Assembly (NCBI GenBank): GCA_031288865.1
Contig: JAITQN010000141.1
Span: 1 to 38,650, forward strand
Direction: 5' to 3'
Length of the DNA stretch: 38,650 bases
From: Prevotellaceae bacterium
GTDB lineage: Bacteria > Bacteroidota > Bacteroidia > Bacteroidales > UBA932
Shown: positions 1 to 38,650 of the stretch, one piece after another
Position numbering within the stretch: the first letter of the stretch is position 1
How the letters are laid out: each line of letters starts with the position of its first letter
The notes under the pieces: model-generated
Database searches by the model: none
What the model was told of the DNA's origin: nothing
What the model saw: only the letters and a program-made list of their open reading frames with translations
Made by a program: the position numbers and the translations under genes

Positions 1-246
1 GTTCTCCCGGAGCGTCGCGGAAACCGAACACTGCAGTGTTTGTTCTCCCGGAGCGTCGCGGAAACCGAACACTGCAGTGTTTGTTCTCTCACGATGCGTG
101 GGACTCCGAACACTGCAGTGTTTGTTCTCTCACGATGCGTGGGACTCCGAACACTGCAGTGTTTGTTCTCCCACGACGCGTGGGACACCAAACAACTACT
201 CGTTTGTTCTCTCACGACGCGTGGGACATCAAACAACTACTCGTTT
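1..246. repeat. Tandem array of six 41-bp two-hairpin repeats
   Basis: Six contiguous 41-bp units lie at 1-41, 42-82, 83-123, 124-164, 165-205 and 206-246, each beginning GTTCT and ending GTTT. Every unit has two palindromic parts. The first, in units 3-6, pairs TCYCACG with CGTGGGA around a 3-base loop. Unit 5 has a C-G pair where units 3, 4 and 6 have T-G, so pairing is kept while sequence changes. The second is AACACTGCAGTGTT in units 1-4; in units 5-6 it is replaced by CAAAC and GTTTG around a different loop. The array is followed by CAGTCC. The same unit length and the same CAGTCC flank recur at 32684-32771. Because 41 is not a multiple of 3, all frames stay open and produce repetitive spurious ORFs. 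The left end is cut by the window. Confidence 0.9.
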
Positions 247-340
247 CAGTCCTACGCCTTGGGCGCGCGGTTGTGCCCCGCCCGAGGGGGTATTGCCCCC
301 AATTTCATTAAAAAGTATGTGATTATTGCCCCTATTTTCG

Positions 341-348
341 TACCTTTG
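341..348 (+). promoter_or_regulatory. Bacteroidetes -7 promoter element of the CsgG operon
   Basis: TACCTTTG fits the Bacteroidetes sigma-ABfr -7 consensus TAnnTTTG and lies 25 bp before the first ATG of the operon. I do not see a good TTTG at -33. Between the repeat array and this site, GGGGG at 286-290 can pair with CCCCC at 296-300. The stretch 247-373 holds no gene. Confidence 0.6.
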
Positions 349-373
349 CAAATCATATAAAAATTAATGGTCT

Positions 374-1306
374 ATGAAAATAAAAATTTTACTACTCTCT
401 ACCGTGTTGGTCGTAGCGCTCGTTTCGGGCTATGCCCAGGTCAAAGTCACGCAAGTGGAAGCACAGGTGCAGGCGCCTGCCGAAACGGAAAAAGTGTTGA
501 AGAGAAAAGTTGCCATTTCCCGCTTTTCTAACGAAACGCAGTACGGCAAAGGAATTTTCTACGACAAGGAAAACGACCCCATGGCGAAACAGGCGTTAGA
601 CATTCTGACAACCCGCCTTGCCGCTACCGGAAAGTTTATTTTGTTGGAACGCTCGGATATCGACAAAGCCATGTTTGAGGCGGAAGGCGCGGAGGCAAAG
701 CGTCCGGAGGTGCCGGCCGATTACATTATTGTGGGGTCTATCACGCAATTCGGGAGAAAGAACACCGGCGACGTAAACCTCATTTCGCGTGCCAAGACCC
801 AAACCGTAGAAGCGGCTGTCAGCCTTCGGTTGATAGATGTTTCGTCGGGACAGATTATTTATTCGGAAGAAGCCAAAGGGTCTGCCGAAACGAAATCAAA
901 AACGACATTCGGCGTCGGCGGTTCGGCCGATTTCGACGCCACGCTGAGCGATAAAGCTATCTCGGCCGCCATCTCCCAGCTCACCGAAAACATTATCAAC
1001 AACTGCATGGACAGGCCTTGGAAGGCTTACTTCCTGGTTGTAGACGACGGCGTTTATTACGTGTCGGGCGGGAAAACACAAGGCTTAAATGCGGGCGATT
1101 TGTTCATCGTAAAGGAAAAGGGGAAGTCTGTGAAAAATCCGCAAACAGGCCTGCAAATGGAGCTTCCCGGCAAGACGGCGGGGAAAATAAAAATCACGCT
1201 CACGGGCGGCGATACGGTAGATAACGAATTTTCCATTGCGGAATTTGTAGAAGGCGGAATTGATGAAACACAACTTTCAAAATACTATATAGAGGAGGCT
1301 AAATAA
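374..1306 (+). CDS. CsgG/HfaB-family lipoprotein-operon protein
   Basis: A 310-residue secreted protein of the CsgG/HfaB family (curli assembly/transport-like). The N-terminus is a signal peptide with a hydrophobic stretch at about 4-18 ending in SGYAQ, so it looks like a type I signal rather than a lipobox; no Cys follows. The CsgG domain covers about residues 45-215 (VAISRFSNET, LERSDIDK, ADYIIVGSITQF, LRLIDVSSGQIIYSEEAKG), and a C-terminal region of about 90 residues follows. CsgG proteins form outer-membrane pores, but many relatives outside curli systems have unknown roles. Its stop overlaps the next ATG by one base. The following DUF4810 and GNA1162 genes match the three-gene arrangement known in Neisseria (NMB1164-NMB1162), which supports the family call. 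No csgA/B-like gene is in view, so calling it a curli exporter is not justified. Confidence 0.85.
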   Translation: MKIKILLLSTVLVVALVSGYAQVKVTQVEAQVQAPAETEKVLKRKVAISRFSNETQYGKGIFYDKENDPMAKQALDILTTRLAATGKFILLERSDIDKAMFEAEGAEAKRPEVPADYIIVGSITQFGRKNTGDVNLISRAKTQTVEAAVSLRLIDVSSGQIIYSEEAKGSAETKSKTTFGVGGSADFDATLSDKAISAAISQLTENIINNCMDRPWKAYFLVVDDGVYYVSGGKTQGLNAGDLFIVKEKGKSVKNPQTGLQMELPGKTAGKIKITLTGGDTVDNEFSIAEFVEGGIDETQLSKYYIEEAK

Positions 1307-1641
1307 TGAAAAAGATTATATCTATTATTCTTGCTGCATTAACGGTTGCTGCGTGTTCGGTTGGCAATGTAAGTCAGAGCGGAGGCGTGGATAATCAAGG
1401 CTACCTGCGATTTGTTCAGGGAGGCAGCACCGTGTATAGTGGCGGCGTCACGGTTACGCTTGACGACAACCCGCCATTTACGGCCAAGGTTGACAAAATT
1501 AAAAAACTGCGGGTGAAAGGCAACACGTATGCGGTGAAAACCGGTACCCGGCAATTGAAAGTGGAATATAAAGGAAAAATATTGTACGAAAAGAAAGTGA
1601 TTATAGCCACGCAAGAAACCAAACAAATCGACTTGCCATGA
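1306..1641 (+). CDS. Small PEGA-like lipoprotein in CsgG operon
   Basis: A 111-residue lipoprotein. Residues 1-17 form a signal peptide with a lipobox (LTVAAC, Cys at about 17), so it should be lipidated and membrane-anchored. The mature part is a compact beta-rich segment (YLRFVQGG, VTVTLDD, LKVEYKGKILYEKKVII) resembling a PEGA-type carbohydrate- or surface-associated fold. This assignment rests on pattern only. The gene starts one base before the end of the CsgG gene and overlaps the following gene by four bases (ATGA), so the four genes are translationally coupled. The function is unknown; by context it is an accessory of the CsgG-like protein. Confidence 0.75.
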   Translation: MKKIISIILAALTVAACSVGNVSQSGGVDNQGYLRFVQGGSTVYSGGVTVTLDDNPPFTAKVDKIKKLRVKGNTYAVKTGTRQLKVEYKGKILYEKKVIIATQETKQIDLP

Positions 1642-1982
1642 GAACACTATTATTTATCGCATCATGCGGGCTGCTGCTTGCGGGCTGTGTATCCCAAAAG
1701 ACGCTCTACAACTGGGGAAAGTACCAGGAGGCGAGCTACAGCTATGTAAAAACCAACACGGATGACGACCTTGAAAAACTCCTGAAGGAGTATCAATACA
1801 TCATCGAGAACCAGAAAGGCGGCCGGCAAACCGTTCCGCCCGGAATTTATGCCGACTACGGATACTTGCTCGTCAAGCAAGGAAAGATAAAGGAAGGAAT
1901 AGCGCTGATGAAATTGGAGATAGCGTTATATCCCGAATCTGCGATGTTTATTGAAGGTATTATTAAACGATTGGAACAATGA
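1638..1982 (+). CDS. DUF4810 family lipoprotein
   Basis: A 114-residue lipoprotein with signal peptide and lipobox (LLLAGC, Cys about 17). The mature N-terminus, LYNWGKYQEASYSYVK, is the hallmark of DUF4810. The rest is helical and TPR-like (YGYLLVKQGKIKEGIALMKLEIALYPESAMFIEGIIKRL). In Neisseria a DUF4810 protein lies between CsgG and GNA1162, as here. Overlaps of 4 bp on both sides (ATGA) point to one operon. The biochemical role is unknown; it probably forms an envelope complex with its neighbours. Confidence 0.85.
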   Translation: MRTLLFIASCGLLLAGCVSQKTLYNWGKYQEASYSYVKTNTDDDLEKLLKEYQYIIENQKGGRQTVPPGIYADYGYLLVKQGKIKEGIALMKLEIALYPESAMFIEGIIKRLEQ

Positions 1983-2659
1983 GAAAAATATTTTACATTC
2001 TGTTAGGCGGCTCGCTGCTGGTGCAGTCGTGTACGGTGTCAAAGCTGACCAAAGCCGAAGCGTATTCGAAAATGTATAGTGAGCGTCCGCTGTCTATTGC
2101 GGTGATGCCGCCCATTAACACGACCACCAATGTAGAGGCGAAGGAATTCTTCTACGTAACCCTGACGAGGACATTGTGCGAACAGGGCTACTATGTGGTT
2201 CCGTCGTTCTTATGCCTGGACCTCTATAGGACGGAAAGCGCATACGACGCCGAAAATTACGCGACAAGCCCGCTCGACAAATTCCGGACAATACTCGGCG
2301 CCGACGCCGCATTATTTACCTACATCACCGAGTGGAAAAAATCAACCCTCGGCAGTAATATAACCGTTACCATTGAATACGTGTTACGCTCTACCGTCAC
2401 GAACGAAACCATTTTCCGGCGTAAGGGAACGATTACCTACGACACGTCCGTTCAGGTGAGCGGCGCCGGCCTGCTTGGTGCGGTTGCCGGCTTAGCGGCT
2501 TCGGCCCTCAACACGGCTATGAGCGATTATGTTCCGGTGGCCAGGGCATGTAACGCGGCGGTCTTGTCGGACATGCCGGCCGGAAAATACAGTCCGTCCT
2601 ACGATGTAGACAAAACGCTGATAGCCGGACCGGCAGAAATCAAACAAACCGTTAAGTAA
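1979..2659 (+). CDS. GNA1162/DUF799 family putative lipoprotein
   Basis: A 226-residue lipoprotein: signal peptide with lipobox-like LLVQSC (Cys about 18), then a conserved domain with IAVMPPINTTTNVEAKEFFYVTLTRTLCEQGYYVVP near residues 40-75 and GADAALFTYITEW near 106-118. These match the GNA1162/DUF799 family, a surface-lipoprotein family first noted in Neisseria meningitidis and structurally related to TolB/CsgG N-terminal-like domains. A glycine- and alanine-rich segment (about 161-180) may be a membrane-contacting amphipathic stretch. It is the last gene of the CsgG-type operon and overlaps its predecessor by 4 bp. Function unknown; probably part of an envelope assembly. Confidence 0.85.
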   Translation: MRKIFYILLGGSLLVQSCTVSKLTKAEAYSKMYSERPLSIAVMPPINTTTNVEAKEFFYVTLTRTLCEQGYYVVPSFLCLDLYRTESAYDAENYATSPLDKFRTILGADAALFTYITEWKKSTLGSNITVTIEYVLRSTVTNETIFRRKGTITYDTSVQVSGAGLLGAVAGLAASALNTAMSDYVPVARACNAAVLSDMPAGKYSPSYDVDKTLIAGPAEIKQTVK

Positions 2660-2771
2660 AAAAGAACAAGGGGTTTGACGTCCGCTACAAGTGGACACTC
2701 ACGCCACCCATCGGGGTGAGCATTTGCTGATACGTGGCTTTATACTTCCCCTAATTTTGCAACTTAATCCT

Positions 2772-2805
2772 AAAAAAAGGGTACAAAGACAAGCCTTGTA
2801 CCCTT
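2772..2805 (-). terminator. Intrinsic terminator of the rpoC operon
   Basis: Read on the minus strand, AAGGGTACAA pairs perfectly with TTGTACCCTT around a 9-base loop (arms 2777-2786 and 2796-2805) and is followed by seven T residues. It lies 21 bp after the rpoC stop. It could also stop transcripts coming from the convergent CsgG operon. Confidence 0.85.
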
Positions 2806-2825
2806 CGTATGCTTTTAACCGCCTG

Positions 2826-5800
2826 CTATCGCGCGGCGGCTTTTTCTTTATCCCTGTCTCTGTCCCTGTCTCTGCTTTTCCGGCCGCTGCCTTCCGTCAT
2901 CCGTTGGTAATCCTCCATAGAGGCCACGATGATTTTGTCGATGTGCCGCATGCCGGTACCGGCGGGTATCTGGTGTCCGCAAATCACGTTTTCCTTCAAC
3001 CCTTCGAGGTTGTCTTCCTTGCCGTGAATGGCGGCTTCGCTCAGCACCTTGGTTGTTTCCTGAAAGGAAGCCGCCGACATGAAGCTGCTGGTGCGTAAAG
3101 CCGCGCGGGTAATACCCTGCAGCATTTGGCTCGAGGTGGCCGGCATGGCTTCGCGCGACTCTGCCGGTTTCAGGTCTTTCCGCCTCAGCTGTGAATTTTC
3201 GTCGCGCAGTTTGCGTGCGGTCACAATCTGTCCGGCTTTCAGGATTTGCGAGTTGCCCGGATCAACGATTACCCTCTTATCGTAGATGAAGTCGTTTTCC
3301 TGCATGAACTCCCACTTGTCCACCAATTGCTCGGCGAGGAAGCGGGTGTCGCCCGGGTCTACAATTTCCACCTTGCGCATCATTTGGCGTACGATTACTT
3401 CAAAGTGCTTGTCGTTGATTTTCACACCCTGCATGCGGTACACTTCCTGCACTTCGTTCACAATGTATTCCTGCACTTTGATGGGGCCCTGAATAGACAG
3501 GATATCGAGCGGCGTAATGGCGCCGTCGGATAGGGGCGTGCCTGCCCGCACGTAGTCGTTTTCCTGCACCAGTATTTGTTTTGAGAGCGGCACGAGGTAG
3601 CGTTTCTCGTCGCCGAGTTTCGAGCGCACCGCAATCTCGCGGTTCCCGCGTTTGATTTTTCCCATAATCACTTCGCCGTCGATTTCCGACACCACCGCCG
3701 GGTTGGAGGGGTTGCGGGCTTCGAAGAGTTCGGTAACGCGGGGCAAACCACCGGTGATGTCGCCCGACTTGCCCACGGCGCGCGGGATTTTCACCAGAAT
3801 TTGTCCGCCCGCTACTTTCTCGCCTTCGTTCACCACGATGTGGGCGCCCACCGGCAAGTTATACTGCTTAATCTCGTTCCCTTTGGTATCGAGGATGCGC
3901 ACCGCCGGGTTGCGCGATTTGTCGCGCGACTCGATGATTACTTTTTCGCGGTAGCGGGTTTGTTCGTCGGCCTCTTCGCGGAAAGTGACGCCTTCAATCA
4001 CGCTGTCGAATGCAATTTTACCCGCAAATTCGGAAATGATTACCGCATTGTAGGGATCCCATTCGCAAATCAAATCGCCTTTCTTCACGTTGGCGCCGTT
4101 GACGAAGTAGAGTTGTGCGCCGTAGGGCACGTTATGCTGATAAAGCGTAATGCCGGTGCTTTTGTCCACGATGCGCATTTCGGCCAACCGGCCAATCACG
4201 ATGTCAAATTCCACGCCTTCCTTGTTCGTGGTGTGCACCACGCGCAATTCGTCGATTTCGAGACGTCCGTCGTAACGTGCCACCAGCTTGTTGTCGGCGG
4301 CAATGCTCGACGCCGTACCCCCTACGTGGAATGTACGCAGGGTCAACTGCGTGCCCGGTTCGCCAATCGACTGTGCGGCGATCACCCCTACGGCTTCGCC
4401 CTGTTGCACCATGTGTCCTGTGGCGAGGTTGCGGCCGTAGCATTTGCTGCACACGCCTTTCTTCGATTCGCAGGTCAGCACCGAACGGATTTCAACCTGT
4501 TCAATCGGCGAGTCTTCGATAATCTGCGACACTTCTTCCGTAAATTCGTCGCCGGCGGCTACGATGAGTTCGCCCGAGAGCGGGTGATACACGTCGTGCA
4601 CGCTGGTGCGCCCGAGGATGCGTTCGTAGAGCGATTCCACCACCTCGTCTTTATTCTTGATGGCCGAAGCCACAAGGCCGCGCAAGGTGCCGCAGTCTTC
4701 TTCGTGGATAATTACGTCTTGCGACACGTCCACCAGACGGCGCGTAAGATAACCGGCGTCGGCTGTTTTCAGTGCGGTATCGGCCAACCCTTTCCGCGCG
4801 CCGTGTGTAGAGATAAAATACTCCAGCACCGACAAGCCTTCCTTGAAGTTCGAGAGAATCGGGTTCTCGATGATTTCGGCACTGGAGGCGCCCGATTTCT
4901 GAGGTTTCGCCATCAAACCGCGCATCCCCGAAAGCTGGCGGATTTGCTCCTTGGAACCCCGTGCGCCGGAGTCCAACATCATGTACACCGAGTTGAAGCC
5001 CTGCTTGTCACTCGACAGTTGTTTCAACACCGTTTGCGTAAGCTTGGCGTTGGTATGTGTCCAAATGTCGATAATCTGGTTATAGCGCTCGTTGTTGGTG
5101 ATAAAGCCCATGTTGTAGTTGTTCAACACCTCTTCCACTTCCTGATAGCCGTTTTCTACCAGCGTTTCCTTTTCGGAAGGAACAATCACGTCGTCGAGGT
5201 TGAACGACAGCCCGCCGCGGAATGCCATTTGGTATCCGAGGTCTTTGATGTCGTCGAGGAACTTGGCCGTCACAGCGATGCCGCCCAATTTAAGTACTTT
5301 GCCGATAATGTCGCGCAGCGATTTTTTAGTCAGCACTTCGTTGATGTATCCCGCTTCTTTCGGCACATACTGGTTAAAGAGTATGCGGCCTACAGTAGTT
5401 TCGATGAGTTCGTATTTTTCCGTATCGTCGGCTTGCGGCACTGCCGCACGTACTTTCACGATAGCATGCAGGTCAACGGCCTTTTCGTTGTAGGCGATAA
5501 CCGCTTCTTCCGTGCCGTAGAAAATGAGCCCTTCCCCTTTAGCGTCTTTGCGCGGCTTGGTGATGTAGTAAAGGCCCAACACCATGTCTTGCGACGGCAC
5601 CGTGATCGGCGCGCCGTTAGCCGGGTTCAGGATGTTGTGCGATCCGAGCATCAACAGTTGGGCTTCCAGAATAGCCGCATTGCCCAGCGGCAAGTGCACG
5701 GCCATTTGGTCACCGTCGAAGTCGGCGTTGAATGCGGTACACGACAGCGGGTGCAGCTGGATCGCCTTGCCTTCAATCAACTTCGGCTGAAAAGCCTGAA

Positions 5801-7136
5801 TCCCCAGCCGGTGGAGGGTCGGCGCACGGTTAAGCAGCACCGGGTGACCTTTCATCACGTTTTCCAGAATATCAAAAATCACCGGGTCTTTCCGGTCTAC
5901 GATCTTCTTGGCCGATTTCACGGTTTTCACAATGCCGCGTTCGATAAGTTTACGGATGACAAACGGCTTGTACAGTTCGGCGGCCATGTCTTTGGGCAAG
6001 CCGCATTCGTGCATTTTCAGTTCGGGACCCACCACGATAACCGAGCGTGCCGAGTAGTCTACCCGTTTACCCAAAAGGTTTTGGCGGAAGCGTCCCTGTT
6101 TCCCTTTCAAACTGTCGGAAAGTGATTTCAGGGCGCGGTTGGCTTCGGTTTTTACTGCGTTTGACTTGCGCGAATTGTCGAACAGAGAGTCTACCGCTTC
6201 CTGCAACATGCGTTTTTCATTCCGCAAAATCACTTCGGGCGCCTTGATTTCAATCAGGCGTTTGAGGCGGTTGTTGCGGATGATTACCCTGCGGTAAAGG
6301 TCGTTCAGGTCGGACGTGGCGAAACGTCCGCCGTCCAGCGGCACCAGCGGGCGCAAGTCGGGCGGGATGATCGGAACTACTTTCATAATCATCCACTCCG
6401 GTTTGTTGATGTCTTTCGACTCGCGGAATGCTTCCACCACGTTCAAGCGTTTCAGGGCTTCGGCGCGGCGTTGTTGCGACGTTTCGGTGTCGGCTTTGTG
6501 GCGCAAATCATACGACAAGTCATCGAGGTTAAGCCGCTTCAACATGGAGTAGATGGCTTCCGCCCCCATGCCTGCAATGAATTTGTCGGGATGTTCGTCG
6601 TCGAGCAATTGATTGTCTTTCGGCAACTCCTCCATGATTTGGAGGTATTCGTCTTCCGACAGGAAATCGTATTCCTTAATGCCCTCCGAGGCTTTTATGC
6701 CCGGCTGGATAACCACATAACGTTCGTAATAAATAATAGCTTCCAGTTTTTTGGAAGGAATACCCAACAAATAGGCAATTTTATTCGGTGTAGAGCGGAA
6801 ATACCAGATGTGCGCCACCGGAACCACTAATGAAATGTGGCCAGTACGCTCGCGACGCACTTTCTTCTCGGTTACTTCAACACCGCAGCGGTCGCACACA
6901 ATACCGCGATAACGGATGCGCTTGTATTTACCGCAGTGACATTCGTAATCCTTGATGGGACCAAAAATACGCTCGCAGAACAAACCGTCGCGTTCGGGCT
7001 TGTAGGTACGGTAGTTGATGGTTTCAGGTTTCAGCACTTCTCCGCTCGAGTGTTCCAGAATCTCTTCGGGCGACGCCAAGCTAATCGTTATCTTGTTGAA
7101 GTTTGTTTTTTGCTTACTTGCTTTTTTTTGTGACAT
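2826..7136 (-). CDS. rpoC: DNA-directed RNA polymerase subunit beta'
   Basis: A 1436-residue beta' subunit of RNA polymerase, close to the usual Bacteroidetes length. The N-terminal zinc ribbon is visible (C-x-C near residues 66-68 and CDRC near 81-84). The catalytic [12 protein letters not shown] is at about residue 470, with the three Asp that hold the active-site magnesium. The second zinc site includes Cys near 815 and C-x6-C-x2-C near 887 ([11 protein letters not shown]). The C-terminus ends in an unusual run of alternating Arg-Asp, encoded by a 6-bp microsatellite at about 2850-2875. It starts 39 bp after rpoB and is followed by a strong terminator, so it is the last gene of the operon. 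Confidence 0.98.
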
Positions 7137-7175
7137 ATCGGTATGTTCTTCTATTTACAAATTAAATATTAAAAA

Positions 7176-10100
7176 TTACTCCATGCGGAGGTTCAAGCCC
7201 AATCCGCGCAGTTCATGCAAAATTACATTGAGCGCTTCGGGGATGCCGGGTTGCGGCATCGGGTCGCCTTTCACAATAGATTCGTAAGCGCGTGAACGTC
7301 CCAACACGTCGTCCGACTTCACGGTAAGGATTTCCTGCAGGACATTGGAAGCGCCGAACGCTTCAATAGCCCACACTTCCATTTCTCCGAAACGCTGCCC
7401 GCCGAACTGCGCCTTACCGCCAAGCGGCTGCTGCGTGATGAGCGAGTATGGCCCGATAGAACGCGCGTGCATTTTATCGTCAACCATGTGCCCGAGTTTC
7501 AACATGTAGATAATCCCCACGGTGGCGGGCTGGTCAAACAGTTCGCCCGTTCCTCCGTCGCGCAGGTAAGTTTTCCCGTATTTCGGGATACCGGCTTTCT
7601 CCGTGTATTCGGTAATTTCTTCGAGGCTTGCACCGTCAAAGATAGGCGTGCTGAATTTCACTCCTAACTCTTTTCCGGCCCATCCCAGCACGGTTTCGTA
7701 AATCTGCCCGAGGTTCATCCGCGAAGGCACGCCAAGCGGGTTCAGCACAATGTCTACGGTAGAGCCGTCTTCGAGGAACGGCATATCTTCGTCGCGCACC
7801 ACTTTGGCCACAATCCCTTTGTTTCCGTGGCGTCCCGCCATTTTATCACCTACTTTGATTTTACGTTTCTTGGCCACATACACTTTAGCCAGCTGTATAA
7901 TCCCGCTCGGCAACTCGTCGCCAATCGTGATGTTGTATTTGATACGCTTCACTTCGGCGTCCATTTCCTTGTACTTGATCAGGTAATTGTTGATTACCTG
8001 TTTCACCATCGTGTTCGTTTCCTTGTCGGTCGTCCACTTGTTGGGATTGATGTTCTCGTAATCGAGGTTGCCGAGCAGGCGCCCTGTAAATTTCGTGCTC
8101 TTGCTGATTATTTCCACGCCGTAAAGGTCGGAGATGGCTTGCGACACCTTTCCTTCGAGCAGTTTCGACAATTTATCAAACAGCACGTCTTTCAGTATGC
8201 GCACTTTCTTTTCAAAATCATCGTCCACCTTCTGCATTTGGGCTTTGCCCTGTTGCTTACCTTTCTTTCCCGGGTCTTTCATTACACGCGAGAACAGGCG
8301 GCGTTCGATAATCGTGCCGTGCAGCGACGGAGATGCCTTTAGCGAGGCGTCTTTCACGTCGCCGGCCTTGTCGCCGAAAATGGCGCGCAGCAGTTTCTCT
8401 TCGGGCGAAGGATCGCTTTCCCCTTTGGGCGTAATCTTGCCAATGAGCACATCGCCGGGTTCCACGTTCGCACCGATGCGGATAATACCGTTTTCGTCGA
8501 GGTTGCGGGTGGCTTCTTCGCTCACGTTGGGGATATCGTTGGTCAGTTCTTCCAATCCGCGTTTGGTGTCGCGCACTTCCATGATGTATTCGTCCACGTG
8601 CACGGAAGTGAATATGTCTTCCCGCACCAGCCGTTCCGACAGCACGATGGCGTCTTCAAAGTTGTAGCCCTTCCATGGCATGAAAGCCACTTTGAGGTTA
8701 TTGCCCAACGCCAGTTCGCCATTTTGCGTGCCGTAGCCTTCGGTCATGATTTGTCCGGCGGCCACCTTGTCACCCTTGCGTACCAAGGGGCGCAGGTTGA
8801 TGCTGGTGTTCTGGTTGGTCTTGCGGTAAATCGGTAATTTATATGTCGTCACATCCTGGTCGAAGCTCACGAAGCGTTCGTTTTCGGAGCGTTCATACTT
8901 CACATGGATTTCGTTGGCGTCTACATACACCACTTCGCCTTTGCCGGCAGCGGAAATTTGCGTACGGCTGTCGCGGGCCACCATGGCTTCGAGGCCTGTT
9001 CCCACAACAGGCGCTTCCGGACGGATGAGCGGCACGGCTTGCCGCATCATGTTCGAGCCCATGAGTGCGCGGTTGGCGTCGTCGTGTTCGAGGAAAGGAA
9101 TGAGCGAAGCCGCGATAGAAGCGATTTGGTTGGGCGCTACGTCCATCAGGTTCACCTCTTCCTTGCCCACTACCGGATAGTCGGCTTCGTACCGGCATTT
9201 GATGCGATCTTCGTCGATTTCGCCGTCGGTCGTCACTTTAGCATTGGCTTGCGCCACCATTTTTTCTTCCTCTTCTTCGGCGCTCATATATACCACGCCC
9301 TTGTCGGAGAGGTCTACATGGCCCTTCTCCACTTTCCGGTAGGGCGTTTCAATAAATCCCAACGGATTGATGCGGGCATACACGCACAGCGACGAAATCA
9401 ACCCGATGTTCGGACCTTCGGGCGTTTCAATCGGACACAAACGTCCGTAGTGCGTATAGTGCACGTCGCGCACTTCGAAGCCTGCACGCTCGCGCGACAG
9501 ACCGCCCGGCCCCAGCGCCGACATACGGCGCTTGTGCGTCATCTCGGCCAATGGGTTGGTCTGATCCATGAACTGCGATAACTGGCTGGTGCCGAAGAAT
9601 GAGTTAATCACCGACGACAACGTCTTGGCGTTAATCAAATCAATAGGTGTAAACACTTCGTTGTCGCGCACGTTCATCCGTTCGCGGATGGTACGCGACA
9701 TGCGCGCCAAACCCACGCCGAACTGGTTGGCCAACTGTTCGCCCACCGTGCGTACGCGGCGGTTGCTCAAGTGGTCGATATCGTCTACGTCGGCCTTTGA
9801 GTTAATCAGCTGGATCAGGTGTTGAATAATCGCAATAATGTCTTCTTTTGTCAAGACCCGCACGTCGGAGCCGGTGTGCAGGTTGAGTTTCCGGTTCAAC
9901 CGGAAGCGGCCTACCTGTCCCAGGTCGTAGCGTTTGTCGGAGAAAAACAGTTTGTCAATCACATCGCGCGCTGTGGCCTCGTCGGGCGGTTCCGAGTTGC
10001 GGAGCTGGCGGTAAATGTAAACCACCGCTTCCTTTTCGGAGTTACACGGGTCTTTTTGCAGCGTGTTATGGATAATCGCGTAGTCGCTCACGTTGGCGTC

Positions 10101-10994
10101 TTCCTTATGCAACAGGATAGCCGGAGCGCCCGACTCAATGATTTGGTCGATGTGCCCTTCTTCCAGCACGGTTTCGCGGTCAATAACAATTTCGTTGCGC
10201 TCAATGGATACGACTTCACCGGTATCTTCGTCCACAAAGTCCTCAATCCACGATTTGAGCACGCGGGCGGCGAGTTTGCGGCCTACTACTTTTTTTAGGT
10301 TCGTTTTGTTGACTTTGATTTCATCGGCCAAACCGAATATTTCCAATATATCTTTATCGCTCTCGTAGCCGATTGCGCGAAGCAAGGTGGTTACGGGCAA
10401 TTTCTTTTTACGATCAATGTAGGCATACATCACGTTATTGATGTCCGTGGCAAATTCAATCCACGAACCTTTAAACGGAATGATACGCGCCGAGTAGAGT
10501 TTTGTGCCGTTGGCGTGGAGGCTCTGCCCGAAAAACACGCCGGGCGAACGGTGCAGCTGCGACACCACCACGCGCTCGGAACCGTTGATGATAAAGGTTC
10601 CGAAAGGAGTCATATAGGGAACTGTGCCCAAATACACGTCCTGGATTACCGTATCGAAATCCTCGTGTTCGGGGTCGGTACAGTAGAGTTTGAGCTTCGC
10701 CTTCAAGGGTACGCTGTAGGTCAGCCCGCGGTCGAGGCATTCCTCGATGGAGTAACGCGGCGGGTCTACAAAGTAGTCCATGAATTCGAGCACGAAGTTA
10801 TTACGGGTATCCGTAATGGGAAAGTTTTCCTGAAAAACTTTAAAAAGGCCTTCGTTCTTGCGATTTTCCGACGTGGTTTCGAGTTGGAAAAAATCATGGA
10901 ACGATTTTAACTGGATTTCCAGAAAGTCGGGATAATTAAGCCGATTCTGTGAGGAAGCGAAGTTAACACGCTGATTCGTATTTGTTTGCGACAT
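7176..10994 (-). CDS. rpoB: DNA-directed RNA polymerase subunit beta
   Basis: A 1272-residue beta subunit of RNA polymerase, full length for Bacteroidetes. Recognisable regions include the rifampicin-pocket segment [33 protein letters not shown] (about 470-500; split here only for description), the [18 protein letters not shown] segment near 780, the [12 protein letters not shown] segment near 1070, and the C-terminal [18 protein letters not shown] segment near 1205. With beta' it forms the catalytic centre and binds nascent RNA. It is separated from rplL by a terminator-like attenuator at 11034-11067, so its level relative to ribosomal protein genes is probably set by partial read-through. 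Confidence 0.98.
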
Positions 10995-11033
10995 CGTATT
11001 CGTATTGGTTGAAAAATAAACTATAAAAACGAC

Positions 11034-11067
11034 AAAAAGGCTTAGAACCCGAAGCGGATTCTAAACC
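11034..11067 (-). terminator. Attenuator hairpin between rplL and rpoB
   Basis: On the minus strand GGTTTAGAATCCG can pair with CGGGTTCTAAGCC around a very short loop (11039-11067), followed by TTTTTGTCGTTTTT. This is a textbook intrinsic terminator inside an operon. In other bacteria partial termination between rplL and rpoB lowers RNA polymerase output relative to ribosomal proteins; the same role is inferred here. Confidence 0.75.
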
Positions 11068-11100
11068 TGTGTGATGTTCCCGAACACCGGGGCGAGAAAT

Positions 11101-11475
11101 TTATTTGATCTCAACTTCTCCGCCCGCTTCTTCGAGTTGTGCCTTAACTTGTTCTGCTTCGGCCTTTGAAACCTTTTCCTTTATCGGTTTAGGAGCGGCG
11201 TCTACCAAGTCTTTAGCTTCTTTCAAGCCGAGCCCGGTTATGTCCTTCACTACTTTTACGATTTGCAATTTAGCCTGTCCGGGTGATTTCAAAATCACAT
11301 CGAATGCTGTTTGTTCCGCCGCGGCAGCTTCGCCGCCGGCAGCGGGAGCAGCCACAGCCACAGCTGCAGCAGCAGGCTCAATGCCGTATTCTTCTTTCAA
11401 GATCGTAGCTAATTCCTGTACTTCTTTTACAGTCAGATTAACCAACTCTTCTGCAAATTTTTTAATGTCTGCCAT
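11101..11475 (-). CDS. rplL: 50S ribosomal protein L7/L12
   Basis: A 124-residue stalk protein. The N-terminal dimerisation helix (about 1-30, [20 protein letters not shown]) is followed by an Ala-rich flexible hinge (about 35-58) and the C-terminal factor-binding domain with [20 protein letters not shown] and [21 protein letters not shown]7/L12 dimers bind L10 and recruit EF-Tu, EF-G and other GTPases to the ribosome. It lies 63 bp after rplJ and before the rplL-rpoB attenuator. Length and motif order are normal. Confidence 0.97.
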
Positions 11476-11538
11476 GATATTTTATTATTGTTATTTGTTA
11501 ATACTTTTTTTATTTAGCGAATCTTTCGCTGGTTCAAT

Positions 11539-12066
11539 TTACTTCCCTTCCGGGCGTTCCGAGAGGGTTTTTACTACGCCTGAAATCGTGTTGCCTCCCG
11601 ATTGTAAAGCGGAAATAACACGTTTGACAGGTGATTGCAACAATCCAACCACGTCGCCGATCAATTCTTCGCGCGACTTGATATTTACGAGGGCCTCCAG
11701 TGTGGCAGCGCCGACATAGAGGCTTTCCTGCACATAAGCGCCTTTGAGCACCGGCTTGCCGTATTGCGCGCCAAATTCCTTAATCACCTTGGCGGGCGTG
11801 TTGGCCGTTTCCGTAAACATCACTGCTGTGGAGCCTTCGAGCACGCTAAAGATACCGGTTTCCGCAAAGCTGTTTTGTTCCAAAGCTTTTTTGAGGAGGG
11901 TGTTTTTCACCACCACCAACTTCACTTTCTTCTCAAAACAAACCCTGCGCAACTTCGATGTGTTTTCAGCGTTCAGCCCCGACACATCGGCCAGGTAGAA
12001 CGTAGGCATTTGTTTCAGTTGCTCTGCCAAAGCATCTATAATCACTTTCTTTTCTTCTTTTTTCAT
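11539..12066 (-). CDS. rplJ: 50S ribosomal protein L10
   Basis: A 175-residue L10, using the ATG that gives MKKEEKKVIIDALAEQL; a further upstream in-frame start would add 18 atypical residues and overlap rplA. It has the L10 core (FYLADVSGLNAENTSKLRR, VKNTLLKKALE, GSTAVMFTE) and a C-terminal helix that docks L7/L12 dimers. It anchors the ribosomal stalk on 23S rRNA with L11. It starts 17 bp after rplA. In many bacteria L10-L12 represses this part of the operon by binding an mRNA leader; I see no room for a large leader here. Confidence 0.95.
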   Translation of the reverse strand: MKKEEKKVIIDALAEQLKQMPTFYLADVSGLNAENTSKLRRVCFEKKVKLVVVKNTLLKKALEQNSFAETGIFSVLEGSTAVMFTETANTPAKVIKEFGAQYGKPVLKGAYVQESLYVGAATLEALVNIKSREELIGDVVGLLQSPVKRVISALQSGGNTISGVVKTLSERPEGK

Positions 12067-12083
12067 CGCTACATCGTTTAAGA

Positions 12084-12785
12084 TTATTCGGCAGCACCTA
12101 CTGATTTGGCATCGATACACAGGCCGGGGCTCATGGTCGACGACAAATAAATGCTTTTCACATACGTTCCTTTAAGCGCCTGAGGCTTCAATTTTATTAC
12201 CGTATTCAAGAATTCCTGTACGTTCTCTGCAATCTTCTTGGCATCGAACGACACCTTTCCTATTGCAGCATGCACGATACCCTGCTTGTCGACCTTGAAG
12301 TCGATTTTGCCGCCCTTCACATCTTCCACTGCTTTTCCTATTTCCATAGTCACAGTGCCTGTTTTGGGGTTGGGCATCAAACCGCGCGGGCCCAGCACGC
12401 GTCCCAGAGCGCCCACTTTCGCCATTACGGAAGGGGTGCAAATGATGACGTCGATGTCGGTCCAGCCGGTTTTTATTTTCTCGATATACTCGTCCAATCC
12501 AACATGATCGGCGCCGGCCGCCTTTGCTTCCGCCTCTTTATCGGGCGTACAAAGCACCAGCACGCGAGCTGTTTTCCCTGTTCCATGCGGAAGAGTTACT
12601 ACGCCACGAACCATTTGATTGGCCTTGCGCGGATCCACACCAAGGCGCACCGCAAGTTCCACCGAAGCGTCGAATTTGGTGAAAGTAACTTCTTTCACCA
12701 ACGCGGCGGCTTCCGAGAGCTTGTAGTGTTTGGTAGAATCGACTTTGGCGTAAACTACTTTTTGTTTTTTTGTTAACTTACTCAT
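12084..12785 (-). CDS. rplA: 50S ribosomal protein L1
   Basis: A 233-residue L1, normal length. Characteristic segments are [20 protein letters not shown] (about 43-62), [15 protein letters not shown] (about 66-80), and [20 protein letters not shown] (about 129-148). L1 binds 23S rRNA at the mobile L1 stalk and helps tRNA leave the E site; in other bacteria it represses the L11-L1 mRNA. It follows rplK by 15 bp in the same transcript. Confidence 0.97.
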
Positions 12786-12800
12786 TACTGCATGAATTTT

Positions 12801-13244
12801 TTAGTTTACATTGGGCTTTTCACCGTCAACGGTAATGCCCATACTACGGGCAGTCCCGGCCACCATGCTCATTGCCGAATTTAAAGTAAATGCGTTCATA
12901 TCAGGCATTTTGTCTTCGGCAATTTTGCGAACCTGTTCCCAAGTCACGCTGGCCACCTTTTTGCGGTTCGGCTCGTTCGACCCCGACTGTATCTTGGCAG
13001 CCTCTTTCAGCTGTACAGCTACAGGCGGCTGTTTCACGATAAAGTCAAACGACTTGTCGACATAAACCGTTATGATCACGGGCAAAACTTTCCCCGCCTT
13101 GTCTTGCGTGCGCGCATTGAACTGCTTGCAAAACTCCATAATGTTTACGCCTTTCGAACCTAACGCAGGACCCACCGGCGGCGAGGGGTTAGCCGCTCCG
13201 CCTTTGATTTGTAGTTTAATTAGTCCGGCAATTTCTTTCGCCAT
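12801..13244 (-). CDS. rplK: 50S ribosomal protein L11
   Basis: A 147-residue L11 with the N-terminal domain ([23 protein letters not shown]; positions about 6-28 include the conserved Pro-rich loop) and the C-terminal rRNA-binding domain. It forms the GTPase-associated centre with L10 and is needed for stringent-response sensing of uncharged tRNA by RelA-type enzymes. It starts 12 bp after nusG, in the conserved nusG-rplK-rplA order. Confidence 0.97.
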
Positions 13245-13256
13245 AATGTTTGTTTG

Positions 13257-13805
13257 TTATTCTTTTTCTACTTGAATGAAACCGAGCTCCAGCAAGTTCT
13301 TACGCCCGAAGATCTTCACCATCACTTTCAACTTCTTCTTGTCTTCATTGATCTCCTCAATCGTACCGTTGAACCCGTTGAAAGGACCATCGGTCACTTT
13401 CACGGCCTCGCCCACTACGAAAGGCGTAATGTTCTCTTCCTCATTTTCCGCTAACTCATCCACACGGCCTAAAATGCGGTTCACCTCGCTTAAGCGCAGA
13501 GGCATGGGGTCGCCGCCTTTTGTTTCTCCCAAAATGCCGGAAATGTGGGTGGTATTGCGCAAAATGTGGGGCACTTCGCCCACCAAAGCTGCTTCGATTA
13601 AAATGTATCCCGGATAGAAAATGCGATCCTTGCTCACTTTTTTACCGTTTTTCACCTGGTAAATTTTCTCGGTAGGAATGAGTACCTGCGAAATATAATC
13701 TTCGAGCCTCAAACGTTTAATTTCGTTCTCGATATACTCCTTGGCCTTTTTCTCCTTGCCTCCCGCAGCGCGCAAGACATACCATTTTTTGGTTATTTCA
13801 CTCAT
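13257..13805 (-). CDS. nusG: Transcription termination/antitermination protein NusG
   Basis: A 182-residue NusG. The N-terminal NGN domain (KWYVLRAAGGKEKKAKEYIE; later RIFYPGYILIEA) contacts the clamp of RNA polymerase. The C-terminal KOW domain (VGEAVKVTDGPFNGFNGTIEEI, about 128-150) contacts Rho or ribosomal protein S10. It lies 13 bp after secE and 12 bp before rplK. No sign of a specialised RfaH/UpxY-type paralogue: the setting is that of the housekeeping copy. Confidence 0.97.
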   Translation of the reverse strand: MSEITKKWYVLRAAGGKEKKAKEYIENEIKRLRLEDYISQVLIPTEKIYQVKNGKKVSKDRIFYPGYILIEAALVGEVPHILRNTTHISGILGETKGGDPMPLRLSEVNRILGRVDELAENEEENITPFVVGEAVKVTDGPFNGFNGTIEEINEDKKKLKVMVKIFGRKNLLELGFIQVEKE

Positions 13806-13818
13806 TTTCTTTAATGCT

Positions 13819-14013
13819 TTAATACAAAAACTCGTAAATAAACGTCATTACATGGCGGAACGTAAGATCCATCGCGAAAATAACCAGCGACATAATGGCA
13901 GAAGCCACCATTACAACCACAGCACTCGACTGTAACTGACCGAACGAGGGCCACGTCACTTTATGTACCAATTCATTGTAAGCTTCTCTGAGATACGCAT
14001 TAATCTTTTTCAT
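13819..14013 (-). CDS. secE: Preprotein translocase subunit SecE
   Basis: A 64-residue single-span SecE. An amphipathic helix with the conserved Glu/Trp-Pro motif (AYNELVHKVTWPSFGQL, about 9-25) is followed by one membrane segment (about 28-50, SSAVVVMVASAIMSLVIFAMDL). It stabilises SecY in the inner-membrane translocon. Position between tRNA-Trp and nusG is the conserved bacterial order. Confidence 0.95.
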   Translation of the reverse strand: MKKINAYLREAYNELVHKVTWPSFGQLQSSAVVVMVASAIMSLVIFAMDLTFRHVMTFIYEFLY

Positions 14014-14121
14014 CCTGTTAATTTAAAAAACGCTTTGTAACACCCGGGGTTGGAAGCTGTCCGGCCGTGTTACGTTATTGCTTTAAGCCGATTTGCGCAC
14101 CGTAACTTGCGTCAATCAGTG

Positions 14122-14192
14122 CAGGGGCAGAGCGATTCGAACGCCCATCAACGGTTTTGGAGACCGCTATTCTACCCTTGAACTATGCCCCT
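14122..14192 (-). tRNA. tRNA-Trp (CCA)
   Basis: Minus strand, 71 nt. Acceptor AGGGGCA pairs with TGCCCCT; the anticodon arm CGGTCTCCAAAACCG exposes CCA; the T arm has GTTCGAAT. No CCA tail is encoded. Located between tuf and secE, the normal place for tRNA-Trp. Confidence 0.95.
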
Positions 14193-14201
14193 GTTCGAAG
14201 C

Positions 14202-14230
14202 GGAAGCTAAGGGACAAGTCCCCAACTTCC
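14202..14230 (-). other. Stem-loop between tuf and tRNA-Trp
   Basis: On the minus strand GGAAG pairs with CTTCC and, inside it, GGGA with TCCC around a CTTG loop. There is no T-tract, so this is more likely a processing or mRNA 3'-end stability element than an intrinsic terminator. Confidence 0.35.
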
Positions 14231-14236
14231 ACTTGT

Positions 14237-15423
14237 TTAATCCAAAATCTTCGTCACCTGTCCGGCGCCCACCGTACGGCCGCCTTCACGGATCGCGAAG
14301 CGCAGGCCTTCACCCATGGCCACAGGATAGATCAATTCTACGGTGATGGTTACGTTATCGCCGGGCAGCACCATTTCGGTACCTTGCGGCAGCGTGATTT
14401 CACCGGTAACGTCCAACGTGCGCAGGTAGAATTGGGGACGGTACTTGTTGTGGAAAGGAGTGTGGCGTCCGCCTTCTTCTTTCTTCAACACGTAAATCTC
14501 GGCCTGGAATTTCTTGTGCGGCGTAATCGTGCCCGGTTTGGCAATAACCTGTCCGCGTTTGATGTCTTTCTTGTCGATACCGCGGAGCAGCAGCCCTACG
14601 TTATCGCCCGCTTCACCGCGGTCGAGCAGCTTGCGGAACATTTCTACGCCGGTAACGGTCGTCTTTTGCGGTTTTTCACCCAGCCCGATTACTTCTACTT
14701 CTTCGCCCACTTTGATCACACCGGTTTCGATACGTCCGGTGGCCACCGTGCCGCGGCCGGTGATAGAGAATACGTCTTCCACAGGCATTACGAACGGTTT
14801 TTCGTTTTCGCGCGGAGGAATAGGAATGTAGGTGTCTACCGCATCCATGAGTTCCATGATTTTTTCCACCCATTGCGGTTCGCCGTTCAGTCCGCCCAAT
14901 GCAGAGCCGCGAATAACCGGCGTGTTGTCGCCGTCGAACTTGTAGAAACTCAACAGTTCGCGCACTTCCATTTCTACCAGGTCGAGCATTTCAGGGTCGT
15001 CAACCATATCCACCTTGTTCAGAAATACAACGATACGGGGAACGTTCACCTGGCGGGCCGGAGGATGTGTTCGCGGGTTTGGGGCATGGGGCCGTCGGTG
15101 GCGGCTACTACAAGAATAGCGCCGTCCATTTGCGCCGCGCCGGTAACCATGTTCTTCACATAGTCGGCGTGACCAGGACAGTCTACGTGTGCGTAGTGGC
15201 GGCTTGCCGTCTGATATTCTACGTGGGCCGTATTAATCGTAATACCGCGTTCTTTTTCTTCAGGCGCGTTATCGATAGAATCGAAAGTGCGTACTTCAGA
15301 AAGACCTTTAGCAGCAAGTACGGTTGTAATTGCGGCGGTCAAAGTAGTTTTGCCATGGTCAACGTGACCGATGGTCCCGACGTTCACGTGGGGTTTATCC
15401 CGTTTGAAAGTTTCTTTTGCCAT
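14237..15423 (-). CDS. tuf: Elongation factor Tu, interrupted by a 1-nt deletion
   Basis: EF-Tu brings aminoacyl-tRNA to the ribosome. Fragment 1 (ATG at 15423) has the P-loop GHVDHGKTT, the switch region RGITINTAH and DCPGHADY, but runs into a TGA at 15046-15048 after HIL. Fragment 2 continues in the neighbouring frame with [15 protein letters not shown] (NKxD motif) to the end, including domains 2 and 3. The usual text is [13 protein letters not shown]; adding one base between 15059 and 15060 restores it and gives exactly 395 residues, the normal Bacteroidetes EF-Tu length. No other defect is visible. Since EF-Tu is essential, the options are a sequencing or assembly error, or a second intact tuf elsewhere. 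The gene sits in its conserved place between tRNA-Thr and tRNA-Trp. Confidence 0.93.
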
Positions 15424-15463
15424 AATATCATTGTTTTTAATTAGTTTCGTCAATCTTGTTTGG

Positions 15464-15535
15464 AGCCGGCGGTGAGAATTGAACTCACGACCTCTTCCTT
15501 ACCAAGGAAGCGCTCTACCACTGAGCTACGCTGGC
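15464..15535 (-). tRNA. tRNA-Thr (GGT)
   Basis: Minus strand, 72 nt. Acceptor GCCAGCG pairs with CGCCGGC except for one A-C mismatch at the fourth pair. The anticodon stem-loop CTTCCTTGGTAAGGAAG exposes GGT. T arm GTTCAAT. No encoded CCA. It directly precedes tuf. Confidence 0.93.
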
Positions 15536-15546
15536 CTTTTCCCTTG

Positions 15547-15619
15547 AGCGGAAGACGAGGTTCGAACCCGCGACCCTCAGCTTGGAAGGCTGATGCTCTA
15601 CCGACTGAGCTACTTCCGC
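15547..15619 (-). tRNA. tRNA-Gly (TCC)
   Basis: Minus strand, 73 nt. Acceptor GCGGAAG pairs with CTTCCGC; anticodon stem-loop TCAGCCTTCCAAGCTGA exposes TCC; D arm AGCTCAGTCGGTAGAGC and T arm GGGTTCGAACC are canonical. No encoded CCA. Confidence 0.95.
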
Positions 15620-15623
15620 AATG

Positions 15624-15706
15624 TGGGGAGAGCAGGATTCGAACCTACGAAAGCTTACGCTAGCAGAGTTACAGTCTGCCCCAGTTGGCCACTTTGGTAT
15701 CTCCCC
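15624..15706 (-). tRNA. tRNA-Tyr (GTA)
   Basis: Minus strand, 83 nt, with the long variable arm of class II tRNAs. Acceptor GGGGAGA pairs with TCTCCCC; anticodon stem-loop GCAGACTGTAACTCTGC exposes GTA; T arm GGTTCGAATCC. No encoded CCA. Confidence 0.95.
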
Positions 15707-15754
15707 CTCATTATTTCAATACACTAACTTGCTTCTTCTTACTCAATTAACCCG

Positions 15755-15828
15755 AGCCGATGGAGGGATTCGAACCCCCGACCAGCTGATTACAAATCAG
15801 CTGCTCTGGCCAACTGAGCTACATCGGC
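15755..15828 (-). tRNA. tRNA-Thr (TGT)
   Basis: Minus strand, 74 nt. Acceptor GCCGATG pairs with CATCGGC; anticodon stem-loop GCTGATTTGTAATCAGC exposes TGT; T arm GGGTTCGAATCCC. No encoded CCA. First transcribed unit of the tRNA-tuf-rpo block. Confidence 0.95.
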
Positions 15829-15862
15829 ATACAAAATGAACACATTTGTCCAAAATGGAGCG

Positions 15863-15893
15863 CAAAGATAGGAATTTTTTGCCAACCCGCAAA
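15863..15893 (-). promoter_or_regulatory. Promoter of the tRNA-tuf-secE-rpl-rpoBC block
   Basis: On the minus strand TTTG (15890-15893) is followed by 19 bp and TATCTTTG (15863-15870), a perfect match to the Bacteroidetes -33/-7 consensus. The predicted start is about 28 bp before tRNA-Thr (TGT). It is the only strong promoter I see for the block. Confidence 0.8.
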
Positions 15894-15941
15894 AAATAAT
15901 AAAAGATTTTAACCGATTTTGTTGAAAAAGTATTTTCTAAA

Positions 15942-16298
15942 TTATTTAATTATTTGTACGGCAGCGATTTCTGTTTTCCCGCCCAAAGGCGGATTTTGCT
16001 TTGCGACCTTCACGGAGAGGTGTGCGATGCCCGGCACTTCGGCCTGCAGGGCCTTGGCGATGCGTCCCGCCACGTGCTCAAGCAGCCGCGACGGCGTGCC
16101 CATTTCGCGTTTCACCACGTCATAAATCTGCTGGTAGTTCACCGTATCGTCCAGGCAGTCCGTTTCGATAGCCTTGCTCAGGTCGGCGTCTACTGTCACG
16201 TCCACGTAAAAGTAATTGCCCACGATCCGTTCTTCGGGCAGGTGCCCGTGCCGGGCGAAAAACTCCATGCGGCGCAGTTCAATGGTTGCCATGTTCAT
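15942..16298 (-). CDS. folB: Dihydroneopterin aldolase
   Basis: A 118-residue FolB, which converts 7,8-dihydroneopterin to 6-hydroxymethyl-dihydropterin in folate synthesis. The pattern IELRRMEFFARHGHLPEER (about 5-23) holds the conserved active-site Glu region, LLEHVAGRIAKAL sits near 71-83, and VKVAKQNPP near 97-105 carries the catalytic Lys. Either of two closely spaced ATGs (MNMATIEL) may be used. A -7 promoter element stands 22 bp upstream. Confidence 0.93.
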   Translation of the reverse strand: MNMATIELRRMEFFARHGHLPEERIVGNYFYVDVTVDADLSKAIETDCLDDTVNYQQIYDVVKREMGTPSRLLEHVAGRIAKALQAEVPGIAHLSVKVAKQNPPLGGKTEIAAVQIIK

Positions 16299-16319
16299 GT
16301 TTTAGGTGCTAACTTGCCG

Positions 16320-16327
16320 CAAAGGTA
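16320..16327 (-). promoter_or_regulatory. -7 promoter element of folB
   Basis: TACCTTTG on the minus strand, matching TAnnTTTG, 22 bp before the folB ATG. No clear TTTG at -33. Confidence 0.55.
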
Positions 16328-16404
16328 CGACTTTTATGGGAAATAATTTATCGCCTTGCAATCCTCTTTGCGAATAATCGTATCCCTTCAAACGAATACT
16401 GCGA

Positions 16405-17424
16405 CTATTTAACACAGCGCAACTCTGCCCCAAAGATATGACCAGTTAACCTGTAATCCCATGACATAGACGCATATGAAACAGCCAGGTGAATCGAGGC
16501 GTGCTCGTCGGACAGGTACAAAGAGAAACTATCGCTGGATGAATACCAAGCATCACGACAATGACAACCTGGTTGGTAGACATATCGCAGGCAAGCAACG
16601 TCGTTAGTACATAGATTTTGCTCTTGTCCCGCATTTGAGCGAAAATATGTGTAATCGGAAGCAGTAGGGACGCGCCATGGGGTTGGGCACAGAAGTTCAG
16701 CATTTTGAAACACACACATGTATGAGTATTTATAACCAACACAGCCAGTTCTATTTAGTTCATACCAACTACTGTTTATAGCACCCATACCCAGTGAGCA
16801 CCCATTAAGCACTGCTTTCAAAGGAGCACTCCATGTCAAGCCACCTACCACAATGGTTTGTGTTGATGCAGCACCGGGAGGAGTAGCAGTCATAAGGATT
16901 GTGCCTGGCGCCCTTGTGGCGTCGGTGAACGATACTAAGGGATATGCTAATTTATAATTAGTCGCCTCACTTTTGATTACAGTATCACTATCACTTTCAT
17001 ACGTGAGATAAAACGGCGGCGTCCCCGTAAACGTAATTTTATTCACATCCGTATATCTTCCTATTGACGGGTAATTAATAGCATACGCACAAGCTCCTGT
17101 AAAGACAGAAACCTCAGTAGTAAGCAGTTGAATGGTGGCCGAAAAATTACCCGAAGTGTTGGCGACTACCCATGCGCCCTGGTCGTTGCCGGAAATCATG
17201 TGTGCCCTACCGGCCGAGGCGGAAACACCCGACAGCGGCAAGCGGGTCATGGTGCCGGCGTTGTTGTAATCCACAAATACCCACGCGCTGTCGATTGGGG
17301 TTTTGTTCCAGCTCACGGTAAACGTTACCGTGCCGGAGGCAACCTTAAACTCAGAAATGGTGATGCCATTTTGCGCTGCCAGCACCACCGGGCAGCATAA
17401 TAGTAGTAAAAACAATTTTTTCAT
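16405..17424 (-). CDS. Secreted FISUMP-domain (Fib_succ_major) protein
   Basis: A 339-residue exported protein. It has a signal peptide (about 1-17, LFLLLLCCPVVLAAQ), which could also be lipidated at one of the paired Cys. Residues 20-130 form an Ig-like or PKD-like segment of short beta strands (ITISEFKVASGTVTFTVSW). The C-terminal third is a FISUMP/Fib_succ_major domain: LLCPTPWRVPTASDY near 245-260, the aromatic-Ser motif YSSSDSF near 290, and the closing motif GAELRCVK. The domain is a C-type-lectin/FGE-like fold seen in surface proteins of Bacteroidetes and Fibrobacteres, ligand usually unknown. It is Cys-rich, so disulfides are likely once exported. Relatives are at 24999-25727 and, as a broken copy, at 26021-26575. 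No promoter is obvious. Confidence 0.8.
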   Translation of the reverse strand: MKKLFLLLLCCPVVLAAQNGITISEFKVASGTVTFTVSWNKTPIDSAWVFVDYNNAGTMTRLPLSGVSASAGRAHMISGNDQGAWVVANTSGNFSATIQLLTTEVSVFTGACAYAINYPSIGRYTDVNKITFTGTPPFYLTYESDSDTVIKSEATNYKLAYPLVSFTDATRAPGTILMTATPPGAASTQTIVVGGLTWSAPLKAVLNGCSLGMGAINSSWYELNRTGCVGYKYSYMCVFQNAELLCPTPWRVPTASDYTYFRSNAGQEQNLCTNDVACLRYVYQPGCHCRDAWYSSSDSFSLYLSDEHASIHLAVSYASMSWDYRLTGHIFGAELRCVK

Positions 17425-17476
17425 AATACGGGTTTTTAATTAATTCAAAATCCAAAACTCAAAATTCATAATTAAA

Positions 17477-17540
17477 AAAAGGCTGCTGTATGGTACAATA
17501 GGTGACAATAAGAAGAAGAACTAACAAACAACAGCCTTTT
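17477..17540. repeat. Inverted repeat, possible terminator or small element
   Basis: AAAAGGCTGCTGT (17477-17489) is complementary, with one G-T pair, to ACAACAGCCTTTT (17528-17540), with 38 bp between. It lies just upstream of the FISUMP gene. The long loop argues against a normal terminator. The gene-free stretch 17425-18133 also holds short AGTGAYTA-type direct repeats (17601-17627), the palindrome at 17698-17855 and the structure at 18033-18115. Confidence 0.5.
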
Positions 17541-17697
17541 ACCAAAGAGCAATACAATCCCACATCGCAAAATAATTGCAACGTATACAAAGAAATAATT
17601 AAGTGACTAAGTGATTAGGTGACTAAGAAAAAATAAATCTTAACTCTCAGTTCTTAACTCTTAACTAAATAAGTAGCGCGAGCCTTTGGAAAATTTA

Positions 17698-17855
17698 TTC
17701 ATTAATGAGGTCTTCCGGAACCAAGTAAACAAATAAATTAGGCCCACACCTGTCTTTCTAATAATGATAATTGGATTTAAAAAGTAACGTGTGGGCGCCA
17801 ACTTTGTTTCTCTGTTTACTTTTTTAATGGAATTTTCGGAAGTTTCATTAATAGA
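17698..17855. repeat. 158-bp imperfect palindrome in gene-free DNA
   Basis: Outer arms: 17698-17731 (ATTCATTAATGAGG, then TCTTCCGGAA, then AAGTAAAC) is the imperfect reverse complement of 17813-17855 (GTTTACTT, then TTCGGAAG, then TCATTAAT). An inner pair is perfect: GCCCACAC at 17742-17749 with GTGTGGGC at 17789-17796. Nested pairing over 158 bp in an AT-rich gene-free region suggests a non-autonomous mobile element remnant or a structured RNA. No reading frame is supported. Confidence 0.6.
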
Positions 17856-18032
17856 GTACTAAAAGCGAGCGCCAACAAGTATAATAAAGAACATATACTT
17901 TACGCTGCAAATGTAAGTACAATTTTTGGAAATGCAAGCGCAGAAGTGTTAAATTATGTTATACGAACTTATTTAAAAAATTATAGATATTAGTTTTTTT
18001 AACTTCTGCTTATAGTTAATCTCTTTAGCGCC

Positions 18033-18115
18033 TTGTCCCGGCTTGCATGGTCATAACCCTGCGACTACAGAGTTTGTTCCATTGGGAAAATGAAGTTTCA
18101 AGCACGCAGGGACAA
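18033..18115. other. Two-part inverted repeat, possible structured RNA
   Basis: TTGTCCC (18033-18039) pairs with GGGACAA (18109-18115) and GCTTG (18041-18045) with CAAGC (18099-18103), enclosing a more GC-rich core than the surrounding AT-rich DNA. It lies just beyond the hicB stop. It may be a 3'-end structure or an unrecognised small RNA. Confidence 0.4.
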
Positions 18116-18133
18116 CCCACGGTCAACGGGGAT

Positions 18134-18550
18134 CTAAAATGCAGCGATACGTAGCCGTTCCGCTATTCCATGTATTACACCCTCCAATCTTTTCTTTTGT
18201 GCAGGCGATGCAATGGCCAGACCTTCTTTATACTTTCTCAGTAAGGATGAATTTAAGCCTGCCTCTTTAGCCAAAGCCGATACATTAAAAAATGGAAAAG
18301 ACTGAAAGAACCCTGAAAAATCATAATGGTACTTAAATCCGATATTCCCACTATTTAATTCAACAGGAATCTCAATTTGCCGATCTTTGTAATCCTCCAA
18401 TCTTTCTTCTAAGGTTTCCATCAAATCTTGTTTAGCTTCTTGCTCCGTCAGTCCATACCCAAACAAGAACTCAATATCAGGCACATAAATACCATAGCCA
18501 CCATCGCTTGCCTTTTCAATAATAGCGGTTAATACTTTTTTTTCAGACAT
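18134..18550 (-). CDS. hicB: HicB-family antitoxin
   Basis: A 138-residue HicB-type antitoxin using the ATG that gives MSEKKVLTAIIEKA; a GTG seven codons upstream is possible. The N-terminal partial RNase-H-like HicB fold is seen in IIEKASDGGYGIYVPDIEFLFGYGLTEQEAKQDL (about 10-43; shortened family pattern is GYG-xx-PDI and TEQEA). The C-terminal half, NVSALAKEAGLNSSLLRKYKEG, is a helix-turn-helix, so the protein can neutralise HicA and repress its own promoter. It follows hicA on the minus strand with about 24 bp between stop and this start. Its partner hicA looks compromised at its start codon. Confidence 0.85.
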   Translation of the reverse strand: MSEKKVLTAIIEKASDGGYGIYVPDIEFLFGYGLTEQEAKQDLMETLEERLEDYKDRQIEIPVELNSGNIGFKYHYDFSGFFQSFPFFNVSALAKEAGLNSSLLRKYKEGLAIASPAQKKRLEGVIHGIAERLRIAAF

Positions 18551-18574
18551 CTTATTTGTATTTTTTTTCACGAT

Positions 18575-18757
18575 TTATTTTAATCCTGCATCCTTTAGTA
18601 TTTTATTTAAAGTACCAGTTGGAACTTCTTGACCAGAGTGCCTACCTACAGGTATATAATTTTTAAATTCAGGGTGTACATACTTAGCATGCCTTTTCCC
18701 ATTTCTTTTTTCCCAACCGTTTTTTTCTAATAATTTGTACAACTCCGAAAATTTTAT
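18575..18757 (-). CDS. hicA: HicA-family toxin, start codon ATA (possibly inactive)
   Basis: A short frame, 60 codons, that reads KFSELYKLLEKNGWEKRNG, then KRHAKYVHPEF, then IPVGRHSGQEVPTGTL and NKILKDAGLK. This is a full HicA dsRBD-like mRNA interferase, including the catalytic His in the RHAKYVHP motif. At the position where HicA normally begins (M-K-x-S-E-L) the codon is ATA (18755-18757), preceded by GTA and then TAA, so no ATG or GTG is available. The only standard alternative is TTG at 18740-18742, giving a 55-residue form lacking the first strand. I cannot tell whether this is a decayed toxin, a weak non-canonical start or a sequence error. It is the upstream partner of hicB. Confidence 0.75.
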   Translation of the reverse strand: MKFSELYKLLEKNGWEKRNGKRHAKYVHPEFKNYIPVGRHSGQEVPTGTLNKILKDAGLK

Positions 18758-18874
18758 TACTTAGATTTTAAAGTTTAGTTTTCATAATACTTAAAATATT
18801 CTAATTTGAATTAACAACACAAAGGAACAAATTTGTTCCTTATTTTCCAAATTTATTTTCTTGATTTGCCAAAA

Positions 18875-20605
18875 CTACCCAATCCGTAATTCCTGCTTGA
18901 TACGTTCGAATTTGGCATGGAGTTCGGCAGTTACCTTGTCGAACTGCGCCCTGTCTTTTAAGTCGGCGCGCACACCGAAGTAGAATTTGATTTTCGGCTC
19001 GGTGCCCGACGGACGCACCGACACGATGGTGCCGTCGTGGGTGATGAATTGTAATACGTTCGACTTCTGCATGCGGATGGGGCTGCGCCGGCCGGTGAGC
19101 AGGTCGACCGACTCCGATTTGAGATAATCGTGAATACACGCCACTTTCGACCCGTCGATGCTTTGCGGAGGGTTGTCGCGAAACGCAACCATCATTTGTT
19201 GTATCTGCGCCAGTCCGTCTTTGCCTTTTTTGGTAATGGAGAGGAGCGTTTCCCTGTAGTAGCCGTATTCCGCGTAGATGTCGAGCAATACGTCGAACAT
19301 GGTTTTTCCTTGCGCCGCCGCCCAGGCCGCCATTTCGGCAAGGGTGCAGCAGGTGGCTACGGCGTCTTTGTCGCGCACAAATTCGCCGATGTTGTATCCG
19401 TAGCTTTCCTCGCCGCCGCCGATAAACACCTTCTTTCCTTCCTGCTCGCGGATTACTTCGGCAATGAATTTGAATCCGGTGAACACATTGTAATATTCCA
19501 CGCCGAACCGCTCTGCAAGCGTCTTCATGAGGTTAGTGGTGACAATGGTTTTGATGATATATTCCTTGCCGGTAAGTTTGCCGAGTTCCTTCCACCGGCG
19601 CAGCAGGTAGTAGGTGAGGAGCGACGCGGTTTGGTTGCCGTTCAGCAGGAAAAATTCTTTTTTATCATTGCGGATGGCAAGTCCTACGCGGTCGGCGTCG
19701 GGGTCGGAGGCCATGATCATGTCGGCGCCCGAGTCGGTGGCTTTTTCAATAGCCATCTTGAAGGCGCTGTGTTCTTCGGGGTTCGGCGACTCCACCGTGG
19801 GGAAATTTCCGTCGCTCACGTCCTGTTCCGGCACCCTGATGATGTTGCTGAATCCTTTGCGGCGCAGGGCTTCCGGAATGAGCACCACGCCCGTGCCGTG
19901 GAGCGGTGTATACACAATGCGTACCTGGTTGTTCTGTTGTATGGCCTCGGGCGAAAGCGCCAGGCTTAGTATTTTTTCGAGGTATATTTCGTCAATTTCC
20001 TTGCCTATGCGTTTGATATTTTCTCCCTGACCGGTGAATTGTACCATGGCGGGGTCGGTGATTTTTTCCACCTCGGCGATGATGTTGGTGTCGTGCGGCG
20101 AGGTAACCTGTGCGCCGTCGTCCCAGTAGGCTTTGTAGCCGTTGTACTCCTTTGGATTGTGTGACGCGGTGACCACTACGCCGCTTTGACAGCCTAAGTG
20201 GCGAATGGTGAAACTGAGTTCCGGCGTGGGACGCATGCCGTCGAAAAGAAACACCTTGATGCCGTTGGCTGCAAACACTTCGGCGGTGATTTGGGCGAAA
20301 TAAGCGCTGTTGTTGCGACTGTCGTGCGTGATGGCCACTTTGATTCCGGGCAAATCCGGAAAACTTTTCTTGAGGTAATTGGCCAGCCCCTGCGTAGCCA
20401 TCCCCACGGTGTATTTGTTCATGCGGTTGGTGCCTACGCCCATGATGCCGCGCAGACCGCCTGTGCCGAATTCGAGGTTTTTATAAAAACTTTCCTCCAG
20501 TTCCCTGGGATTTGTGTCGACTAATGCTTTTACCTGTGCTTTGGTTTCTTCGTCATAGCTTCCCGTGAGCCATGTTTCGATTCGTTGCTTAATGATTGGG
20601 TCCAT
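18875..20605 (-). CDS. Phosphoglucomutase/phosphomannomutase (alpha-D-phosphohexomutase)
   Basis: A 576-residue alpha-D-phosphohexomutase that interconverts hexose 1- and 6-phosphates, feeding glycogen, sugar-nucleotide and glycolytic pathways. All four family motifs are present: the phosphoserine loop TASHNPKEYNGYK (about 145-157), the metal loop DPDADRVG (about 302-309), the sugar loop GGGEESYGY (about 400), and the phosphate-binding RPSGTEPKIKFY (about 530). Length matches the long PgcA-type enzymes of Bacteroidetes and Firmicutes. The next gene upstream on the same strand is the RmlD-like reductase, 21 bp away, so the two may be cotranscribed. Confidence 0.93.
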   Translation of the reverse strand: MDPIIKQRIETWLTGSYDEETKAQVKALVDTNPRELEESFYKNLEFGTGGLRGIMGVGTNRMNKYTVGMATQGLANYLKKSFPDLPGIKVAITHDSRNNSAYFAQITAEVFAANGIKVFLFDGMRPTPELSFTIRHLGCQSGVVVTASHNPKEYNGYKAYWDDGAQVTSPHDTNIIAEVEKITDPAMVQFTGQGENIKRIGKEIDEIYLEKILSLALSPEAIQQNNQVRIVYTPLHGTGVVLIPEALRRKGFSNIIRVPEQDVSDGNFPTVESPNPEEHSAFKMAIEKATDSGADMIMASDPDADRVGLAIRNDKKEFFLLNGNQTASLLTYYLLRRWKELGKLTGKEYIIKTIVTTNLMKTLAERFGVEYYNVFTGFKFIAEVIREQEGKKVFIGGGEESYGYNIGEFVRDKDAVATCCTLAEMAAWAAAQGKTMFDVLLDIYAEYGYYRETLLSITKKGKDGLAQIQQMMVAFRDNPPQSIDGSKVACIHDYLKSESVDLLTGRRSPIRMQKSNVLQFITHDGTIVSVRPSGTEPKIKFYFGVRADLKDRAQFDKVTAELHAKFERIKQELRIG

Positions 20606-20626
20606 AATTTTTGGGTTTAGGTTATA

Positions 20627-21493
20627 TTATTGTTTTTGGAAACATCGCGCGAGCGCCTCTTCCCACGAGGGAATGGCGAGCCCGTATGTTGTTCTGATTT
20701 TCTCTTTACTCAGTATGCTATATTTGGGACGCGAGGCTTTCGTCGGATATTCGGCGGTGGCTACCGGCTGTATGGTGCAATGGCGCTGCCCGAGTTGCAT
20801 GATGCGCCGGGCGAAGTCGAACCACGTGCACACGCCCTCGTTGGTGTAATGATACACGCCCGGAACGAATTTCCGGTTGCCTTGAACCACGCTGTCGATT
20901 ATGGCGAGTAGTGCTTCGGCGAGGTCGGCGGCGTAGGTAGGAGAGCCGTGCTGGTCGTTCACCACGTTGAGGGTGGGACGTTCGGCGCCGAGGCGCAGCA
21001 TGGTGTTCACGAAATTATTGCCTTCGCGGGTGTAGAGCCATGCGGTGCGTACTACCATGGTTTGCGGGTGCGACAGGGCGGCGGTTTCGCCGGCAAGCTT
21101 ACTTCGTCCGTAGGCCGACTGTGGATTGGGTGCGTCGTCTTCGGTGTAGGGCGTCGTTTTTGTTCCGTCGAATACATAATCGGTGGAAATGTGAATAAGG
21201 CTTGCCCGACAAGCGCCGGCGGCATCGGCCATGTGTTGCACGGCCGTGGCGTTAACGGCGAAGGCCTTGTCTTCTTCGTCTTCCGCTCTGTCTACGGCGG
21301 TGTAGGCTGCACAATTGATGATGAATGAAGGCTGGTGCCGGTGTGTGTATGCCGCTACTGCGCGACGGTCGGCAAGGTCTAAATTATGAATATCGGTACA
21401 CAATAGCTGTAGCGTGGGATAGCGCGCGGCCGCTTCCTGCAGGTCGCGTCCCAATTGGCCATTACAGCCGGTGATAAGTATCTTTTTTGTCAT
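20627..21493 (-). CDS. rfbD: dTDP-4-dehydrorhamnose reductase (RmlD/RfbD)
   Basis: A 288-residue extended short-chain dehydrogenase that makes dTDP-L-rhamnose from dTDP-4-dehydrorhamnose, a surface polysaccharide precursor. The NAD(P)-binding motif GCNGQLG is at about 9-15; STDYVFDG is near 106-113; the catalytic YxxxK is YGRSK near 130. A much longer open frame extends upstream, antisense to dnaX, but the conserved protein starts at the ATG at 21491-21493 (MTKKILITG). An imperfect divergent promoter lies just upstream. No other rhamnose genes are in the window. Confidence 0.92.
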   Translation of the reverse strand: MTKKILITGCNGQLGRDLQEAAARYPTLQLLCTDIHNLDLADRRAVAAYTHRHQPSFIINCAAYTAVDRAEDEEDKAFAVNATAVQHMADAAGACRASLIHISTDYVFDGTKTTPYTEDDAPNPQSAYGRSKLAGETAALSHPQTMVVRTAWLYTREGNNFVNTMLRLGAERPTLNVVNDQHGSPTYAADLAEALLAIIDSVVQGNRKFVPGVYHYTNEGVCTWFDFARRIMQLGQRHCTIQPVATAEYPTKASRPKYSILSKEKIRTTYGLAIPSWEEALARCFQKQ

Positions 21494-21513
21494 ATTTTGT
21501 CGTTTCACCGCCA

Positions 21514-21542
21514 CGAAGATAGTAATATTTTTTAAATTCAAA
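21514..21542 (-). promoter_or_regulatory. Putative promoter of rfbD
   Basis: On the minus strand TTTG (21539-21542), 17 bp, then TATCTTCG (21514-21521), one mismatch from TAnnTTTG, about 20 bp before the ATG. It is back-to-back with the dnaX promoter. Confidence 0.4.
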
Positions 21543-21550
21543 ATAATTGC

Positions 21551-21558
21551 TACCTTTG
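21551..21558 (+). promoter_or_regulatory. -7 promoter element of dnaX, giving a nearly leaderless mRNA
   Basis: TACCTTTG matches TAnnTTTG exactly. It ends 7 bp before the dnaX ATG at 21566, so the predicted transcription start falls at or next to the start codon. The -33 position reads TTTT rather than TTTG. Confidence 0.6.
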
Positions 21559-21565
21559 TCATCCT

Positions 21566-23236
21566 ATGGAACATTTTATAGTATCGGCAAGAAAATACCG
21601 CCCCTTGACTTTTGAATCGGTTGTGGGGCAGGAAAATATTGGCACTACGTTGAAAAATGCCATTCAGCGCAAGCAGCTGGCGCATGCCTATCTGTTTTGC
21701 GGCCCGCGCGGCGTGGGAAAAACGACATGCGCCCGCATTTTCGCAAAAACGATTAATTGCCAAAATCTGACGCCGGAACTGGAGGCGTGCGGCGAATGTG
21801 AGTCGTGCCGCTCGTTTGCCGAAGGCCGTTCCTACAGCATTCATGAGTTGGATGCGGCTTCCAACAACTCGGTAGACGATATCCGCGTGCTTACCGACCA
21901 AGTGCGCGTGCCGCCACAGATAGGCCACTACAGCGTATACATTATCGACGAGGTGCACATGCTTTCGTCGAGCGCGTTCAATGCGTTTCTGAAAACGCTG
22001 GAGGAGCCACCGGCGCATGCCATTTTTATTTTAGCCACCACCGAAAAACACAAGATACTTCCTACCATTTTGTCGCGTTGCCAGATCTACGATTTCAGCC
22101 GTATTTCCATTCCCGACATGGTGAAGCACCTTGCGAATATTGCGGCCAAAGAGGGCGTGCAGGCCGAGCCCGAAGCGCTGAACGTGATTGCCCGGAAAGC
22201 CGACGGCGCCATGCGCGACGCCCTTTCGATTTACGACCAGGCGGTGGCTTTTTGCGGCAGCAATCTGACGTATGCCAATGTCATCGAGAACCTGAACGTG
22301 CTCGATTATGAATATTATTTCAAGCTCACCGGCCATTTCACCAATCAGCGCTACGCCGATGCGCTGTTGTTGTTTGATGAAGTGCTGGCCAAGGGCTTTG
22401 ATGCGCAGCATTTCATTGCAGGGTTGAGCATCCACTTCCGGGATTTGCTGGTGTGTAAAGACCCTCGCACGCTGCCGTTGCTCGAGGTTGGCGATGCTGT
22501 GGCAAAACGTTATGCGGAGCAGGCGGAGCAGGTGTCATATCCTTTTTTGTATGAAGCGTTGCAGCTCACCAATGCGTGCGAAATGGGCTACAAGTCGAGT
22601 GGAAACCCGCGGCTGCATGTCGAACTCGCCTTGTTGCGCCTGTCGAATATAGACGCTGAAAAAAAAAACGATAGTGCCGAAGTAACAGCCGAAACAGCGA
22701 AAGCAGCGCCTGTGGTTGAGCCTGCACCGCCTCCGGCAACCCGTTCGATACATATTCCGAAAGTTTCATCACCCGCTTATACCCCGCCGGTTGTCAAGGA
22801 AATTTCATTGAAGGACGCTATGGCTCCAAAAGTGGAGCCGGGAAAGGTGGAGGTGCAGCAGGCGGAGCGAAAAAGTAATCTGTTTACACAAGCGCAACTG
22901 CTGGACGCGTGGACAGCGCTGGTGTTGCACGTGGCCGGCAAGCCGCGTTTGACCGCCGTATTGAAAGAGATTTCGCCGGAGTTGAAAGAGGAAGATACCA
23001 TCACTTTTCCAGTGTGGAACAGTCATCAAAAGGAATGGATAGAGAAAAATGAAACCATTCTGGGGTTCTTACGTGATAAATTGCAAAACGACAATATCAA
23101 GTTAGACGTCACGATAAACCAGCAGGAAGAAGGCGCCAAGGCGCCTTATACTCATGATGAAAAATTCCGGTTTCTGGTAGAACAATACCCGGTTGTAGCC
23201 CAGATGAAGCAGGTGATGAGTTTAGATATAAGATAA
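21566..23236 (+). CDS. dnaX: DNA polymerase III subunit gamma/tau
   Basis: A 556-residue clamp-loader ATPase. The start MEHFIVSARKYRPLTFESVVGQ matches the family N-terminus. The Walker A motif is GPRGVGKTT near residue 48. Next comes the zinc module with Cys in NCQNL and CGECESC near 66-82, then Walker B DEVHML near 130, and the sensor region ATTEKHKILPTILSRCQ near 156-173. After about residue 370 a Pro/Ala-rich linker leads to a tau-like C-terminal domain. It loads the sliding clamp and links the polymerase cores at the fork. It is followed after 16 bp by a permease gene, probably in the same transcript. No slippery frameshift site for a short gamma form stands out; an A8 run at about 22661-22668 near the linker is worth noting. 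Confidence 0.96.
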   Translation: MEHFIVSARKYRPLTFESVVGQENIGTTLKNAIQRKQLAHAYLFCGPRGVGKTTCARIFAKTINCQNLTPELEACGECESCRSFAEGRSYSIHELDAASNNSVDDIRVLTDQVRVPPQIGHYSVYIIDEVHMLSSSAFNAFLKTLEEPPAHAIFILATTEKHKILPTILSRCQIYDFSRISIPDMVKHLANIAAKEGVQAEPEALNVIARKADGAMRDALSIYDQAVAFCGSNLTYANVIENLNVLDYEYYFKLTGHFTNQRYADALLLFDEVLAKGFDAQHFIAGLSIHFRDLLVCKDPRTLPLLEVGDAVAKRYAEQAEQVSYPFLYEALQLTNACEMGYKSSGNPRLHVELALLRLSNIDAEKKNDSAEVTAETAKAAPVVEPAPPPATRSIHIPKVSSPAYTPPVVKEISLKDAMAPKVEPGKVEVQQAERKSNLFTQAQLLDAWTALVLHVAGKPRLTAVLKEISPELKEEDTITFPVWNSHQKEWIEKNETILGFLRDKLQNDNIKLDVTINQQEEGAKAPYTHDEKFRFLVEQYPVVAQMKQVMSLDIR

Positions 23237-23252
23237 TGTAATTCGTGAAAGG

Positions 23253-24134
23253 ATGAAAAACGCCGCATGGATATATACAGGTATTTTGCTCGCCATTGTC
23301 TTTTGGGGCATGTCGTTTGTGTGGGTCGACCAGTTGCTGGGCGCGGGCTTGCCCCCGTTCAGCCTTATAACGGCGCGGCTTGTTATTTCGGCCATCTTCT
23401 TGTCGCTTGTTTCCCTTGGCTTGGGAAAATTGCAGCGTCCCGCCCTCGCCGACCTGAAATGGATTGTTCTGATGGCGCTGTTTGAGCCGTTCCTCTACTT
23501 TATCGGCGAAACCAAAGGCATCCAACTGACCACGCCCACTACCGCCTCCGTGATTGTGTCTACCATTCCGTTGTTCGCCATGCTGCTGGGCTTTTTGGTG
23601 TACAAGGAAAGAATGAGCGGCCTTAATATTTTCGGTGCGGTGCTGGCGGCGGCGGGGGTTCTCCTGTCGGTTTTGAATGAAGAGATGTCGATAAAGGTAA
23701 ATGTATTGGGTGTGGTGATGCTGCTTTTTGCCGTGCTTTCCACGATTGGCTATTCTTTGGTCGTTAAAAAATTATCTTCGAAGTATAATGTATTTACGAT
23801 AGTTGTTTTCCAAAACACACTGGGCGCGCTCCTGTTCCTGCCGCTTGCCTTGTCGGAATACGGCGCATTGCACCAGTTCACTTTTTCCTTTGCAACGGCC
23901 TATCCGCTGGTTCTTTTGGCGCTGTTGCCCTCCACGATGTCCTTCATTTTTTATGTCAACTGCATACACCGCATCGGGGTGGTTCGCGCCAACATGTTTT
24001 CCACGTTGATGCCGGTGATTACGCTGCTTTTTTCGGCGGCGTTAGGCCGCGAGCTGTTGAACCTGCGCAACGGCACGGGCGTGCTCATTGTGATAGCAGG
24101 GCTGCTGTTGACGCAGGTGAGAAAGAAGAAGTAA
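23253..24134 (+). CDS. EamA/DMT-family inner-membrane transporter
   Basis: A 293-residue protein with about ten membrane segments arranged as two five-helix EamA halves, typical of the drug/metabolite transporter superfamily. Visible family features are WGMSFVWVDQLL near the N-terminus, PTTASVIVSTIPLFAMLLGFL in the first half and PSTMSFIFYVNCIHRIG in the second. The substrate cannot be predicted. It follows dnaX by 16 bp. Its 3' end converges on the MNT gene with 23 bp between. Confidence 0.88.
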   Translation: MKNAAWIYTGILLAIVFWGMSFVWVDQLLGAGLPPFSLITARLVISAIFLSLVSLGLGKLQRPALADLKWIVLMALFEPFLYFIGETKGIQLTTPTTASVIVSTIPLFAMLLGFLVYKERMSGLNIFGAVLAAAGVLLSVLNEEMSIKVNVLGVVMLLFAVLSTIGYSLVVKKLSSKYNVFTIVVFQNTLGALLFLPLALSEYGALHQFTFSFATAYPLVLLALLPSTMSFIFYVNCIHRIGVVRANMFSTLMPVITLLFSAALGRELLNLRNGTGVLIVIAGLLLTQVRKKK

Positions 24135-24157
24135 GCGCTTTCTGTTTCAAGAAACAT

Positions 24158-24487
24158 TCACTTTCCGCTCGTTTTTATCAATATGCCCTCTTTTTTGATT
24201 TCTTCAATGAATGGATCTCCAGCCTGAAAATGTTCGGTGGGATAGGTTTTTGATTCAATGCGAAGATAAGGTTGTTTTATGCCAATATAAGGGAATAGCC
24301 TTTTGTCTATAAACCCCAATCCGGTGAATTCGTCGGCAACCAATGCCACATCAATATCCGACCATTCGTGTTGTGTGCCTTTGGCAAACGACCCGAACAA
24401 GATAACGGCACGTAGACGAACGCCTCGCCCCTCTATTTCCCGTGCATAGCTTTCAGCTATTTTGATTGCAGCATTTCGAGTAAGCAT
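24158..24487 (-). CDS. MNT-type minimal nucleotidyltransferase (HEPN/MNT pair)
   Basis: A 109-residue minimal nucleotidyltransferase of the NTP_transf_2 class. The signature GSFAKGTQHEWSDIDVALV (about 32-50) carries the Gly-Ser and the paired Asp residues that bind metal and nucleotide. MNT proteins pair with HEPN proteins as toxin-antitoxin or antiviral modules, in some cases inactivating the HEPN partner by adding nucleotides. Its start lies inside the end of the HEPN gene (31-bp overlap), so translation is coupled. Confidence 0.88.
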   Translation of the reverse strand: MLTRNAAIKIAESYAREIEGRGVRLRAVILFGSFAKGTQHEWSDIDVALVADEFTGLGFIDKRLFPYIGIKQPYLRIESKTYPTEHFQAGDPFIEEIKKEGILIKTSGK

Positions 24488-24855
24488 GTTCGTATCTCCT
24501 TAACTTTTATCAGCTCGCTAGTTGTAAAACTTTCGGTGCAGACTTTATGTATTTTGTTCAGATAGTCGGGATAGCGGCTCGATAATTGGAAATCGTTAAA
24601 ATTTGCCAAAAACTCCATTCTGTCTTTGCCCAAATTGACATTGGAATTAATCAGTAGCCATGTAATATTGTGAATTTTGGGGGGCAAATTTCCCTCATGA
24701 TGTTTTACCCAAAGGGCTTTTGCCAATTTTTCAAGCGTTAAATGCGCCCAAAACAAGCAATGCAGATAACGTTTCCTGTCCAGTAAAGCGTCTACGGAAA
24801 GCCAGTCCTCTTCTGCCGAGTTTATCCAATAGTCAATATGTTGTTCTTTTGTCAT
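24457..24855 (-). CDS. HEPN domain protein (partner of MNT)
   Basis: A 132-residue HEPN-domain protein, from the ATG giving MTKEQHIDYWI; an upstream start would add 13 residues. Typical features are the long helices around AEEDWLSVDALLDRKRYLHCLFWAHLTLEKLAKALWVKH (family pattern) and the SSRYPDYL motif near 98-105. I do not see the R-x4-6-H ribonuclease motif, so it belongs with the PF05168-type HEPN proteins rather than the HepT RNases, and toxicity is uncertain. It overlaps the MNT gene by 31 bp. A consensus promoter is located just upstream and its -33 box touches the hairpin at 24912-24953. Confidence 0.85.
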   Translation of the reverse strand: MTKEQHIDYWINSAEEDWLSVDALLDRKRYLHCLFWAHLTLEKLAKALWVKHHEGNLPPKIHNITWLLINSNVNLGKDRMEFLANFNDFQLSSRYPDYLNKIHKVCTESFTTSELIKVKEIRTCLLEMLQSK

Positions 24856-24881
24856 TATAATCGGTAAGCGCTCATTCTCCG

Positions 24882-24914
24882 CAAAGGTACGCAAAATATT
24901 CCATTTCCCCCAAA
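24882..24914 (-). promoter_or_regulatory. Promoter of the HEPN/MNT pair
   Basis: On the minus strand TACCTTTG (24882-24889) matches the -7 consensus. A TTTG lies 21 bp upstream (24911-24914), made of the last bases of the hairpin arm. The predicted start is close to 24875, about 20 bp before the HEPN ATG. Confidence 0.6.
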
Positions 24915-24953
24915 CGCATCGCCGCCCGCCACAAGGTGGGCGGCGATGCGTTT
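24912..24953. terminator. Very strong 19-bp hairpin with ACAA loop
   Basis: AAACGCATCGCCGCCCGCC (24912-24930) pairs with 24935-24953 over 19 positions, only one of them a G-T pair, around the loop ACAA. TTTTAATT follows on the plus strand; on the minus strand the 3' side is TTTGGGGG, a poor T-tract. It separates the FISUMP lipoprotein gene from HEPN/MNT and probably ends or stabilises the FISUMP transcript. Confidence 0.7.
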
Positions 24954-24998
24954 TAATTGCGGTGCAGCGAAGAAAGTCGCTATGCGGGGCTCACTTTA

Positions 24999-25727
24999 TT
25001 ACGATTTATCCTTAACGCATCTAACCTGTAGACCGGCAAATCGGTCATTGTAGTGCCATCCGGTGTGTCCCCATATAGTAATGCACGATATTGCAAATTT
25101 CGGATAGCGCTCATCAGCATCAGACGACCAGTATCTGGTAGCATGATATACACCACGTATTCTATCTGGGAGGGCAAAACCGCCATAACCCCAAACGGCG
25201 CCAAACGTATTGAGCGTAGTTTGTGTTTCGCCGGATAAATATGACGTCAGGTCTTCAAAGTCGGTCTTCGTAGGCACGCGCCACGGTGAGGGACACATCA
25301 CAGCCTTGTTTGCGTTCACATACGGCCAGTTGTAATAATAATAGGTCTTCCCGGTTTCGGAGTTGGTATAGCTGCGGCATTGCGGCTCGGTATCGCTTTC
25401 TTCAAAAGTTTTTTTGTCACATTCCGGGCAATGAACGGCGTCGCTCCACGTTTGGTTGCCGAATGTCCACGCTTGGTCGCTGGCGAAATAGTGTGAGGCC
25501 CCGGCTTTTTCATTGTCGCCACTCTTGCAGCCGGCAATCGCTGCCGCGACGAGGAGAACGGCAAGTGCAGAAACATTTTGCGCGCTTGCAGAAACATTTT
25601 GCGCGCTTGCAAAAACATTTTGCGCGCTTGCAGAAACCTTCTGCGCGTTTGCAGAAACCTTCTGCGCGTTTGCAGAAACATTTTGCGCGTTTGCAGAAAT
25701 CTCCTGTGTGAAAATTGATTTGTTCAT
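24999..25727 (-). CDS. FISUMP-domain lipoprotein with heptad-repeat N-region
   Basis: A 242-residue predicted lipoprotein, using the ATG that gives MNKSIFTQEIS (a TTG three codons upstream is the only alternative). Residues 11-52 are six imperfect heptads of the type S-A-x-A-Q-x-V, encoded by a 21-bp DNA repeat. A hydrophobic stretch SALAVLLVAAAIAGC follows, whose AIAGC is a good lipobox. The signal peptide therefore has an N-region of about 50 residues, far longer than usual. The mature part carries a FISUMP domain: CPSPWRVPTKTDF, YWSSDADERYP, and the ending GLQVRCVKDKS. The ligand is unknown. The start codon lies in an 18-bp inverted repeat shared with the divergent pseudogene at 26021, and a consensus promoter about 300 bp upstream (26037-26067) points at this gene. 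Confidence 0.82.
   Translation of the reverse strand: MNKSIFTQEISANAQNVSANAQKVSANAQKVSASAQNVFASAQNVSASAQNVSALAVLLVAAAIAGCKSGDNEKAGASHYFASDQAWTFGNQTWSDAVHCPECDKKTFEESDTEPQCRSYTNSETGKTYYYYNWPYVNANKAVMCPSPWRVPTKTDFEDLTSYLSGETQTTLNTFGAVWGYGGFALPDRIRGVYHATRYWSSDADERYPKFAISCITIWGHTGWHYNDRFAGLQVRCVKDKS
25566..25691. repeat. 21-bp tandem repeat (six units) inside FISUMP lipoprotein gene
   Basis: Six contiguous 21-bp units start at 25566, 25587, 25608, 25629, 25650 and 25671, with a decayed seventh at 25692-25712. On the plus strand each begins TGCARAAAC and ends GCGCGYT. They fall into two subtypes (GCGCGCT in units 1-3, GCGCGTT in units 4-6), which indicates recent local duplication. All frames on both strands are open. 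In the gene frame they encode the heptads before the lipobox. Confidence 0.9.
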
Positions 25728-25736
25728 CCCAGACAA
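25719..25736. repeat. Left arm of an 18-bp perfect inverted repeat
   Basis: TTTGTTCATCCCAGACAA on the plus strand; its exact reverse complement is at 26012-26029, 275 bp away. This arm contains the ATG of the FISUMP lipoprotein on the minus strand. Confidence 0.9.
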
Positions 25737-26011
25737 AATTGCTAACGACGAAAGTGGCGCAGGCCGCGGGTTTTAGGGTTAGGTGAAAAAAGGAGAGGGG
25801 ATGAATAGAGTAAGAATAACAGGATAAAAATCGATAAAAAATTGATAAAAAGCCGTCACAGCAACACAAATTGACGAGTGGGAAGAAAAAGGGGAAGAAA
25901 AAAAATATAAAAATCCTGAAAGTCAATAATAGCAACAATCGACCTTACTTATTATATAAAATATAAAAAAACTAAATAATGATTATTAATCTGAGGGATA
26001 AAAGCACTGAA

Positions 26012-26029
26012 TTGTCTGGGATGAACAAA
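26012..26029. repeat. Right arm of the 18-bp perfect inverted repeat
   Basis: TTGTCTGGGATGAACAAA on the plus strand, containing the ATG (26021-26023) of the divergent FISUMP pseudogene. The 275 bp between the arms is AT-rich and has no gene and no full TAnnTTTG promoter. Confidence 0.9.
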
Positions 26030-26575
26030 ACGAAAACAAAGGTAAGAAAGAATTTGGAAAGTGCAAAAAATGAGCCTCTTTTTACCCTCGAAGTGCAATC
26101 GGGCGGGGGAACGGCACACTAACGCTGATGTTGTTCACCTTGCCGGCTTGTGGCCTCTCTGCACAAAATGCTGGTGGAGTCACCCTGTCTAACTATAAGG
26201 CGCAGGCCGGACCGCGGTGACGGCAACGGTGCAACGGCACCCTGCGGGTTCAACGGTCGACTTTCCGGAATTTGATCCCTGTACGGGTTATACCCCCGGC
26301 GCTACGGCCGCTACGTGGACGCTGGTCGACCGTCGGGAGAGCAATAATGTGCAGTCATATAAGGTGCGGCTGATGCATGACGGCCGTTATTGGATGGTGC
26401 AGGATTTAAAGTTCGGGGACAAGTGCAGGGACAAGACACCTACTATTGGACTAGTACGTACCACAGTAATAACTACGTGTTCGTCCTGCACTTCTACGGT
26501 AGCTACTTAAGCTCCGGCACAGGCGCCAGCTCCAAGGAAATCGGTCACTCAGTGCGTTGCATCAGGAACTATTAA
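26021..26575 (+). pseudogene. Frameshifted FISUMP-domain gene remnant
   Basis: Four reading-frame pieces together resemble one FISUMP protein. From ATG 26021 the first piece reads MNKTKTKVRKNLESAKNEP and stops soon after a G5 run (26105-26109). The next frame gives a signal-like TLTLMLFTLPACGLSAQNAGG and VTLSNYKAQAG, aligning with AAQNGITISEFKVASG of the gene at 16405-17424. One base is missing near 26210-26211, after which TAVTATVQ continues in a third frame through DGRYWMVQDLKFGD. A last shift falls at a duplicated GGGACAAG (26416-26423 and 26428-26435), followed by TYYWTSTYHSNNYVFV and the closing GHSVRCIRNY. The middle of the domain (CPxxWRVP) is missing, so there is also an internal deletion. 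It is divergent from the intact lipoprotein and shares its start region. Confidence 0.7.
26037..26067 (-). promoter_or_regulatory. Consensus promoter pointing at the FISUMP lipoprotein
   Basis: On the minus strand TTTG (26064-26067), exactly 19 bp, then TACCTTTG (26037-26044): a perfect -33/-7 match, located inside the pseudogene. Transcription would start near 26030, so the right inverted-repeat arm would be the first part of the mRNA, with an untranslated leader of about 300 nt before the ATG at 25727. Confidence 0.65.
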
Positions 26576-26628
26576 ACCGGTTGGGGCGTAAAAACATCAA
26601 AAGATATTGCAAAACTTGTTTTTTTTCG

Positions 26629-26636
26629 TACATTTG
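26629..26636 (+). promoter_or_regulatory. -7 promoter element of the flavin-reductase-like lipoprotein
   Basis: TACATTTG matches TAnnTTTG and lies 29 bp before the ATG at 26666. Confidence 0.5.
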
Positions 26637-26665
26637 TAGAAATAACGTTGTAAATGCTTTAGATT

Positions 26666-27286
26666 ATGAAAAAAACAATGAGTGTAATCTTATTGGCCGG
26701 CGCGCTGGCCGCTTGTAATGCCCCGTCCTCACAAATAAAAGACCTGCGGGATAAATCGTTTTCCGAACTGTTTACACAGGTCGACCCTGCCGCGGCCACC
26801 GGCAATGTATTTAAGTTGGTGGGACAGGATTTCTCGGTCATCACGGCCGGCACGGAACTGAACTATAACTCCATGACCGCCAGCTGGGGCGGCTGGGGCA
26901 TCCTCTTTAACGAGCCCGCCACGTGGTGCATCCTGCGGGCAAACCGCTACACGCTGGAATACATCAGGCGGGAAAACCTGTATACGATGTGCTACTTCGA
27001 TACCGCCTACAAGGATCAGGTGATGCTGTTCGGCAGCGCGTCGGGACGCGACAGCGACAAGATGAAGCAACACACCCTCACGCCGGTGGAAACCCCCGAG
27101 GGGAGCATCGCCTACAAGGAAGCCAAGTTAATCGTTGAATGTGAACTGCTGGAGATTACCACCGTGCAACCCGGCGACTTTTACACCGCCGACGCCCGCA
27201 CGTTTATTACCGACGCCTACGCCGAAGCGCACGACTACCACAAACTGGTGTTCGGAAAAATCACCGGGATGTGGGTGAAAAAATAA
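26666..27286 (+). CDS. Flavin-reductase-like (FMN-binding split barrel) lipoprotein
   Basis: A 206-residue protein with a lipoprotein signal (VILLAGALAAC, Cys about 17) and a flavin-reductase-like domain. The pattern NVFKLVGQDFSVITAG, then NSMTASWGGWGILFNEPATWCILRANRYTLEYI (about 70-100) is typical of the DIM6/NTAB-type FMN-binding split barrel found in Bacteroidetes. Substrate and electron donor are unknown. The export signal is notable because most flavin reductases are cytoplasmic. It converges on thrA with 5 bp between the stops. Confidence 0.85.
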   Translation: MKKTMSVILLAGALAACNAPSSQIKDLRDKSFSELFTQVDPAAATGNVFKLVGQDFSVITAGTELNYNSMTASWGGWGILFNEPATWCILRANRYTLEYIRRENLYTMCYFDTAYKDQVMLFGSASGRDSDKMKQHTLTPVETPEGSIAYKEAKLIVECELLEITTVQPGDFYTADARTFITDAYAEAHDYHKLVFGKITGMWVKK

Positions 27287-27291
27287 CCGTT

Positions 27292-29727
27292 CTATAATAA
27301 GATGTCGTTGAGCAATCCCGAGGCGGTTTGCTTCATGCCGGCGCCCGCGCCCTGAATCCGCATGCCGTTGGGATAGAAATCGCTGTAAAGGATAATCACG
27401 TTGTCGCAGCCTTTTGACGAGGCAAAGGGGTGCGTGAGGTCGAACGGCCGAACGCCCGCCTTGATGGCGCCGTTTTCTATTTCGATGCAGTATGCCAGCT
27501 TTTTCTCTGCCTTGGCGGCCTTGTCGTATAAGCCTTTGAAATAGCTTTCGTTTTTCTCCACACTCTTGTAGAAATCGTCCACCGTGCCGGTTAAACATTC
27601 TTCGGGAAGGAAGCCGCTCGTTTCGATGTCGGTGATGTTCACCTGCAGTCCTATTTCACGTCCGAGGATAAGCGCCTTGCGCATCAGGTCGAGGCCTTTC
27701 AGGTCGGTGCGCGGGTCGGGCTCGGTGTAGCCCTCGCGCTGCTCGAACTTGATGATGGAGGCAAACGATTCCGTGCCGTTGTAGGTGTTGAAAAGGTAGT
27801 TGAGCGAGCCCGACAGGGTGGCTTCGATTTTGTTGATGCAATCGCCGCTGTTCAGCATTTGCCGTATGGTGGAAATGATGGGCAGCGCAGCGCCCACGTT
27901 GGCCTCATAGCGGAAGGGCACGCCTTCTTTCTTCGCTGTGGTGTGTACGCTTTTGTAATATTCGATGTCGAGCGAATTGGCGATTTTGTTGCACGTCACG
28001 ATGCCGATTTTTTCCGACAGGATTTGCTGGTAGAGCGCCGATATTTGCAGGTCGGACGTGCAGTCCACGAACAGCCTGTTCTGGTGCGACAGCGAGGCAA
28101 TCTTTTCGATAAAGTCGAGCGACTTGTAGGTGGGGCTTCCGCCTTTGGTGAGTTTGGCGTTGATGGTGTCGAGGGTCAGCCCTTTTGTGTCGAACAGCAT
28201 CTTTGTGCTGTTGCAGATGCCGATGATGTGGATGTCGACCCCTATGTGTTGCAGCAGCGTTTTCCGGCGTTCTTCGATCATTTCCACGAGGCTTTTGCCC
28301 ACGTTGCCGTAGCCGGCGATGAACAGGCTGATTTGTTTCTTCGAGGCCGTGAAAAATTCGTCGTGGATGGCCGTTACCGCTTGGTTGAAATCTTCGGTGA
28401 GCACCACGGCCGACACGTTCTTTTCCGACGAGCCCTGTGCAATAGCCCGGATGTTGATGCCCTTGTTCCCGATGGCCTCGAACATGCGCCCGCCGGCGCC
28501 CGACTGGTTCTTCATGTCGTCGCCCACTAAGCTGATGATGGAAAATCCCTTCTCCACCTTTAGCGGTTCGATTTTATTGAGCGATATTTCGTAGGCGAAC
28601 AGTTCGTCTACCGCGCGCTTCGCCTTGTCGGCGTCGTTTTCGTCGATGGCCACCAGCATGGTGTGCACCGACGACGCCTGCGTGATGAGGATGATGTTGA
28701 TTTCGTTTTTCGTGAGCACGTCGAACAGGCGGCTCGAATAGCCCGGAATGCCCACCATTCCGCTGCCTTCCATAGACAGGATAGCGATGCGGTTGCTGCC
28801 CGAGATGCCTTTGATTTTGTTTCGTCCTTCGGGCGGATTTTGCTCTATCAGCGTGCCGGGGTTCTCGGGCGCGAACGTGTTTTTCACTAGAATAGGGATG
28901 CCTTTTTCCACTACCGGCTGTATGGTTGGCGGATAAATCACCTTGGCGCCGAAGTGCGACAGCTCCAGCGCTTCTTTATAGGAGATGTGTTCGATGGTTT
29001 GCGCGTTGCCCACGATGCGCGGGTCGGCGGTCATCATGCCGTTAACGTCGGTCCATATTTCGAGTGTTCGCGCTTCGAGGCACACGGCGATGAGCGAGGC
29101 CGTGTAGTCCGACCCGCCGCGTCCCAGCGTGGTGGTGCGGCCGGTGTCGTCGGAGGCGATAAAGCCCGGGATGATGTATAATTTGCCGTGGTTTCCCGAC
29201 AGGTGCTTTTTGATTTGCAGGTCGGTTTCTTCCCGCTTCACGATGTTCTGCCCTTGCCGGTATTCGGTTTTGATGAGGGTGCGGGCGTCTATCCACTTGC
29301 ACGGGATGCCGGTCGACGAAAACTTTTCGGCGATGATAATTGTCGAGAACAGCTCGCCGAAACTCATGATGAGGTCCATCGTGGCGTGGCTGATTTCCTT
29401 GATGAGGAATATGCCGTTGTAGATACCTTTCAGTTCGTCGAACAGTGCGGTGATTTTTTTGGTGAGCGCTTCCCTGAAATCGGAAGCGATAAGTTCGTTA
29501 ATCAGCTCGAAGTGTTGTTTCTCGAGCTTGTTCAGCAGCACTTCGTAGTCTTTGTTTCCGCCCTCGGCCAGCTTGCCGGTGTGGATCAGGGCGTCGGTGC
29601 AGCCGCCTATGGCCGACGCCACCACGACTGTTTTGTCGCGCCCGAGCGCCGTTTTCACAATGTTCACCACGTTATTTATGTTGTCGGCATTGGCCACCGA
29701 TGAACCGCCGAATTTTAATACTTGCAT
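27292..29727 (-). CDS. thrA: Bifunctional aspartokinase / homoserine dehydrogenase
   Basis: An 811-residue fusion enzyme catalysing the first and third steps of the aspartate pathway to Thr, Met and Ile. The kinase part starts with KFGGSSVAN (about 4-12) and includes FGELFSTII, GRGGSDYTA and two ACT-type regulatory segments (about 320-465). The dehydrogenase part begins with the NAD(P) motif IAGYGNVGKSL near 468-478 and contains CTSDLQISALYQ and EANVGAALPI (catalytic region). Length is normal for ThrA/MetL fusions. It follows metX after 24 bp in the same direction, so homoserine made here can be acetylated by its neighbour. Confidence 0.96.
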   Translation of the reverse strand: MQVLKFGGSSVANADNINNVVNIVKTALGRDKTVVVASAIGGCTDALIHTGKLAEGGNKDYEVLLNKLEKQHFELINELIASDFREALTKKITALFDELKGIYNGIFLIKEISHATMDLIMSFGELFSTIIIAEKFSSTGIPCKWIDARTLIKTEYRQGQNIVKREETDLQIKKHLSGNHGKLYIIPGFIASDDTGRTTTLGRGGSDYTASLIAVCLEARTLEIWTDVNGMMTADPRIVGNAQTIEHISYKEALELSHFGAKVIYPPTIQPVVEKGIPILVKNTFAPENPGTLIEQNPPEGRNKIKGISGSNRIAILSMEGSGMVGIPGYSSRLFDVLTKNEINIILITQASSVHTMLVAIDENDADKAKRAVDELFAYEISLNKIEPLKVEKGFSIISLVGDDMKNQSGAGGRMFEAIGNKGINIRAIAQGSSEKNVSAVVLTEDFNQAVTAIHDEFFTASKKQISLFIAGYGNVGKSLVEMIEERRKTLLQHIGVDIHIIGICNSTKMLFDTKGLTLDTINAKLTKGGSPTYKSLDFIEKIASLSHQNRLFVDCTSDLQISALYQQILSEKIGIVTCNKIANSLDIEYYKSVHTTAKKEGVPFRYEANVGAALPIISTIRQMLNSGDCINKIEATLSGSLNYLFNTYNGTESFASIIKFEQREGYTEPDPRTDLKGLDLMRKALILGREIGLQVNITDIETSGFLPEECLTGTVDDFYKSVEKNESYFKGLYDKAAKAEKKLAYCIEIENGAIKAGVRPFDLTHPFASSKGCDNVIILYSDFYPNGMRIQGAGAGMKQTASGLLNDILL

Positions 29728-29751
29728 AAGTTTTGAATATTTAATGTATGT

Positions 29752-30768
29752 TTAGATTTTCAATTTCTTTTCTATCGCTTTGGAGAGTTGCGCATACTCC
29801 AGAAGGAATCCGTCGTGCCCGAAGTCCGACGATATGATTTCGAGCGAGGCGCCGGGAATATGTGCGGCCATCGTTTCTGCTTCGCACACCGGAAAGAGCA
29901 TGTCGCTGTCGATGGCGATGCACAGGGTGTTGGCGGTGATTCCCGACAGCGCTTTACGCACGCCGCCGCGCCCTCGTCCCACGTTGTGCGTGTCGAGCCC
30001 CAGCGTCAGATAGTAATAGGAATACGCGTTGAAGCGGTTCGACAGTTTCTTTCCTTGATATTGCTGATAGCTGCATGCTTTCTTTGCCAGCAGGCAGTTC
30101 TCGTCGTCTTCCGACTGTGTTTTCGCGTAGCCTGCATAGGAGCGGTAGGTGAGCAGTGCGACGGAGCGTGCACATTCCAGCCCTTTTTTGCCGCCGTCGA
30201 CGCCGGTTTGCGCCGTAAAGCTTTCGTCGGCCATCAGCGCCATGCGTTGCGATTCGTTAAATGCCGTGCCCCATGCGCTCACCCGTGCGTTGCAGCAAAT
30301 CAGGCACAGGTTTTTTATCACGCCGGGATTTGATATGGCCCATTCCACCGCCTGAAACCCGCCGCTCGAGCCGCCTATAAGCAAGTCGATTTGCGAGATG
30401 CCGAGGTGGCGGCGCAACAGTTCGTGCGCTTTTACCATATCCCTGATAGAAACTAAGGGGAACTCCAGCAAATAGGGCTTTCCGGTAGCGGGGTTGGTAT
30501 CCTGCGGCCCTGTGGTGCCGTAGCACGAGGTGAGGATGTTGGCGCAAATGATAAAGTATTTATCCGTATCGAAATACTTTCCCGGCCCCACCAGATTAGG
30601 CCACCACTCTTCGGGGTTGGCGTTTGCCGTGAGGGCATGGCAAATCCACACAACTTTTTTGCCTTCCGGATGCGCGCCGCTGACATAGTAACATACGTTT
30701 ACCTCAGGCAGCGAACCGCCTCCTTCTAAATCAAACGTACCCTCGTAAGTAAAAAATTGTTGAATCAT
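29752..30768 (-). CDS. metX: Homoserine O-acetyltransferase
   Basis: A 338-residue alpha/beta-hydrolase-type acyltransferase that activates homoserine with acetyl-CoA for methionine synthesis. The nucleophile elbow is GGSSGGFQAVEW near 132-143, the acid is in AIDSDMLFP near 288, and the His in DFGHDGFLLE near 320. The pattern WPNLVGPGKYFDTDKYFIICAN (family) is typical of MetX. Slightly shorter than proteobacterial MetX but complete. It is the first gene of the metX-thrA operon and has a consensus promoter immediately upstream; the leader is too short for a SAM riboswitch. Confidence 0.95.
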   Translation of the reverse strand: MIQQFFTYEGTFDLEGGGSLPEVNVCYYVSGAHPEGKKVVWICHALTANANPEEWWPNLVGPGKYFDTDKYFIICANILTSCYGTTGPQDTNPATGKPYLLEFPLVSIRDMVKAHELLRRHLGISQIDLLIGGSSGGFQAVEWAISNPGVIKNLCLICCNARVSAWGTAFNESQRMALMADESFTAQTGVDGGKKGLECARSVALLTYRSYAGYAKTQSEDDENCLLAKKACSYQQYQGKKLSNRFNAYSYYYLTLGLDTHNVGRGRGGVRKALSGITANTLCIAIDSDMLFPVCEAETMAAHIPGASLEIISSDFGHDGFLLEYAQLSKAIEKKLKI

Positions 30769-30776
30769 TCGGACGC

Positions 30777-30808
30777 CAAAGGTAGAAGATTTATTTTAAA
30801 TACGCAAA
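30777..30808 (-). promoter_or_regulatory. Promoter of metX-thrA
   Basis: On the minus strand TTTG (30805-30808), 20 bp, TACCTTTG (30777-30784), ending 8 bp before the metX ATG. The transcript would be nearly leaderless, like that of dnaX. Confidence 0.7.
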
Positions 30809-30811
30809 TGT

Positions 30812-31360
30812 TTAAAGGCTTATATAGGACACGCTTTCAGGGGTGTTCCAGTGGCGATATTCCGCCACATTGAAATCAGACCACACATTAATGATTATTA
30901 ATGGATTGTTAGCACAGTTTAAGTGCTTCAAAGCTGCGTTGCCCGACAAATTGAGTACCGTGATGTGGTTGTTTGAGCAGTCTAAGGTGTGCAGGTTTAC
31001 ATTGTCGGAAACGTCTAACGACGACAGGTCGTTCTCCGCACAGTAAACGGTTGTCAATTCCTTGTTTTTGGAAAGATAGAGCCGGAACAATTGATTATTG
31101 CTGCAATTCAGATGTTCTAAAGAGGTGAAATCTTCCAACCCTTTCAGCGATTGAATGCCCCGTCCGCTAATGTCTAACGACTTGATTGAATCGACTTCTT
31201 TTCTTTGGATAATCCCGTTGCCGTTCTTGTCAAAATGGGTTAAGCAGTACGCTTCGAAGATCGAATCTGCGATCAAAACTTCCGGCGATTCTTTGCAACA
31301 GGGCAGTCCGGCGCTCGCTACCAATGTCACAATAAACAAAATAATCAAATTTTTGTTCAT
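30812..31360 (-). CDS. Leucine-rich-repeat lipoprotein with EF-hand-like loop
   Basis: A 182-residue lipoprotein from the ATG giving MNKNLIILFIVTL; an upstream frame extension lacks support. The signal ends in ASAGLPCC (Cys at 21-22). Residues 44-55, DKNGNGIIQRKE, match a calcium-binding EF-hand/dockerin loop (D1, N3, N5, E12). About five leucine-rich repeats follow, with the period-21 pattern L-x-x-L-x-C-S-x-N-x-L (LEHLNCSNNQL, LTTVYCAENDL, LHTLDCSNNHI, LKHLNCANNPL). Such proteins are surface or periplasmic binders of unknown ligand in Bacteroidetes. The 3' end lies between metX and its promoter region and the gene is divergent from the sigma-factor cluster. Confidence 0.8.
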   Translation of the reverse strand: MNKNLIILFIVTLVASAGLPCCKESPEVLIADSIFEAYCLTHFDKNGNGIIQRKEVDSIKSLDISGRGIQSLKGLEDFTSLEHLNCSNNQLFRLYLSKNKELTTVYCAENDLSSLDVSDNVNLHTLDCSNNHITVLNLSGNAALKHLNCANNPLIIINVWSDFNVAEYRHWNTPESVSYISL

Positions 31361-31500
31361 TAGGTGATATTTTAGTTCGTTCTTCTTTTCTTGTTCAACG
31401 ATTACGCGCAAAAATCATGCCATATTTTTGACAGGAATGCAACTTTTTGCCTACCTTTCGGGTCTAATCTGCGATAATAAAATATTCACTTTTAAAATTT

Positions 31501-31875
31501 ATGTGTATGGAAGATGTTTTAATCCCCGGGTTCGTTTTTGCAACGCCTGTGCTTATTGTATGGATTGCTATGCTGTTTCAATGGAAGAACGAGCAAGCGA
31601 GAACCCAACTCATTGGAAAAGCGCTTGAACTTGGAAAAGAAATTGACCCGGCATTGCTGGTAAGACCGGTTAAACAAAAGAAGCAAAACGCCAACCGGTT
31701 ATTGGCATGGGGAATTACGCTGGTGAGCTTGGGGCTGGCCGTGTTCGGCTCGGTATTGTTATTGACCGACTTGAGGTGGGCTTCCTTGTCGTCCTTGCTG
31801 TCATTCCCCGGCATCGGGCTGCTGATTGTGCATGTATTGACGCGGAAAAGTAAAACAGCTCGAATTGGAGAATAA
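31501..31875 (+). CDS. DUF6249-like membrane protein (sigma-factor neighbour)
   Basis: A 124-residue protein with an N-terminal membrane segment (about 9-26, FVFATPVLIVWIAMLFQW), a charged cytoplasmic-looking middle (EQARTQLIGKALELGKEIDP, then basic KQKKQNANR), and two more membrane segments (about 67-88 and 94-112). The layout resembles DUF6249 proteins encoded next to ECF sigma factors in Bacteroidetes. I am moderately sure of this family name. Two ATGs (codons 1 and 3) are possible starts. Its 3' end overlaps the sigma factor by 11 bp. The near-consensus TACCTTTC at 31452-31459 may be the promoter. Confidence 0.7.
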   Translation: MCMEDVLIPGFVFATPVLIVWIAMLFQWKNEQARTQLIGKALELGKEIDPALLVRPVKQKKQNANRLLAWGITLVSLGLAVFGSVLLLTDLRWASLSSLLSFPGIGLLIVHVLTRKSKTARIGE

Positions 31876-32365
31876 CACCTTTGAACGGTTTGTAGCGCAA
31901 CAGCAGGAGCCTTTGCGAAGGTTCCTGCTCAATCTTTGTGCGGGCAATCGTGCGCTGGCCGACGACCTTGCGCAGGATGCCTTTATTAAGGCCTACATCA
32001 ACCTTCCGAGTTTTAAGGGACGCTCAAAGCTATCGACATGGCTGTTCCGCATTGCCTATAATTGCTTTTATGACCACATTAAAAGCGTAAAAAACCAACA
32101 GGCCGATCCCGTCGAAAAATACGCCTATAAGTTATATACAGAAGACCCGGCTTGCAACGAAACCGATAAAACATTATATTTGGCGTTGGAAAAACTGAAT
32201 AATAAAGAACGGGAGATTGTGCTACTTTTCTACATGGAAGAAAAATCTTTGAAAGATATTGGCATAATTACAGGCCTCCCCGCGAACACGGTAAAGTCAC
32301 ACCTGCGGAGGGCCAAAGCGCATTTAAAAACATACTTGACACAATTGGGATATGAAAAAGGATAA
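31865..32365 (+). CDS. ECF-type RNA polymerase sigma-70 factor
   Basis: A 166-residue sigma factor with region 2 at about 15-75 (ALADDLAQDAFIKAYINL, STWLFRIAYNCFYDHI) and region 4 at about 105-160 (LNNKEREIVLLFYMEEKSLKDIG, ANTVKSHLRRAKAHL). There is no region 1.1 or 3, as in extracytoplasmic-function sigma factors. The start is a TTG inside the end of the upstream gene (11-bp overlap), which implies translational coupling. The downstream small membrane protein overlaps by 14 bp and is a candidate anti-sigma factor. The stimulus is unknown. Confidence 0.92.
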   Translation: MENNTFERFVAQQQEPLRRFLLNLCAGNRALADDLAQDAFIKAYINLPSFKGRSKLSTWLFRIAYNCFYDHIKSVKNQQADPVEKYAYKLYTEDPACNETDKTLYLALEKLNNKEREIVLLFYMEEKSLKDIGIITGLPANTVKSHLRRAKAHLKTYLTQLGYEKG

Positions 32366-32684
32366 CATCACACGATTTATGCAAATGCATAAACAGCACA
32401 TTGAGGACAATGGTTTCACCGGGAAACTCACCAATCAGCTCAAATATTATCCGCAAGCGCGGAAGATGGTCACGACAAAATCGGTCGTTGCGCTCATTGT
32501 GCCGTGCTGCTCGCTGCTGGCCGTGTGTGTGGTGTTGCTGCTGGGCGGCTGGCAAATACCTTTTGACACCTTGTTGAAGGCAATAGCTTCGCCAAACCCG
32601 CTTGCGCTCATGCTATGCGGTTTGACAACTATAGCACTCATGTTCTCCCTAACCTTGCCCATCTGGATTGAGGATAGCCTGTAG
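32352..32684 (+). CDS. Small two-span membrane protein, candidate anti-sigma factor
   Basis: A 110-residue protein. Its N-terminal 40 residues are polar (MKKDNITRFMQMHKQHIED), followed by two membrane segments (about 44-67 and 78-104). Overlap with the sigma gene, the size and the cytoplasmic head plus membrane tail are those of small anti-sigma or sigma-linked proteins of Bacteroidetes (DUF5056-like); sequence alone does not prove it. The stop codon's last base is the first base of the 41-bp repeat array at 32684. Confidence 0.65.
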   Translation: MKKDNITRFMQMHKQHIEDNGFTGKLTNQLKYYPQARKMVTTKSVVALIVPCCSLLAVCVVLLLGGWQIPFDTLLKAIASPNPLALMLCGLTTIALMFSLTLPIWIEDSL

Positions 32685-32765
32685 GTTTGTATCGACGCCG
32701 GATGTTCCAAACACTGCACTGTTTGGTTTCCCGGAACGCTGGGTGCTCCAAACACTGCATTGTTT
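32684..32765. repeat. Second locus of the 41-bp palindromic repeat (two units)
   Basis: Units at 32684-32724 and 32725-32765, both 41 bp, both starting GGTTT and ending CCAAACACTGCAYTGTTT. The flank CAGTCC (32766-32771) is the same as after the array at 1-246. The CCAAACA and TGTTTGG arms of the first unit form a hairpin. As at the first locus, the array sits between a stop codon and the promoter of a gene for an exported protein. Confidence 0.85.
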
Positions 32766-32826
32766 CAGTCCGACATCAAGCTTTGCGGGGGCGGCTGGGT
32801 CATTTCCCCGATTGGGAATAAATGCG

Positions 32827-32834
32827 TACCTTTA
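32827..32834 (+). promoter_or_regulatory. Putative -7 element of the M3 peptidase gene
   Basis: TACCTTTA, one mismatch from TAnnTTTG, 30 bp before the ATG at 32865. Confidence 0.4.
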
Positions 32835-32864
32835 CCGCATATTCATCCTAAAAGTTTTGTCATT

Positions 32865-34943
32865 ATGAAAAAAAAATCTTTAATTTTTATGGTCATGGCC
32901 GGAATATTTATGTCATGTGCGGATAACAATCCGTTTTTTGCAACATGGGAGACGCCTTACGGTGTACCCCCTTTCGAAGAAATAAAAAACGAACATTTTC
33001 GTCCTGCATTTGAAAAAGGCATTGCCCAATTGCAAGCCGACATTCAAAAAATTGCAGACAACGCCGAGGCGCCCACGTTTGAAAATACCGTTGTGGCGAT
33101 GGACAATGCCGGCGCGCTCTTAAGTAAGGTGATAGGCGTATTTTTCAACGTGCTGAGCTCCGACTCCGACGCCGAACGGCAAGCTATTGCACAGGAAGTT
33201 TCGCCGAAACTGTCGAAAAGCTCGGACGACATTTATTTGAATGAAAAACTATTCGCCCGCGTGAAAGCGGTATACGAACAAAAAGACCGGCTCAATCTGG
33301 ATGTGGAATCGGCAAGCCTGTTGGATAAGGTTTACAAGACCTTCGCACGCAACGGCGCCAACCTGAACGACGCGGAAAAGGCAACGCTACGGAAAATTAA
33401 CGAAGAGTTGTCGCTGCTGAGCGTTCAATACGGACAAAATGTGTTGGAAGACAACAATGCCTTTCAAATTGTAGTGGATAACGAAGCCGACTTGGCAGGC
33501 CTTCCGGCCGGCGTGGTACAGGCTGCCGCTGAAGAAGCCAAGGCCAGAGGACTGGAGGGCAAATGGGTGTTTACGCTCGACGCGCCCAGCCGTATTCCCC
33601 TGCTGCAATATGCAGACAAGCGCGAACTCCGCGAAAAAATGCTGAAGGGATATGCCCACAAAGGCAATAACGACAATGCCTACAACAATAAAGAGGCGGT
33701 TCAAAAAATCGCTTCGCTGGAATACCAAAAGGCGAAACTACTCGGCTATGCCGACTACGCGTCGTTTGCACTGGAAGACCGGATGGCCAAAACGCCCGAA
33801 GCCGTAAATGTGTTTCTGAAAAAACTGTGGGAACCCACCCGGAAAGTAGTGGCTAAGGAATTGGCCGAATTGCAAAAAACAGCCGGTGCGCTGGGACAAA
33901 AAGAACGGATAGAAGCATGGGACTGGTGGTATTACACCGAGAAATTGAGGAAAGCGAAATTTGACCTCGACGAAGAGCAAATCCGTCCTTATTTCCAACT
34001 CGAAAATGTACGCGATGGCGCTTTTATGGTGGCCAACAAATTGTTTGGCATCTCCTTTGAAGAAGTGTCTCTTCCGAAGTTTAACCCCGAGGCCACGGCA
34101 TACCTCGTGAAAGATGCCGACGGCAGTGAACTCGGTATTTATTATACCGATTACTTCCCGCGAGCCAGTAAGCGCGCCGGCGCATGGATGAATAATATTC
34201 GTGAGCAGTATGACAATGTGCGCCCCGTGATTGTGAATGTTTGCAATTTTACAAAACCCACGGCCGACGCGCCTTCGCTGCTGACTATCGACGAAGTGGA
34301 AACCCTGTTTCACGAGTTGGGGCACGCCATTCACGGCCTCTTGTCGCAGTGCAAATACCAGTCGGTTTCGGGCACCAACGTGTTGCGTGATTTCGTAGAG
34401 CTGCCTTCGCAAATCAACGAAAACTGGGCGATGCACCCCGAGGTGTTAAAGATTTATGCCAAGCATTACGCCACAGGCGAAGTCATCCCCGATGATTTAA
34501 TTGAGAAGATACAAAAATCGAAGAAATTCAATCAAGGCTTTACCACCTGCGAATTTCTGGCGGCCGCCATCCTCGACATGGACTGGTACACCTTGCAAAC
34601 CGACGAATTGCAGGACGTAGAGGCCTTCGAAAAGGCGGCGATGGATAAGATAAACCTGACGTATGCCATCATTCCGCGCTACCGCAGCACCTACTTCACG
34701 CACATTTTCGGCGGCGGTTATGCGGCGGGCTACTATAGCTACATTTGGGCCGAAGTGCTCGACGCCGACGCCTTTCAGGCGTTTCTCGAAACCGGTGATG
34801 TGTTTGACCAAAAAACCGCACAGGCTTTCCGGAAAAACATCTTGGAACGTGGCGGCAGCGAAGATCCGATGACCCTTTACCGCAGGTTCCGCGGCAAAGA
34901 CCCCGACGGCAACGCCCTTTTGGTGAACCGCGGGCTGAATTAA
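32865..34943 (+). CDS. dcp: M3-family peptidyl-dipeptidase (Dcp-like) lipoprotein
   Basis: A 692-residue zinc metallopeptidase of family M3, which removes C-terminal dipeptides from oligopeptides. The start chosen gives MKKKSLIFMVMAGIFMSC, a lipoprotein signal with Cys at about 18; the longer frame upstream reads through the repeat region and is not credible. The zinc motif is HELGHAIH near 485 with the downstream Glu in DFVELPSQINENW. The segment FGGGYAAGYYSYIWAEVLDADAF is the family's C-terminal substrate-site region. Length equals that of E. coli Dcp. Predicted site of action is the periplasm or outer membrane. It stands alone downstream of the repeat pair and converges with glyA. Confidence 0.93.
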   Translation: MKKKSLIFMVMAGIFMSCADNNPFFATWETPYGVPPFEEIKNEHFRPAFEKGIAQLQADIQKIADNAEAPTFENTVVAMDNAGALLSKVIGVFFNVLSSDSDAERQAIAQEVSPKLSKSSDDIYLNEKLFARVKAVYEQKDRLNLDVESASLLDKVYKTFARNGANLNDAEKATLRKINEELSLLSVQYGQNVLEDNNAFQIVVDNEADLAGLPAGVVQAAAEEAKARGLEGKWVFTLDAPSRIPLLQYADKRELREKMLKGYAHKGNNDNAYNNKEAVQKIASLEYQKAKLLGYADYASFALEDRMAKTPEAVNVFLKKLWEPTRKVVAKELAELQKTAGALGQKERIEAWDWWYYTEKLRKAKFDLDEEQIRPYFQLENVRDGAFMVANKLFGISFEEVSLPKFNPEATAYLVKDADGSELGIYYTDYFPRASKRAGAWMNNIREQYDNVRPVIVNVCNFTKPTADAPSLLTIDEVETLFHELGHAIHGLLSQCKYQSVSGTNVLRDFVELPSQINENWAMHPEVLKIYAKHYATGEVIPDDLIEKIQKSKKFNQGFTTCEFLAAAILDMDWYTLQTDELQDVEAFEKAAMDKINLTYAIIPRYRSTYFTHIFGGGYAAGYYSYIWAEVLDADAFQAFLETGDVFDQKTAQAFRKNILERGGSEDPMTLYRRFRGKDPDGNALLVNRGLN

Positions 34944-34976
34944 TCAAAGATTTGCAGCGGTTCCGGGTATATACAC

Positions 34977-36257
34977 CTACCAGGCATACAGCGGCCGGGC
35001 GGCCATCATTCGGCGCACCTCTTCGCGGACGTGCGCTATTTTTTGTGCATCATCGGCATGGCTTAGCACCTGGTCGATGAACGCGGCAATGGGCGCCATA
35101 TCGGCTTCTTTCAATCCGCGGGTGGTCACGGCGGCCGTGCCCACGCGAATGCCCGATGTCTGGAATGGCGACCGCGTGTCGAACGGCACCATGTTCTTGT
35201 TTACTGTAATGTCGGCGGTCACCAGCGCCTTTTCGGCCACTTTGCCGGTGAGGTCGGGGAATTTTGGGCGCAGGTCGATCAACATCAGGTGGTTTTCGGT
35301 ACCGCCCGAAAATATTTTGTATCCTTTGGCCAGAAATTCCTTGGCCAGAGCGGCGGCGTTCGTCTTCACCTGTCGTTGATACGTCTTGTATTCGGGCTGC
35401 AGCGCCTCAAAGAAGGATACCGCTTTGGCGGCAATCACATGCTCGAGCGGACCGCCCTGTATGCCGGGAAATACGCTCGAATTGAGCACGGCCGACATCA
35501 TTTTCGTTTCGCCCTTCGGCGTTTTCAGTCCCCACGGATTTTCAAAATCCTTTCCCATGAGGATAACGCCGCCGCGCGGCCCGCGCAGGGTTTTGTGGGT
35601 GGTAGAGGTCACGATGTGCGCATAGGGCAGGGGAGAGTTCAGCAATCCCGCCGCGATCAATCCCGCCGGGTGCGCCATGTCTACCATCAGCAGGGCGCCT
35701 GCCTTGTCGGCGATTTTCCGCATGCGGGCGTAGTCCCAGTCGCGCGAGTAGGCCGACGCGCCGCCGATAATGAGCTTCGGGCGGTGTTCCAGCGCCTGCT
35801 TTTCCATCATGTCGTAATCCACGAGGCCGGTGTCCTCCTTCACGCCATACGATACGGCGTGGTACCACTGTCCCGACAGGTTTACCGGAGAGCCGTGCGA
35901 GAGGTGTCCGCCGTGCGCCAGGTCGAGGCCTAAAAAGGTATCGCCGGGTTTCAGGCAGGCCATGAATACCGCCATGTTGGCCTGTGCGCCGGAGTGCGGC
36001 TGCACGTTGGCGTATGCGGCGCCGAACAGTTTGCACAACCGGTCGATGGCCAGTTGCTCGCTCCGGTCTACCACCTCGCAGCCGCCGTAGTAGCGGGCGC
36101 CGGGATAGCCCTCGGCGTACTTGTTGGTGAGTACCGAACCCATCGCTTCAAGCACCTGCGTACTTACGAAATTTTCGGATGCGATGAGTTCAATGCCATG
36201 CAATTGTCGTTCTTCTTCTTCTTTAATCAATTGAAACAATTGGACGTCGTGTATCAT
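34977..36257 (-). CDS. glyA: Serine hydroxymethyltransferase
   Basis: A 426-residue PLP enzyme that interconverts serine and glycine and supplies one-carbon units to tetrahydrofolate. The PLP lysine is in [14 protein letters not shown] (about 225-238). N-terminal [10 protein letters not shown] and [13 protein letters not shown] are typical. Full length. It has a consensus promoter and is divergent from the GH3 glycosidase gene. Confidence 0.97.
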
Positions 36258-36280
36258 AATTTATTATATAGATTATATTA

Positions 36281-36311
36281 CAAATGTAATAAATTATTTT
36301 GACTGTACAAA
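36281..36311 (-). promoter_or_regulatory. Promoter of glyA
   Basis: On the minus strand TTTG (36308-36311), 19 bp, TACATTTG (36281-36288): an exact match to the Bacteroidetes -33/-7 promoter, 24 bp before the ATG. Confidence 0.75.
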
Positions 36312-36321
36312 GCAAAAATTG

Positions 36322-36329
36322 TATCTTTG
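36322..36329 (+). promoter_or_regulatory. -7 element of the GH3 glycosidase-wbqC operon
   Basis: TATCTTTG matches TAnnTTTG and lies 42 bp before the chosen ATG at 36372. It shows that an earlier in-frame ATG at 36327 would overlap the promoter and is not the start. Confidence 0.6.
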
Positions 36330-36371
36330 TTCACACTCATACAAGGTATATATCTAATCGTTGTGAAAAAG

Positions 36372-37490
36372 ATGAAAAAAGCCATACGTGTTTATATTAC
36401 AATAACTGCAAGCGTGATTTTCATGCTTTTCGGCAGCAGTCATACCCTTAAAACGCTGCCGTTGAAAAAGCAAATCGGCCAGATGCTGATGATCGGGTTC
36501 AGAGGGATGGAACTGTCGCCCGGCAACCACATCATGGAGGACATCACGCAACTGAATGTGGGCGGCGTCATCCTGTTCGACTACGACATGCCTGCCAAAA
36601 AGTATGGCAGGAACATTAAAAGCCCGCAGCAACTGCAAAAGTTAACTGCGGATTTGCAAAAGTTGACGGATACCAAACTCCTCATTGCCATTGACCAGGA
36701 AGGGGGAAAGGTGAATCGTCTGCGTACGGTGTACGGCTTCCCGGCTGCCGTGTCGGCGAAATTTCAGGGCAAAAACGGTGTTGACACTACGGTGAAGTAT
36801 GCGGCGCAAACGGCGGTTACGCTGGCCCGGCTGGGCATTAATTTCAACTTTGCGCCCTGTGTCGACGTAGATGTGAACCCGCTGTGTCCCATTATCGGCA
36901 AGCTGGAGCGCAGCTTCTCCGCCGATCCGGACGTCGTGTCACAACATGCGGAGATATGGCTGACAGAGCAGACTAAGCAAGGCGTTACGGGCTGTGTGAA
37001 GCACTTTCCGGGGCACGGCAGCGCCAACTCCGACACGCACACCGGCGCAACCGACGTGACCGGTACGTGGACGTCGGCAGAACTGACGCCTTACCGCACG
37101 TTGATACGAACGGGGAAGGTTAAGGCCGTCATGACGGCGCACGTGTTCAACGCGGCGCTCGACGCGCGCTATCCGGCCACCATGTCGGAGGCGGTGATTA
37201 CCGGCCTGCTGCGCCGGGAGCTGGGTTTCGAGGGCGTGGTGGTGACCGACGACCTGGCCATGGGTGCTTTGGTTGACCACTACAGTCTGGAAGAAATACT
37301 GGTGCGCGCGGTGCTGGCCGGCGCCGACGTGCTGTGCCTGTCGAACAACGGCAAGACCTACGACCCGCATATCGCGCAAAAAGCAGTAGCGATTATTTAC
37401 AAAGCGGTGCAGGACGGCCGGATACCGGTGCAGCGCATTGAGGAATCGTACGCACGCATTATGAAGCTGAAGCAGGATACCCATTTATGA
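36372..37490 (+). CDS. GH3 family glycosidase, beta-N-acetylhexosaminidase-like (NagZ-type)
   Basis: A 372-residue glycoside hydrolase family 3 protein, starting MKKAIRVYITITASVIF with an N-terminal signal or anchor segment. The family motifs are QMLMIGFRG, IDQEGGKVNRL, KHFPGHGSANSDTHTG (the Lys-His and the histidine of the NagZ-type catalytic loop, about 215-230) and VVTDDLAMGAL carrying the catalytic Asp (about 288). NagZ enzymes release N-acetylglucosamine from peptidoglycan fragments. The signal makes a periplasmic site more likely than the cytoplasmic one of E. coli NagZ. It overlaps wbqC by 4 bp (ATGA). Confidence 0.9.
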   Translation: MKKAIRVYITITASVIFMLFGSSHTLKTLPLKKQIGQMLMIGFRGMELSPGNHIMEDITQLNVGGVILFDYDMPAKKYGRNIKSPQQLQKLTADLQKLTDTKLLIAIDQEGGKVNRLRTVYGFPAAVSAKFQGKNGVDTTVKYAAQTAVTLARLGINFNFAPCVDVDVNPLCPIIGKLERSFSADPDVVSQHAEIWLTEQTKQGVTGCVKHFPGHGSANSDTHTGATDVTGTWTSAELTPYRTLIRTGKVKAVMTAHVFNAALDARYPATMSEAVITGLLRRELGFEGVVVTDDLAMGALVDHYSLEEILVRAVLAGADVLCLSNNGKTYDPHIAQKAVAIIYKAVQDGRIPVQRIEESYARIMKLKQDTHL

Positions 37491-38137
37491 CAACTTGCCT
37501 TCTCAGCACAGCCTACTGGCCGCCGGTGCAGGCTTTCTGCAAAATGGCCGGCGCTGCCACGCTGGCGCTCGAACAGCACGAGCATTACGTGAAACAGACT
37601 TACCGTAACCGCTGTCTGATTTATTCGGCCAACGGCATATTGACGCTCACCGTGCCGGTGCTCAGGACGCCGGGCGCGAAAATGCCCATCCGCGAGGTGC
37701 GCATCGATTACAGCGAAATGTGGCAGCGGGCGCACTGGAGGGCTATAGAGGCGGCCTACCGCTCGTCGGCTTTCTTCGCGTATTACGCCGACGACTTTCG
37801 CCCGTTTTACGAACGGAGGGAGAAATTTTTGTTCGACCTGAATGAGAAAATCCTGCGGCTGGCGCTCGAACTGACAGGGCTGAACATTGCCATTACGTAC
37901 ACCGGAAAGTTTGAAGCGGAAGATTTGTCGCGCAACGACACGCAGGGAGCGTGCTACGACGGGCGTTACCGCATTACGCCCAAAATTCCTTTTTCGACCG
38001 ATAAAAAATTTAAACCGCAAAACTATTACCAGGTTTTTTCGTCCCGAAACGGTTTTGCGGCTAATCTTAGCATACTCGACCTGCTGTGCAACGAAGGCAA
38101 TAACAGCCTTGCGGTGTTGCAGCAGTCGAATGTTTAG
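37487..38137 (+). CDS. WbqC-family protein
   Basis: A 216-residue protein with the WbqC hallmark pattern near the N-terminus (LLSTAYWPPVQAFCKMAG, then EQHEHYVKQTYRNRC), followed by LTLTVPVL and the AHWRAIEAAYRSSAFFAYYADDFRPFYE segment. The family (PF08889) is found near polysaccharide genes and is proposed to act in O-antigen or sugar biosynthesis, but its reaction is not settled. It is translationally coupled to the GH3 gene and its stop overlaps the stop of the convergent outer membrane protein. Confidence 0.85.
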   Translation: MTTCLLSTAYWPPVQAFCKMAGAATLALEQHEHYVKQTYRNRCLIYSANGILTLTVPVLRTPGAKMPIREVRIDYSEMWQRAHWRAIEAAYRSSAFFAYYADDFRPFYERREKFLFDLNEKILRLALELTGLNIAITYTGKFEAEDLSRNDTQGACYDGRYRITPKIPFSTDKKFKPQNYYQVFSSRNGFAANLSILDLLCNEGNNSLAVLQQSNV

Positions 38138-38650
38138 AAGCGGTAGGCCAAACTTAAGGCAACAAATTGCTTGATGTACGTTGTTTTTACAGCTACAGGC
38201 TGTTCCAACCCGTTGTATAGCGAGTAATATTCGTGGTTCTGCGACTGATACACATACGAAAGGTCAATAAGAGCATGGCCGAAATTATAGCCTGCGCCCG
38301 CGCCGATATTGAAGCTTGAGCCAATCCACGTGCTTGACGCCGTATGATAGCCGGCCCCGAGGCGCGCAATCCATCCTTTCCACACATAAAACTCGCTGCC
38401 CAGCCGCACCGCACCGCCGACTTTTCCTTCGGCTTTTATCAGGTCGTTATTTTGGTCTATTATCTTCGCATCGCCTTCAGTGTTGGAATATCTGGCCATG
38501 CCGTAGGGCGTCATTTCGCAGTCGAACGTCAACGAAGCCACCTCCGGAAAAACGTAGCCCAAGCTTAGGGCAAGTTGCAGCGGCGTAACTAAGTTGTAAT
38601 TGATCTCGTTCTCCGGTTCATAAGGATAGCTGTCATTGCCATAAACCGAA
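38134..38650 (-). CDS. OmpP1/FadL-family outer membrane protein, C-terminal part
   Basis: Incomplete: the reading frame runs off the right edge of the window (upstream residues read YPYEPENEINYNLVTPLQLALSLGYVFPE). About 172 residues are visible. Alternating beta-strand pattern with glycine- and tyrosine-rich strands (VGGAVRLGSEFYVWKGW, FNIGAGAGYNFGHALIDLSYVYQ) ends in SLAYRF, the aromatic C-terminus expected of outer-membrane barrels. The NYNLVTPLQ motif and the strand layout fit the OmpP1/FadL/TodX transport family. Transported substrate unknown. Confidence 0.75.
   Translation of the reverse strand, partial: SVYGNDSYPYEPENEINYNLVTPLQLALSLGYVFPEVASLTFDCEMTPYGMARYSNTEGDAKIIDQNNDLIKAEGKVGGAVRLGSEFYVWKGWIARLGAGYHTASSTWIGSSFNIGAGAGYNFGHALIDLSYVYQSQNHEYYSLYNGLEQPVAVKTTYIKQFVALSLAYRF

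Follow-up and report, generated by a model that had tools for sequence, protein, structure and literature searches.

Arrays of 41-bp two-hairpin units in a Bacteroidales-like genome: a probable intergenic minisatellite family with REP/BIME-like structure

Introduction

BrickBuilt, a repeat of Porphyromonas gingivalis, consists of spacer-free intergenic tandem units of 23 bp, about two helical turns, found at some 20 to 30 loci in one species, with long predicted stem-loops and partial leaders and tails (PMC4596501). REP/BIME elements with a GTAG/CGTC tag and a cognate RAYT are extragenic palindromes that form mosaic clusters, show complementary changes in their stems, and are distributed unevenly and near gene ends (PMC3733652, PMC2817692); for BIME-2, a role as a platform for gyrase or a nucleoid protein has been proposed. 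The tandem repeats of archaeal Borgs evolve fast, are intergenic as well as genic, and when genic stay in frame, often in exported proteins (PMC9879509). Heptamer repeats are length-preferred intergenic direct repeats for which slippage has been proposed (PMC4679880 and work cited there). The repeats described here resemble each of these systems in part. We found no description of this hairpin repeat family in this bacterial group, but only open-licence literature was covered, so that this lack of mention is a weak argument for novelty.

The window analysed here, 38,650 nucleotides, is the whole of one contig (C133) of a fragmented metagenome-assembled genome (G000; 1.63 Mb, 167 contigs, 71% complete). 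Bacteroidota-type promoter-like sequences, which read TACCTTTGCA, and the genes flanking the arrays suggest that the host is a Bacteroidales-like bacterium.

Results

The first of two arrays in the window (array 1; 1..246, forward strand) consists of six 41-bp two-hairpin units, at 1-41, 42-82, 83-123, 124-164, 165-205, and 206-246, and is cut at position 1 by the contig end. Unit 1 is identical to unit 2, and unit 3 to unit 4. Array 2 (32685..32765, forward strand) has two diverged units of 40 bp (32685-32724 and 32726-32765). Both arrays end in GTTT, as predicted, followed directly by CAGTCC (247..252 and 32766..32771, both forward strand). The core said to be common to all units, AACACTGCA, is present in units 1 to 4 of array 1 and in array 2; units 5 and 6 have a different second hairpin, with AACAACTACTCG where AACACTGCA is expected. 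The reported C-to-T change, which gives T.G in the same stem, was confirmed. Hairpin-forming ability is modest in single units (z from +0.8 to -2.3); the array as a whole folds strongly (z -10.6), but mostly because neighbouring copies pair with each other. When the window was searched with Rfam, only tRNAs reached gathering scores, and the repeat units matched no family.

Downstream of array 1, and outside the repeat, is a CsgG-domain gene (374..1306, forward strand; Pfam CsgG, E = 4.6e-22) for a predicted exported protein with the N-terminus MKIKILLLSTVLVVALVSGYAQ; the gene upstream is out of sight because the contig ends within the array. Array 2 abuts the stop codon of a gene with a weak DUF5056 match (32352..32684, forward strand), just before which lies an ECF-type sigma factor gene (31865-32365). 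It is followed, again outside the repeat, by the gene for a predicted lipoprotein, a Dcp-like M3 family peptidase (32865..34943, forward strand; Pfam Peptidase_M3, E = 1.2e-128; NCBIfam Dcp model score under the cutoff). A position ahead of a gene for an exported protein, first noted for both arrays, is not general: many arrays elsewhere in the genome have genes of housekeeping type on both sides or follow such a gene.

Searching the G000 contigs with a covariance model of the eight window units detected dozens of further units, well beyond what chance would give, with E values down to 2.5e-12. A second, broader model, built from 50 different units, gave 111 matches, which fall into about 30 intergenic arrays; a few of these matches are to the opposite strand of the same palindromes, and because some arrays lie at contig ends, two entries may be pieces of one array. 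The further copies that the original prediction called for are thus present, as about 110 units in about 30 arrays. Each unit, of 41 or 42 bp, has the order short linker, hairpin A, CC-containing linker, and hairpin B. Examples of hairpin A are TCTCACG-ACG-CGTGGGA, TCTCGCA-GCT-TGCGGGA, and CCAGA-GCG-TCTGG; those of hairpin B include AACACTGCAGTGTT, AAACGCCACGGCGTTT, AACCAAGGTTGG, and CCATCCGAA-CA-TTCGGACGG. The two hairpins alternate, their centres about 20.5 to 21 bp, or half a unit, apart.

The stems are maintained among copies in part. Over the 50 distinct units, 78.8% of cells are paired, versus 69.6% in shuffled and at most 61% in slid comparisons, and double-sided changes affect 69 cells versus 28, although these counts are inflated by the kinship of the units, whose changes are not independent events. 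The clearest compensatory columns change from G-C to C-G (10/16), from A-U to G-C (11/15), and from C-G to A-U (32/38), whereas at columns 8/19, 9/17, 29/41, and 31/39 roughly half of the units, or more, have lost the pair. Stem retention could alternatively be read as a function under selection. In one rival reading, the arrays would be transcribed and act in mRNA ends as terminators or stabilisers, retained for the sake of the genes that they follow. The compensatory changes that preserve some hairpins are consistent with this, as is a nonsignificant lean of the flanks within 250 bp toward gene 3' ends (17, versus 8 gene 5' ends; P = 0.11; counted by hand from the gene-call output plus the DUF5056-match gene). 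However, both array orientations occur: where both neighbours were called, seven arrays lie between co-directional, four between convergent, and two between divergent genes, array 2 being counted as divergent because our custom gene caller did not call the DUF5056-match gene, when it truly lies between co-directional genes. Wobble pairs favour no single strand, with 21 G.T and 14 A.C in hairpin A and 11 G.T and 18 A.C in hairpin B, which together with the mixed orientation argues against an attenuator. As the arrays are also missing beside the orthologous genes of relatives and match no Rfam family, we consider such an RNA element very unlikely, and the mRNA 3'-end or attenuation role first suggested has become weak.

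Relations among the copies point to local homogenization and shuffling. Mean unit identity is 0.886 within arrays, 0.917 between adjacent units, and 0.698 between arrays, and the within-array value exceeds all 2,000 label permutations (highest, 0.744). Many different combinations of A and B hairpin types are seen; GGARCGTCGC, for example, occurs with at least six B types. Flank pieces of 58 to 125 bp are common to different loci, with identities of up to 98%. Leaders and tails are likewise common to subsets only, and the tails are of at least three types.

The array ends are less uniform than the window suggested. CAGTCC follows the two window arrays only, CAGTCT follows four, and most other arrays end differently; a CAGTC form thus ends 6 of about 30 arrays and is always on the right. 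On the left, runs of at least seven C stand within 80 bp of 7 of 28 arrays, versus four runs in 201 kb of other contigs. These left poly-C runs and right CAGTC ends give the arrays a polarity, which keeps a MITE-like origin in play; in this respect a part of the arrays resembles an element whose ends are defined rather than a product of slippage alone. In such an origin, a nonautonomous MITE, built like BrickBuilt from a minisatellite core between a leader and a tail, would be moved in trans by an insertion sequence transposase. Near-identical three-unit arrays with differing outer flanks on several contigs would fit this, as would GGTATACCCCCC, five of whose six sites in the genome lie directly before arrays. 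The restriction of leaders and tails to subsets, the several tail types, and the failure to recognise terminal inverted repeats by eye at the array ends speak against it, and we regard a MITE as rather unlikely.

Several other repeats occur around the arrays or in other intergenic stretches. Poly-C tracts of 7 to 17 C lie to the left of the arrays at loci L053, L054, L065, L066, L072, L074, and L118, and are also found at L209 and L153:6242; in some cases the tract is followed by AATCAGYTAATTACRGC, which recurs near G000 arrays, and in a same-genus genome (G003) the same pair precedes a 21-bp array by about 130 bp. A second dispersed intergenic palindrome, approximately CGTGTTGTCGGGTTGCACCCGCCAACACGATAAAG, adjoins arrays together with TTTATCC repeats, in the flanks of L059, L060, L063, L070, L073 to L076, L119, and L120. 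Heptamer repeats (approximately TTAACTC, TATGAAG, and TTTCAAC) are the commonest short-period intergenic repeats, found in many such stretches, for example at L061, L118, and L168, and sometimes form inverted pairs around a GC-rich stem.

We investigated the distribution of the array family among relatives by DNA search and with the second covariance model. It is absent from the four same-genus genomes (G001 to G004) and from 30 of 31 other sampled genomes of the bacterial family. A genome of another genus, G018 (94% complete), has 18 matches to the second model and, in addition, 41/42-bp arrays that follow this plan but differ in sequence. Two genomes of other families, G043 and G053, gave one low-score match each, which we did not take as members. 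Beside orthologous genes in the same-genus genomes the arrays are missing, but the neighbouring DNA has changed too, including the far flank, so that same-genus synteny yielded no clean empty site in which both flanks were preserved. The commonest hairpin had no match in a collection of viral contigs and a single, lone match in a collection of genome contigs, in Planobispora, which is probably due to chance.

The original prediction had raised the possibility of REP-like elements mobilised by a RAYT, a Y1 transposase. A single Y1_Tnp gene was found in G000 (C72:6654-6998), about 500 bp from an array, and this proximity made it a candidate. However, the gene is surrounded by palindromes of its own, GTCCC(N4)GGGAC, with five of their six genome sites there and the sixth, a single copy, in C153. 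Its protein matches the NCBIfam IS200 model and scores only 37.6 against a cutoff of 80 with REP_Tyr_transpos. G018 has arrays and no Y1_Tnp gene, whereas all four same-genus genomes have Y1_Tnp and no arrays of this family; a Y1 gene may have been missed in G000, which is 71% complete, compared with 94% for G018. No constant GTAG (or CGTC/TGTC) tag was found, the bases before hairpin A varying among GTTC, CGTG, TGCT, GGTT, CGTT, and others. The RAYT reading failed both the cognate-palindrome and the presence/absence tests; it is contradicted, and we hold it to be extremely improbable. The IS200-type Y1 gene and its five palindromes (L073:900-1550, on C72) may form a transposase-REP unit of their own.

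Unit length recurred in a census of sampled contigs, in which we counted arrays of at least three copies, with periods of 18 to 70 bp (the cutoff of 18 being chosen after the data were seen), outside long ATG-started open reading frames. The sample includes contigs picked earlier, namely, the window itself and G003 contigs from previous searches, and several arrays sit at a contig end. G000 gave periods of 41, 21, and 21 bp; G018, seven of 21, three of 42, and two of 23; and G003, five of 21 and one of 42. Thus, 19 of the 21 arrays in these three genomes have units of 21 or 41/42 bp, and most of the unit sequences look unrelated, although not all arrays are independent, since L230 and L258 in G018 are related and GTAGCTACACATT units occur in both G018 and G003. 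G002, of the same genus, had one array with a period of 23 bp. In 260 kb from six further genera of the family the only such array had a period of 35 bp, and 140 kb from five other families contained none. Twenty-one-base-pair repeats also occur within genes. A separate array of 6.4 copies in the window (25566..25699, reverse strand) encodes seven-residue repeats (approximately SANAQNV) in a Fib_succ_major lipoprotein, where they follow the N-terminus and precede the lipobox, and a probably coding array in G003 (L152:8577-8792) places its repeats after a signal-like N-terminus.

We tentatively propose that in this bacterial family a mechanism may exist by which new arrays, whatever their sequence, receive units of two helical turns (21 bp) or of twice that length, the 41-bp arrays being dimers; the length-setting step could be, for example, a replication-linked or protein-bound duplication. 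The recurring 21-bp period with unrelated units could also reflect phased protein-binding or topological sites, with dyads every 20.5 to 21 bp offering a nucleoid protein or gyrase a platform. Of 12 unit types tested, 7 have their two best dyads spaced at half a unit to within 0.5 bp, for which chance is about 7% each, but several of the 12 types are related and therefore not independent. The dyads of simple 21-bp arrays are only weakly above shuffled sequences (Fisher P = 0.018), and unit sequences vary widely, which makes such a platform improbable.

Discussion

Taken together, the arrays are probably a young, fast-evolving, lineage-specific, noncoding hairpin minisatellite of REP/BIME or BrickBuilt type that has spread through slippage and recombination. 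During replication, single-stranded DNA would fold into hairpins that promote slippage and unequal exchange; arrays would thereby grow and become more homogeneous, while exchange between intergenic repeats could carry modules and flanks to new sites. Counting against this reading, no clean empty site was found that would show insertion as a unit, and a part of the arrays has recurring left and right ends. Effects on transcripts, from bidirectional, terminator-like stem-loops at gene ends, would be secondary at most. Three other kinds of element were considered and rejected: the units have no recombination-core pattern of integron attC sites; they are contiguous, with both halves repeated and no unique spacers, as a CRISPR array would have; and coding repeats do not fit a length of 41, which is not a multiple of three, or the location of most arrays outside called genes.

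The original observation was thus confirmed in part, and of its interpretation the REP/BIME likeness stands, the RAYT does not, and the attenuator is weak. A REP/BIME-like mosaic with no detectable RAYT bears on whether such mosaics can originate free of a transposase. What most deserves to be taken further is the constant unit length. Because it is fixed at 21/41/42 bp across arrays with seemingly unrelated sequences, one can test whether DNA geometry or a protein footprint determines the unit length of bacterial minisatellites.

Among known systems, Borg repeats share with ours the traits given above, but their units are perfect and of varied length, whereas ours are divergent and nearly always of 21 or 41/42 bp. 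The heptamers differ by their 7-bp length, and these genomes contain repeats of both classes. The description "REP/BIME-like" fits: the arrays are dispersed, mainly extragenic, clustered, mosaic, imperfect palindromes, with stems partly kept through compensatory changes. They differ in having neither a constant GTAG/CGTC tag nor a cognate RAYT and in alternating two different hairpins head to tail. With BrickBuilt they share a spacer-free tandem minisatellite core that is intergenic and species-limited, with stem-loops, a similar number of loci, and partial leaders and tails; here, however, the unit is not 23 bp but 41/42 bp with two hairpins and many module types, without a common leader/tail pair or recognised terminal inverted repeats.

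Follow-up and report, generated by a model that had tools for sequence, protein, structure and literature searches.

The segment between positions 25719 and 26029 of the 38,650-nucleotide stretch of Prevotellaceae DNA analysed here (the window) is, judging from comparison with related sequences, very probably an invertible 5'-leader segment that lies behind a fixed promoter and is one of a family of such elements in the genus. Comparison across loci and genomes establishes the element family itself, a rule that governs its spacers, inversion in the past, a recombinase gene enclosed by the same arms and a promoter outside them. Taken together, the elements look like a multi-gene ON/OFF switch, not like an RNA trick over one start codon.

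The inverted repeat and its genes

A preliminary description of this DNA had placed two exact reverse complements, 275 bp apart, at 25719-25736 and 26012-26029, each with an ATG followed by AACAAA. The sequence agrees, and ATGAACAAA is present in both arms. The proposed promoter, TTTG-19-TACCTTTG, is likewise exact on the minus strand (26064-26067 and 26037-26044). In the whole window this is the sole exact 18-bp inverted pair within 600 bp, where about 0.0003 would be expected by chance. The features of the locus are as follows.

24999..25727, minus strand: FISUMP-domain lipoprotein gene, the presumed switched gene
25566..25699, minus strand: 21-bp tandem array of 6.4 copies, in frame a heptapeptide repeat SANAQNV, before the lipoprotein signal sequence
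25719..25736, plus strand: putative gene-side recombination arm, in which the FISUMP reading frame has its ATG
25737..26011, minus strand: putative invertible interior of 275 bp; as now oriented, its transcribed (minus) strand is rich in C/T and poor in G
25797..25816, minus strand: internal motif pair with 11 bp spacing, candidate arm-type or accessory sites
25891..25899, minus strand: internal motif TTCTTCCCC, candidate arm-type or accessory site
26012..26029, minus strand: putative promoter-side recombination arm, reading TTTGTTCATCCCAGACAA on the minus strand, with half-sites and the spacer ATCCC
26037..26067, minus strand: fixed promoter TTTG-19-TACCTTTG, which lies outside the segment and is directed through it to the FISUMP gene
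26217..26577, plus strand: broken FISUMP-like remnant with stops and frame changes, where the genome-wide FISUMP search gives no family match

The two arms had been described as the starts of divergent FISUMP genes, which is correct for the left side only. The left gene encodes a lipoprotein that matches PF09603 at 40.9 bits, above the cut-off, while TIGR02145 stays under its cut-off. The right side is a remnant: the frame from the ATG at 26021 stops after 33 codons, and FISUMP-like pieces are split over different frames with stops. The 21-bp array, absent from the earlier account, is fused in frame to the left gene. A further proposal, that the repeat is a duplicated start region of a paralogue family and the 18-mer a FISUMP family motif, is refuted: the genome has 16 FISUMP matches, and the 18-mer is found only at these two sites, with up to two mismatches allowed.

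An Rfam scan of the window region gave no meaningful match. Next to the FISUMP gene lies a gene for an MntA-like nucleotidyltransferase (24158-24487, under the family cut-off).

A dispersed family of two-armed elements

When the genome of the window was searched with the whole intergenic region, similar leaders were found at C73, C123, C161, C131 and C62; an inverted repeat is present in the leader at C73 too, but its sequence differs. The end-to-end pairing and the similar loci C73 and C123 initially suggested a conserved structured RNA, an idea that was dropped once inverted copies appeared.

The arms follow the consensus TTTGACY-N5-RGTCAA, and the hits pair as inverted repeats about 150-370 bp apart. 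With one mismatch allowed there are 27 forward and 26 reverse matches in the genome of the window, against 1 and 2 for a reversed control pattern. Three congeners (G001, G002 and G004) show a similar enrichment, as does G018, which belongs to a different genus; most of the taxonomic family's other members are near background. Such a family can be found by pattern because its half-sites are common and its spacers locus-specific. The set studied here consists of 29 small two-armed elements from four genomes of one genus (15 of them in the genome of the window), which together with two 1.5-kb recombinase segments make 31 arm pairs; being made by pattern, this census may be incomplete. The window's right arm is an exact inverted copy of its left arm, and the pair fits only loosely (TTTGTTC/CAGACAA) the consensus that is common to the 30 other pairs.

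The spacer of 5 bp occurs in 25 distinct types among the 31 pairs, and it is identical within each pair except at C123, whose two unequal spacers are a point against our reading. When C123 is left out, none of the 38 within-pair mismatches falls in the spacer, while about 10 would be expected if they were evenly spread. Instead they sit in the half-sites, and most of them could not pair even as G-U. At the level of sequence, palindromic half-sites common across loci, combined with a spacer identical within each pair, are the signature of tyrosine-recombinase core sites. A specificity rule would follow, which is directly testable: with the same recombinase, different spacers give no cross-recombination.

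These mismatches also bear on the proposal that the 5' end of the RNA masks its own start codon, that is, that the end of the transcript pairs around the start codon and blocks translation without any inversion of DNA. The 18-bp duplex does dominate the predicted fold (-56.1 kcal/mol, z -2.98), and the arms vary together between loci, as a helix would. However, mismatches that spare the spacer and are mostly non-pairing changes fit strand exchange in DNA and do not fit an RNA helix. Further, only at the window is the start codon within the arm; at other loci the gene starts downstream, often past an array. The ATG inside the window arm is regarded as a local accident, and the duplex would be the same in either orientation of the segment.

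The genes behind the elements include SusC, lipoprotein and other genes. At several elements an array with a locus-specific unit, often of 21 bp, lies between the gene-side arm and the gene (window 25566-25699; extracts L030 at 1061-1400, L076 after 1830, L080 and L081 before the arm, L206, L213 and L215). Members of a family of small proteins that recurs between loci (MSGKDFIPSKDQTF.., MAKTFPVKEADFLAF..) come after the array in several cases; one member, at C73, was searched against Pfam and had no match. The window also has a 41-bp tandem array at the start of the contig (19-240), of the same type as the array adjoining the C123 element. That the switches are followed by tandem arrays and genes for surface proteins suggests a part in surface variation.

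Reversed interiors and the recombinase

The leaders of two SusC genes, G002:C118 and G004:C76, are orthologous, with a promoter flank that is 82% identical and a gene-side flank that is 90% identical, both in the same orientation. Their interiors align at 84% identity over 243 nt only after reverse complementation; the inverted alignment scores 290 and the direct one 19, and the best of 200 shuffles reaches 22. In the genome of the window, C68 and C9 have promoter flanks that are 94% identical and interiors that are inverted (97% over 123 nt), with the proviso that C68 lies at the end of a contig and could represent a single side of an element with two promoters, as at C167. At C131 of the same genome the promoter and array flanks are in the usual order and the interior is inverted (60 against 20, shuffles at most 26). 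As read from these alignments, inversion has happened in the element family.

Every interior among the 29 elements is C-rich and G-poor on one strand. In a hand tally this strand points towards the gene at 17 loci and the G/A-rich strand at 10. The two undecided elements, C167 and G001:C168, have a promoter on both sides, both pointing in (they are found at 1835-2200 and 1640-1870 of their extracts). The window copy belongs with the majority, its C-rich strand running towards the gene, and its interior is 68% identical to that of C9 in the same orientation, with a C/G ratio of 1.94. Both orientations between conserved flanks are thus seen between species and between loci, but not at the window locus. 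There, the orthologous loci in G001, G002 and G004 have the flavin-reductase gene and no element beside it, so an inverted orthologue of the exact window locus is absent.

At G002:C153 and G004:C171, a tyrosine recombinase gene lies between the same arms. Both proteins match PF13102 and PF00589 and have a weak, sub-threshold match to Arm-DNA-bind_5. The preliminary description was right that the window contains no invertase; one is present elsewhere in the genome (G000), where a recombinase orthologue, 70% identical, lies at C109. A single degenerate arm is found near it, which is another point against our reading. G000, G002, G004 and G018, all rich in exact arms, have orthologues with at least 50% identity, while G001 has arm pairs and no close orthologue in an assembly that is only 59% complete. 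No flanking inverted repeats of at least 14 bp were found at 22 distant recombinase relatives. We infer that the recombinase acts in trans on the arms of the small elements; many of these, in front of SusC, lipoprotein and other genes, are probably served by the same enzyme.

The recombinase segment at G004:C171 lies between divergent SusC genes and has an outward promoter at one end. Both 1.5-kb recombinase segments (G004:C171, G002:C153) are next to SusC genes, and the one in G004 could alternate transcription between its two SusC neighbours.

The RNA switch does not predict interiors in both orientations, nor does it go with a recombinase gene bounded by the same arms, and we regard it as extremely improbable. 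A second explanation is a non-autonomous, MITE-like mobile element with terminal inverted repeats that has inserted into 5' regions, its orientation being that of insertion. The copies are dispersed, the presence at the window locus is lineage-specific, and at several loci element and promoter have been copied together. However, such spread can be explained by duplication of whole loci, and at orthologous loci both flanks are kept and only the interior is reversed. The terminal repeats vary between loci and agree within each, which transposon ends do not do, and the enzyme within the same arms is a tyrosine recombinase and no transposase. A mobile element is in our judgement very improbable.

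It is a separate matter whether the window copy is active. The segment may be a relic, once inverted and now fixed at this locus, with the N-terminus of the FISUMP protein overrun by the tandem array. The half-sites have diverged, the right-hand gene is broken, and the array stands where a normal signal-peptide start belongs; arms that deviate from the consensus may also be poor substrates, which counts against an active switch. On the other side, the arms are identical over 18 bp despite their drift from the consensus, as continued inversion would make them. We consider a relic unlikely, if worth keeping in mind, and infer from the sequence that the window copy still flips.

Promoter position, proposed mechanism and known switches

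The preliminary description had also suggested an invertible segment of the kind known for phase-variable promoters in Bacteroides. Inverted orthologues, inverted copies in the same genome, the spacer rule and the arm-flanked recombinase all support inversion; what has to be given up is the promoter as the part that turns, since it lies outside. At the 29 small segments 34 TAnnTTTG boxes point inward from outside, against 4.5 in shuffled sequence (maximum 12). A few of these, at -3/-4, coincide in part with the TTTG of the arm itself and are not genuine; 29 remain after their removal, and the count of 34 does not include the right promoter of C71. Inside the segments there are 4 boxes against 9.1 expected. 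The promoter in the window is placed as at most other loci.

For an ordinary Bacteroides-kind invertible promoter, with the promoter inside the segment, speak the same phylum, the same kinds of genes (SusC, lipoproteins) and the outward promoter that the 1.5-kb recombinase segment does have at one end. With boxes below chance inside the small segments and strongly enriched outside, pointing in, this explanation is quite improbable here. As the promoter is fixed outside and points in, inversion of the segment would swap the 5' leader while the promoter itself stays put.

The mechanism that we propose is the following. A tyrosine recombinase encoded elsewhere, the C109 orthologue, would recombine the two window arms; the conserved half-sites would bind it, and strands would be exchanged within the pair-identical 5-bp spacer. 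The promoter at 26037-26067 would stay outside and always read into the segment, so that inversion would exchange about 275 nt of 5' leader for the reverse complement ahead of the FISUMP lipoprotein gene. Transcription or translation would get through to the gene with one leader but not with the other, giving phase-variable expression. In this scheme orientation presumably alters expression, with one of the two leaders being ON.

What the leader contains offers some hints. All 29 elements contain the motif TTC[TA]T[ACT]C[CT]C, with 79 copies on the C-rich strand and none on the other (2.7 in shuffled sequence). Neighbouring copies are in many cases separated by 11-12 bp, and distances of about 110 and 200 bp from one arm are frequent. 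The motif also lies near one arm of the recombinase segments, which suggests a role in recombination; perhaps these are arm-type or accessory-protein sites, and a function as rut sites is possible. A rut predictor picks out 16 of 29 elements in one orientation and 0 of 29 in the other, but also 186 of 280 ordinary pieces of the window, and does not discriminate. A simple scan found no intrinsic terminator on either strand of 25719-26029. Our tentative guess, with a modest chance of being right, is that Rho-dependent termination makes the present, C-rich leader the OFF state. A genus-wide version is more doubtful: one tyrosine recombinase would flip dozens of 5'-leader segments, locus-specific spacers would confine each to itself, and the one-sided TTCTTMCCC repeats, 11-12 bp apart, would serve both as arm-type sites and for orientation-dependent Rho loading in the RNA, that is, as an invertible Rho terminator in Bacteroidota.

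The closest likeness in layout is to the RecV-type cwpV and flagellar switches of Clostridioides difficile, where a short segment lies between inverted repeats and a tyrosine recombinase acts on several loci. In the cwpV switch the promoter is fixed upstream of the segment and an intrinsic terminator has been proposed (PMC2784873), and in the flagellar (flg) switch Rho stops the OFF transcript (PMC7446863). The promoter is thus outside, as here, and in C. difficile orientation acts after transcription initiation (PMC2784873, PMC7446863). C. difficile belongs to another phylum, however, and unlike cwpV the window segment showed no intrinsic terminator-like site in the simple scan. Here we also find many segments in one genus, with common half-sites, locus-specific spacers and an internal repeated motif, and the effect on expression is a predicted one.

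In Bacteroides fragilis, the master invertases Mpi, Tsr0667 and Tsr19 control several or many distant regions, among them SusC/SusD clusters and surface structures (PMC4747536). Here too, in another member of the Bacteroidales, one recombinase probably acts on many distant invertible regions. The regions of B. fragilis turn promoters or shuffle genes (PMC4747536), whereas here only the 5' leader turns. Surveys of gut invertons of the PhaseFinder type describe Bacteroidota invertons that lie mainly between genes, close to surface genes, and sort into groups by homology of their repeats (PMC11892184). In the Bacteroides groups highlighted there the Bacteroides promoter motif is inside the segment (PMC11892184), while here it is depleted inside. 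In logic the present elements resemble these Bacteroidota systems; they differ in that their promoter stays outside the segment. Searches for invertible promoters would miss the class of phase-variable 5'-leader switches that these elements point to in Bacteroidota.
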